In this document: positions 1 through 45,493 of the stretch, in pieces
Layout of the letters: every line of letters begins with the position of its first letter
Position numbering within the stretch: position 1 is the first letter of the stretch
DNA from: an uncultured Candidatus Melainabacteria bacterium
GTDB taxonomy: Bacteria > Cyanobacteriota > Vampirovibrionia > Gastranaerophilales > Gastranaerophilaceae
DNA: 45,493 bases
Assembly: GCA_949841365.1 (NCBI GenBank)
Contig: CATKZI010000008.1
Span: 1-45,493, forward strand
Reading direction: 5' to 3'
Notes under the pieces: generated by a model
Told to the model about the DNA's origin: nothing
The model's input: the letters and a program-made list of their open reading frames with translations, nothing else
The model's database searches: none
Program-made: the position numbers and the translations under genes

Positions 1-64
1 AATCCCTGAAACTCAATAATAACTTGAAAATTATACAACACCTAGGTGTGAAAGTAGGCTTCGC

Positions 65-1528
65 TTACCCGAATGTTTTGAATGAAGATTCTGTATTTTT
101 TTCGATAACTTTTTGAACCGCATCCATTTCGGTAGATATAGCATCTTGTTCAGTATCCAACTGTTTCAAACGTAATTCAAGGTTTTTATCTTCAGATTGA
201 ATAATTTCGATTTTAGCGTTGATTTCTTGAATAGATTGATCATATTGATACTTATCATATTCATATTGGTTCATAGCATCATCATATTTGGCCTGATCGG
301 TAACAGTTTCTGTAGTAACCGCATAAGTTACTTGATCTTCTTCACCGGGTTTTAAGGTTACATTTATTAACCTTCCGGATGCATCTTGTTCAAATCTTGC
401 AGTAATACCTTTAACTTCTTCATTCTTTTTAGCAGAACCCATTTTGTAGCATACAATTGATGATAAGCTAGTATCAGTTTCGCTGTAAATAGCTTTGATT
501 AAATCTTCTCTTTTGTAGAATTGTGGTTCGTATTCCCCTGTTGTTGTATTTTTAATATATCTGACCATATAATTGGCTTTGCCATATTTTTCAGTTAATA
601 AAGCAATGTATTCTTTTTCTTCGTCAATTAGTTGTTGAAGTTGTGTATTTGATAAAGTTTTTAAGTATTCATCATTACCGATATATTTGTTAATACTTCC
701 GTCTGCATTATAAGTTATTTCAGAAATTTGTCCGAGTTTTCTTAATGTGTCAGCACCAACCATATAATTTGCCGATAAAGCATCTTGTAAATCATTTTCA
801 ACAATTGCATTTAATTGATTTCTAAGATTGTCTAAGGTTGCTTGTGAAACTGTACCTTTATATGCTTCTTTTGCATTATAAAGAAGATCAACTAATTTTT
901 GTGCAGCAGGTTTATCTTTAATTCTTTCTGCTATGCTTGCCATAGTTGCGGCATCACCACCATAAGGCGGATTAGGAGTTGTCCAGTAAATATCATTTTG
1001 TGTAATATTAAATGAATTACCATTAGTAGTAGTGTAACTTCCTTTACCAAGCATATGGTTAACAACGTGTATAAGATGATTAATTTGAGTTTTTTGGTTT
1101 TTATCATGAGATGTATCATTTAAATATGTATAACAACCGCCTGCTGTACCATATACAAAATCTTCATAAAGTTTATTACCTTCAGCATCATCACCCATTG
1201 TTGCAACGATGTGTGACATTTGAGATACAGGTGTAAAATCATCAGTCCAGCTTGAATTATAGCTGATAAGGTATTCACCGTTATTTCTAGCAATCATTGA
1301 TGTAATAGAGTTCATTAAAGAACCGTCTTGGAATGTATAAACGGTTTTAGTATAGTCTGCAACAGAGGGCGGAACAGGAACAGCCATACCTAACAGCTGA
1401 TTGTAGTAATTAGCTGTTGTATTGGACAAAGTTGTTCTTTGTTGGTTAATCTGCTGTCCTTCATATTCAACATTTGTTTTCCTTGCAGTAAGACCTAAAA
1501 ATCTTGCCTGCGAAGCTGCCATTCCCAT
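65..1528 (-). CDS. Hypothetical coiled-coil protein with MAASQARFL N-terminus
   Basis: This is a 487-aa protein that I cannot assign to a named family. It starts MGMAASQARFLGLTARK, followed by a Gln/Asn-rich helical stretch (residues about 20-45). The middle is mixed and Tyr/Asn/Thr-rich. The last 80 residues (from about 400) are strongly charged and heptad-like, so a coiled coil is likely. There is no signal peptide or obvious membrane segment. The ATG has an AGGGA ribosome site 7 nt upstream, which supports the chosen start. The N-terminal pattern (MG, small residues, AR, then E-Y-x-x-Q) loosely resembles that of the orphan protein at 22690-23256. Such N-termini recall structural or appendage proteins, but that is only an impression. 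It is a real gene by length and ribosome site; its function is unknown. Confidence 0.8.
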   Translation of the reverse strand: MGMAASQARFLGLTARKTNVEYEGQQINQQRTTLSNTTANYYNQLLGMAVPVPPSVADYTKTVYTFQDGSLMNSITSMIARNNGEYLISYNSSWTDDFTPVSQMSHIVATMGDDAEGNKLYEDFVYGTAGGCYTYLNDTSHDKNQKTQINHLIHVVNHMLGKGSYTTTNGNSFNITQNDIYWTTPNPPYGGDAATMASIAERIKDKPAAQKLVDLLYNAKEAYKGTVSQATLDNLRNQLNAIVENDLQDALSANYMVGADTLRKLGQISEITYNADGSINKYIGNDEYLKTLSNTQLQQLIDEEKEYIALLTEKYGKANYMVRYIKNTTTGEYEPQFYKREDLIKAIYSETDTSLSSIVCYKMGSAKKNEEVKGITARFEQDASGRLINVTLKPGEEDQVTYAVTTETVTDQAKYDDAMNQYEYDKYQYDQSIQEINAKIEIIQSEDKNLELRLKQLDTEQDAISTEMDAVQKVIEKNTESSFKTFG

Positions 1529-1587
1529 GGTAGTTTCCCTTATGTTGTTTCCTTAATTAATATATCGGCACAATATAATGGAAAACT

Positions 1588-2610
1588 TTAATTTCTTGTT
1601 AAGTTTTGTAAAGCTCCGGCAAGTTTTTTAATTTTTTTATCATCAGTTCCAAGACCGCAAAGGAGCATTGTTGAAATTTCGTTAGTTTTTTCATCTTCTA
1701 TGTTAAAATCATTAAATAGTTTTTCTGATAATTTGTAACCTGATAAACCATCTTTTTTTATTAAAATTTTTGTAATATCATCACCACCAAAGTTAAAATT
1801 TACTGTACGCAGCTCCTCTAAATTTGAAATCAGTTCGGCAATTTTTTTGCGTCCTTTTTTTGAGTTTAGGTAATTTATATTTGCTTCAATAGAAGCTAAA
1901 AGCGGATATGATGGTGATGTTGTATTAATCATTGATAATGCTTTTGATGCATCTAAATCGCAGTTAACATGTAAAAGTGCTGTAGGATTAAGTCCGCCTG
2001 CTGTTTTGTGAAGTGATTGTATTGTAAAATCAGCAATATTAACTGCACTTTGCGGTAATTTATCAGAGAACGGATAAAGTGCTCCATGCGCTTCATCAAC
2101 AATTAAATATGTATTTTTACAAGCCTGTTTTAGTGCTTTAATATCAGATACTATACCTTCATAAGTTGGAGAAGTTACAATAACAGCTTTTATACCGTCA
2201 AGATTGAGCAGGTCAGGTGTAGTTTTGTCAGGCACACCCCATTCTTTAATAACCGGTAAATCGTAAAAAACGGGTTCGCATCCTGCAAGTTTAACTGCGT
2301 TTAGGTGTGAGGGGTGAGAGTTTCTCCATATCAAGACTTTATCACCTTTGTTTGTGCAGGTTAAAACTGAGGCTATTACACCGCTTGTAGAGCCGTTAGT
2401 TAAAAAGTGAGTATATTTTGTTCCATAAATCATTGATGCACGTTTCTCAGCTTCTGAGAGGGCTGTCTGCGGATCGTGAGCATCAGTTTCAGAAATATCA
2501 TATTTATAAAAATTTCTGAGTTTATTGAATATAAAAAACTTCTGTCCATGAGATGGTGTCGTGAACAGAGTTTTTCGATTTTGTTTTCTTAGTAAAGCTA
2601 ACAGGCTCAT
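1588..2610 (-). CDS. PLP-dependent Orn/Lys/Arg decarboxylase-family protein (short form)
   Basis: This 340-aa fold-type I PLP enzyme resembles the group of short Orn/Lys/Arg decarboxylases. Visible motifs are TTPSHG near the N-terminus, NGSTSG (phosphate-binding region), SPTYEG, VDEAHGA (PLP aspartate) and SLHKT (Schiff-base lysine). Full-length relatives are about 450-490 aa; here the C-terminal domain is reduced to about 100 residues. Substrate cannot be fixed: arginine, lysine or ornithine decarboxylation for polyamine synthesis is the family role. The upstream PilZ gene's stop overlaps the start (GTGATGA). The ATG at 2610 is preferred over the GTG one codon earlier, and either implies translational coupling. 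It ends 59 nt upstream of the next gene's start on the same strand. Confidence 0.8.
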   Translation of the reverse strand: MSLLALLRKQNRKTLFTTPSHGQKFFIFNKLRNFYKYDISETDAHDPQTALSEAEKRASMIYGTKYTHFLTNGSTSGVIASVLTCTNKGDKVLIWRNSHPSHLNAVKLAGCEPVFYDLPVIKEWGVPDKTTPDLLNLDGIKAVIVTSPTYEGIVSDIKALKQACKNTYLIVDEAHGALYPFSDKLPQSAVNIADFTIQSLHKTAGGLNPTALLHVNCDLDASKALSMINTTSPSYPLLASIEANINYLNSKKGRKKIAELISNLEELRTVNFNFGGDDITKILIKKDGLSGYKLSEKLFNDFNIEDEKTNEISTMLLCGLGTDDKKIKKLAGALQNLTRN

Positions 2611-3200
2611 CACTTATTTCTGATTTCTATACTTCTTTTTGCACAATATTGAGTTAAAGTCATTTTATCTTTACCGTTATGGTATTCAAATCTGCCGGAT
2701 AAAATATACCCGCCCTGTTCAACTTTTTCAATTCTTATCGGTGAAAAAATACATTCTACTGATTGTTTTTCAGATAAAGGCAATGTTACTTTAAAAGTAT
2801 TTTCAATGTTTACATTTTCATTAGTTTTGAATTTCATACCGCCTGCTGAGATATCAAGTGTTGAAATTTTATGGCTTCCGCCTTCAAATGATAAATCAAG
2901 CTCATGTACAAATTTAATACGAGTATATTGACGTCTTTGTAAGAATCTGTGTTTAGCAGGATTTGCAATTTTTAAAATTTTACCGTCAATTGTTTCAGCA
3001 AAAGAGTCAAAATATAAAGTTCCATGATTTGTTTGAGTATAAAATTCACAGTAATTGTGACGCATAATTCCGTCAGGATTATGCTCAAGTTCAATTGTAA
3101 AATATCTTGGCTCAACATCAATTATTCTACCTTTGTTAGCACATTTAAAATCTGCAGGTACAATTGTAATTTGTCTATCTTTTTCTATAAGTTCTCTCAT
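2610..3200 (-). CDS. PilZ-domain protein, probable c-di-GMP effector
   Basis: The protein has 196 aa. The C-terminal half carries the PilZ signature: RRQYTR (the RxxxR c-di-GMP-binding arginines) followed about 30 residues later by DISAGGMKF (D/N-x-S-x-x-G). The N-terminal half is a beta-rich region, as in YcgR-type two-domain effectors. It therefore probably senses cyclic di-GMP and alters motility, pili or surface polysaccharide; the exact output is unknown. The start is set at the ATG preceded by GTGAGGATAATT, a good ribosome site; an earlier in-frame start exists but has no such site. The stop overlaps the PLP enzyme start, so the two form an operon. Confidence 0.85.
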   Translation of the reverse strand: MRELIEKDRQITIVPADFKCANKGRIIDVEPRYFTIELEHNPDGIMRHNYCEFYTQTNHGTLYFDSFAETIDGKILKIANPAKHRFLQRRQYTRIKFVHELDLSFEGGSHKISTLDISAGGMKFKTNENVNIENTFKVTLPLSEKQSVECIFSPIRIEKVEQGGYILSGRFEYHNGKDKMTLTQYCAKRSIEIRNK

Positions 3201-3301
3201 AATTATCCTCACTTTAAATTTATTGTACAATATTTATTGCTTTTTGTCGATATGTTAAGAATATATTTCAAATTAGCTTATTCTATGATAGTGTAAAAAG
3301 C

Positions 3302-4405
3302 ATGGAAGCAATTTCAGAAAAATCTAAGCGCAGTTCAAATATCGAATTATTAAGAATAATTGCAATGTATATAATCGTATTGCATCATTGTACTGTACAT
3401 GGTGTATTTTCTTATTGGCACAATAATACTTCGCTTGTTCAACATATAAATAATTTTTTGTGCACTTTTCTTGCATCAGGTGGAAAAATCGGTGTGACTA
3501 TTTTTGTTTTGATTTCAGGATATTTTCTATGTATGCAAGATTTTAAACTCACAAGATTTTTTAAGGTATATTTAAATACTTTATTTTATTCAATACTATT
3601 TTTGATGTTAAGTTTGCTTATCGGAACTCATCATATCGGGTGGGAGGCACTTAAGGCTTCTTTTTTGCCATTCACTTGTAAGGCATACTGGTTTATTTCA
3701 GCATATTTGCTTTTGTATATTTTTTCGCCGCTGCTTAATACTATATTAAAGCACATTAAGCCAGGAAAGATTAAATTATATTTGATTTTAGCTTCTGTAT
3801 TTTGGATATTTTTACCGTTGATAACAAATATTAAATTATTTTATTCGATACTATTGTACTTTTTTTATCTGTATATTTTGGGCGGTGCAATTAGATTTGG
3901 ATATATTAATCTAAAGCATAAGTATTTTAAATATATTACTTTGGCTGCAGTGATTTATTTAATAGTTAATATTATCTTGTATCTTAATCATGATTATGTG
4001 AATTTGTGGAAATGCTTTAAATATATGGAATTAGACACTATTTATACCTTAGCTGTTTCATTGTGGATATTTAACTGCTTTTTAAACCTTGATTTAAAAC
4101 ACAATAAATTTATAAACTATATTTCTGCTTCTACATTTGGAGTCTATTTAATCCATGAAAATAACTTTGTACGTCCTTATTTGTGGCATAAACTACTGCA
4201 TATTCATACAATGATGAATGATAAATTATTTTGTATAGAAGTTATAGTTATTTCAATTTTTGTATTTGTAGGCTGTGTTGCTTTTGATAAAATATTTTCC
4301 AAATTTACAACACCATTAATTACTAAAATAATTGATTATATTAATTCTAAAAAAAAGCTCCCCTTATATAATGAGGAGCAAATACTGAGCAATCAGAAGA
4401 GTTGA
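3302..4405 (+). CDS. Acyltransferase family 3 membrane protein
   Basis: This 367-aa integral membrane protein has about ten hydrophobic segments. It opens with the hallmark of acyltransferase family 3 (OafA/NodX-like), NIELLRIIAMYIIVLHH, containing the R and the H that matter for O-acyl transfer from acyl-CoA to sugars. The likely role is O-acetylation of a surface polysaccharide. A TATGAT -10-like box lies 12 nt before the ATG and there is no clear ribosome site. The gene is divergent from the PilZ operon. Its 3' end overlaps an inverted repeat that reads as a terminator for the opposite strand. A second, bidirectional terminator follows downstream. Confidence 0.85.
   Translation: MEAISEKSKRSSNIELLRIIAMYIIVLHHCTVHGVFSYWHNNTSLVQHINNFLCTFLASGGKIGVTIFVLISGYFLCMQDFKLTRFFKVYLNTLFYSILFLMLSLLIGTHHIGWEALKASFLPFTCKAYWFISAYLLLYIFSPLLNTILKHIKPGKIKLYLILASVFWIFLPLITNIKLFYSILLYFFYLYILGGAIRFGYINLKHKYFKYITLAAVIYLIVNIILYLNHDYVNLWKCFKYMELDTIYTLAVSLWIFNCFLNLDLKHNKFINYISASTFGVYLIHENNFVRPYLWHKLLHIHTMMNDKLFCIEVIVISIFVFVGCVAFDKIFSKFTTPLITKIIDYINSKKKLPLYNEEQILSNQKS
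4349..4378 (-). terminator. Minus-strand terminator inside the acyltransferase 3' end
   Basis: Read on the minus strand, GCTCC and GGAGC arms are separated by an AT loop and followed by a run of eight T. It could stop transcription arriving from secY, although it lies within the coding end of the convergent acyltransferase gene. Confidence 0.6.
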
Positions 4406-4473
4406 GGATTTACATTTATATAATACGGTTTTTATCAAGCTTAATCATTCAACTAAATACCTAAAATTTGCAT

Positions 4474-4512
4474 AAAAAAATAACCCCTAAGTATATTAGA
4501 GGTTATTTTTTT
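4474..4512. terminator. Bidirectional terminator between acyltransferase and secY
   Basis: A near-perfect inverted repeat (AAATAACC...GGTTATTT with a CCTAA/TTAGA inner part) is flanked by A7 on one side and T7 on the other. It can terminate both convergent transcripts. Confidence 0.8.
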
Positions 4513-4613
4513 AAAGTTTTTCCAAAACCCAATTGGTCGGGTGGAGCGGCTACGCCTTTTGTACCAAAAGCTTGAAGGCTTATTCAATGTCTTATATGGC
4601 TACGTGCGTAGCA

Positions 4614-5951
4614 CTATTCTTTTAAGAATGATTCATAATTTCTTGCCAGCAAGTGTGTTCTAACCTGATTGATTAAATCAAGTGCGACACCGACCATGAT
4701 GATTAATGAAGTAGCACCGATACCCTGCATAGTTTTGATATTAGTAACATAACTTGCAAGTGACGGAACTAAAGCAATAATACCAAGTCCCATTGCTCCG
4801 ATAAATGTTGTTTTTGTCAAAATTTTATCAAGAGCTTCTGCTGTAGGTTTACCGGGTTTTATCCCCGGAATTGATGAACCGTATTTTTTCAGGTTATCAG
4901 CAATATCTTTTGGCTGCATATTCGGCATAATTGATGCATAAAAGAAAGTTAATGCAACAATTAATAAGAAATACAACACGTAATATGTTATACCGTCAGG
5001 ACTTAAAAATTGAGTCATGTGTACAACCATTGCCTTAACAGCTTCGCTTTTGAAATTAGCTTGTCCTACCAAACTCAAAACGGTTGACGGGAACAAAAGA
5101 ATTGCAATCGCAAAGATAATAGGCATTACACCGCCCGGATTTAGCTTAAACGGAATAAACGAATTCATACCGCCGTAAACTTTGTTTCCAACCTGTCTTT
5201 TAGGGTTAACAATAATAACTTTTCTAACAGCTTCCTGCATTACAACGATGAAAATCATTGCCGCAAAGAAAATTAAAAGCAATACTGCCAAACCTAATTG
5301 CATCATAGAATTATTTGCAACAATCTGTGCAGTTCTTGATGCATAAATTGGAATTCCGGATAAAATACCGATAAAGATGATTAAAGAACCGCCGTTACCG
5401 ATACCTTTTTCGGTGATAAGCTCTGAGATCCACATAACAAGTACAGAACCCGATGTTAATACAACAATAGAACTTATAAAGAACATTACGGGATTAACAT
5501 TAGGTAATACCGCACCAGGTAAGTGGTGTAAGTATAACATAAAGATTAATGACTGAAACACAGCTAGCACAACAGTAAAAATACGTGTGTACTGTGATAG
5601 TTTTCGTCTGCCTGCTTCACCTTCTTCTTTCTGCAATTTTTCCAATGAAGGAATAACAACAGAAACAAGCTGAATGATGATTGATGAAGTAATGTAAGGT
5701 CCGATACCTAATGCAAAGATAGATACCTTACCCAATGCACCGCCAGAGAACAGGTCTAAGAAACCTATAATATTGTTTCCTTGAGCAATGTTGCTAAAAA
5801 TTTGGTTGTTAATACCGAATAACGGCATTTGTACACCAAATCTGAATGCTGCTATCATCAAAAAAGTAAATATAATTTTCTGTTTCAAGCCTGAAGCATT
5901 CCACATTGACATTAAATCATCAGTTGTCGGCATTCTCATATTCGGTGCCAT
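4614..5951 (-). CDS. secY: Preprotein translocase subunit SecY
   Basis: SecY (445 aa) is the central channel of the Sec translocon in the cytoplasmic membrane. The N-terminal segment has IIFTFLMIAAFRFG, the plug region GGALGKVSIFALGIGPYITSS is clear, and the GEAGRRKLSQYTR loop and the late PGIKPGKPT loop are present. About ten membrane segments and the family's usual length support a complete protein. The start codon shares one base with the rplO stop (TAATG), as expected for translational coupling in the spc operon. Unlike the usual layout, adk, map or infA do not follow; transcription meets terminators and a convergent acyltransferase gene instead. Confidence 0.97.
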   Translation of the reverse strand: MAPNMRMPTTDDLMSMWNASGLKQKIIFTFLMIAAFRFGVQMPLFGINNQIFSNIAQGNNIIGFLDLFSGGALGKVSIFALGIGPYITSSIIIQLVSVVIPSLEKLQKEEGEAGRRKLSQYTRIFTVVLAVFQSLIFMLYLHHLPGAVLPNVNPVMFFISSIVVLTSGSVLVMWISELITEKGIGNGGSLIIFIGILSGIPIYASRTAQIVANNSMMQLGLAVLLLIFFAAMIFIVVMQEAVRKVIIVNPKRQVGNKVYGGMNSFIPFKLNPGGVMPIIFAIAILLFPSTVLSLVGQANFKSEAVKAMVVHMTQFLSPDGITYYVLYFLLIVALTFFYASIMPNMQPKDIADNLKKYGSSIPGIKPGKPTAEALDKILTKTTFIGAMGLGIIALVPSLASYVTNIKTMQGIGATSLIIMVGVALDLINQVRTHLLARNYESFLKE

Positions 5952-6397
5952 TATACTAACTCAACCTTTCCGCCTGCTTTTTCAATTTTTTCTTTAGCTG
6001 ATGGTGTAACATAAGATGCTTTAACAGTAACAGCTTCTTTTAATTCGCCGTTGCCTAAAACTCTTAAACCAACGCAAGAAGGATGAACTCTGCCTGCTTC
6101 TTTTAAGCATTCAAGGCAAACTTCTTTCAAACCGTATTGAGCAATTCTGCCAACGTTGATTTCAGCGTAGTTTAATTGGTTAATAATTTTGAAGCCTTTT
6201 AATTTAGGCATTTGTCTGTAACCTGGCATTTGTCCGCCTTCAAAACCTCTTTTAGAAGAGTTTCCTGAACGTTGACCTTCACCGTTGTGACCGCGGCAAG
6301 ATGTTTTACCGTGTCCTGATGAACGTCCTCTGCCTACTCTTTTTGATTTATGTGTTGAACCTTCTGCAGGTCTTAAATCTTCTAATGTAATTGTCAT
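5951..6397 (-). CDS. rplO: 50S ribosomal protein L15 (uL15)
   Basis: L15 has 148 aa. It begins with the Gly/Arg-rich tail that penetrates the 23S rRNA core (KRVGRGRSSGHGKTSCRGHNG), followed by GFEGGQMP and the globular C-terminal domain ending EKAGGKVELV. It is positioned between rpmD and secY as in most bacterial spc operons. A clear AGGAAA ribosome site precedes the ATG, and the stop overlaps the secY start by one base. Confidence 0.97.
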   Translation of the reverse strand: MTITLEDLRPAEGSTHKSKRVGRGRSSGHGKTSCRGHNGEGQRSGNSSKRGFEGGQMPGYRQMPKLKGFKIINQLNYAEINVGRIAQYGLKEVCLECLKEAGRVHPSCVGLRVLGNGELKEAVTVKASYVTPSAKEKIEKAGGKVELV

Positions 6398-6454
6398 TTT
6401 TTCATTTTCCTTTCTAATATTACTCGCTTTCGCTTACGCAATTTGCTGAGCTAA

Positions 6455-6646
6455 CTACTCAACGATTTGTACTAAATGAGGTACTTTGTTAACCATACCT
6501 AAGATAGTAGCGCTGTTGTAGTGTTCTACAACTTGATCTTGTTTAGATAAACCTAAACCTGCAACAACTTTGCGTTGTTTTTCAGAAGCACCTATAAGGC
6601 TTCTTACAAGTTTAATTTTTATTTGTTTTAATTCAGTTTTTGCCAT
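6455..6646 (-). CDS. rpmD: 50S ribosomal protein L30 (uL30)
   Basis: L30 has 63 aa, the usual length. The sequence ELKQIKIKLVRSLIGASEKQRKVV with GLSKQDQVVEH and the C-terminal MVNKVPHLVQIVE fits the family. It sits between rpsE and rplO on the same strand with short spacers, and AAGGAAA lies before the start. Confidence 0.96.
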   Translation of the reverse strand: MAKTELKQIKIKLVRSLIGASEKQRKVVAGLGLSKQDQVVEHYNSATILGMVNKVPHLVQIVE

Positions 6647-6691
6647 TTTTATTTTCCTTTTTAATTTTATTCAATACAATAACCCGACTGA

Positions 6692-7321
6692 TTAATTCAA
6701 TAATTCAGCCATAGTCAAACCGCGTTTTTCGGCAACTTCTTTGAACGGAGTCAAAGCTTTTAATGCTTCTAAAGTTGCGTTAGCTGCGTTAAGAGGAGCC
6801 TTTGAACCTAATGATTTAGCAAGGATATTTTCAATACCTGCAAGTTCAAGAACTAATCTTACAGCACCGCCAGCGATGATACCTGTACCTTGAGAAGCAG
6901 GTCTTAACATTACTGAACCAGCACCAGAACGTCCTGTAATCGGGTGTGGAATAGTTGTTTTGAAAATAGGTACTGTGATAAGATTTTTTCTTCCGTCAGC
7001 AATAGCTTTTTGAATAGCAATGATAACTTCAGCAGCTTTAGCACATCCAACGCCAACTTGACCTTTTTTGTTACCAACGATAACGATAGCACGGAAGCTT
7101 AATTTTTTACCGCCTTTAACAACTTTTGTTACACGGCTGATTTGAACAACACGTTCAATCCATTCTGATTGAGGTTTTTCTTCAGTTGTTTCAATTTTTT
7201 GTTTTCTGCCGCGTCCTCTTTTACGTGGTTTTTCTTCAGTTGTTTCTTCTGTAGCAACAACTTCTGCTGTTTCAACTGTTGCTTCTTCAACAACGATTTC
7301 TTCTTTGTTTTCTAAATCCAT
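6692..7321 (-). CDS. rpsE: 30S ribosomal protein S5 (uS5) with acidic N-terminal extension
   Basis: S5 has 209 aa. The conserved core starts near residue 53 ([24 protein letters not shown]) and includes [10 protein letters not shown] and the [13 protein letters not shown] loop involved in decoding fidelity. An unusual extension of about 50 residues precedes it: first Glu/Val/Thr-rich and acidic, then a basic [10 protein letters not shown] patch. This explains the length over the normal 165 or so. A GAAAGGT ribosome site precedes the ATG. It is the first gene of this transcript: rplR and rplF are not upstream. A prepilin gene lies there instead, 155 nt away. Confidence 0.96.
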
Positions 7322-7476
7322 TGATTTTTACCTTTCATTTTAGTGTTAAATTCAATATAAAAACGAATACGTCAAAAGCAGTCAATTAAGACATATGACA
7401 AAATATTCGTGAGTAACTTTTCTGACAAGAAATATTATTACAGAAAAAATAATAAATTGCAAGAGGATAAAATTAT

Positions 7477-8199
7477 TTAATAGTTCATTTTACCTTCGGT
7501 TATAATTCTATAGGCGCAAGATATTCCATATCCCCCAATATCGGAAGCTTTAGGATCACAATCATTGTTATAGTATAATGTCCCGTCACTTACACCCGGT
7601 ACACTTTCAGTTACTGATAATTTACCATCATCAGATAGCCAAACTACAAATACATCTCTGCCCATCTGGTTTGGTTTCTCTAAACCATTCACATCGATAC
7701 AAAAAATAGTTTTAGAATAGTTATAAACATTTAATGAATAATCAATACCACGTACCCTGAAATAAATAATAGTACCATCATTTAAGTGCAGTATATAAGA
7801 ATTCATAACATTAAAGTAATACCAATAATTATTAGAGTTGCCATTAAGCATTTTATATGGTTTGTATGATTCATATACTGAACTATAGTACTTATACGGC
7901 TTATCTGGTGCAAAATAGTCGTCTATGGTATTTAAATGTTGTGCAAACAATTTTCCGAGATAAACACAATTTTCTATAGAACCGTTACCGCAATGCTGAT
8001 AATCCTTAAATGAAAATCCTGTTTCAGATTCAATAGACATTTTTGCCTGTTGAAGTGCCGAGTATGTTTTTTTGAATTTTTCTGCAAACCCCTGATTTTT
8101 TATGTTAGTTATCATTGACGGTATAGTTAATGCGGCTACTACAGCGATAATTCCTAAAGTTATAAGAATTTCTGCTAAAGTGAAAGCGAAATTTTTCAT
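7477..8199 (-). CDS. Type IV prepilin-like protein
   Basis: The protein has 240 aa. It starts MKNFAFTLAEILITLGII, a class III prepilin leader: a short basic leader, cleavage just before FTLAE, and then a hydrophobic N-terminal helix with Glu at +5. The C-terminal part is Tyr/Asn-rich with Cys pairs and ends in a GGYGISCAYRI motif that resembles the GFSCAYKAL end of the second prepilin at 12935-13683. It is probably an exported minor pilin or pseudopilin processed by a prepilin peptidase outside the window. A GAGGGAGATT ribosome site precedes the ATG. It is divergent from an XRE regulator, which may control it (inference). Confidence 0.88.
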   Translation of the reverse strand: MKNFAFTLAEILITLGIIAVVAALTIPSMITNIKNQGFAEKFKKTYSALQQAKMSIESETGFSFKDYQHCGNGSIENCVYLGKLFAQHLNTIDDYFAPDKPYKYYSSVYESYKPYKMLNGNSNNYWYYFNVMNSYILHLNDGTIIYFRVRGIDYSLNVYNYSKTIFCIDVNGLEKPNQMGRDVFVVWLSDDGKLSVTESVPGVSDGTLYYNNDCDPKASDIGGYGISCAYRIITEGKMNY

Positions 8200-8288
8200 G
8201 CCATAATCTCCCTCAATATTTGGTATTATGGCATATAATCTTCAAAATAGCAATATTTTTATTCTGATTATTTGATATACCATAATTT

Positions 8289-8513
8289 ATGGGCAAAAAA
8301 ATGGATAAAGTTTTTCATAAAAAATTTGGTCAGCGCGTAAGATTTTTACGTAAAGAACGGGGTATGACACAAGAGCAGTTAAGTTTTGAGATTGAAGCTG
8401 ATAATTCATATATTGCAAATATTGAAAACGCCCATAGAGATATACCGCTTTCACGCATCAGATTAATTGCAAAAGCTCTTAATATTGAACCTTATGAGTT
8501 GTTAAAATTTTAA
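8289..8513 (+). CDS. XRE-family HTH regulator
   Basis: A 74-aa single-domain Cro/C1-type regulator. The helix-turn-helix is clear: RFLRKERGMTQEQLSFEIEADNSYIANIENAHRDIPLSRIRLIAKALNI, split over four helices. No sensor domain is attached. There is no ribosome site, but TATACC lies 7 nt before the ATG at 8289, compatible with a leaderless start; an internal ATG at 8301 is the alternative. It is divergent from the prepilin gene with a short shared promoter region, so autoregulation or prepilin control is plausible. Confidence 0.85.
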   Translation: MGKKMDKVFHKKFGQRVRFLRKERGMTQEQLSFEIEADNSYIANIENAHRDIPLSRIRLIAKALNIEPYELLKF

Positions 8514-8522
8514 ATACTTTTA

Positions 8523-9953
8523 CTATTTCAAAATATTTTCTAATGTATTTATCATACAAGATTTGAATTGTTCACATTCTGTTTCGTCTTTAGCTTCAAA
8601 TCTTAATGTGAATACGGGTTCTGTATTGCTTTGGCGGATTAGTGCAAAACCACCGTCAAATACTATTCTCATACCGTCAAGTGTTATAATTTCCTTGATT
8701 TCTGAGCCGAAAAGGTCTTTGTTGCTTTCTACGCAGCCTTTAACTTTTTCCAATGTTTGTTTTTTAAGTTCATTCGGACATGGAAAGCGGACTTCTGCTG
8801 ATGAACAAACTTCATCAAACGGTTTCAGCATTTCTGAAATTGTAAAGTTTGGATTAATTTTTTTATGTTTGGAAATAATTTCAATAATTCTGCATCCTGC
8901 ATAAACAGCATCATCAAAGCCGTAATATCTGTCTTTAAAGAATGTATGACCGCTCATTTCGCCTGCAAGTGTTGCATTTGTTTCTTTCATTTTATCTTTA
9001 ATATATCCATGACCTGTTTTGCACATAACAGCATTACCGCCATGTTTATTAATCTGGTCAAAAAGCACCTGAGAGCATTTTACTTCGCTTACAACAGTCG
9101 GTTTTTCTCCGCTGTTAATTAAATCCATAGCATAAATTAATAATAATTTATCGCCTGTTAAAAATCTTCCCTGAGCATCAATAATGCCGATTCTGTCGCT
9201 GTCACCGTCATATGCGATACCAATATCAGCTTTGTTTTCAACAACAACTTCTTTTAATGTATCAAGAGTTTTTTCCACACTCGGATTTGGGTGATGGTTC
9301 GGGAAATTCCCGTCAGGTTCTGAGAAAAGTTCAATAACTTCGCAGCCTAATTCTCTGTATAACTTAGGACCTACAATACCGCCTGTAGCATTTGCGCTGT
9401 CTACAACGACTTTTACGCCTTCACCTACACGTCCGAATTTTTCTTTCATTTCTTTAATATAGTCAGGAATGATATTGTATTCTTTAACTTTGCCTATTGA
9501 TAAAGCTTGTTTATCAGACCAGATATTAAATGTAACTTCTTTGACTTCTGCAATTTGTTTCTCGGTTAATGTACTTTTATTATAAGTCATTTTTAATCCG
9601 TTATATTCAGACGGATTGTGGCTTGCAGTAATAATAGCAGCCGCAATTATATCATATCCCGGAATTCCGACAACTTCTGAATAATATCCGATAGGAGTCG
9701 GTGCTAAGCCTAAATGAATTACATTAGCGCCTGTTGAAGTTATACCTTCTGTTAAAGCTTTTTCCAATGCGGGTGAATGTAATCTAGCATCACGAGTGAC
9801 TGTAATCCACATATCTTTTTCATTTTTACCCGACTGTTGTTTGAGCCATTCAACAAAGCCTCTGCCTGTATTATAATATAATTCTTCTGTAATATCTTCG
9901 CCGTAAATTCCTCTTATGTCGTTTTTGCCGAAAGCATGTTCATATCTTTTCAT
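8523..9953 (-). CDS. Phosphomannomutase / phosphoglucomutase
   Basis: This 476-aa member of the alpha-D-phosphohexomutase family interconverts sugar 1- and 6-phosphates for nucleotide-sugar and polysaccharide synthesis. All four motifs are visible: the catalytic TASHNP (Ser near residue 111), the metal-binding DGDSDRIG loop, the sugar-binding GEMSGH loop and the C-terminal phosphate-binding RQSNTEP. The DIRGIYGEDITEE start is typical of bifunctional PMM/PGM rather than phosphoglucosamine mutase. A good AGGAG lies 7 nt before the ATG. It is divergent from an ABC permease only 28 nt away. Confidence 0.92.
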   Translation of the reverse strand: MKRYEHAFGKNDIRGIYGEDITEELYYNTGRGFVEWLKQQSGKNEKDMWITVTRDARLHSPALEKALTEGITSTGANVIHLGLAPTPIGYYSEVVGIPGYDIIAAAIITASHNPSEYNGLKMTYNKSTLTEKQIAEVKEVTFNIWSDKQALSIGKVKEYNIIPDYIKEMKEKFGRVGEGVKVVVDSANATGGIVGPKLYRELGCEVIELFSEPDGNFPNHHPNPSVEKTLDTLKEVVVENKADIGIAYDGDSDRIGIIDAQGRFLTGDKLLLIYAMDLINSGEKPTVVSEVKCSQVLFDQINKHGGNAVMCKTGHGYIKDKMKETNATLAGEMSGHTFFKDRYYGFDDAVYAGCRIIEIISKHKKINPNFTISEMLKPFDEVCSSAEVRFPCPNELKKQTLEKVKGCVESNKDLFGSEIKEIITLDGMRIVFDGGFALIRQSNTEPVFTLRFEAKDETECEQFKSCMINTLENILK

Positions 9954-9975
9954 ATCAATTCTCCTATTGTATAAT
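9947..9975 (+). promoter_or_regulatory. Promoter of leaderless ABC permease gene
   Basis: TTTTCA (9947-9952), a 17-bp spacer and a perfect TATAAT (9970-9975) lie 6 nt before the ATG at 9982. Transcription would start at or very near the start codon. Confidence 0.65.
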
Positions 9976-9981
9976 TATAGC

Positions 9982-10854
9982 ATGAAAAAGTTTCTGAGCG
10001 AGTTATTGAATAAACAAAGTATAGCCGGATGGGTATTTATTATGCCTGCAGTTGTCGGAACTTTTATATTTATTATTATCCCTGTTATATGTTCATTCGG
10101 GCTCAGTTTTACAAAATGGGATTTATTAAACCCGATACAGTTTGTAGGATTTGATAACTACAAAGAAATTTTCACAGAACCATTATTCTATAAAATTTTA
10201 TGGAATACGGTCGTGTTTGCGCTCTCTACTTCTGTTTTTGGAGTAATTATTCCGTTAGTATTGGCTTGTATATTAAACTCTAAAATCAGAGGTTCGGAGT
10301 TTTATAAAACGGCGTATTTTCTGCCGTTTATTACCCCTATGATTGTAATCGGAGTTGTCTGGGAATGGATTTTTGATCCCAATATCGGGCTTTTAAAACA
10401 TTTACATATAAATTGGCTTTATGACCCGCATTATGCGATGTCAGCATTGATTATTGTATCTGTATGGAAACTTATCGGGTATAATATGGTAATATTTTTA
10501 TCTGCTTTATCAGGAATCTCTCAAAGTATGTTTGAAGCTTCTAAAATAGATGGCGCAAATGCTTTTCAGACATTTAAAAATGTCACTGTGCCACTGCTTT
10601 CTCCTACAATTTTCTTTGTTGTAATAATAACAGCGATAAGTTCATTACAAGTATTTGATTTAATTTATTTAATGACACAGGGCGGACCTTTGGACAGCAC
10701 TAATGTTCTTGTTTATGCGGTTTATAAAAATGCGTTTGAATACTTCAACGCAGGCAAAGCTTCTGCTATTGCCTACGTTTTGTTTGTTATTATTTTAGTA
10801 TTGACACTTATTCAGTGGAATTTACGTAAAAAATTAGTTTATAATGAAGATTAA
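9982..10854 (+). CDS. Sugar ABC transporter permease (MalF/UgpA type)
   Basis: This 290-aa inner-membrane permease has six predicted hydrophobic segments. The EAA loop contacting the ATPase is visible as EASKIDGANAFQTFKNVTVPLLSPT. The AGWVFIMPAVVGTFIFIIIP start and YLMTQGGP are typical of the carbohydrate uptake (CUT1) group. The start at 9982 is chosen because the perfect TATAAT lies just upstream; a longer frame reaches back into the PMM gene but has no signal. No second permease, substrate-binding protein or ATPase gene is adjacent, which is unusual because CUT1 systems need two permeases. Partners must be elsewhere, or this is a relic. Confidence 0.88.
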   Translation: MKKFLSELLNKQSIAGWVFIMPAVVGTFIFIIIPVICSFGLSFTKWDLLNPIQFVGFDNYKEIFTEPLFYKILWNTVVFALSTSVFGVIIPLVLACILNSKIRGSEFYKTAYFLPFITPMIVIGVVWEWIFDPNIGLLKHLHINWLYDPHYAMSALIIVSVWKLIGYNMVIFLSALSGISQSMFEASKIDGANAFQTFKNVTVPLLSPTIFFVVIITAISSLQVFDLIYLMTQGGPLDSTNVLVYAVYKNAFEYFNAGKASAIAYVLFVIILVLTLIQWNLRKKLVYNED

Positions 10855-11237
10855 GCAGTGTAATCTCTCATAATTTTTTCTGCAGTAACATCACATGTAA
10901 CATTACTTGTCCCCATTAAGCTTCTAAAATCTCTGCCTAAAATAGCAAGCTGTTGAATCCCGTTATAAGTAGCTTCTGCAGGTGTTTTTGCATCAGATGC
11001 CTGAGCAATAAATGAACGCTTGCCATGTCTGAAGTTAGAAAATATTTTTCCGTCAGGGGTAGTGCCGTGAAATATTGTAATTTCTCCTGAATTAGCATGT
11101 GAAAGTCTATATAATGCTTCATCAAGTCCTCTCAAACAATTATTTTCTTTAGCCCATTTTACTGTATCTGCAAATTGCTTAGTTTTTGCAAAATTTGCAC
11201 TGAATGCAGGGGAGTAGCCGTTTCGTTGAATTTCCAT
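10851..11237 (-). CDS. Hypothetical protein with SPAFSANF N-terminus
   Basis: A 128-aa soluble-looking protein beginning MEIQRNGYSPAFSANF. I do not recognise a family. It has no signal peptide or membrane segment and a mixed alpha/beta composition. AAGGAGATA lies about 10 nt before the ATG, supporting expression. Its end overlaps the end of the convergent ABC permease gene by 4 bp. Confidence 0.7.
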   Translation of the reverse strand: MEIQRNGYSPAFSANFAKTKQFADTVKWAKENNCLRGLDEALYRLSHANSGEITIFHGTTPDGKIFSNFRHGKRSFIAQASDAKTPAEATYNGIQQLAILGRDFRSLMGTSNVTCDVTAEKIMRDYTA

Positions 11238-11368
11238 TTTAATGTATCTCCTTTTTTTTACTTTAAAACCTGTAAATAAATATTTTGCTGTTTAGTAAAG
11301 ATTTGTTTCAATGAATTAAAGTTTTTTTGAATTTGTGCCGTCTTATATTTTATAGGAGAGTGTGTGTC

Positions 11369-11500
11369 ATGTTTGAAGACTTAAAAAAAGAAAATATTAT
11401 AATTGATATCACTAATTTAATCGGTAATTTAGATGCTGATACTGATGCATATTGTGAATTTATGAAAGGTGTAATTTTAAATACATCAGGATTAAACTAG
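11369..11500 (+). CDS. Small hypothetical protein (43 aa)
   Basis: A short reading frame (MFEDLKKENIIIDITN and so on) is preceded by AGGAGA at good distance from the ATG. It is acidic, without a signal peptide or membrane segment. It occupies the otherwise empty 300-nt stretch between the SPAFSANF orphan and the flavoprotein. Only the ribosome site and the amino-acid composition support it. Confidence 0.45.
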   Translation: MFEDLKKENIIIDITNLIGNLDADTDAYCEFMKGVILNTSGLN

Positions 11501-11541
11501 TGTCTGATGTAAAAATTTATCGTTAATTTTATATTGCGATT

Positions 11542-12897
11542 ATGAAAATCGTAATTTTAGGTGGTGTCGCAGCAGGTGCAAAGGCAGCCGCAAAAGCAAG
11601 AAGAATGTTATCTGATGCAGAAATAAATTTATACACAGATGATACGCATATTTCTTATTCGGCATGCGGACTTCCATATTATATAGAGGGTAATTTCGAG
11701 GATTACAGAATGCTTTTAGTGCGTTCTCCCGAAGAATTTGAAGCTGTGAATGTTCATATTCACTTAAGACACAGAGCAGTAAAAATTATTCCTTGCTGTA
11801 AACAAGTTTTGATACAGGATTTGGACAATAATAAAGTTGAGCTGGTTGATTATGATAAATTAATCATTGCAACAGGCGCCAGACCTACAATTCCGCCTAT
11901 TAAAAATATTAATTTGAAAAATATATTTACGGTCAGAAAAATTGAAGACGGTATTGCAATCAATGAAAAAGCACTGAAGTCAAAAAACGCAGTAATACTC
12001 GGTGGCGGTTATATTGGCATTGAAATGCTTGAAGCACTTGTAAAACAAAACCTTCATGTTACATTATTCGAGTATTCTGACTATATAATGCGCCACTTTG
12101 ATCCTGATATGTCAAATTTGATTTACGAACAGCTTATGTCAACTTCAGATGGCAGATTTGAGATTTATACAAACGAACTTGTAACAGAATTTTCCGGTGA
12201 TAATAACGGAGTTAATACAGTCAAGACAGGTTCCGGCAAAGTTTTGGATGTTGATATGGTAATTGTAGCTGCAGGCGCAACTCCAAACGTTGAAATTGCA
12301 CGCGAAGCCGGTATTGAAATTGGCATAACAGGTGCTATAAAAGTTAACGACAGAATGCAGACAAATTTTGAAGATATCTATGCTTGCGGTGACTGTGTTG
12401 AAGAAAATCTTTTAATTTCTAACACAAAAATTTGGATGCCCTTAGGCTCAAATGCAAATAAAGAGGGACGAACGGCAGGTATTAACGCATGCGGAGGCGA
12501 CGACAGATTCCATGGAGTTCTCGGGTCTGCTGTGACAAGGTGTTTGTCTTTAACAATGTCATTAACGGGATTAACGGTTGAAAATGCAGAAAAAATCGGG
12601 TACGAAGCTGTATTTGTAAAGGTAACCAAAAATGACAAAGTCGGTTATATGCCCGATGTAAATAATATTACGCTAAAACTTGTTGCAGATAAAAAAACGG
12701 GACTTTTGCTCGGATGTCAGGCTGTTGGAACAGGTGATGCTGATAAAAGGGTTAATACTATAACTTCTGCTCTGCTTGCAAAACTGACAGTTGAAGATTT
12801 CTTCAAAAACGACATCACTTATGCACCGCCATATTCTCCAACGATTGATCCTCTGTTAAATGCAGCACAGATATTATTGGGTCAGCTTGAAAAATAA
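11542..12897 (+). CDS. CoA-disulfide reductase-like FAD/NAD(P)H oxidoreductase
   Basis: This 451-aa pyridine nucleotide-disulfide oxidoreductase belongs to the single-cysteine branch (CoA-disulfide reductase, NADH oxidase, NADH peroxidase). It has the FAD-binding GGVAAGAKAA at the N-terminus and the active-site Cys42 in SYSACGLPYYI. It also has an NAD(P)-binding GGGYIGIE motif near residue 155 and the second FAD motif DIYACGDCVE. A rhodanese domain is absent. The likely role is thiol redox or peroxide/oxygen detoxification in an anaerobe; the electron acceptor cannot be decided. TATATT lies 6 nt before the ATG with no ribosome site, so the mRNA is probably leaderless. A prepilin gene follows 37 nt downstream. 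Confidence 0.87.
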   Translation: MKIVILGGVAAGAKAAAKARRMLSDAEINLYTDDTHISYSACGLPYYIEGNFEDYRMLLVRSPEEFEAVNVHIHLRHRAVKIIPCCKQVLIQDLDNNKVELVDYDKLIIATGARPTIPPIKNINLKNIFTVRKIEDGIAINEKALKSKNAVILGGGYIGIEMLEALVKQNLHVTLFEYSDYIMRHFDPDMSNLIYEQLMSTSDGRFEIYTNELVTEFSGDNNGVNTVKTGSGKVLDVDMVIVAAGATPNVEIAREAGIEIGITGAIKVNDRMQTNFEDIYACGDCVEENLLISNTKIWMPLGSNANKEGRTAGINACGGDDRFHGVLGSAVTRCLSLTMSLTGLTVENAEKIGYEAVFVKVTKNDKVGYMPDVNNITLKLVADKKTGLLLGCQAVGTGDADKRVNTITSALLAKLTVEDFFKNDITYAPPYSPTIDPLLNAAQILLGQLEK

Positions 12898-12934
12898 ACG
12901 ATAATAATATATAATAAATTTGAAGGAGGAAAAT

Positions 12935-13683
12935 ATGAGAGATTTATACGAAGCTCGTACGTTCGGGGGGGGGGCGCTTCTTTAGCCTTTACTCTTGCTG
13001 AGGTTTTAATTACATTAGGTATAATTGGAATTGTAGCTGCTTTAACTATACCTACATTGGTAAATAAATATAAAATAAAACAATATGAAGTTGGATTTAA
13101 AAAAGCATATTCTCTTTTAAATGAAGCTGTTAAAACAATTAACGCAAATGACTTTATTATTTCTGAAAATGTAACTTGCGGTGTATGTACTCAAAATTAT
13201 GATTATGTTAAGAATTGTCAATGTTTTCCACTTATTCTGTCAAAAAGTTTTAAAGGTGCTGAGAACTTAAAACCAAGATTTTCCAATAATAGTATAACTT
13301 ACAAATCATTTGATGGTTCAGTTTATGGAGGTTTACTTATGGATGACGGATTTTTTGAATTACCTAATGGAATGAGCGTTTTTTTTGAAATTCAGGATTC
13401 TACAAATAATCCAGTTATTATAATTGACACAAACGGTTATGAAAAACTTCCAAATCGTTATGGATTTGATACTTTTGCTTTTATAATAGGAAAATATGAT
13501 AAAATTCATGGTGTTGGTGATCCTAATATAGTATATACCGGTCCATTTAAAACATCCGGTGGAAGAACGGTTTGGCCGGTTAGTACATATTGTAATGCTG
13601 ATGTAAAAAACAGCAACAATGGATTTTCCTGTGCTTATAAAGCTCTTAATGAAAGTGATTATTGGAAAAAACTTCCTCACTAA
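12935..13683 (+). pseudogene. Type IV prepilin gene, out of frame at a G10 tract (possibly phase-variable)
   Basis: A strong GAAGGAGGA site precedes ATG at 12935. The initial frame reads MRDLYEARTFGGG and then hits TAG at 12983. The rest of the gene is in another frame: ASLAFTLAEVLITLGIIG and a complete pilin-like body of about 225 residues ending at 13683. The switch point is a run of exactly ten G (12965-12974). Eight or eleven G would restore one frame joining the leader to FTLAEV. So this is either a pilin gene switched off by slipped-strand mispairing or a homopolymer sequencing error. The body has Cys pairs and a GFSCAYKAL end similar to the prepilin at 7477-8199. Its 3' end overlaps the convergent FAD oxidoreductase by 38 bp. 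Confidence 0.8.
12965..12974 (+). repeat. Poly-G (G10) homopolymer in the prepilin leader
   Basis: Ten consecutive G residues lie in an AT-rich gene, a few codons after the start and just before the pilin transmembrane helix. The position and length are typical of contingency-locus mononucleotide tracts. Confidence 0.9.
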
Positions 13684-14929
13684 TATATTTAGCGACACCT
13701 TCTCCCATTGAAAAACAGCTTGCCTGAACACGTAATGCACCCTGTGCCATAAAATCGGCAGACAAACAGCGTCCTGCGACAAACAAGTTTTTGATATCAG
13801 CTGACATTAAGCTTTCAATCGGTAATTGATAATCCTGAACCTTATGTAACGTTGATTTATTTTTATCTTTTGAATGAACGTCAACGGGATAATTTGAAAT
13901 AACTACCGGATTTTCAAACTTTTTACCTGATTTTAAATCTTCAATTGTATAAACATATCTACCTTTAATTCGGTTTGAAACCCTTACCCCAAGCATATCT
14001 GCGATGTTTGATATATAAGCATTTTCAAACCCCGGAAAATAGATTTTACAAAAGTTTGACAGCCGTAAAATACTTTCTCTTGCTAGCCTTAAAGTTGTTG
14101 AGTAGTCATTATTTTCAACTATTCTCGGACAATTAAATGCAATACTGTCAGGCATTCCTGCAACGGTAAACACCTGAAAATAGTTTCTGTCAGTGTCTTT
14201 TAATACTCCTTTCTCTACTGCATCCTCAAATAAAGGCGCTAAAGCCCACTTTTTGCCTGTATCCCACGTATAAGCAGTAGAAAGATGAGTAACACCGTCA
14301 ATATTTTCGATAGTAGTAATATCTCTATCAGTATCAAAGTCCTTTAACCAACTTGCAAATTTATCAATATTAATTCCACTCATAATAAAACGCAAACTTG
14401 TCGGTTGAAGTTCATGATTTTCCAAAAATTCACAATTACAAATTTTTCCGATTTCACAATTTCCTGTCGCATCAATTATATATCTCGCTCCGATATTTAC
14501 CAATAATGCATTTTGTAACTTGTCGATATATTCAGATAATATTTTTTGTTTTATAATAACTTCTTTAATTGACTTATCTTCTTGTATTACACCCTGTATC
14601 TCTGCTCCAAAAAGCACTTCTACTCCTGCTTTTCCCATTAGTCTGTCTAAAGCAATTTTTGCAAGTTCGGGATTGAACCATCCACGGTTATTTTGATAAG
14701 TCACTTGCCCTCCCATTGTCTGCAATTCTGCAATTAGTGCATCGTAAAACTCAGTGTTTACCTGATTATCACCTGATTTCATAACGGGAATGACAAGCCC
14801 AGAGGTAATTGTACCCCCAAGATGTATGTTTTTTTCTATTAAAAGCGTTTTTAATCCGAGTTTTCCAGCTGTATAAGCGGCTGCACAGCCCGCAGCTCCG
14901 CCGCCTGCAACTACTACATCATATTCCAT
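13646..14929 (-). CDS. FAD-dependent oxidoreductase
   Basis: A 427-aa flavoprotein. The N-terminus has the dinucleotide-binding fingerprint VVVAGGGAAGCAAAY with a following acidic LLIEK strand. Other signs are GGTITSG, IDATGNCEIG and the C-terminal LFVAGRCLSADFMAQGALR, which fit the FAD_oxidored-type family; the substrate is unknown. It is not the DAO-type FAD domain of MnmC. AGGAG lies 6 nt before the ATG. The start overlaps the mnmD stop by 11 bp, so the two were transcribed together before the phage split mnmD. In the present arrangement its normal upstream transcript is cut by the prophage. Confidence 0.88.
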   Translation of the reverse strand: MEYDVVVAGGGAAGCAAAYTAGKLGLKTLLIEKNIHLGGTITSGLVIPVMKSGDNQVNTEFYDALIAELQTMGGQVTYQNNRGWFNPELAKIALDRLMGKAGVEVLFGAEIQGVIQEDKSIKEVIIKQKILSEYIDKLQNALLVNIGARYIIDATGNCEIGKICNCEFLENHELQPTSLRFIMSGINIDKFASWLKDFDTDRDITTIENIDGVTHLSTAYTWDTGKKWALAPLFEDAVEKGVLKDTDRNYFQVFTVAGMPDSIAFNCPRIVENNDYSTTLRLARESILRLSNFCKIYFPGFENAYISNIADMLGVRVSNRIKGRYVYTIEDLKSGKKFENPVVISNYPVDVHSKDKNKSTLHKVQDYQLPIESLMSADIKNLFVAGRCLSADFMAQGALRVQASCFSMGEGVAKYISEEVFSNNHFH

Positions 14930-15458
14930 TGCTTCTCCTGTATTGTTTTATATATTTTGAACTTGATATTAAATTAGAATTTTCGACTTCAATTTTATGA
15001 GACGCTATAATCGCCTCATTATTAAGCGTTAAATTTTCATCACGATAAAATATACCTGCCTTTGTTTTCATAAGCCCTAAATCGTATTCTGAGAGTTCAT
15101 GTTTTATAAGTGTTTTATTTTTGACAGCAATTGTGCCTGTAAATTTTTTAGCGCTTTCTGAATATATTTTTCCGACGAAAAATCCTGCATTCTGAAAAGC
15201 ATTTCTAACCTGTGCTGAATTTGAGTAGGTTAAAATCATTCCATCATCTTCCAAGTGCTCATAAAGCAGTTTGAAAAAATCAATTGTCCATAAGCAGGGG
15301 CATTTTACCGGTGTAAAAGCATCCAAAAATACATAATTATATATGTTATTATCATTTTTTAGAGCAGTCCTTGCATCCTCTATGCTGAGCTTAAAATCAA
15401 AATCAAGCAATTTAAGGGTATTAGATGCATTTTTATAACATGTCGACAGGTGGTGATA
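14919..15458 (-). pseudogene. mnmD: mnmD-like tRNA methyltransferase, 3' fragment (left of prophage)
   Basis: The C-terminal 179 codons of a MnmD/DUF752-type methyltransferase, which in the classic pathway converts nm5(s2)U34 to mnm5(s2)U34 of tRNA. The catalytic core motif VFLDAFTP, then CLWTIDFFKLL and TYSNSAQVRNAFQNAGFFVGK, are diagnostic. There is no start codon of its own: the frame continues open into the prophage antisense to VP5, which is probably chance. Upstream codons FLHNIYY are encoded by the 21-bp att repeat. The same codons end the 5' fragment at 20983-21630, so excision rebuilds one continuous 395-aa protein. Confidence 0.88.
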
Positions 15459-15476
15459 ATAGATATTATGTAAGAA
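15449..15476 (+). other. attL: dif-like Xer site
   Basis: An 11-6-11 arrangement: GGTGGTGATAA, TAGATA, TTATGTAAGAA. By my count it matches the E. coli dif site at 20 of 28 positions, including GGTG, ATAA and TTATGT. The left arm is host DNA; the right arm is shared with attR. The last bases (AAGAAGGAG) also form the ribosome site of VP5. Confidence 0.8.
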
Positions 15477-15477
15477 G
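15457..15477 (+). repeat. Prophage direct repeat, left copy
   Basis: The left copy of the 21-bp repeat that bounds the prophage, identical to 20981-21001. Left of it is GGTGGTGA (host); right of it is GAGAAAAAAATG (phage). Confidence 0.92.
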
Positions 15478-15486
15478 GAGAAAAAA

Positions 15487-15834
15487 ATGTTATTTAGTAT
15501 TCTAGACACCAAGACAAAAATGTTTGGCCCTTTATTTGAAGCTGAGACTGTTGAAGGAGCTCGACGTGTTATTTTCCAAACTTTGTTACGTGATGATACT
15601 TCAAATTTAAGTCTTTTTCCCGGTGATTTTACTTTATGTTCTCTTGGAGATTTCTCGCATGACACTGGTTTGTTAACTCCTTCAATTTTGATAACTGAAT
15701 GTGTTATATCAGAAATTTCTGATGAGGTCAAAAAATATATAGAACTTAAACGTTCTGAATTTATGAAAGGAGATGTTAAAAATGACGATATCGTCGAAAC
15801 TTCAAGTGATATTGAAAGTTCTGTCTGTGATTGA
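15487..15834 (+). CDS. Microvirus nonstructural protein VP5
   Basis: A 115-aa protein of the gokushovirus VP5 (ORF5) family. It begins LFSILDTKTKMFGPLFEAETVEGARRVIFQTLLRD, then FPGDFTLCSLGDFSHDTG, both recognisable family blocks. The function is poorly known; it has been proposed to bind DNA or regulate ssDNA production. AAGAAGGAG lies 6 nt before the ATG, and this ribosome site overlaps the end of the att repeat. In the circular phage the gene lies directly downstream of VP4; in the lysogen it is cut off from that upstream sequence. Confidence 0.85.
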   Translation: MLFSILDTKTKMFGPLFEAETVEGARRVIFQTLLRDDTSNLSLFPGDFTLCSLGDFSHDTGLLTPSILITECVISEISDEVKKYIELKRSEFMKGDVKNDDIVETSSDIESSVCD

Positions 15835-15892
15835 ACGTACGGTTGAATTTATTGTTAATTTGTTAGGTAAAGATGAAGTACAAAACACTTAG
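15782..15892 (+). CDS. Small phage protein (36 aa) overlapping the VP5 end
   Basis: MTISSKLQVILKVLSVIERTVEF and so on, ending TAG. A strong AAAGGAG lies 9 nt before the ATG, inside the VP5 3' end, and the frame overlaps VP5 by 53 nt in another frame. The peptide is an amphipathic or hydrophobic helix of about 25 residues with a charged C-terminus. No family is recognised; small overlapping genes in this position occur in microviruses. Confidence 0.6.
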   Translation: MTISSKLQVILKVLSVIERTVEFIVNLLGKDEVQNT

Positions 15893-15926
15893 TTCCAATT
15901 TAAAGTCTCTTATACTTTTAAGTCTT

Positions 15927-15943
15927 GAGGGTTTTTCGCCCTC
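15927..15943 (+). terminator. Hairpin between VP5 region and VP3, possible terminator
   Basis: GAGGG and CCCTC arms enclose a 7-nt loop and are followed by a T-rich stretch broken by single C/G residues. It may be a weak terminator or an mRNA-stabilising hairpin in the phage transcript. Confidence 0.45.
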
Positions 15944-16026
15944 GGCTTTTCTTTGTCTTTTTCGTTGGTTGTTTGATTTGTATCCCTTTAACTTAAAATT
16001 TTTGTTAAAAATGAAAGGAAAAATTG

Positions 16027-16527
16027 ATGAAATTCAAAACACCTTATCAAGAACTTCCTAGATGTTCTTTAACTTTTGAGAAGTGTAGTTTGACTGAACA
16101 GGACCATAAGGATGAATGTGATATTGGCAAAATTATTGCAAGTTATGTTCGTACTGGTCAATTGCCGCCTCAATCTCAGCCTTCTTATATTGATTGTACA
16201 GATGTCCAGGATTATGAAACTGCTCAAATGCTTATTGCTGAAGTTAATTCTCAATTTAATTCTCTCCCTGCTGTTGATAGGGAGAGGTTCGTTAATGTTA
16301 AGAATTATCTTAATTTTGTTGCAAATCCCGAAAATCTTAGAGAGTGTTATGAGAAAAATTATATTAATCGTGATACAGTAGATATCTCTAAAGTATATCC
16401 TGAAAGATATCAAGTTTCGGAAGTCAAAAATCCAACGCCAGGTGTCGGTTCGCCAGACGTAAGCGCGCCTGGAACGCTGGCGTCGTCTGTCGAACCTTCT
16501 GCGCCTGTTACACAGGTAGCAGACTAA
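16027..16527 (+). CDS. Microvirus internal scaffolding protein VP3
   Basis: A 166-aa scaffolding protein needed for procapsid assembly and absent from the mature virion. The block SLTEQDHKDECDIGKIIASYVRTG is the standard gokushovirus VP3 signature. The C-terminal 30 residues are Pro/Ser/Ala/Val-rich and encoded by an unusually GC-rich stretch (about 16435-16510) for this AT-rich element. The ATG at 16027 is chosen over the TTG one codon earlier; AAAGGAAA lies before it. A strong hairpin starts immediately after the stop. Confidence 0.88.
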   Translation: MKFKTPYQELPRCSLTFEKCSLTEQDHKDECDIGKIIASYVRTGQLPPQSQPSYIDCTDVQDYETAQMLIAEVNSQFNSLPAVDRERFVNVKNYLNFVANPENLRECYEKNYINRDTVDISKVYPERYQVSEVKNPTPGVGSPDVSAPGTLASSVEPSAPVTQVAD

Positions 16528-16569
16528 AGTTCTCACAAATAGGTTAACTTGTTCCTATTTGTGAGAACT
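16528..16569 (+). other. Perfect 16-bp hairpin in the VP3-VP1 gap
   Basis: AGTTCTCACAAATAGG (16528-16543) and its exact complement (16554-16569) enclose a 10-nt loop, TTAACTTGTT. No T-tract follows, so it is not a standard terminator. In ssDNA form it would be a stable stem. Confidence 0.8.
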
Positions 16570-16570
16570 G

Positions 16571-16584
16571 ACACCATAAGGTGT
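16571..16584 (+). other. Second small hairpin in VP3-VP1 gap
   Basis: ACACC-ATAA-GGTGT, directly after the 16-bp hairpin. A third stem, CTCGC-GTA-GCGAG, lies at 16648-16660 just before the VP1 ribosome site. Confidence 0.6.
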
Positions 16585-16692
16585 AGCAAGGGTTTGAAGG
16601 CAATTTTTGACTTCATACCCCCTAAAAAACGATTTACTTGAAATTCCCTCGCGTAGCGAGTTTGAATACAAATTTTATGGAGATAAAAATTT

Positions 16693-18369
16693 ATGGCTTA
16701 TATGGCAAAACCTATCGGTGGACAAACTCATAGTTTTCAAACATATCCTACTACCCAGATTTCTCGTAGTAGGTTTGACCGTTCTCATAGTCGTTATACT
16801 ACAATGCAAACTGATTATATTTATCCTATTTGGTTTGATGAAGCGCTTCCTGGTGATACTCTTGAAGTTTCTATGAGTGCTTTCTGTCGTTTAACTACTC
16901 AATTAGTACCATTTATGGATAACGTTTATATGGATGTTCATTTTTGGAAAGTTCCTTATAGACTTGTTTGGGATCATTGGGTTAACTTTCAAGGTGAAGA
17001 AGAAACCCCCGGTGTATTTCCTGATTATTTAACACCTGTTTTGAAAGCTCCTGCTTCTGGTGTTGAATTTGGCAGTATTTTTGATTATTTTCGTGTTCCA
17101 CCAAAAGTTGGTAATCTTGTTTTTAATGCTTTTAATTTTCGTGCTTATAATTTGGTTTATAATGAGTGGTATCGTGATGAGAATCTTATTGAACGTGTAG
17201 AGGTTGAAAAAGGTGATACCACTGAAAATGAAATTGATAATTATACTTTGTTGAAACGTGGTAAACGTAAAGATTACTTTACTTCTGCTTTACCTTGGCC
17301 TCAAAAAGGTCCTGCAGTTGATATTCCTTTGGGTGTAACTGCTCCTGTTGTTGGTAATGGTAATGCTTTAGGACTTGATTTTGGTTCTGGTACTACTTTA
17401 TATCCCGCTTCTTATAATGGTTATGGTAATGCTCATGTTATTACCGGTTACAAATATTCAGGTACCAGTGCACCTGCTGTTGGTTCTGGAACTACAGGTA
17501 ATTGGGCTGATACGCCAACTAACAAATATATTGGAATCTCATCTAATCCTTCTACTTCTGGATTAATTGCTGATTTAACTAGTGCAACTGCAGCAACAAT
17601 TAATACACTTCGCCAGGCTTTTGCATTACAACGTATGTATGAGATTGATGCAAGAGGTGGTACTCGATATATTGAGATGATACTTGCTCATTTTGGTGTT
17701 CAATCTCCTGATGCACGTTTACAACGTCCTGAATTTCTTGGTGGTGGTACTTTTAATTTACACCTTAATGTAGTTCCTCAAACATCATCATCAGATAGTG
17801 CATCACCTCAAGGTAATTTGGCTTCTTATGGTGTTATCAATGGTCGTACTAAGAAAATTGTAACATCTTTTACAGAGCATTGTTTAGTTTTTGCTGTTGC
17901 TTCTATTAGAGCAGATTTAACTTATCAACAAGGTTTGCCAAGACAATATTCAAGACGTGCAAGAAATGATTTTTATTTGCCTTCTCTTGCTAATTTAGGT
18001 GAACAGGCTATTCTTAATAAAGAGATATTCGCACAAGGAACTGATTCAGATGATGAAGTTTTTGGATACCAGGAACGTTGGGCAGAGTATCGCTATAAAC
18101 AAAATGAAATAACTGGTTTTATGCGTTCTGATGCTGTTAATTCTCAAGGTAATAATGTCTCTTTAGATTATTGGCATTTAGCACAAGATTTTGAAAATTT
18201 ACCTAAATTGAATGCGGAATTCATTAATGAGTCTGTTCCAATTAATAGAGTTTTGGCTCTTAATAGTGCAGAGGATACTCCACCATTTATTTGTAATTTT
18301 TATTTCAATGAATATTGGACACGTCCAATGCCTGTTTATTCAATTCCAAGTATGAAAGGACACTTTTAA
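16693..18369 (+). CDS. Microvirus major capsid protein VP1
   Basis: The major capsid protein (558 aa, Phage_F superfamily) forms the T=1 shell. Recognisable blocks are FDRSHSRYTTMQTDYIYPI near residue 35, DVHFWKVPYRLVWDHWVNF and SALPWPQKGP. After these come a Gly/Ser/Thr-rich hypervariable loop (about 210-290, the site of gokushovirus surface protrusions), DARGGTRYIE, PDARLQRPEFLGGG and the RPMPVYSIPSM end. The length is as expected for gokushoviruses. GGAGA lies 9 nt before the ATG. The stop overlaps the VP2 start by one base. Confidence 0.96.
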   Translation: MAYMAKPIGGQTHSFQTYPTTQISRSRFDRSHSRYTTMQTDYIYPIWFDEALPGDTLEVSMSAFCRLTTQLVPFMDNVYMDVHFWKVPYRLVWDHWVNFQGEEETPGVFPDYLTPVLKAPASGVEFGSIFDYFRVPPKVGNLVFNAFNFRAYNLVYNEWYRDENLIERVEVEKGDTTENEIDNYTLLKRGKRKDYFTSALPWPQKGPAVDIPLGVTAPVVGNGNALGLDFGSGTTLYPASYNGYGNAHVITGYKYSGTSAPAVGSGTTGNWADTPTNKYIGISSNPSTSGLIADLTSATAATINTLRQAFALQRMYEIDARGGTRYIEMILAHFGVQSPDARLQRPEFLGGGTFNLHLNVVPQTSSSDSASPQGNLASYGVINGRTKKIVTSFTEHCLVFAVASIRADLTYQQGLPRQYSRRARNDFYLPSLANLGEQAILNKEIFAQGTDSDDEVFGYQERWAEYRYKQNEITGFMRSDAVNSQGNNVSLDYWHLAQDFENLPKLNAEFINESVPINRVLALNSAEDTPPFICNFYFNEYWTRPMPVYSIPSMKGHF

Positions 18370-19112
18370 TGGTTTTTGGTGCTATGCTCGGTAGTGCTGC
18401 TTTAGGTGGAATTTCTGGAATGATTTCTGCTCAACAGCAGTATAAATATCAAAAAAGACTCCAACAGAATGCATATGATTTAACTCAACGTGGATATCGT
18501 GAGCAATATGGTAATATGCGTACTGGTTTGGAGAATGCTGGTTATAACCCCCTTCTTGCAGTCAACGGTGGAATGAATGGAGCCACTTTTCAATCTGGCT
18601 CTGCCACCGGTGCAAGTTATGATGGTTCTGGTTTTGCTAATGCTATTACTAATGCTAAGCAGCAGAAGTCTCAACAGGCTTTGAATGATGCTTCTATTAA
18701 ACAGCTTGAAAGTCAAGTTGGTGTAAATAATGCCGAAGCTTCTTACAAGGAAGGTTTGCTTCAATCAGAGATAATTAAACAGTCTGGTTATGATTTGGAT
18801 AATCAGATAAAAGATTTGGAACGTCAGAAGTCTCAAAAAGAGTTAAGCATTTATGATGAGAAGCTTCTCTCTGAGTTAAGGAATATACAGCAAGATACAG
18901 AGCTTAAAAAAGCTTATCAGTATCAGGCTGTAGTAAATGCTCAGTCAGGACGTATTCAGGCTGATGCTGCAGCTACTAATGCTAAAACTAATCAGTACAA
19001 TGCTGGCACTTCAAGACTTCGTCAAGAGGATGATAGGCATTCCAATGCTTGGAAGTCATTTACTAATAGCTTAAAGGATATGCGTTATGGTGGTTGGCAT
19101 CGAAGTTATTAA
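18369..19112 (+). CDS. Microvirus DNA pilot protein VP2
   Basis: A 247-aa minor capsid or pilot protein, thought to guide ssDNA into the host. It has an N-terminal Gly/Ala-rich membrane-like segment (GAMLGSAALGGISGMI) and a Gln-rich helix. The NMRTGLENAGYNPLLAVNGG motif is diagnostic of gokushovirus VP2. A long Gln/Lys/Asp-rich coiled-coil C-terminus follows (about 100-247). The ATG at 18369 shares its A with the VP1 stop (TAATG); a longer frame into VP1 is not used. Confidence 0.93.
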   Translation: MVFGAMLGSAALGGISGMISAQQQYKYQKRLQQNAYDLTQRGYREQYGNMRTGLENAGYNPLLAVNGGMNGATFQSGSATGASYDGSGFANAITNAKQQKSQQALNDASIKQLESQVGVNNAEASYKEGLLQSEIIKQSGYDLDNQIKDLERQKSQKELSIYDEKLLSELRNIQQDTELKKAYQYQAVVNAQSGRIQADAAATNAKTNQYNAGTSRLRQEDDRHSNAWKSFTNSLKDMRYGGWHRSY

Positions 19113-19249
19113 TCTAATGAAATGCTCATAATAAATAAAATTGTTATAAGTATTGGTACTATTACGAATATCCATATTAGTAAAAATCTTATAGTTCTAA
19201 ATAATTTATCTTTTTCGTTCATTACTTAATCATAAAGGAGAAAAATAAT
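19113..19249. other. VP2-M15 gap with short open frames on both strands
   Basis: The minus strand holds a 37-aa frame (19109-19222, MNEKDKLFRTIRFLL and so on): charged N-terminus, then about 22 hydrophobic residues with Trp and Pro, a typical single-span membrane peptide. The plus strand holds a 35-aa frame (19122-19229), also hydrophobic. Neither has a ribosome site. One could be a lysis peptide, but chance in a T-rich genome is as likely. Confidence 0.3.
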
Positions 19250-19666
19250 ATGTCAAATAATTTAAATTTCACAATGGATGAATTTTTTCACAGTGATAGT
19301 GCAGGATTATTGCGCCTAGAGAATTATCCGTCTACTATGACCGAGTTAAAAAACGTTTGTGATAACTTAATGCGCTTAACAATTCTTACACTTCAACCTT
19401 TGCGTGATGCTGTAGGTAAACCGGTTCAAGTGTTGAGTGGTTTTCGTTGTCCTAAAGTTAATGAGTATGTTGGTGGAGTTAAAACCTCTCAGCACTTAAC
19501 CGGAAATGCTGTAGATATTCGTGTTGATAGGTGTACACCCGAGTATTTGGCTAATATTGTTAATAAGTTAAATTTACCTTATGACCAGATGATATGTGAA
19601 AACGGTTGGCTGCATATAAGTCTTGTAAAAGGTCGAAACCGTAGGCAATTTATAGAAAGGATGTAA
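19250..19666 (+). CDS. Phage M15-type peptidase (murein D-Ala-D-Ala peptidase-like)
   Basis: A 138-aa member of the peptidase M15 family, which cleaves peptidoglycan cross-links. The zinc site is intact: His82 and Asp89 in SQHLTGNAVDI, and His122 in GWLHISL; LSGFRCPKVN precedes them. The protein is a single catalytic domain with no signal peptide. It could help peptidoglycan crossing during entry or serve in lysis, since no holin is evident. A clear AAAGGAG lies before the ATG. It is followed 1 nt later by the small basic gene. Confidence 0.9.
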   Translation: MSNNLNFTMDEFFHSDSAGLLRLENYPSTMTELKNVCDNLMRLTILTLQPLRDAVGKPVQVLSGFRCPKVNEYVGGVKTSQHLTGNAVDIRVDRCTPEYLANIVNKLNLPYDQMICENGWLHISLVKGRNRRQFIERM

Positions 19667-19667
19667 T

Positions 19668-19781
19668 ATGAAACGTAAAAATATTTCTCAACGTCAAAGT
19701 AAAAAATTGTTTCGTCGTTCTGGCGCTATGATGAATTCAAAAAATTTGCCACGTATTTCTCGTGGTGGTATTAGATTTTAA
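19668..19781 (+). CDS. Small basic DNA-binding protein (VP8/J-like)
   Basis: A 37-aa, strongly basic peptide: MKRKNISQRQSKKLFRR, ending PRISRGGIRF. Arg/Lys-rich peptides of this size with a Gly-Gly-Ile-Arg end are typical of microvirus DNA-packaging proteins (J / VP8), which neutralise ssDNA inside the capsid. The start is 1 nt after the M15 stop, with GAAAGG upstream. Confidence 0.78.
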   Translation: MKRKNISQRQSKKLFRRSGAMMNSKNLPRISRGGIRF

Positions 19782-19809
19782 ATTCTAAGCCTTTAGTTAT
19801 CTTATTTAT

Positions 19810-19832
19810 AGCCCTTTTTTAGGGCTTTTTTT
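19810..19832 (+). terminator. Phage Rho-independent terminator
   Basis: AGCCCT-TTTTT-AGGGCT followed by T7. It separates the structural gene block from VP4 and is the strongest terminator in the element. Confidence 0.9.
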
Positions 19833-19845
19833 ATAAGGAGATTTT

Positions 19846-20895
19846 ATGACTTGTTATAATCCAATTCATGCATGTTATAGTAAAAGTGAATATGCAAAAT
19901 CCGGTAAAAAGCGGCTTCATTTAGTTATGAATGAGGATACTAAAGATAAATATATTTTGAATGAAAGAGACTATCCACACGCTTTATATCAATACATTTA
20001 TGTTCCTTGTGGTAAATGTGTTGGTTGTCGTTCTGATAATGCAAAAATGTGGTCTCTACGTGCTCAAAATGAGTTAAAAATGCATAAGTTTAATTGTTTT
20101 ATTACATTAACTTATAATAATGAAAGTCCTACGTTTCAAAAAGATCCTTTGTGTATTGCATCACTTCGTTATAAGCATTTTCAGAACTTCATGAAACGTT
20201 TACGTAAAAGATTTCCTCGTGATGATATACGTTATTTGGTTTGTGGTGAATATGGTCCTAAAGATGGACGTGCTCATTGGCATGCTATTCTTTTTGGTTT
20301 TGATTTTCCCGATAAAGAGTTAGTTTATGTAAGTAAAGGATATAGACATTATGTTAGTAAAATACTTGAAGAATGTTGGTCAGATTATGATCGTGATACT
20401 AAAACTTATTTTAGCATTGGTTTTGTTGACCTTGCTGATGTTGATGAGGATTGTTGCAATTATGTTTCCCAATATGTTCTCAAAAAACTCCCTATTGATC
20501 AGGATAATATTATTGTTGACTATACCGATTATGGAGTTCCAATTAAGCTTGAAGGACGAGTAGAACCTATGATTAAATCTTCTCGTAATCCTGCTATTGG
20601 TTTACGTTGGTTTGAAAAGTATGGTCGTACTGCAGTTGAAAAAGGTTATATTGATGTTTCAAATAAACAGCGTACTGGTAAACGGCGTGTTAAAACTCCT
20701 TCATATTATTATTCTAAGTTTGAAGAGTTTGACCCTATTATGGCTTCGAAGTTTAAGAAGTTAAAAGAGGAAAAAATGAAAGGATATTATAAAAAACATC
20801 CTGTAGACCGTGATAAGTTGAAGCGTTGGTCAGAAGCTCATTTATTTAGAATAAATAAAGCTATTAAAAAAGCCTTGACAAAATTTATTTCATAG
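19846..20895 (+). CDS. Microvirus replication initiator VP4 (HUH endonuclease)
   Basis: A 349-aa rolling-circle replication protein that nicks the double-stranded form. Motifs are VPCGKCVGCR (residues 53-62), FITLTY (85-90, motif I), HUH as HWH at 144-146 (motif II), and NYVSQYVLKK with Tyr206 and Tyr210 (motif III, catalytic tyrosines). The C-terminus is Lys/Arg-rich. AAGGAG lies 6 nt before the ATG. Its stop overlaps by 6 bp the stop of the truncated host mnmD frame on the other strand. Confidence 0.95.
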   Translation: MTCYNPIHACYSKSEYAKSGKKRLHLVMNEDTKDKYILNERDYPHALYQYIYVPCGKCVGCRSDNAKMWSLRAQNELKMHKFNCFITLTYNNESPTFQKDPLCIASLRYKHFQNFMKRLRKRFPRDDIRYLVCGEYGPKDGRAHWHAILFGFDFPDKELVYVSKGYRHYVSKILEECWSDYDRDTKTYFSIGFVDLADVDEDCCNYVSQYVLKKLPIDQDNIIVDYTDYGVPIKLEGRVEPMIKSSRNPAIGLRWFEKYGRTAVEKGYIDVSNKQRTGKRRVKTPSYYYSKFEEFDPIMASKFKKLKEEKMKGYYKKHPVDRDKLKRWSEAHLFRINKAIKKALTKFIS

Positions 20896-20953
20896 TTTAT
20901 ACTGTTTATATAAATTTTCGAATTTATTTCGATTTTTAATTTTGTATATCGTT

Positions 20954-20965
20954 GCGACATGTCGC
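20954..20965 (+). repeat. Perfect 12-bp palindrome near attR
   Basis: GCGACATGTCGC lies 15 bp inside the prophage right end. In the circular phage it would sit upstream of VP5. It could be a regulator site or an accessory recombination site. Confidence 0.6.
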
Positions 20966-20972
20966 TTCATGA

Positions 20973-21000
20973 TATATTTGTAATAGATATTATGTAAGAA
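20973..21000 (+). other. attR: dif-like Xer site
   Basis: TATATTTGTAA (phage arm), TAGATA, TTATGTAAGAA. It shares the central 6 bp and right arm with attL. The rebuilt host site would be GGTGGTGATAA-TAGATA-TTATGTAAGAA. Confidence 0.8.
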
Positions 21001-21001
21001 G
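20981..21001 (+). repeat. Prophage direct repeat, right copy
   Basis: The second copy of the 21-bp prophage repeat, here preceded by phage TATATTTG and followed by host TAAACTAAAG. The crossover lies within it. Confidence 0.92.
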
Positions 21002-21636
21002 TAAACTAAAGCCCTTAAAGGGTTAGTTTTATATGTCTTATATTTATAAAGCTTGTATAAACCACTCATATATTTGTCAAAATATTGAGAGTATTTTTTA
21101 TCAAAAAGAAGTCTTTCGGTTTCGCTGTCAATGTCTGCAAACAGCTTTTCTCCCAGCAAAATATTAATTTCTTTTTTTAATCCAAAGTGAGAAGTAATTT
21201 TATCAGATAACATTCTTTGAATTTTTTCCTGTTCAAATGATAACTTATTATTTTTTCTCTTTTTTTTATCTGTTACAAAAAATGGAGAAAGTTGAGCCAA
21301 ATTTTTATCTGTGTCTATAGCATGTATAAAAATTTTACGCTTTTTGTTATCGCCATATAACTTGTCGATATGTTTAATATTATTGCTACCTATCGTCTCG
21401 TTATAGGCAAAATTTAAAAAACTTTTGGTGTTGTATCCGATTCCAAAACAAATATCTAAAATTTTTATTTCAGAATTTTTTTCGAAATAATTTTTTAAAT
21501 CTGCAGGCAAAATAAATTTTTCATAAGCTTCTGTTAAAGCGCCGTAAGTTGAATGATAAATATCATCGGCATCCGGAGAGAAAAGCCCTACAGAACCGTC
21601 ATTTGTAAAGTATGGATATAATTCGTACATGTGCTT

Positions 21637-21665
21637 ATTATAGAATATATTGAAATTATTGGCAA
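21637..21665 (-). promoter_or_regulatory. mnmD promoter (leaderless)
   Basis: On the minus strand, TTGCCA (21665-21660), a 17-bp spacer and TATAAT (21642-21637) are followed by 6 nt and the ATG. The -35 box overlaps that of thrB on the other strand. Confidence 0.75.
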
Positions 21666-21687
21666 ATTTGTGTGTTTCTGTTATAAT
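21659..21687 (+). promoter_or_regulatory. thrB promoter
   Basis: TTGGCA (21659-21664), a 17-bp spacer and TATAAT (21682-21687). The -35 hexamers of thrB and mnmD share 5 bp on opposite strands. Confidence 0.8.
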
Positions 21688-21706
21688 TTTGTAGAAAGTA
21701 GGAATT

Positions 21707-22651
21707 ATGAAAATAAGTGTAAAAGTGCCGGCCACAACGGCAAATATAGGCCCCGGATTTGACAGTTTAGGTATGGCTTTGCCTCTATATAATACCATAA
21801 CTATTGAAGAAACCGTATTACCGGGCACAGGAATTGAAATCAATGTATTAAATAATACTGCATCAGCAGGTGATTTTATTATGGAACATATTCCAATGGA
21901 TGAAAACAGTATTATTTACAAGGCTGTAGAACTTTTATACAACTCTATAGGTCAAAGCCCGAGTGAATTAAAAATAACTGTTCATTCTGAAATCCCTATT
22001 GCAAGAGGTTTAGGAAGCAGTGCTTCTGTTATTGTAGGCGGTTTGCTTGCTGCAAATGAACTTTTAGGGAAACCTGCTGATGAAGTAGCATTATTGTCAA
22101 TCGCAACAGAAGTTGAAGGACACCCTGACAATGTTACTCCAGCAATTGTAGGCGGTTTAGTATTATCTTCGCAAGAAGATGATGGTAGAATAATTTATAC
22201 TAAACTTGATTGGCCTGATGAGTGGGATATTACGGTATGCGTGCCCGATTATGAATTATCAACGGATATTTCACGTTCTGTTTTACCTGCAGAAATTCCT
22301 ATGGCTGATGCTGTATTTAACGCTAAACGTATGGGGATGTTTGTTCAAGCAGTTAATACAAAAGATGCTGAATTAATGAAACTGGCGTTGCAGGATAGAT
22401 TACACCAGCCCTACAGAATGAAGCTTGTTCCGGGACTTGATAAAATTATCGAAAACTTAAAACATGAAGAAAATGTTTTAGGTTGTGTATTAAGCGGAGC
22501 AGGCCCTTCTATATTGATAATTTCGCAAAAAAACAATCTTGATAAGATTAAATCAATCGTTAAAGATACTTGGGAAAGTTTAAACGTAAAAGCAAATATA
22601 ATGACTTTACCTGTTGAAAAACAAGGGGCACAAATTATAACTCAAGAATAA
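21707..22651 (+). CDS. thrB: Homoserine kinase
   Basis: A 314-aa GHMP-family kinase that phosphorylates homoserine in threonine synthesis. Evidence is the N-terminal KVPATTANIGPGFDSLGMAL, the ATP-binding loop PIARGLGSSASVIVGG, and GHPDNVTPAIVGG and LSGAGPSIL near the C-terminus, all in family order and at normal length. AGTAGGAATT lies before the ATG. It is transcribed from a near-consensus promoter divergent from mnmD and ends in a strong terminator. Confidence 0.96.
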   Translation: MKISVKVPATTANIGPGFDSLGMALPLYNTITIEETVLPGTGIEINVLNNTASAGDFIMEHIPMDENSIIYKAVELLYNSIGQSPSELKITVHSEIPIARGLGSSASVIVGGLLAANELLGKPADEVALLSIATEVEGHPDNVTPAIVGGLVLSSQEDDGRIIYTKLDWPDEWDITVCVPDYELSTDISRSVLPAEIPMADAVFNAKRMGMFVQAVNTKDAELMKLALQDRLHQPYRMKLVPGLDKIIENLKHEENVLGCVLSGAGPSILIISQKNNLDKIKSIVKDTWESLNVKANIMTLPVEKQGAQIITQE

Positions 22652-22654
22652 CTA

Positions 22655-22682
22655 AAGAGGCTCTCCATATGGAGAGCCTCTT
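22655..22682 (+). terminator. thrB terminator
   Basis: A perfect 12-bp inverted repeat, AAGAGGCTCTCC-ATAT-GGAGAGCCTCTT, lies 4 nt after the stop. It has few T afterwards on the plus strand but is symmetrical, so it may serve the convergent gene too. Confidence 0.75.
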
Positions 22683-22689
22683 AAATCTA

Positions 22690-23256
22690 TTATCCTTGTC
22701 CCGACTCTGGCGTAAACGCTTTTGCCCCGGATTTTTCCTGCTCTTTGTACATGTTATATTCTTCTTCTGCAATTTTTATTTGTGAATTCAAACTTTCATT
22801 TTCAGTTTGTAAATCAGCTTCTAAATCTTTGAGAGCTTGTAAATCTGCATCTCGCTGCATTTCAAACATATTTTGCCATAATGTTTGTGCTTGCATAAAC
22901 TGCATTTGAGCCTGCTGTTGTACCGCAGAATAAAGTTGCATTTGCTGCTGGTTAAAGCCACCCATTGCTGCAAACATACTGCAATCTTGCCCAAAGGCCC
23001 CCATACCATTCATTCCCATCATGGCATTTCCAATAGGCAAGCCAGCTCGATAAGCCGCCCCCATAATGCATTGCTGCATTTGGGACTGCATACTTTGCCT
23101 CATGTTACGTTCTTGAGCTTGGTACATTTTATCTTTTTGACCAATTTCACGCGTAACTTGACGCAAACGTCGCTGTATATCTGCCTGCTGATATTGAATC
23201 TCGCGCAGATGTCTCGCGGCCATTAATTTTCCGTATGCGGCTGTCAAGAAACCCAT
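22690..23256 (-). CDS. Hypothetical Met/Gln-rich coiled-coil protein
   Basis: A 188-aa protein with no recognised family. N-terminal residues 1-70 are a charged helix rich in Gln/Arg. The middle (about 75-105) is Gly/Met-rich low complexity (GNAMMGMNGMGAFGQ). It is then Gln/Met-rich, ending in a Glu-rich heptad region (about 140-180). It looks like a structural rod with a flexible hinge. The start MGFLTAAYGKLMAARHLREIQYQ resembles the layout of the orphan at 65-1528. There is no signal peptide. Confidence 0.7.
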   Translation of the reverse strand: MGFLTAAYGKLMAARHLREIQYQQADIQRRLRQVTREIGQKDKMYQAQERNMRQSMQSQMQQCIMGAAYRAGLPIGNAMMGMNGMGAFGQDCSMFAAMGGFNQQQMQLYSAVQQQAQMQFMQAQTLWQNMFEMQRDADLQALKDLEADLQTENESLNSQIKIAEEEYNMYKEQEKSGAKAFTPESGQG

Positions 23257-23354
23257 TGCTTTATCCTTTGTGTTTAGTCCTCGTAATAATATAAAGTATT
23301 TTATTTATTAATAATTGCCTTTTTTGAAAAATTATGTTAAGTTTTTGTAACATT

Positions 23355-23390
23355 TGTAAAAAATTTTTACATTGAACTTAGTACAGTTCA
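23355..23390 (+). promoter_or_regulatory. Two adjacent inverted repeats upstream of the AI-2E transporter
   Basis: TGTAAAAA-A-TTTTTACA (23355-23371) and TGAACT-TAGTAC-AGTTCA (23373-23390) lie immediately upstream of the -35 box. Both are perfect in their arms and could bind regulators. Confidence 0.5.
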
Positions 23391-23393
23391 CTA

Positions 23394-23421
23394 TTTACAT
23401 ATCCCATTTTCCTGTTATAAT
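23394..23421 (+). promoter_or_regulatory. Promoter of the AI-2E family transporter gene
   Basis: TTTACA (23394-23399), a 16-bp spacer and a perfect TATAAT (23416-23421), followed by AAAGGAGA and the ATG at 23440. Confidence 0.7.
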
Positions 23422-23439
23422 CAGCTTAAAGGAGACTTT

Positions 23440-24471
23440 ATGTTTGGTAAAAGATTTTGGACAAGTAAAAATATTATTTTTATAATTTTAGTTATTTCAC
23501 TTTTATTAATTTTCCCTAAAATTATGGGGATTTTAATGTTATTTTTTGCATCATACGTTTTAGCCTGTGCGCTTAATCCGTTTGTAACAAAGCTTATGAA
23601 CAAAATGAGCAGACCTTTAGCGTCATCAATAGTAATGTTTTCAAGTATTTTGGCAATTATAGCTTTATTTATACCAATATTTTTTGTTGCTTTTAAGGAA
23701 ATCAGAACATTTATGATAACCCTGCCTGAAAAAGTTACGGGTGTTACTAATTTTCTTATGAATTTTAATATTAACGGGCATAAGATACCTGATATTGTTG
23801 ATATAGATGCACTTTTAAATAACTCATCCGATGTTGCTCAAGGGGTTGTTAATCATTCCTTATCAATTACTGCAGGTATAGTTCAGGCAATAGTTATTCT
23901 TGTTGCGATGACAATGATTGTATATTATATTCTGATTGATAAAGTTTATTTAAAACAGAAATTTTTAGAATTTTTCCCGCCAGATCTAAAAGATAAAGCG
24001 GAAGGTATTTTAAGTACAATCAGCACAAAAGTCGGTAAGTATGTCAGAGCACAGATTTTATCTATGGCTGCTGTCGGAATTATGGTTTCGATTGTGCTTG
24101 TAATATTCGGTGTTGAATATTCTACACTTTTAGGTTTAATAAGCGGTATTCTTGATATCATACCGATTCTCGGGCCATCAATTGCTTTAGCGGTAATTTT
24201 GCTTGTTGCATATCCTTTAGGGTTAACAAAATTAATACTGATTGTAATCGGGTTTTTAATTGTACAGCAGATATCAAATTATGTTGTAAGACCTTTATTA
24301 TTCGGTAAAATGATGTCTTTACATCCTCTAATGATATTCTTGGCTTTATTTTTGGCTCAGCAATTCTTAGGCTTTTGGGGAGTAATTTTATCGCCTGCAA
24401 TTGCCGCAACTGTATGTGTTTTAATTGATGAACTGTATTTAAAACCAATCAATTTAAAAGGCAAAGAATAG
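23440..24471 (+). CDS. AI-2E family transporter
   Basis: A 343-aa membrane protein of the AI-2E/PerM family. About seven hydrophobic segments are present, with the conserved LLGLISGILDIIPILGPSIALAV block (near residues 228-250) and the C-terminal HPLMIFLALFLAQQFLGFWGVILSPAIAA block. Family members are linked to autoinducer-2 export or to Na+/H+ and other solute transport; the substrate here is unknown. AAAGGAGA lies before the ATG. The stop is directly followed by the radical SAM gene start (no gap), so the two are co-transcribed. Confidence 0.88.
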   Translation: MFGKRFWTSKNIIFIILVISLLLIFPKIMGILMLFFASYVLACALNPFVTKLMNKMSRPLASSIVMFSSILAIIALFIPIFFVAFKEIRTFMITLPEKVTGVTNFLMNFNINGHKIPDIVDIDALLNNSSDVAQGVVNHSLSITAGIVQAIVILVAMTMIVYYILIDKVYLKQKFLEFFPPDLKDKAEGILSTISTKVGKYVRAQILSMAAVGIMVSIVLVIFGVEYSTLLGLISGILDIIPILGPSIALAVILLVAYPLGLTKLILIVIGFLIVQQISNYVVRPLLFGKMMSLHPLMIFLALFLAQQFLGFWGVILSPAIAATVCVLIDELYLKPINLKGKE

Positions 24472-25998
24472 ATGGAAAAATATTTATATCAAAGAAACAC
24501 ATCTAAAAATTCAGATTTTGTCATGTGGATGGCGTTTCCCGGGATATATTCTTTTTCTATGTCTTCTTTGGGCTATTTATGGATGTTTAAGACTCTTGAT
24601 GAGTTGGAAGGGATAAATATTGAGCGTATTTGCTCTGATACTGAAAAAACAGTTTATCCCAAACCTGATTTAATGGGTTTTTCTTTCTCATTTGATATGG
24701 ATTTTTTAACGATTTTTTCAATGCTTGAAAAATACGGAATACCTTTAAAATCTAAGGATAGAGATATAATAGTATTTGCAGGAGGCCCTGTTGTCAGCGC
24801 AAACCCAGAACCTTACAGAGATTTTTTTGATTTCTTTATAATCGGTGATGGTGAAGATGTTAATATAAAAGCTGTTGAAATTTGTAAAAATGCAACAAAT
24901 AAACAGGAAGCTTTGAAACTTCTTTCTGAAGTTGACGGAATTTATGTACCTGTTTATCCCCAAAATGTAAAAAAACTGACTAAAAAACTTACTGAATGTA
25001 TTTATACACCTATAATCAGTGATAATGCCTTTTTCAAAGATACTTTTATTCTTGAAATGTCACGCGGATGTGCAAACAGATGTGGATTTTGCCTTGCATC
25101 TTATTTGAATTTGCCTTTAAGATGTGTACCTTATGAGGAATTGTTAAATACAATTGAACTGGGGCTTTCTAACACAAATAAAATTGCTTTATTAGGTGCA
25201 CAGATTAGCGCTCACCCGCATTTTAACGATGTTTGCAAGTATATTTACGATAAAATTCAAGAAGGTCAAAATATTGAAATGAGTGTTTCATCACTTAGAG
25301 TTGATGCAATTACGCCTGATGTTGTAAAAACATTTGTTGCGGCAGGTCAAAAAAATACGACACTTGCAATTGAAGCGGGCAGTGAACGTCTTAGAAAAGT
25401 TATCAATAAAAATTTATCAGAAGAACAAATCTTTAACGCTGTTAAAATAGCACGTGATAACGGTTTAAAAGGGTTAAAATTCTACGGAATGATTGGACTG
25501 CCAACTGAAACTTATGAGGATTTAGAGGCAATTATAAATCTTGCTAAACGATTAAAACAAGAAAATAAAGGGTTTGATATATCATTCGGATTTTCAAGCT
25601 TTGTACCAAAAGCCAACACGCCTTTTCAGTGGTTTGGACGCGTGAATACAAAATCTTTAGAGGAAAAGAGTAATTTTCTAAAAAAAGAATTGCATAAACT
25701 TGGAATTACAGCACATATTTCAAGTATTAAATGGGATTACTGGCAGGCTGTATTATCGCGTGGAGATGCAACTTTGTGTGATTTCATTTTGGAAGTTTAC
25801 AGACAGGGCGGAAAACTTGGAGCTTTCAAAGCTGCCGCAAAAAAATATAACATTGACACGGATTATTTTGCCTGCTCTGATTGGAATTTTGAACAAAAAT
25901 TGCCATGGGATTTTATAGACATAAACCCCGGAAAAGAATTTTTAAAACAGGAAAACCAAAGGTTAAAAGGGTTTGAAGTCGCAATAAACAAGGCTTGA
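24472..25998 (+). CDS. Radical SAM protein with B12-binding-like N-terminus
   Basis: A 508-aa protein. The N-terminal 170 residues look like a B12-binding-type Rossmann domain (PDLMGFSFSF, VFAGGPVVSANPEPY, FFIIGDGED), but I see no cobalamin DxHxxG motif. The radical SAM core follows, with the cluster ligands Cys200, Cys204 and Cys207 in SRGCANRCGFC. It belongs to the uncharacterised YgiQ/TIGR03960-like group; the reaction is unknown. The start is immediately adjacent to the preceding stop, and the end overlaps the convergent phosphatase-like gene by 36 bp. Confidence 0.87.
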   Translation: MEKYLYQRNTSKNSDFVMWMAFPGIYSFSMSSLGYLWMFKTLDELEGINIERICSDTEKTVYPKPDLMGFSFSFDMDFLTIFSMLEKYGIPLKSKDRDIIVFAGGPVVSANPEPYRDFFDFFIIGDGEDVNIKAVEICKNATNKQEALKLLSEVDGIYVPVYPQNVKKLTKKLTECIYTPIISDNAFFKDTFILEMSRGCANRCGFCLASYLNLPLRCVPYEELLNTIELGLSNTNKIALLGAQISAHPHFNDVCKYIYDKIQEGQNIEMSVSSLRVDAITPDVVKTFVAAGQKNTTLAIEAGSERLRKVINKNLSEEQIFNAVKIARDNGLKGLKFYGMIGLPTETYEDLEAIINLAKRLKQENKGFDISFGFSSFVPKANTPFQWFGRVNTKSLEEKSNFLKKELHKLGITAHISSIKWDYWQAVLSRGDATLCDFILEVYRQGGKLGAFKAAAKKYNIDTDYFACSDWNFEQKLPWDFIDINPGKEFLKQENQRLKGFEVAINKA

Positions 25999-26586
25999 CC
26001 AGCGTTCAAAATAGCTTATTTGTGTTGCACTTCCAGACTTGATATAAATTCTGTGTAACGAGCTGTCAGGCATATTTAAAGCAGAACATATAGCCGCTTT
26101 AATAACATCTTTATGAGTTACAATAATTATTCTGTTCCCCTGATTTTTTTCTATTATATTATCAATAGAGTTATTTACTCTCCTGATAAAATTAGAAACG
26201 GTTTCCGCATCATCGGGTGTAGGCACATCAGGATTATTAACCAGCTTATCTAATGCATCAGGAAACTTTTCATCAATTTGTTCAAATGTCAAACCGTTAA
26301 AAGCTCCGCATTTTCTCGGGTGTAAATCCTCTATAATTTCATACTCCTGTTTAAATATTTTGGCAATCATTGATGCAGATTGAGTAGAGCGTGTTGCAGG
26401 CGAGGTATAAATTTTATCGTTTTTAACACCGCGTTTTTTCAGAAATTCACAAATTTTTTCAATTTCTTCCTGCCCCTTTTCGTTAAGTGGCGGGTAATTT
26501 TCGGCATCTGTAAACCTGTCATCTTCGCTAAAAAGAGTTGCTCCGTTACATATGAAAGTTATTTTACATTTTCTATTGAAATACAT
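25963..26586 (-). CDS. Histidine phosphatase-like protein lacking the catalytic His
   Basis: A 207-aa protein of the histidine phosphatase (phosphoglycerate mutase-like) superfamily. Retained features are TSPATRSTQSA (Arg66) and the second His158 in IIIVTHKDVIKAAI. The defining N-terminal RHG motif, whose His takes the phosphate, is replaced by Cys13-Asn14-Gly15 in TFICNGATL. The protein is therefore probably a pseudo-phosphatase or a sensor, or else the chemistry differs. A TATAAT lies 9 nt before the ATG on the minus strand, so the leader is nearly absent. Confidence 0.82.
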   Translation of the reverse strand: MYFNRKCKITFICNGATLFSEDDRFTDAENYPPLNEKGQEEIEKICEFLKKRGVKNDKIYTSPATRSTQSASMIAKIFKQEYEIIEDLHPRKCGAFNGLTFEQIDEKFPDALDKLVNNPDVPTPDDAETVSNFIRRVNNSIDNIIEKNQGNRIIIVTHKDVIKAAICSALNMPDSSLHRIYIKSGSATQISYFERWSSLVYCDFKPF

Positions 26587-26711
26587 TATACTTTTATTAT
26601 ATCATTTTTTTGTGATATAATCAAGTAAAAGGGGAAAAACGGGAGCGAACATTTTGTGAGCGACTGACCAATATATAAATGAATCAGATCAATATCGTCA
26701 GAGAGGGTAAA

Positions 26712-27206
26712 ATGAGAGGAAAAGCTTTTAAATTCGGAGATAATATTTCAACAGACCACATTGCACCGGGAAGGTTGTTTCATTTACGTTCAAATCTGCC
26801 TGAGTTTGCAAAGCATGTCTTGGAAGATGCTGACCCGACATTTGCAAGTTCTATGAAAAAAGGCGATTTTGTTGTTGGAGGTTCAAATTTCGGACTCGGT
26901 TCTTCTCGCGAACATGCTCCTCAAATTATTAAAATAGCTGGTGTTGGAGCAGTTATTGCAAAATCTTTTGCGCGAATTTTTTACAGAAACGCTATTAATA
27001 TCGGACTTTTAGCCGTAGAAGCTGATACTGATGCAATTGATGCAGGCGACGAGCTTGATTTGGATATAGAAAAGGGTATTTTAACAGATCTTACAAACGG
27101 TGCAATAATTCCTATTGAACCACTTCCGCCTGTAATGATTAAATTATTGCAAGACGGCGGACTTGTTGAACATATTAAGAAAAACGGCGATTTTAAATTG
27201 GTTTAA
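26712..27206 (+). CDS. leuD: 3-isopropylmalate dehydratase small subunit
   Basis: A 164-aa aconitase swivel domain, the small subunit that with LeuC isomerises 2- to 3-isopropylmalate in leucine synthesis. KAFKFGDNISTDHIAPGR, GGSNFGLGSSREHAPQ and KSFARIFYRNAINIGLL are characteristic. Homologues of this size exist also as homoaconitase or methylmalate isomerase subunits, so leucine specificity is not proven. The start at 26712 is set by GAGAGGG and by family N-termini; an in-frame ATG 33 nt earlier is less likely. The large subunit is not adjacent. Confidence 0.9.
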   Translation: MRGKAFKFGDNISTDHIAPGRLFHLRSNLPEFAKHVLEDADPTFASSMKKGDFVVGGSNFGLGSSREHAPQIIKIAGVGAVIAKSFARIFYRNAINIGLLAVEADTDAIDAGDELDLDIEKGILTDLTNGAIIPIEPLPPVMIKLLQDGGLVEHIKKNGDFKLV

Positions 27207-27845
27207 TTACCAGTTACTAAGGGCTTGAATCATCTGTTCAGCTTCTTTAATGTTGCGTTTTTTCAGCTGCACATATTCATTTTTGGCTGGATTAAATATG
27301 CACATTGTTTTACCGCAGTTAGATAAGAAATTTGTGAGCAGTGTGTAATTTGATGCATTTGCTCTTACTCTGTTACATTCTTCCAAACTGTTACAAATCT
27401 TGCTTGGACCGATAGTTCCGTTGCGCATGTTATTAAAAGCATCAGAACTATATGGCTCAAAGTTGTAATATCTGGAAAGCATATTTTGTTTAAAATAATT
27501 GTAAACTGATGAATGAAAGTCATCGTTTGTGTTATAAAGATAAAATACGACTTTTTTGTTTGAATTAAAAATATTTCTCCACGTATTTGAACTGTCAGAA
27601 CCCGCAATTACATTATCAGGAATTATTCTCGGTCTGTAATTTTTATAAACAGTAACTTTTTTCCTCGGTGATCGTTCCTGATTAATATATTGTTCAATGC
27701 CTGAAGCTTTAACATTATTTACAACAGTATTTGATAAACTTTGATATGATGTTTCGTTAAATATTCCTGAAAAATAAGCATATCCTGCAATAAACGCAAT
27801 ACAGCCTGTATAACAGGCAATTTCTTTTAAAATCTCTTTCTTCAT
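27207..27845 (-). CDS. Hypothetical membrane-anchored protein
   Basis: A 212-aa protein with an N-terminal hydrophobic segment (about residues 8-26) that would anchor it with the rest outside. A stretch KKVVFYLYNTNDDFHSSVYNYFKQ suggests a thioredoxin-like strand-helix unit, and two pairs of Cys occur (KICNSLEEC and SNCGKTMC), so a disulfide-stabilised or thioredoxin-related domain is possible; this is weak. The start is placed at 27845 because a consensus promoter lies 6 nt upstream. It is convergent with leuD, and the stops are adjacent. Confidence 0.72.
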   Translation of the reverse strand: MKKEILKEIACYTGCIAFIAGYAYFSGIFNETSYQSLSNTVVNNVKASGIEQYINQERSPRKKVTVYKNYRPRIIPDNVIAGSDSSNTWRNIFNSNKKVVFYLYNTNDDFHSSVYNYFKQNMLSRYYNFEPYSSDAFNNMRNGTIGPSKICNSLEECNRVRANASNYTLLTNFLSNCGKTMCIFNPAKNEYVQLKKRNIKEAEQMIQALSNW

Positions 27846-27851
27846 ACGCAA

Positions 27852-27880
27852 ATTATACTATAATATTAAGTTATTTTCAA
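27852..27880 (-). promoter_or_regulatory. Promoter of leaderless orphan gene
   Basis: On the minus strand, TTGAAA (27880-27875), a 17-bp spacer and TATAAT (27857-27852), then 6 nt to the ATG. This is a textbook promoter leaving no room for a ribosome site. Confidence 0.8.
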
Positions 27881-27887
27881 TGTTTTA

Positions 27888-27916
27888 TTGACAATCTTCT
27901 TTGTGCAGTGTTTAAT
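27888..27916 (+). promoter_or_regulatory. rpsL operon promoter
   Basis: TTGACA (27888-27893), a 17-bp spacer and TTTAAT (27911-27916). It would start a leader of about 220 nt. Confidence 0.75.
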
Positions 27917-27922
27917 AAAGGT

Positions 27923-28145
27923 ACACAAAGCCGATTTATATCGATTTTGTCAGGCAAAAATAGGACGTAGGGGTCGCGAAACCGGGGCACAACCTAAAAA
28001 CAGGTGAAACCAAAACATAACCCAATAAGGCGTGCTTTAGTAAAAAGATAATGAACGCGATTCGGCAGTCCCGTCATAATCGGAATGCGTAAGGGTTTCA
28101 GAATATGATTTTGCCGAAGATGTTACTAAATTAAAGGAGAAAAAA
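27923..28145 (+). ncRNA. Long structured 5' leader of rpsL-rpsG (candidate cis-regulatory RNA)
   Basis: About 220 nt with visibly higher GC than the surroundings. Pairings visible include CGAT-TTAT-ATCG and ACCT-AAAAAC-AGGT. Helix A pairs ACGC.ATTC (28055-28063) with GAATGCGT (28083-28090). Helix B pairs TTCGGCA (28061-28067) with TGCCGAA (28112-28118). Helix C pairs GGCAAAAAT (27953-27961) with ATTTTGCC (28108-28115). A and B share bases, as do B and C, so the leader can switch. I recognise no known riboswitch or r-protein leader class. Confidence 0.55.
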
Positions 28146-28532
28146 ATGCCTACAATTAACCAGCTTGTTCGCAGAGAACGTAAAAAGCTAATTGACAAAA
28201 CAAAATCTCCTGCTTTGATGGATTGCCCTCAAAGACGTGGAGTATGTACAAGGGTTTACACAACTACCCCTAAAAAACCTAACTCAGCTTTAAGAAAAGT
28301 TGCAAGGGTTAGATTGACTAACGGATTTGAAGTTACTTCATATATTCCGGGTATCGGTCACAACCTTCAAGAACACAGTGTTGTTCTTATCAGAGGTGGA
28401 AGGGTTAAAGACCTTCCTGGTGTAAGATATCACATCGTTAGAGGTACTTTGGATACTGCAGGTGTTGCAAACAGAGCACAAAGCAGATCTAAATACGGTG
28501 CTAAGAAAAATGCTAAAGGAGGTAAGAAATAA
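28146..28532 (+). CDS. rpsL: 30S ribosomal protein S12 (uS12)
   Basis: S12 has 128 aa and is essential for decoding. [44 protein letters not shown] and [13 protein letters not shown] (streptomycin-relevant loops) are conserved. The Lys in TTPKKPNS is the wild-type residue at the classic streptomycin-resistance position. AAAGGAG lies before the ATG, and the stop overlaps the rpsG start (TAATG). Confidence 0.98.
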
Positions 28533-29002
28533 TGTCTAGACGTTCTAAACCGGCTAAAAGAATACCTTTAGCTGATCCCGTATACAACAGTGTTGATATT
28601 TCTAAATTCATCAACAGAATTATGAGACGCGGTAAAAAATCACTCGCTGAAAAAATCTTCTACGCTACATTAACAAGATTAGAAGAAAGAACAGGCGAAA
28701 AACCGCTTGATGTATTCCAAAAAGCAATGACTAACGCTACTCCGCTTTTAGAAGTAAAAGCAAGACGTATCGGTGGTTCAACTTACCAAGTACCTATCGA
28801 AGTTAAAGCAGACAGAGGTTTTGCTCTTGCTTCATCTTGGTTAATCGAAGCTGCTAAAAAACGCGGCGGTAAATCATTTATCGACAAGTTAACTAATGAA
28901 CTTATTGATGCTTCAAACGGTTCAGGTGCAGCTTGCAAAAAACGTGAAGATACTCACAAAATGGCTGAAGCTAACAAAGCTTTCGCTCACTACAGATATT
29001 AA
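28532..29002 (+). CDS. rpsG: 30S ribosomal protein S7 (uS7)
   Basis: S7 has 156 aa and nucleates assembly of the 30S head. SRRSKPAKR, NRIMRRGKKSLAEKIFY, ARRIGGSTYQVPIEV and the KKREDTHKMAEANKAFAHYRY end are all conserved. It is translationally coupled to rpsL. The usual fusA and tuf do not follow; a terminator and a convergent gene come next. Confidence 0.98.
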   Translation: MSRRSKPAKRIPLADPVYNSVDISKFINRIMRRGKKSLAEKIFYATLTRLEERTGEKPLDVFQKAMTNATPLLEVKARRIGGSTYQVPIEVKADRGFALASSWLIEAAKKRGGKSFIDKLTNELIDASNGSGAACKKREDTHKMAEANKAFAHYRY

Positions 29003-29005
29003 TCG

Positions 29006-29033
29006 AAAAGGGGAACATCAGTTCCCCTTTTTT
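29006..29033 (+). terminator. rpsG terminator
   Basis: AAAAGGGGAAC-ATCA-GTTCCCCTTTTTT directly after the rpsG stop. It is near-symmetrical, so it can also serve the convergent Hcp-like gene whose stop lies in its T-run. Confidence 0.88.
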
Positions 29034-30573
29034 ATATCTCTTGAATATTATATAAATTTATAAATGCTTTTAAGACAGATGGATTTATAACTAACGGCGG
29101 ACAATCTGACAGATGAATATTTTTTGCCCCGTTATTTTTTAGATTAACTATATTTGATAATGAATTTACATCACATTTTGTCAAAAAGAATTCCAGTTTA
29201 TCTGAAGTTACAGGGATTTTTTCTAAAATCATATGTAAAACTCCGTATAACAGTGCATAATCATTTCCTATATTTATATGTAAAACATTTTCTTTATTAG
29301 GATTGTAAGAAAAACTTATTGCATAAGTATTTTCAGGCATTGAACAGAAAAACTTTTTAAAATAATCAATTTTCTCTATTGATAGATTTGACGGTCCAAT
29401 TACAAATACTTTTTCAGGATTTTTTTCAATAATTTGATTAAGTTTTGCGTTCAAATGTTCTTTATCGAAACCGATAATTTCGTCCGGTCTTTTCTGTCCT
29501 TTGGCAAAACCTTTAGCCTGCAGTGTAGAATCAATCAGGGGAGTAAAATCATTATTTTCAATTTTAACAACACCTTTTGCAGAAATTTTATCGGTTGTAA
29601 ACAATCTGCCACGGTAAAGATATTCTATATTTTGTGTTTCATTTCTTGTTAACAGAATTGCTCCCGGAAATGTTGCAAAATCAAGTATTGTATTGTTAAC
29701 TCCGCTTCCAAAGTGTCCTTTCAAATTTTTATATTCCTTAAAAAGAGGGAACGCGTGAGCAATCATAAGGTTTCCGTTTGTATATACATCTATTTCATTT
29801 ACGACATCAAGAAGTGTTTTTAAATCGTTCAAATTAGAACCTGATACCATAATCGCTTTACCCGGAGTAGTTGATGTAGAAACGGCAGTTAATTCAATTT
29901 GCCCGAACTTTTTGGTTTGAAGTTCATTGATTTGTTTTAAAAGTTCTATATCATATTTTGCAAGTTCATCAATATAGAGTTTTATTTTTTGAGGTGATAC
30001 ACGTGCTGAATTAAATAAATTTAAGGCATTTAATACGCTGTCAGACGCAAATTTCGCATATGTTCCGTAGTCATGCAAATTCACCCAATTTACACTAACA
30101 CTTTTAACAATTCCTGCAAGAATTTCAGCATAATATTTCTGGTTCAAACCTAAACGTTTGTATTTTTGCAAAAATTCTCTGTCGCCACGTTTCAAAATTG
30201 ATGAAAGATTTGTTTTTGCAGAAAACTTAAGCAAATTTTTTAAATCTTCACAGGATGTATTATTTTCCTTGCACAGTTTCATGTATTCTTTGCGTGTCTT
30301 TACAAGATTTGTATATTGTTTGGAAAATAATTCCAAAACCTGAGCTTCTGACAGGTCTTTTAAGCTGTCTATAAAAGCCAATTGAAAGATAATATCGTAG
30401 ATAATATTTTCTTTTTCAATGCCAAAATTTTTCAATTTTAATAAATAATATGAAATTTGGCGCAAGAGAATAAACATTATCTCCTGCATAGATGTAATAT
30501 TTGGCGAAACCGAACAAGCTCCGCGAGAAATACAATCATTATACTCATAACTGTCAGAGGAATTATAAAACAT
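29032..30573 (-). CDS. Hybrid-cluster protein (hydroxylamine reductase)-like protein
   Basis: A 513-aa protein of the Hcp/CODH superfamily. Clear signatures are AIMVSGSNLNDLKTLL, DVYTNGNLMIAHAFP, LKGHFGSG, FATFPGAILLT and YRGRLFTTDKISAKGV. The N-terminal NDCISRGACSVSPN keeps a Cys pair. Compared with genuine Hcp, the Cys after the FPGAILLT block (TTNC in Hcp) is not Cys here (TRNET). The C-terminal cysteine-rich cluster-binding region is also reduced to isolated Cys residues. Hybrid-cluster chemistry is therefore doubtful; this divergent subgroup also occurs in clostridia as far as I recall. It starts 1 nt after a glutaredoxin gene, so they form a redox operon. Confidence 0.78.
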   Translation of the reverse strand: MFYNSSDSYEYNDCISRGACSVSPNITSMQEIMFILLRQISYYLLKLKNFGIEKENIIYDIIFQLAFIDSLKDLSEAQVLELFSKQYTNLVKTRKEYMKLCKENNTSCEDLKNLLKFSAKTNLSSILKRGDREFLQKYKRLGLNQKYYAEILAGIVKSVSVNWVNLHDYGTYAKFASDSVLNALNLFNSARVSPQKIKLYIDELAKYDIELLKQINELQTKKFGQIELTAVSTSTTPGKAIMVSGSNLNDLKTLLDVVNEIDVYTNGNLMIAHAFPLFKEYKNLKGHFGSGVNNTILDFATFPGAILLTRNETQNIEYLYRGRLFTTDKISAKGVVKIENNDFTPLIDSTLQAKGFAKGQKRPDEIIGFDKEHLNAKLNQIIEKNPEKVFVIGPSNLSIEKIDYFKKFFCSMPENTYAISFSYNPNKENVLHINIGNDYALLYGVLHMILEKIPVTSDKLEFFLTKCDVNSLSNIVNLKNNGAKNIHLSDCPPLVINPSVLKAFINLYNIQEI

Positions 30574-30574
30574 A

Positions 30575-30799
30575 TCAGCACCTTGTTGTTAAATACTTAA
30601 TAATCTCGTCACTTTCATAATGGGTTACTCCGTCGTCATATAAAAACGGTACCTGATCTTGTCCGCCAAGTTCCATTAATCGTCTATGATTTTCAGGAAT
30701 ACTTACATCTTTTTTTTCGTATCTGATACTTTCTTTGTCCATAAAATCCATTACTTTACGACAGTAAGGACAGGTCTCCAAAACATATAATTCTATCAT
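30575..30799 (-). CDS. Glutaredoxin
   Basis: A 74-aa minimal glutaredoxin/NrdH-like thioredoxin-fold protein with the active site CPYC (LETCPYCRKVMDF), the cis-Pro region QVPFLYDDG and the C-terminal Y-E-S-D-E-I-I. It reduces disulfides or mixed disulfides in the cytoplasm. A GGAG lies before the ATG. It is followed by the Hcp-like gene after 1 nt, its probable partner or co-regulated product. Confidence 0.92.
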   Translation of the reverse strand: MIELYVLETCPYCRKVMDFMDKESIRYEKKDVSIPENHRRLMELGGQDQVPFLYDDGVTHYESDEIIKYLTTRC

Positions 30800-30854
30800 T
30801 ATTTTCTCCTTTTACGAATACATTATAAACAATTAAATATTTTATAAATCGCCC

Positions 30855-30883
30855 TTGTTATTAATATTTGTTTATATTAGTAT
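30855..30883 (+). promoter_or_regulatory. Promoter of wecB
   Basis: TTGTTA (30855-30860), a 17-bp spacer and TAGTAT (30878-30883), then 7 nt to the ATG: a probable leaderless start. Confidence 0.55.
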
Positions 30884-30890
30884 TTTGGAT

Positions 30891-32003
30891 ATGAGAAATA
30901 TATTAGTTGTTTTTGGGACGCGTCCCGAGGTTATAAAATTAGCACCGGTTATTTTGGAACTTAAAAAATATCCCGATAGATATAATGTTATTGTATGTAA
31001 TACAGAACAGCAAAAAGAACTTTCTAATCAGACTCTTGAGTATTTTGGTTTGAAAGCGGATTTGAATTTGGATTGTATGAAGCCTAATCAATCGCTTTTA
31101 GAAGTTCAAACACGAATTTTAACAGCGTTAAATAAAGTTTTTACAGAAAATAAAGTTGATGCAACAATTGTTCAGGGCGATACAATGACTGTTTTATGCG
31201 GTGCATTGGCAAGTTTTTATAATAAAGTACCTGTTTATCATGTTGAAGCAGGTTTGCGTTCTTACGATATTTATGAGCCGTTTCCTGAAGAAGTTATGCG
31301 TCAGATGACTTCACGCGTTGCAGAACTTAATTTTGCACCTACAGAAAAAAACAGACAGGCACTTTTAAAAGAAAATATTTCTGATGACAAAATTCATGTT
31401 GTGGGAAATACTGTAATTGATGCATTATTCTGTTTATCTGATGAAACCATGCAAAAAGCTTCTAAATATTATAACGATTTAGGCATAAATGTTGATGATA
31501 AATTAGTGCTTATCACAGCTCACAGACGTGAAAATCACGGTGAAAGAATTGACAGAATACTTGATGCGATTGAACATCTTGTAACAAAATATTCAGACCA
31601 TACATTTGTTATTCCTGTTCATCCAAATCCGAATGTTAAGGATAAAATACATTCAAGATTGGAGAAATATTCAAATGTACATCTTTTAAAACCGCTTGAT
31701 TATCCGTATCTTGTGTATTTGATGAAAAATGCAAAATTAATATTAACTGACAGTGGCGGAATACAAGAGGAAGCACCGTCATTTGGGTGTCCGACACTTG
31801 TAATGCGTTATGAAACAGAACGTCAGGAAGGTATTGATGCAGGTGTTTCTATTTTAGTCGGTGCAGATTATGACAAAATAGTTTCGGAAAGTGAAAAAAT
31901 CTTATCCAAAACTCGCGAAGAAACCAGATTAAAAGCACTTAACCCGTATGGCGACGGAACATCTGCAAAACAGATTGAAGAAATAATACAAAGACAAGCT
32001 TAA
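30891..32003 (+). CDS. wecB: UDP-N-acetylglucosamine 2-epimerase (non-hydrolysing)
   Basis: A 370-aa enzyme that interconverts UDP-GlcNAc and UDP-ManNAc for surface polysaccharides or teichoic-type linkers. Key blocks are FGTRPEVIKLAPV, VQGDTMTVLCGALASFY, HVEAGLRSYDIYEPFPEE, ITAHRRENHG and LTDSGGIQEEAPSFGCPTLVMR, all at normal spacing. The start at 30891 is chosen over an earlier in-frame ATG because it matches family N-termini and the -10 box 7 nt upstream. The end overlaps the convergent gene by 4 bp. Confidence 0.95.
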   Translation: MRNILVVFGTRPEVIKLAPVILELKKYPDRYNVIVCNTEQQKELSNQTLEYFGLKADLNLDCMKPNQSLLEVQTRILTALNKVFTENKVDATIVQGDTMTVLCGALASFYNKVPVYHVEAGLRSYDIYEPFPEEVMRQMTSRVAELNFAPTEKNRQALLKENISDDKIHVVGNTVIDALFCLSDETMQKASKYYNDLGINVDDKLVLITAHRRENHGERIDRILDAIEHLVTKYSDHTFVIPVHPNPNVKDKIHSRLEKYSNVHLLKPLDYPYLVYLMKNAKLILTDSGGIQEEAPSFGCPTLVMRYETERQEGIDAGVSILVGADYDKIVSESEKILSKTREETRLKALNPYGDGTSAKQIEEIIQRQA

Positions 32004-32635
32004 ACGCTTGTCTTTGTTCTATTTTCGTAAGCCCTTATTGTTTCACCTTTAAGAACGTGTTTTCTATATCCTTTAAGCTTATAATTTATACTTGGAATAG
32101 TCGCAACTTCTTTTTGGAAGTTTTTATATAATGCTTTTTCACGCTCTTTTATAATCTCTGTAATGTCCTGTTTTTCAGGTTCTTTTGCCATTTTCTTAGC
32201 CGAATTCATAATCAATAGTAACAGAGCAATTGAAATAACGCTCCAAACAGCTTTTTCTTCATTAATTTTATTAATTACCGTAATAGGGGCCGAATTTGGA
32301 GTTTCAAATACTACATCAGCTTTTGCAATTTCCGGAGCTTCTACATAAATTTTAAGCTCTCCGTTATTTTCACTTTGAATAATTAATCCGTTTACGTCCG
32401 AAATATTTTTATAAAGTGTATTTAAAGCCGGAGATTGTGTAACACCTTTCAAAGTTACAACAATTTTGTCAGCAGCCTCTACTTCTTTTTTTACTTTTGT
32501 GATTTCATCTGTGCGGAGTATGATAGATGTTTTACCGTCATTTTTAGAAACAACAACAGAATTCAAATAGTTTTCTGAGGCAAAAGCACTCAATCCGCTA
32601 AATAAAATCAGAGTTAATAAAATCTTTTTAAACAT
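32000..32635 (-). CDS. Secreted or membrane-bound hypothetical protein (possible AMIN-like domain)
   Basis: A 211-aa protein. A signal peptide is evident (MFKKILLTLILFSGLSAFA, cleavage after AFA). The first exported part (about 20-110) alternates beta-strand-like residues with ADKIVVTLKGV, reminiscent of AMIN-type envelope domains, but this is uncertain. A hydrophobic segment follows (about 128-145, AVWSVISIALLLLIMNSA), then a basic/charged C-terminal tail. The topology would be periplasmic domain, membrane span, cytoplasmic tail. GGAGAGGAT lies upstream of the ATG. Confidence 0.72.
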   Translation of the reverse strand: MFKKILLTLILFSGLSAFASENYLNSVVVSKNDGKTSIILRTDEITKVKKEVEAADKIVVTLKGVTQSPALNTLYKNISDVNGLIIQSENNGELKIYVEAPEIAKADVVFETPNSAPITVINKINEEKAVWSVISIALLLLIMNSAKKMAKEPEKQDITEIIKEREKALYKNFQKEVATIPSINYKLKGYRKHVLKGETIRAYENRTKTSV

Positions 32636-32823
32636 ATCCTATAATCCTCTCCATATATACAATACCTTATTAGCTGTAAATTACCATCAATCAAGAGTTT
32701 TAACTTTTTCAATCCAAAGATTGATAAAAATGTAAACGAATGTAACAAAAGAAACCCATGCTGAAATCAGACAAAATTCAAATACTTTATATAAATGTAA
32801 GACACGAGATTGAGGAGTTTTTA

Positions 32824-33162
32824 ATGAACGGTATTTTAGCCAAATCATCTGAAAATAAATTACACGGTGTTTTAAGCCCGAAAAATCCTGAAGCTGTTGA
32901 AACAGCAGGTTCATTGGCAATGAATTCATTCCAGAGTTTGTTTGCCGTAAATAATTATGACGAATTTTCATCAAGCAATCCGTTTGCAGTTGATTACTCT
33001 ATGTATTCTGATTGCGGTGATTATGTTGCAGACAGCGGATTTTTAAGCAGTTTTTCAAATGCAATGTCAGTAATCGGTTCTGACGGCGGTTCGTTTTCAA
33101 CCGGCGGTGACTGTGGATTTTCATCTTGCGGTTCATCAGGCGGTTTTACATCAGTTTGCTAG
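32824..33162 (+). CDS. Small Gly/Ser/Cys-rich hypothetical protein
   Basis: A 112-aa protein with no recognised family. The N-terminal half is ordinary; the C-terminal 45 residues are Gly/Ser-rich with four Cys (SDGGSFSTGGDCGFSSCG, ending SVC). GAGGAG lies about 8 nt before the ATG, so I start here rather than at the earlier in-frame ATG at 32758. It has its own terminator. The Cys/Ser/Gly-rich tail could be a disulfide-rich or modified surface peptide, but no maturation genes lie nearby. Confidence 0.65.
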   Translation: MNGILAKSSENKLHGVLSPKNPEAVETAGSLAMNSFQSLFAVNNYDEFSSSNPFAVDYSMYSDCGDYVADSGFLSSFSNAMSVIGSDGGSFSTGGDCGFSSCGSSGGFTSVC

Positions 33163-33194
33163 TTTAAGAGAAAAAAGAAAAAGATAATTTAAAT

Positions 33195-33219
33195 GACGGT
33201 TTTTATAACCGTCTTTTTT
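33195..33219 (+). terminator. Terminator of the Gly/Ser/Cys-rich gene
   Basis: GACGGTT-TTTAT-AACCGTC followed by T6. A new promoter-like TATAAA lies directly after it for the GIY-YIG gene. Confidence 0.85.
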
Positions 33220-33234
33220 ATTTATAAATATAAT

Positions 33235-33558
33235 ATGTATTATACTTATATTCTTTTAACAGAAAATAATACTCTATACTGCGGTTATACTGATAATGTT
33301 GAAAAGCGTTTTCAAAAACATCTTTCAGGCAAGGGAGCAAAGTACACACGCGCAAATAAGCCTGTAAAAATTGTTTATCAGCATGGATACAGAACCAAAT
33401 CAGAAGCTTTAAAAGAAGAAGCGCGCATCAAAAAATTAACTAAAAAAGAAAAATTAAAACTTATTGCCCGCTATTCGCGTTTTCGTCTTTTGCTCTTTGT
33501 TTTTCCAGCAATTTTAATTCTTTTTCTTTTTGCTTTTCTAATAATTGCTGTCTTTTAG
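33235..33558 (+). CDS. GIY-YIG nuclease-domain protein with hydrophobic tail
   Basis: A 107-aa protein; residues 1-82 are a small GIY-YIG/YhbQ-like domain (YTYILLTENNTLYCGYT, then the catalytic Arg region VEKRFQKH and the Glu in KSEALKEEARIKKL). Residues 83-107 (RLLLFVFPAILILFLF and on) are a strongly hydrophobic tail that other small GIY-YIG proteins normally lack. The tail is read from DNA that is antisense to the Lys/Glu/Gln-rich end of the neighbouring gene, which explains its Phe/Leu/Ile content; overlap is 98 bp. TATAAA lies 6 nt before the ATG with no ribosome site. Confidence 0.8.
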   Translation: MYYTYILLTENNTLYCGYTDNVEKRFQKHLSGKGAKYTRANKPVKIVYQHGYRTKSEALKEEARIKKLTKKEKLKLIARYSRFRLLLFVFPAILILFLFAFLIIAVF

Positions 33559-34813
33559 CTTCCTGTTGTTCTTTAATTTCTTTATACTTTTCAACACCTT
33601 CATTGCCTGTTGTTGAACTGTTAATTCTTTGACGCATATCGTAATCTTTTTGAGATTCTTTAAATTCTGCATCCATTTCTTTTAATTTTGTTTTATAAGC
33701 TTTTTCAAGTTCTTTAAGTTCAGCTTTTTCATCTTTTTTCTTTTGCTTAGCTTGTTCTTTTTCAACTTTTTTAAGATGTTCAGCTTCCTTTTCGCTTACG
33801 GAAGGAGGTTCAGCACCTGCTTTAACAAGTTTATAACCGTTCATGCTGACATTAACCGCAGAATTATCAAAAGTAACAAGCCTTGACTGTTCACCTGTAT
33901 ACGTAACTTTCCAGATACCCAGATTTATCGGCGTATTCCCCGTATATGCAACTGCATTTACAACCACCCAATCCGAATTTTCCGCATCAAATCCGAGCGG
34001 ATAAACATCCCATCTTTTATCATCCAGATCTAAATTCTTGTATCTTTCCCAGTAATAAACAATAGCACCTCTAACCTCAATCAGATTATAAGAAACATTG
34101 TTTACAAAGTCATATACAATCGGGGTTGTTTTCCAAATACCGTCTTTTGTATTGCCGACTTTTTCTTTTACAAGAAGTTTCGTCCCGTCTGTTGAAAAAT
34201 CAATCGGCGTAAGAGTTCTAAAGGTATAAAGATTATCATTTGATTTCTCTGTAGACAAAATAGGCTCAGATACTCTATGTAGAACATTTGCTGTTAAAAT
34301 TTTATCTTTGTTTGATTTTGCTTCCTCAAGATTGATTACAAACAAATCGCACGCAGTAGATGCGCTGTTCGGGTAATAATAAATCGAGGGATATACAAGT
34401 TTTTTAAAATCGGGAGAAACAATTCCCTGAGCATTTTGCTGTCGTCTTTTATATAGAGAACTTCCGATAGTAATTTCAGGACTTCCCGGCGGATTGTTAT
34501 ATTTGACAATCTGATAAGAAGGCTGTGGAACATATACCATATCAGCAGGTGTCGGGATTTTCGGGACTTCAACTTCCATTGTCATTCTATCTTTTGGTGC
34601 GGAAAGAAGTTCATATTCCTCAACTGTCATATATCCTGACGGGTTGCGGTTCATAACCTTTTTTTCATACTTTTGTTTTTCTTCTTGTTTTTGAACATTA
34701 TGAATGTATTTTGCTTCTTTTTTATTCACATCACCATGCGGGAGAGGAATTTCATCTCCCCACTGAATAAATGCACAAAATGCCGCTGCAATTCCGAGCA
34801 AGGCATAAATCAT
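33461..34813 (-). CDS. Hypothetical membrane-anchored protein with coiled-coil tail
   Basis: A 450-aa protein. An N-terminal hydrophobic segment (about 2-16) acts as signal or anchor. A central part (about 75-345) has repeated strand-like segments (FRTLTPIDFSTDGTKLLV, SPDFKKLVYPSIYYYP) suggesting a beta-propeller-type fold. The last 100 residues are a Lys/Glu/Gln-rich coiled coil. The start overlaps the response-regulator stop (ATGA), so it belongs to the two-component operon and may be an envelope partner of that system (inference). Confidence 0.75.
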   Translation of the reverse strand: MIYALLGIAAAFCAFIQWGDEIPLPHGDVNKKEAKYIHNVQKQEEKQKYEKKVMNRNPSGYMTVEEYELLSAPKDRMTMEVEVPKIPTPADMVYVPQPSYQIVKYNNPPGSPEITIGSSLYKRRQQNAQGIVSPDFKKLVYPSIYYYPNSASTACDLFVINLEEAKSNKDKILTANVLHRVSEPILSTEKSNDNLYTFRTLTPIDFSTDGTKLLVKEKVGNTKDGIWKTTPIVYDFVNNVSYNLIEVRGAIVYYWERYKNLDLDDKRWDVYPLGFDAENSDWVVVNAVAYTGNTPINLGIWKVTYTGEQSRLVTFDNSAVNVSMNGYKLVKAGAEPPSVSEKEAEHLKKVEKEQAKQKKKDEKAELKELEKAYKTKLKEMDAEFKESQKDYDMRQRINSSTTGNEGVEKYKEIKEQQEAKRQQLLEKQKEKELKLLEKQRAKDENANSGQ

Positions 34814-35478
34814 ACCAAACCCTCTTTCATAGCCATAGAAATAGCTTTAGAGCGGGAATTTACATATAGTTTTTGCAAAATACTGTGAACATGCGTTTTT
34901 GTTGTCGCAATAGTAATAAATAATTTTTCGGAAATCTGCGGGTTTGTAAGACCGTCAACAATTAAAGCGAGCACTTCCATTTCGCGTTCGGTTAACCCGT
35001 AAAGATTTTTACCTAATTTGTAATTAATTTCACCGCGTTTTTCTGTAACATCAGTCCCTCGTCTGATGTTAGTTAAAACGACTTTGGCAATAGCAGGATC
35101 AAGCCATCCTGCGCCTTCCGATACTGCCAGTACAGCAGATATAGTCTGTTCTGAAGTTGCACCTTTGGTAATATAACCGTCAGCACCTGCTTTGAAAGAA
35201 TCAAACACATCATCATCAGCTTCGCGAGAAGTATACATCAAAACTTTAATTCGCGAATTTGTTGCCTTAATCCTTGCAGTAGCCTCAATTCCGTCAATAG
35301 TCGGAAGTCCGATATCCATAATTACAACATCAGGAATTAAATCCAGTGCCATATCAACACCTTCCTGACCGTCAGCAGACATTCCAACAATTTCTATATT
35401 TGAATTGCTTCCCAGAATAACGGAAAGGCCCATTCTTGCCATATCGTGATCTTCAACTATGAGAACTCTTACACTCAT
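34810..35478 (-). CDS. NarL/FixJ-family response regulator
   Basis: A 222-aa regulator. The receiver domain (1-120) has the acidic pocket VEDHD, phospho-acceptor Asp55 in VVIMDIGLP, a Ser/Thr switch and the Lys of GYITKGA. A LuxR-type HTH (about 155-222, LTEREMEVLALIVDGLTNPQISEKLF) binds DNA. Its start overlaps the end of the sensor gene by 26 bp, so it is the cognate regulator. Confidence 0.93.
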   Translation of the reverse strand: MSVRVLIVEDHDMARMGLSVILGSNSNIEIVGMSADGQEGVDMALDLIPDVVIMDIGLPTIDGIEATARIKATNSRIKVLMYTSREADDDVFDSFKAGADGYITKGATSEQTISAVLAVSEGAGWLDPAIAKVVLTNIRRGTDVTEKRGEINYKLGKNLYGLTEREMEVLALIVDGLTNPQISEKLFITIATTKTHVHSILQKLYVNSRSKAISMAMKEGLV

Positions 35479-36973
35479 TTTTATCCCTCATTACTACATC
35501 TGTTAAAAGGAAAGTAAATTCACTTCCTTTATTTACCTTGCTGTCTACCCAGATTTTTCCGCCATGAGCTTCAATAATCTGTCTTGATAAATATAATCCC
35601 AACCCTGTCCCTGTAGAGCGTTTCTTTGTTGTACCCTGCGAAAATCTCATAAACAAATTCGGAATATCGCTTTTTGGAATACCGTTTCCGTTATCAGTGA
35701 CTGAGAAAATAAAATCACCGTTTTGAGCTTTTGCAAGCACATTTATTTCGCCGTCTTTATTTGTATAATTCAAGGCATTTCCGCATAAATTTGTGATTAC
35801 GCGTTTAATTTCAGCCCTATCTGCGTTGATATAAAGATTTTCAGGCATATCATATTCAACTTCAAATTTTAAATTTTTCTTCTCAGCAAGCGGTTTCAGT
35901 TCCGAATAACACTGCTCAATCAAGTCTTTTATAAGAAAATTAGTCCTGCAAAGTTCCAGTTTTCCGCTGTCAAATCTGTAAACTTCCAAAAGTGCATTAA
36001 CAAGCCCCAACAAATCTTCATTGCTATGAAGCATTGTTGATAAAAGCACCTGCTGTTTTTCATCCAGTGTACCAATCGCACCTTCAAGAAAGAATTTTAA
36101 AGTCTGAATTTGCGCAAGAAGCGGAGTGCGCATATCATGAGTAAGAGTCGCTATAAAATCATCTCTCAGGCGTTCTGTTTCCTTTTGAACTGTAACGTCA
36201 CGAATTACACCAACGTATTTTTCGGGAGCACACATCGCAAAACTGATTTCAACGGGAATATGAACTCCGCTGAGTGCATTAATTACATAAAAATCTCTCA
36301 AAAGAACTTCTGAATTCTCATCGTCTAACTTAAATTCAGACTTTTTAGAATATGCAATATCTTTGAAATTTTTTGTACACAAAGCAGCTTCAGACAACCC
36401 TATCATATTTTCGCAAGTCGGGTTAACACGTTTAATATTACCTTCTTTGTCGATAATCAAAATACCGTCGGCGCAGTAATTAATTATACCTGCAATCTCT
36501 GCAGTGCGTTCCGCAACTAATTTTTCAAGATTTTCAGAGTAGTCTTGAAGTTGTTTTTTGGCTTCCTCGAGTTCACTTATTTTGTTGCGCAGACTTTCCA
36601 ATAAATGACTTCTTTCAATACCGTTTCTGACGTTCATTAACAAATCATCATTATCCCAAGGCTTTTCGATATATTTATAAAGCCCGACTTCATTAATCGC
36701 CTTAATAGCGTTTTCTTTATCAGCATAACCCGTCAAAAGCATCATACTTACTTCGGGATAAAGCTTTTTAGCTTCGCGTAAGAATTCCAGTCCGTTCATT
36801 TCAGGCATAATAAAATCAGAAATAATCAAGTCAGGTTTGTTTTCAGCCAAAAAATCAAGTGCATCTTTCGGAGAATTAAACAAATTTATATCAGAATATC
36901 CCTCAAGCTTAAATAATGCTTTAAGAGCTGAGGTAACCATTTTTTCATCATCAACTGCTACAATCTTACTCAT
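35453..36973 (-). CDS. Hybrid sensor histidine kinase (REC-PAS-HisKA-HATPase)
   Basis: A 506-aa cytoplasmic sensor with no membrane segments. Order: an N-terminal receiver domain (Asp53 in IISDFIMP), a short coiled coil (about 125-160), a PAS domain (about 165-270, CADGILIIDKEGNIKRVNP), the phospho-acceptor H-box (ATLTHDMRTPL) and a C-terminal ATPase with N-box NLCGNALNYT and G-boxes DNGNGIP and GTGLGLYLS. A receiver at the N-terminus suggests it is itself phosphorylated. TATTAT lies 6 nt before the ATG with no ribosome site. Confidence 0.93.
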   Translation of the reverse strand: MSKIVAVDDEKMVTSALKALFKLEGYSDINLFNSPKDALDFLAENKPDLIISDFIMPEMNGLEFLREAKKLYPEVSMMLLTGYADKENAIKAINEVGLYKYIEKPWDNDDLLMNVRNGIERSHLLESLRNKISELEEAKKQLQDYSENLEKLVAERTAEIAGIINYCADGILIIDKEGNIKRVNPTCENMIGLSEAALCTKNFKDIAYSKKSEFKLDDENSEVLLRDFYVINALSGVHIPVEISFAMCAPEKYVGVIRDVTVQKETERLRDDFIATLTHDMRTPLLAQIQTLKFFLEGAIGTLDEKQQVLLSTMLHSNEDLLGLVNALLEVYRFDSGKLELCRTNFLIKDLIEQCYSELKPLAEKKNLKFEVEYDMPENLYINADRAEIKRVITNLCGNALNYTNKDGEINVLAKAQNGDFIFSVTDNGNGIPKSDIPNLFMRFSQGTTKKRSTGTGLGLYLSRQIIEAHGGKIWVDSKVNKGSEFTFLLTDVVMRDKNECKSSHS

Positions 36974-37033
36974 AACAGTATAATAAAATATTTAATTAAT
37001 TAGGACAAATACATTACGAATTTGCAATATAAC

Positions 37034-37420
37034 CTACTTACCTTGCCACAAACCGTGAATACTGCAATATTCGCGAGCAAATCTATCTCCAAGTTTGTCT
37101 TTTAAGATCATTTTTGGTTCTTCACCCGGATGTAAAAACTTTAATTGAGTATGATTTCTGTCTTGTGAAATTGTTTCTATAAACATAATATAATGTTCCG
37201 GAAGCATCGGATGGAGCACTTCTCCTACTCTTACTTCCTGAGTGCCATCATTACATGATACAAATATGGGAACATGCTTTTCCATCATAGCATTTTCTTG
37301 AGTTTGAGCTTCCATTTTTTTCATAGGCTGTCCGCAGCAAACAAGTTCACCGCCGCCATTCAAGATAACTTCAACAATATTTCCGCAAATATCACATTTA
37401 TATAAGTCCAATTTTTCCAT
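37034..37420 (-). CDS. dfx: Desulfoferrodoxin (superoxide reductase)
   Basis: A 128-aa two-iron-centre superoxide reductase that reduces superoxide to peroxide in anaerobes. Centre I ligands are Cys9, Cys12, Cys28 and Cys29. Centre II ligands are His49 (EKHVP), His70 and His76 (LHPMLPEHY), Cys119 and His122 (EYCSIHG); Glu47 and Lys48 of the active-site loop are present. AAGGAG lies 7 nt before the chosen ATG; an upstream in-frame Met has no such site. It fits an oxygen-stress role together with the CoA-disulfide reductase-like flavoprotein. Confidence 0.96.
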   Translation of the reverse strand: MEKLDLYKCDICGNIVEVILNGGGELVCCGQPMKKMEAQTQENAMMEKHVPIFVSCNDGTQEVRVGEVLHPMLPEHYIMFIETISQDRNHTQLKFLHPGEEPKMILKDKLGDRFAREYCSIHGLWQGK

Positions 37421-37546
37421 AACTTTCTCCTTCGTGATAATCATGACAGATTTTTAATAAAATTTCTATTAGCTGAACGGGTAAAAATTAACTTAATATT
37501 TCTTTACAATAAAACCAAAATTCTTTTTAAGAGTTACAATGAAAGT

Positions 37547-37765
37547 ATGAAAATATTACCGGTTTCTTTTAGTTTTAACTCAAAAGGTGCGAATGTGAAC
37601 CTTGAGCATCAATTTTTGTACACTGCAAAAGAATTTAGACCAAATCAAAAATTTGCGGAAAATTTCAGTATGTTTGCAGGCTCTATGGCTCTTTTCGCTG
37701 TAATTTTGACTTTGGTTAACTTAGGTGTAAACAAAAAAACTCCAAAACATGTTTTTGTAGTATAA
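37547..37765 (+). CDS. Small hypothetical membrane protein (72 aa)
   Basis: A 72-aa protein with one hydrophobic span (about residues 43-60, FAGSMALFAVILTLVNLG) and a basic C-terminus. The N-terminal 40 residues are polar. TACAAT lies 6 nt before the ATG and there is no ribosome site. The stop codon lies within the TATAAT box of the SRP RNA promoter. Confidence 0.6.
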   Translation: MKILPVSFSFNSKGANVNLEHQFLYTAKEFRPNQKFAENFSMFAGSMALFAVILTLVNLGVNKKTPKHVFVV

Positions 37766-37766
37766 T
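37761..37766 (+). promoter_or_regulatory. -10 box of the SRP RNA promoter
   Basis: A perfect TATAAT, 6 nt before the first bases of the SRP RNA closing helix. No good -35 is seen. Confidence 0.55.
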
Positions 37767-37772
37767 AAAAAT

Positions 37773-38033
37773 AAGTCGTGCTCCACGGGGATTTGCAATC
37801 TCTTGACCCGAAGCTTATGCGGGGTGCAGAGCCTGTTGTGAGGGTCTGACTGATAACTTTGAAAAGTAAATTATTGTTGACATTTACCGATATGACGGCG
37901 TAAGCTGTCGAACCGTGTCAGGATGGAAACATAGCAGCACTAAGACAATCCTTGCGGGTGTTGTATTTGTAAAAAGAGATAATTTATTTGGAAATTTTGT
38001 CAGCCATATTCGATAGACAGTGGCACGGCTTTT
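37773..38033 (+). ncRNA. ffs: Signal recognition particle RNA (large, Alu-domain type)
   Basis: About 260 nt. The conserved S-domain core is clear: GTGTCAGGATGGAAACATAG then CAGCACTAAG (37916 on), with a GNRA-type loop (ATG-GAAA-CAT), followed by the symmetric loop and ATCCTTGCGGGTGTTGT. The termini GTCGTGC (37775-37781) and GCACGGC (38023-38029) pair with one wobble and close the molecule; a T-run ends it. The size and the long 5' part indicate a Bacillus-like RNA with an Alu domain rather than the 114-nt E. coli type. Confidence 0.93.
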
Positions 38034-38987
38034 TTATTTCAATTCCGTGTCTTTAATATATCTCGGACGACCTTTTACCTCAAGGAAAATTTGTCCTATG
38101 TATTCTGCAATTGTACCAAGACAAAAGAGTTCAATTCCGCCGAAAAAGCAATTCATAATTAAATCTATTGCCCAGTCATGCTGAAAATTAGCAAAGAAAA
38201 TCTTATTACAAACAGCAATCGAACCCAGAATAATACCGATAATTGTCATAGAAAAACCCAGTATAGAAACAAGACGCAAAGGCACTACACTGTAAGAAGT
38301 TATACCGTTAAGCGCAAGAATAGACAAACTTGCAAAGTTAAATTTAGATTCACCATGCATACGAGGTTTTACATCAAAATTTACATTAGCTGTTTTGAGT
38401 CCGACATCATTAAAAAATCCGCGTAAAAACAGGTATCTTTCAGGAAATTGCGACATAATATCAAGCGCATGCTTTGATACCAGACGATAATCAGAATGAT
38501 TTACCGGTATATGGGCGCCAAGAAGATTCATGACTTTATAGAAAGCAAGAGCTGTATACTTTTTAAAGAATGAATCAGATTTTCTGTTATTTCTTATACC
38601 TGAAACAATATCGAATCCATCAAGATATTTATCAATAAATTTTTCAATTGACCATTCATCTTGCTGCAAATCAGCATCAATTGTTACAACACAATCACAT
38701 CCGAGAACTTTTACAGCTTCAAGCCCTGCTATAAGTGCTTTTTGGTTACCAAAATTTTTGACAAATTTTAAACCTTTCACAAGAGGATTTGTGTTGTGAA
38801 GCTCTGATATTATATCCCAAGTACTGTCTTTAGAACCGTCATCAACAAGATATAAATAACTTTCTGGCTTAATTTTATTTTTGCTGATTAAATCATTTAA
38901 AACGAGAAAAAGCTTATCAACTGTTTCTTTTATACACAATTCCTCATTAAAACATGGTATTACTACTGCCAAAAGCGGTTTTTCCAT
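38034..38987 (-). CDS. GT2-family glycosyltransferase (GtrB/DPM1-like)
   Basis: A 317-aa membrane-associated glycosyltransferase. The GT-A domain has VVIPCFNEE, VDDGSKDST, TIDADLQQD (DxD) and the RYLFLRGFFNDVG block. The C-terminus holds two hydrophobic segments (about 230-290), typical of enzymes that transfer a sugar to undecaprenyl phosphate. The start is the ATG with GGAGAAATT before it. Its stop is immediately after the SRP RNA end, in convergent orientation. Confidence 0.92.
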   Translation of the reverse strand: MEKPLLAVVIPCFNEELCIKETVDKLFLVLNDLISKNKIKPESYLYLVDDGSKDSTWDIISELHNTNPLVKGLKFVKNFGNQKALIAGLEAVKVLGCDCVVTIDADLQQDEWSIEKFIDKYLDGFDIVSGIRNNRKSDSFFKKYTALAFYKVMNLLGAHIPVNHSDYRLVSKHALDIMSQFPERYLFLRGFFNDVGLKTANVNFDVKPRMHGESKFNFASLSILALNGITSYSVVPLRLVSILGFSMTIIGIILGSIAVCNKIFFANFQHDWAIDLIMNCFFGGIELFCLGTIAEYIGQIFLEVKGRPRYIKDTELK

Positions 38988-39056
38988 AATTTCTCCAATT
39001 TGCCAAAATAACAATATTTATACTATAATATTCATATTATTAAATCAAGGATTTTT

Positions 39057-39908
39057 ATGGTCAACAAAAAATTTATTTTAAACGCAGATGATTTCGGAAT
39101 GTCTAAAGCTTTTAACAGAGCCGTATTAGACGGATATCACAACGGTTTTTTAACAAGTGCAAGTCTTTGTGCAAACGGAAAAGCTTTCAATGCGGGAGTT
39201 AATGAAATTATTCCGGAATGTCCAAATTTAGGTATAGGAGTTCATTTGAACATTATTGAAGGGCGTTCGCTCACTAAAGCGCCAATGTTAACAAATAAAC
39301 GCGGGAAATTTAACAACAGTTTCGGACAAATTTTATTAAAATCAAATAATCCCGAGTTTTTAAATCAGGTGGAATTTGAATTTAGAACGCAAATTGAAAC
39401 CGTAATGAATTATACAAAAGTAGATCATATCGATTCACATGTTCACACCCATGCAATTCCGAATTTATTCAAGATTACGGCTAAACTGGCAAAAGAATAC
39501 AATATTCCTTATATCAGAACACAATATGAAGAAATGTATTTTGTACCATCAGTAAAAAAACATCTTAACCTAAAATATCCGCCCAACATTTTAAAAATTT
39601 TGTTACTGAATTACTTTACATTACAAAATAAAAAAGTAGTTCAAGAGTACGGCTTAAAAACAAATGATTATTTAATCGGTGTAGGTTATACGGGGTTAAT
39701 GGACGATTTAACAATTGAATACGGGTTAAAAACCCTTGAAGAAGATTGTGTAGCAGAAGCCCTGATTCACCCGTGCCACTACGCAACATCAAACAAGAAT
39801 CAACATTATACGGAATTTATGATTACTCAAAACAAATCTTTGAAGGATAAAATTAACAGATTAGGATTTGAAATAACAAATTACAAACGTGAATATGCAA
39901 ATAAATAG
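39057..39908 (+). CDS. ChbG/YdjC-family carbohydrate deacetylase
   Basis: A 283-aa member of the YdjC/ChbG (HpnK-like) metal-dependent deacetylases. LNADDFGMSKAFNRAV with the catalytic Asp pair, GVHLNI and VDHIDSHVHTHAIP (metal-binding His) are intact. It removes N-acetyl groups from small oligosaccharides or glycolipids; next to a lipid-linked glycosyltransferase, a lipid-linked sugar is a plausible substrate (inference). AGGAT lies before the ATG. It overlaps the start of the PLD gene by about 14 bp. Confidence 0.88.
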   Translation: MVNKKFILNADDFGMSKAFNRAVLDGYHNGFLTSASLCANGKAFNAGVNEIIPECPNLGIGVHLNIIEGRSLTKAPMLTNKRGKFNNSFGQILLKSNNPEFLNQVEFEFRTQIETVMNYTKVDHIDSHVHTHAIPNLFKITAKLAKEYNIPYIRTQYEEMYFVPSVKKHLNLKYPPNILKILLLNYFTLQNKKVVQEYGLKTNDYLIGVGYTGLMDDLTIEYGLKTLEEDCVAEALIHPCHYATSNKNQHYTEFMITQNKSLKDKINRLGFEITNYKREYANK

Positions 39909-41580
39909 AATTATTTCAATAATATTAATCTTAGGCTTGTTTTGCGGATTCTGCACATTTGAGCATCTCAGAAAATCCGAAAAAGCTGTAGTTAAAATCA
40001 TAGCGCCTGCGGTGATTGAGCTTGAAAAAGAAGTTATATGCGTTCCGAATGTTGAAACTTTTACTGCGGATTTGAATAAAAACCAGACTGAATTTGAAAA
40101 GAAATACAAGATATCTCATGAAGATGCACTAAAACTCGGATATCTTACTGACAAATTTGCAGAAGATTTTCTGTCCGCCAAGAGTGTAAAAGTAAAATAC
40201 ACAGGAGAAAAAACTCAAAACTGTGCTTTTAGTGATATTTATGTACAAAAACAATCTTATAGAGAACATCTGATAAATGCAGGGTTCGCAAACGGATTTT
40301 CTAAACAGCTTGAAAAAGCTAAAAAACTTAATCTTGTTATTTTAAACCACAAAAGCAATAAATATCACAAACTGAACTGCAAATACGGTTCTATTGCACA
40401 TGATGTTATTATCTTACCGGAACGTCAGCTTCCTAAAGATGCAAAGCCATGCAAATTCTGTCATGTTGAAAAGACTTCTGCACCTGCCGCAAAAACCTAT
40501 CCGCTTGCAATTTCAAACGGTGATATAAAAATGTATCTTACTGATTTGACATTAACTCTAAAACCCGATAACAAATGTAAATCTATGGTGTGTCAGGAGT
40601 TAACCGAACTTATAAACTCTGCACAAACATCAATTGATATTGCATTATACGGCTGGGGACAAGTCCCGAATATTTACAATGCACTTAAAAAAGCAAAACA
40701 GCGAGGAGTAAAAGTCCGAATTGTTTACGACATCAGCAAAGATAACTATTATCCTGAAACAAAGTTGCTGCTGAAACTTGCTGATGAAAAAATCGGTGAT
40801 AATCCGCAAATACTTATGCACAACAAATTTTTTATTATAGACAATAAAAAATTATTTACAGGTTCAATGAATTTTGCACCGACAGGCTTGTCAGGTTTCA
40901 ATTCTAACTGTGTATTTTCAATTAATTCACTTGAAATTGCAAAAATTTATGAAGCAGAATTTGAACAAATGCTTAAAGGAAAATTTCACGGCAATAAAAC
41001 AAAACTTCAATCAAAAACAATAAAACTTGATGACACAAAAATTACACCCTTGTTTTCACCCAAAGACAAAGTTATTACTAATAATGTTATTCCGCTCATC
41101 AATAGTGCCAAACATTATATTTATATTCCTGCATTCATAATTACTCATGACGAACTTTCAAATGCAATTATAAATGCACACAATCGGAATGTTACCGTTA
41201 AAATTATAGCAGATGCCGCAAATTCTATTAATACCAGAAGCAAGTTAAAACAACTACGTCAGGCAGGGATTCCCGTTAAAATTGAAAATTATGCCGGCAA
41301 AATGCACTCTAAAACAATTATAATTGACGACAAATATTTAATCACGGGTTCTATGAACTTTTCAAACAGCGGCGAAAATAAGAATGATGAAAACTGCCTG
41401 ATTATTGAAAGCGAGCGGTTTGCAAGATATTACCGTGAATTTTTTGAATATTTGTGGAATAAAATTCCTTACAAACACTATGTGCGCGCAGAAGGAAAAG
41501 ATTCAATCGGTTCATGTTCTGACGGCATCGATAACAACTACGACGGAAAAATTGATATGCAGGATGAAGCTTGTCAATAA
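39895..41580 (+). CDS. Secreted phospholipase D-like nuclease with extra domains
   Basis: A 561-aa protein with an N-terminal signal-like segment. The order is a thermonuclease-like stretch (about 80-145, LTDKFAEDFLSAKSVKVKYTG, DIYVQKQSYREHLINAGFA), then an Ada-type metal motif (KYHKLNCKYG, KPCKFC). Two PLD HKD motifs (MHNKFFIIDNKKLFTGSM and MHSKTIIIDDKYLITGSM) form one active site. A C-terminal Ca-binding-like loop (DGIDNNYDGKIDMQDE) ends the protein. Together this suggests an exported nuclease. The ATG at 39895 is preferred to the GTG two codons earlier; coupling to the preceding gene is likely. Confidence 0.87.
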   Translation: MQINRIISIILILGLFCGFCTFEHLRKSEKAVVKIIAPAVIELEKEVICVPNVETFTADLNKNQTEFEKKYKISHEDALKLGYLTDKFAEDFLSAKSVKVKYTGEKTQNCAFSDIYVQKQSYREHLINAGFANGFSKQLEKAKKLNLVILNHKSNKYHKLNCKYGSIAHDVIILPERQLPKDAKPCKFCHVEKTSAPAAKTYPLAISNGDIKMYLTDLTLTLKPDNKCKSMVCQELTELINSAQTSIDIALYGWGQVPNIYNALKKAKQRGVKVRIVYDISKDNYYPETKLLLKLADEKIGDNPQILMHNKFFIIDNKKLFTGSMNFAPTGLSGFNSNCVFSINSLEIAKIYEAEFEQMLKGKFHGNKTKLQSKTIKLDDTKITPLFSPKDKVITNNVIPLINSAKHYIYIPAFIITHDELSNAIINAHNRNVTVKIIADAANSINTRSKLKQLRQAGIPVKIENYAGKMHSKTIIIDDKYLITGSMNFSNSGENKNDENCLIIESERFARYYREFFEYLWNKIPYKHYVRAEGKDSIGSCSDGIDNNYDGKIDMQDEACQ

Positions 41581-42272
41581 AGTATTTTTGCATCAACACT
41601 TTTAAAAGAATTGACACTGTTATTTAAGCTTCTGGCTAAATCAGCAGCTGTTTTTGCATTATAAAATTTTCCGCTTGTGACAAGCGACGTACATTCCAAT
41701 TGCTCCAAATCCTCCTCATCATCAATATTAAATGCAATAACATCAATATTTATATCTTTTCGGACTTTTATAAGTTCCATAACATATTTACACGGACTTT
41801 CGTCGCAATTTTCGCCACCGTCTGTCAATAATATTATATGTTTTTTGCCTGTAAAACCAATAAAATCATTTTTAACAGCCTGTTTTAAAGAATAAGTTAT
41901 TGGAGTCATTCCCCGTGGTTTAATCTCCATTAACCTGTCTCTTACCTTCATTCCGTTAGAACGCGCAATAGGTGACACCAGAGTTGATGCTCTGCACGCT
42001 TCCATAGGAGTGAAACCCATTCTGTGCCCGTAAACCCTTAAACCTACAGAAACATTAGGGTTTAAATTAGGTAAAATTGATTTCATTGTGTCAATCATCA
42101 AATCGACTTTTCGTTTACCGTTTAAGTATTCAGACATGCTGTTTGAAAAATCAAGAATAAATAAAACTCTCTCATCCTCATTAATATCAGGTGAATTCCC
42201 TGAGCGATAAACATTGTAATTTCCCGCAAATACAGGCAGAGACAGTAATAATAAAAGCAATAAAATTTTCAT
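41574..42272 (-). CDS. Secreted VWA-domain protein
   Basis: A 232-aa protein with a signal peptide (MKILLLLLLLSLPVFAG). The von Willebrand A domain has an intact MIDAS motif (DFSNSMS), a Thr (GMTPIT) and the Asp of LLTDGGENCD. Two or more Cys in the domain (MEACRA, CDESPCKY) suggest disulfides. The role is probably adhesion or assembly of envelope complexes. TATATA lies 6 nt before the chosen ATG, so it is probably leaderless. The 3' end overlaps the PLD gene by 7 bp. Confidence 0.88.
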   Translation of the reverse strand: MKILLLLLLLSLPVFAGNYNVYRSGNSPDINEDERVLFILDFSNSMSEYLNGKRKVDLMIDTMKSILPNLNPNVSVGLRVYGHRMGFTPMEACRASTLVSPIARSNGMKVRDRLMEIKPRGMTPITYSLKQAVKNDFIGFTGKKHIILLTDGGENCDESPCKYVMELIKVRKDINIDVIAFNIDDEEDLEQLECTSLVTSGKFYNAKTAADLARSLNNSVNSFKSVDAKILY

Positions 42273-42314
42273 AATATTTATATAATACAAATTAACATCA
42301 GACTAATCCCCCGA

Positions 42315-42346
42315 TTGACGATTATTCTTGCTTGCAATATTATAAA
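42315..42346 (+). promoter_or_regulatory. Promoter of the methionine gamma-lyase-family gene
   Basis: TTGACG (42315-42320) and, after 17 bp, TATTAT (42338-42343). An alternative TATAAA (42341-42346) lies 6 nt before the ATG. Either gives little or no leader. Confidence 0.55.
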
Positions 42347-42352
42347 TGTATT

Positions 42353-43582
42353 ATGAATAAATTAATTAAAGATGCCGAAAAAAGCTTAACAAAAGAATTT
42401 GAACAAATTGAAGATATCAGAGATTATAATCAGGAAAAAGTACTGAATGCCTTTATTGACAATAAAGTCGCACCGGAACATTTTTATACTGTTTCAGGAT
42501 ACGGTCATGATGACTTGGGCAGAGAAGTTTTGGATAAAGTTTTTGCAGATGTTTTTAAAACTGAAAAAGCTATTGCGAGAATACATTTCGCATCAGGTAC
42601 ACACACACTTGCCTGCTGTTTGTTCGGAAACCTTCGTTATGGAGATAAGTTGATTTCTGTTGCGGGTGCGCCGTACGATACTATGCAGGAAGTTATCGGA
42701 ACTGCAGGAGATGAGGAAACTAAACGTTCATCATTGATAGGTAACGGCGTTCTTTATGATGAAGTTCCTTTAAAAGACGGAACAGACATTGATTTTGAAA
42801 AACTTGAGCAAACCATTGATAAAACTGTAACAATGGTTCTAATTCAGCGTTCAAAAGGTTATTCGACAAGAAAATCATTATCAATGGAAACAATTGAAAA
42901 GATTTGTGAAATTGTTAAATCAAAAAATCCTGATTGTATCTGCTTTGTAGACAACTGCTATGGTGAATTTGTAGATTATAAAGAACCGACAGAAGTCGGA
43001 GCGGATTTAGTTGCGGGTTCATTAATTAAAAATATCGGCGGTGGAATAGTCGAAGCAGGCGGATATGTTGCAGGAAAAGGTCTTTACGTTGACAGAACCG
43101 CAAACCGCTTAACTGCCCCAGGGATTGGCTCGGAAGGCGGCGCAATGTTCAATCAACACAGATTAATTTTCCAAGGTCTTTTTATGGCACCATCTGTTGT
43201 CTGTGATGCCGTAAAAGGTGCAGTGCTTGCCGCAAAAATCTTTGATGAAATAGGTTATGATAGTGCTCCGAAATATTATGAAAAACGCACTGATATTATT
43301 CAAAATATAACTTTCGGCTCACCCGAACCTTTGGAAGAGTTTTGTAGAACAATTCAATCGCTGTCACCCGTTAACGGTTATGTAACTCCTATTCCTGAAT
43401 ACATCCCGGGATATGAAGATCAGGTAATTATGGCAGGCGGTACATTCATTGAAGGTTCAACAATAGAATTATCAGCAGACGGTCCTATGCGTCCGCCTTA
43501 CACAGCTTATATGCAGGGCGGTTTGAACTACGCACACGTCAAAATTGCATTATCAAAAATACTCGAAAAAGTTGCATATTAA
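42353..43582 (+). CDS. Methionine gamma-lyase-family PLP protein
   Basis: A 409-aa fold-type I PLP enzyme of the Met_gamma_lyase (aluminium-resistance protein) family. YGHDDLGREVL, RIHFASGTHTLACCLFGNLRYGD, FVDNCYGEF (PLP Asp) and AGSLIKNIGGG (Schiff-base Lys) are clear, as is the late APGIGSEGGAMF block. Family members are annotated as C-S lyases but few are characterised, so the substrate is open. The ATG at 42353 is set by the promoter; an in-frame ATG seven codons earlier is unlikely. Confidence 0.9.
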   Translation: MNKLIKDAEKSLTKEFEQIEDIRDYNQEKVLNAFIDNKVAPEHFYTVSGYGHDDLGREVLDKVFADVFKTEKAIARIHFASGTHTLACCLFGNLRYGDKLISVAGAPYDTMQEVIGTAGDEETKRSSLIGNGVLYDEVPLKDGTDIDFEKLEQTIDKTVTMVLIQRSKGYSTRKSLSMETIEKICEIVKSKNPDCICFVDNCYGEFVDYKEPTEVGADLVAGSLIKNIGGGIVEAGGYVAGKGLYVDRTANRLTAPGIGSEGGAMFNQHRLIFQGLFMAPSVVCDAVKGAVLAAKIFDEIGYDSAPKYYEKRTDIIQNITFGSPEPLEEFCRTIQSLSPVNGYVTPIPEYIPGYEDQVIMAGGTFIEGSTIELSADGPMRPPYTAYMQGGLNYAHVKIALSKILEKVAY

Positions 43583-43743
43583 GTTTTATTAAGCACCTCT
43601 TAACCGCATATAACTAATTCTTTAGGATTAGTAAACTATTATTTTACTATACTATTTGACTATTCATTTTTTGTGGTAAACTGTTATAGTTACCCTTAAA
43701 ATGGGCAAAGTTTTACAATAGTTATAAGAAGAGGAAGGTTAAT

Positions 43744-45435
43744 ATGTCATTACCAAATGTAGCATATTTCTCAATGGAAATCGCAATGGATCAGTCTTTA
43801 AAAACTTATTCCGGCGGTTTAGGATTTTTGGCAGGCTCTCACATGTTGTCTGCAGGATATTTGCAAATGCCTATGGTCGGCGTTACTATGTTATGGTCTT
43901 ATGGTTACTACGATCAGCGTATCGCTCACAATGGTCAGGTAGAAGTTGCTTATATCAGAAAATATTATGATTTCTTGAAAGATATAAATGTTTCAACCGA
44001 AGTGGATATTTTCGGTGAAAAAGTTAAAGTTAAAGCTTACTTAGTTGAACCCGAATTATTCGGAACTTGCCCTGTTTACCTTTTAACAACCGATATCGAA
44101 GGTAACAGCGACTGGGCTAAGAGCATTTCTCACAAACTTTACGATGGTAATGAAAAAATCAGAATTGCTCAAGAAACAGTTCTTGGTATTGCAGGTGTTA
44201 GAATCCTTCAACAAGTCGGATACAATTTTGATGTTATTCACATGAACGAAGGTCACGCACTTCCTGCTGCATTTGAATTATTAAGACAATACAACGGTAA
44301 CCTTGAAGAAGTTAAAAAGAAAACTGTATTCACAACTCACACTCCTGTTGCTGCAGGTAATGAAGTTCACTGGGTTGATACACTTATGGAAGGCGGTTTC
44401 TTTGCAGGATGTTCAAGAGAAACTGCAGTTCAATTAGGCGGTGAAAACTTCTCACTTACAGTTGCTGCATTGAGAATGTCAAGACTTGCTAACGCAGTAT
44501 CTCAATTACACGGACTTGTTTCTAACAAAATGTGGGAATGGGTTGAAGGCAGATGCCCGATCAGAGCCATTACAAATGCAGTAAATCTGCATTACTGGCA
44601 GGATGATAGAATTAAAAATGCATCTACACCTGAACAATTACTTTCCGTCAAACGTGAAATGAAAGCTGAATTGTTTGAATATGTTGCAAATGTTGCCGGT
44701 AAAAGATTTGACCCTGATGTATTAACAATCACATGGGCAAGAAGATTTGCAGACTACAAACGTGCTTGGTTAATTTTGATGGATAAAGACAGAATTAACA
44801 AATTGTTAGATGAAAACAAAATCCAAATCATCTTTGCAGGTAAATTCCACCCTGATGATGTTATGGGTAAAGAAATGTTTAATAAAATACTTAACCGTTC
44901 TCACAGCATGAAAAATGTTGTTGTATTACCCGGTTATGAACTTGAATTATCAGGTAAACTAAAACGTGGTTCTGATATTTGGTTAAACACACCGTTAAGA
45001 CCTTTTGAAGCATCAGGTACTTCAGGCATGTCAGCTAACATGAACGGTGCATTACACTTATCTATCTATGACGGTTGGACTGTTGAAGGTACATTTAACG
45101 GAATTAACGGCTACACAGTTGAATATCCGGGACTTGATGATGAAATGCCTTGGGAAGAACGTCACTGGAAAGACCATGAATGTGTTATGGATACAATTGA
45201 AAATCAAATTATTCCAACTTACTATGAAAACAAAGCTGAATGGGCTCGCTTGATGAGACAAGCTATCAGAACTTCTGAAGCTTACTTCAACTCTGACAGA
45301 ATGGTAATCGAATATTACAACAGATTGTATAAACCTATTGCACATAATGATTCAACATCAGGTGACGAGAAAAAAGAAATGAATATTTCAGAAACTCCGA
45401 CATTTGATGCTTGGACATTCTCAAACATCAAGTAA
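43744..45435 (+). CDS. Alpha-glucan phosphorylase-family protein lacking the PLP lysine
   Basis: A 563-aa protein of the short glucan phosphorylase group (GT35). VAYFSMEIAMDQSLKTYSGGLGFLAGSH, HMNEGHALPAAFE, TTHTPVAAGNE, WARRFADYKRAWL and FAGKFHPDD are conserved. In phosphorylases the PLP-binding Lys lies in the motif ASGTxxMK; here the motif reads ASGTSGMSANMNGAL, with Ser430 in that position. Unless PLP is bound otherwise, glycogen phosphorolysis would be lost and the protein may be a transferase or a glucan-binding regulator. GAGGAAGG lies before the ATG, and a terminator follows. Confidence 0.85.
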   Translation: MSLPNVAYFSMEIAMDQSLKTYSGGLGFLAGSHMLSAGYLQMPMVGVTMLWSYGYYDQRIAHNGQVEVAYIRKYYDFLKDINVSTEVDIFGEKVKVKAYLVEPELFGTCPVYLLTTDIEGNSDWAKSISHKLYDGNEKIRIAQETVLGIAGVRILQQVGYNFDVIHMNEGHALPAAFELLRQYNGNLEEVKKKTVFTTHTPVAAGNEVHWVDTLMEGGFFAGCSRETAVQLGGENFSLTVAALRMSRLANAVSQLHGLVSNKMWEWVEGRCPIRAITNAVNLHYWQDDRIKNASTPEQLLSVKREMKAELFEYVANVAGKRFDPDVLTITWARRFADYKRAWLILMDKDRINKLLDENKIQIIFAGKFHPDDVMGKEMFNKILNRSHSMKNVVVLPGYELELSGKLKRGSDIWLNTPLRPFEASGTSGMSANMNGALHLSIYDGWTVEGTFNGINGYTVEYPGLDDEMPWEERHWKDHECVMDTIENQIIPTYYENKAEWARLMRQAIRTSEAYFNSDRMVIEYYNRLYKPIAHNDSTSGDEKKEMNISETPTFDAWTFSNIK

Positions 45436-45453
45436 AGCTAATATCAATATTTT

Positions 45454-45485
45454 AAAGGGTTTCCAGAATTTGGAAGCCCTTTTTT
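45454..45485 (+). terminator. Terminator of the phosphorylase-like gene
   Basis: AAAGGGTTTCCA-GAAT-TTGGAAGCCCTT with a T6 tail; one G-T wobble in the stem. Confidence 0.88.
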
Positions 45486-45493
45486 AATACTCA

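Follow-up and report, generated by a model that had tools for sequence, protein, structure and literature searches.

A CTTG motif in a hairpin loop and a TGACACC box at a set distance mark a candidate rolling-circle replication origin of gokushoviruses

What is the function of a cluster of DNA hairpins that fills the non-coding gap between two structural genes of a small phage? The question arises in a 45,493-nt contig of an uncultured Candidatus Melainabacteria bacterium (CATKZI010000008.1, assembly GCA_949841365.1), which was analyzed over its whole length and is referred to here as the window. The hairpins lie in the gap 16528–16692, between the genes of the internal scaffolding protein VP3 (16024–16527; Pfam Chlamy_scaf, 8.4e-27; phrog_1642) and the major capsid protein VP1 (16693–18369; Phage_F, 3e-167), and the VP3 stop codon is located immediately 5' of the first hairpin. 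The preliminary description had assigned this gap to a compact phage genome. The gap is real, but the window is a bacterial contig rather than a free phage genome, and the phage is a gokushovirus-like microvirus integrated as a prophage (15457–21001, plus strand), its 5524 bp bounded by two dif-like direct repeats. These repeats (15457–15477 and 20981–21001) are identical over 21 bp and lie inside repeat D6. The prophage encodes ORF5, VP3, VP1, a pilot protein, an M15 peptidase, and an HUH replication initiator, Rep (19846–20895, plus strand; REP_ORF2-G2P, 4.9e-19; phrog_942, 1.9e-86), and it contains the Gokushovirinae gene set of a Chlamy_scaf VP3, a Phage_F VP1, ORF5, and Rep.

Several further features of the locus were recorded. 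The M15 peptidase gene (19250–19666), located between the pilot protein and Rep, probably acts in lysis; it is also annotated in bajarodmic viruses 769 and 28 and is absent from the annotation of 869, 880, 520, 772, and 1037. A small ORF between ORF5 and VP3 (15873–16061) has no family match. The prophage seemingly splits a methyltransferase-like host gene at the dif-like repeat, rather than occupying an intergenic dif site; the two parts are found on the minus strand at 14919–15731, which carries the Methyltransf_30 match, and 20890–21843. The host genome G000 has five copies of a 17-mer that differs by two bases from the att repeat core (C1:160902, C2:115808, C6:135302, C10:360, and C11:350), two of them near contig starts. 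An Rfam search of the window gave no match within the phage and a single one in the host, the bacterial large SRP RNA at 37776–38028.

The gap contains four hairpins, all given on the plus strand. H1 (16528–16569) has a perfect 16-bp stem (arms 16528–16543 and 16554–16569) and the 10-nt loop TTAACTTGTT; its arm is that of the longest perfect hairpin in the window, while 20 mononucleotide shuffles gave longest arms of 9–12 bp. It is followed by H2 (ACACC-ATAA-GGTGT; 16571–16584), H3 (GGGT.TGAAG.CAA-TTT-TTG.CTTCA.ACCC; 16590–16620), and H4 (CTCGC-GTA-GCGAG; 16648–16660), which has a GNA triloop. The preliminary description had reported H1, H2, and H4, and all three are exact in sequence and position; H2 and H4 also fold, and no run of five or more T follows any of the three, as it had likewise claimed. 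Its count of three was incomplete, since H3, between its second and third hairpins, had been missed. Folding of the 191-nt stretch gave z = −4.0 with RNA and z = −6.4 with DNA parameters, and none of 200 dinucleotide shuffles folded as well in either case. Two short elements are associated with H1: a CTTG in its loop (16548–16551), which corresponds to CTTG^A at the phiX174 rep_origin 4306 and marks a candidate Rep nick between 16551 and 16552, and a TGACACC box (16569–16575) 17 nt after CTTG, which overlaps H2 and is a candidate Rep recognition site.

A blastn search of the gap against the phage collection matched 10 of 50,697 records, namely bajarodmic viruses 769, 28 (two records), 869, 880, 520, 772, and 1037 and Alces MP11 (two records). 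Each of these eight viruses entered the alignment once, together with the window. Across the nine sequences, 97.2% of H1 cells are paired, and six pairs have changed on both sides. The covariation score of the whole structure is 0.322, compared with 0.106 (sd 0.020) in shuffled alignments, none of which reached it in 500 trials, and 0.046–0.115 when the structure was slid. Folded one by one, eight sequences form H2 (it is missing in virus 520) and all nine form H3 and H4, with varying stem letters. For virus 520, folding by itself shows the outer pairs of H3 in another arrangement, yet they are present in the alignment; in viruses 772 and 1037 H4 folds as AACCC-AAA-GGGTT, where the automatic H4 row chose another, overlapping stem. 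The H4 loop is GTA or GAA in seven sequences and AAA in two, and its stem pairs are changed between them. The CTTGTT of the H1 loop is invariant in all nine, with ACTGACAC directly after it. The preliminary description had made a role of the stems depend on compensatory changes in related phages; such changes are present, all four hairpins are kept except for H2 in one sequence, and the stems are therefore conserved among these relatives.

Because the CTTG of the H1 loop matches the annotated nick motif of phiX174, its generality was surveyed. In 80 IMG/VR loci selected by VP1 similarity (the best 80 of 189), 60 have a perfect hairpin (arm of at least 8, loop of 4–18) with CTTG in its loop, compared with 0–3 of 80 in ten dinucleotide shuffles. 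No other loop tetramer is as common in these loci, and the reverse complement CAAG is found in the loop in five. A set of 51 loci selected by Rep similarity, none of which has more than 10% of its 40-mers in common with the VP1 set, gave the same strand bias (CTTG in 36, CAAG in 4), and several exceptions have CTAG at the same place. In the 60 loci in which the hairpin (arm of at least 7) and VP3 could both be placed, the hairpin is mostly found within about 250 nt past the matched VP3 end, and the next gene is Rep in 43, VP1 in 11, VP3 in 4, and VP2 in 2. CTTGTT is also found in a hairpin loop of two cultured gokushoviruses: in phiMH2K this hairpin is longer than any other, and in SpV4 it shares the greatest length (10 bp) with one more. 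In two divergent microviruses, phiCA82 (L166) and L242, no CTTG-loop hairpin was found among the four longest. Of 117 loci, 40 have a second small hairpin (arm of at least 5) directly after H1, while shuffled sequences gave 5 on average and random places 13; this feature is thus real in part and not general.

Prophage-like loci in two relatives of the host (same order and family; L084 and L085) have the same hairpin and TGACACC at spacing 16. In L016 (about 4100–4157), L129 (about 1995–2050), and L151 (about 610–670), a hairpin and a box-like sequence seem to form a unit on the strand opposite to VP1 and Rep; should these units be genuine rather than products of faulty assembly, these phages would package the strand antisense to their genes.

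Sequence comparisons further revealed that the distance between CTTG and the box is nearly fixed. TGACA follows the H1-type hairpin in 60/71 and 44/46 of the loci that have H1. When no hairpin was required, 87 of 141 genomes had CT[TA]G-N-TGACA with N=16, 30 had it with N=17, and 9 with N=15, while other distances within 0–60 were found in 0–10 genomes each, bar N=1 in 27 of 141. The latter was rejected as a separate signal, as in almost every case it consists of the CTAGG that ends the stem and the box of the same origin. The window has N=17, and this is its sole CT[TA]G-TGACA site on either strand of the 45 kb.

The rule, fixed beforehand, was applied to a held-out set of 74 further loci (80 retrieved, 6 already included), with L164, L165, L166, and L241–L243 left out. 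On the plus strand 58 of the 74 match, 55 of them with at least six consecutive pairs, whereas on the minus strand 7 match and none has six consecutive pairs; here as in the other surveys, the counts include some near-identical loci. The spacings are 16 (37 loci) and 17 (21 loci), with no others. A motif confined to one strand and next to a box is thus a property of most of these genomes, and the box is the putative binding site. Jointly, 173 of 213 genomes pass, a total that includes the sets in which the rule was found. The consensus of the 173 origins reads TACTTG^ATGTAA ... (C/G)TGACACCA; CTTG is present in 161 and CTAG in 12, and the base after the nick is A in 76% and T in 24%, T being that of the window. 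The full pattern is missing in 16 of the 74 held-out genomes, six of these being contigs under 3.6 kb, and in 16 of the 131 earlier IMG/VR loci, and in some loci without it (L169, L170, L172, and L178) the hairpin is retained while the box has changed. In phiMH2K and SpV4 only a degenerate box is found at N=16 (TCACAGA and TGACGAC, respectively), which does not match the rule.

A rolling-circle double-strand origin is served by an HUH initiator, and the prophage Rep is of this type: its motifs AHWHA (with HWH) and NYVSQY (with YVSQY) correspond to LHFHA and FYVAKY of the phiX174 A protein. Gokushovirus and phiX174 Reps were grouped together in a published analysis, as far as the consulted part of that paper extends (PMC6668415). 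A search of PDB sequences with Rep gave nothing at E ≤ 1. The origin sequence tracks Rep better than VP1, even though it usually adjoins VP3: in 123 genomes the partial Mantel correlation of origin distance is 0.31 with Rep given VP1 (p 0.001) and 0.16 with VP1 given Rep (p 0.004), and in 100 genomes compared for Rep and VP3 it is 0.31 (p 0.002) and 0.14 (p 0.008), respectively, although such tests may mislead where lineages have a common history.

We conclude that H1 together with the TGACACC box is very probably the double-strand (viral-strand) rolling-circle origin of this gokushovirus. From the sequence features we infer the following course of events. Rep would bind the TGACACC box and the adjoining stem, and the inverted repeat would be extruded in the supercoiled replicative form or in single-stranded DNA, leaving CTTG unpaired in the loop, 15–17 nt from the box. 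One tyrosine of the YxxxY pair would then cut after CTTG, and the 3' end at the cut would prime viral-strand synthesis. When synthesis has gone once round the circle, the second tyrosine would cut and join the regenerated site.

The preliminary description had considered that the hairpins could be a complementary-strand origin or packaging signal. Its view that the stems matter as single-stranded DNA holds, but for H1 the CTTG loop, the coding-strand bias, and the box at fixed spacing point to a viral-strand origin nicked by Rep. It is unlikely that the element serves solely as a single-strand origin or packaging signal while Rep cuts elsewhere, for example in its own gene as in phiX174. The four non-coding hairpins do resemble the primase- or RNA polymerase-type origins of other ssDNA phages, and the GNA triloop of H4, kept in seven of nine sequences, belongs to a loop type that is unusually stable in DNA. 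However, this explanation does not predict a one-strand loop CTTG at a constant distance from a box that phiX174 has as well, and the full set with H2–H4 was found only in the nine closely related sequences, whereas H1 and the box are present in most gokushoviruses examined. The triloop itself argues weakly for H4, since GNA is only mildly in excess over its complement TNC across genomes (107 vs 75 of 943 distinct triloop hairpins in 131 genomes).

An action of the hairpins in mRNA, as a terminator, an RNA stabilizer, or a control of VP3/VP1 translation, would agree with their position directly past the VP3 stop codon and with the strong RNA fold. We nevertheless consider it very unlikely: H1–H4 have no T-run, none of them pairs a GC-rich stem with one as intrinsic terminators do, no terminator-like site was found in the gap, the next gene is far more often Rep than VP1, and the conserved CTTG at a fixed distance to TGACACC would be left unexplained. 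The suggestion that the hairpins tune capsid expression fits badly for the same reason, as the hairpin precedes Rep in most other genomes. In addition, annotated ORFs lie between H4 and VP1 in viruses 869 and 880 and in MP11, which retain H1–H4, and this argues against a VP1 leader. Least probable is that TGACACC forms part of a TTGACA-like −35 promoter element with the hairpin as its operator. TGACAC does resemble TTGACA, and phiX174 has a match at 3907 (CTAG-N17-TGACACC) upstream of a transcription start annotated at 3962. Yet among the 173 origins TGACA is preceded by C in 61% and by G in 36%, not by T, no promoter-like (sigma-70-like) site was listed in the gap, and in several genomes (e.g., L056) the start codon lies about 20 nt past the box, which leaves no room for a −10 element and a leader.

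Beside the proposed Rep origin, H2–H4 may act on the displaced single strand, as a complementary-strand primer site or in packaging, a role to which we attach low confidence. A search of viral_contigs for the box-H2-H3 pattern returned MP11 (L003) only; two loci from genome_contigs (L102 and L103) were chance matches in which no phage protein was matched, and were dropped. More tentatively, and with somewhat less than even confidence, the whole gap can be read as a replication control region, in which H1 and the box would be the Rep origin and H2–H4 a DNA-level single-strand origin of mini-hairpins that move as one unit. H1 and the box would then be gokushovirus-wide and of common ancestry with the phiX174 origin, with a gain or loss of the hairpin at an unchanged distance from nick to box.

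Few ssDNA phages are assembled as often as gokushoviruses, and the literature searched does not state where their replication starts: in the parts consulted of PMC7062461, PMC3091885, PMC3394797, PMC6668415, PMC6723397, PMC3135560, and PMC5714925, no statement of the origin location was found, and the original descriptions of Chp1, Chp2, phiCPG1, SpV4, and phiMH2K fell outside this scope. Hairpin-exposed rolling-circle nicks as such are already well known, while the gokushovirus location and rule appear to be new within that literature, which did not extend to older subscription papers. The rule (CTTG in a hairpin loop, 15–17 nt, TGACACC) places a candidate origin in most gokushoviruses, provides a natural start point and strand for each genome, and links the gokushovirus origin with its phiX174 counterpart. 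The candidate origin could be tested at once in EC6098, which the part of the source consulted presents as cultivable (PMC7062461).

Among known systems, rolling-circle plasmids with hairpin-type double-strand origins have bind and nick sites side by side and a hairpin-exposed nick, according to the consulted part of PMC5714925, as we propose for H1 and the box; they differ in sequence, Rep family, and host group, and the rigid TGACACC spacing is a trait seen in this phage group. Other comparisons concern the cluster as a whole. The intergenic region of filamentous phages likewise combines replication signals in a hairpin cluster within a non-coding gap, but virion and arrangement differ. G4-type complementary-strand origins consist of three neighboring hairpins in a non-coding gap, to which H2–H4 may be analogous, at a different location. 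The closest comparison is phiX174 (Bullavirinae), whose annotated rep_origin at 4306 reads CAACTTG^ATATTAATAACACTATAGACCACC / CAACTTG^ATATTAATAACAC. Its nick CTTG^ATATT is equivalent to CTTG^TT in the window, its Rep, protein A, has the same HUH and YxxxY motifs, and a GAC..ACC box lies about 16–17 nt 3' of the nick motif; GACCACC starts 17 nt after CTTG, so that the nick-to-box distance agrees. In contrast, phiX174 has its origin within gene A, with no hairpin around the nick, whereas the gokushovirus origin is non-coding, has a long hairpin, usually lies near VP3, which it directly follows in the window, and has the box TGACACC instead of AGACCACC. The conserved phiX174-type origin sequence extends over 30 bp, and the match to it is limited to the nick motif, the spacing, and part of the box.
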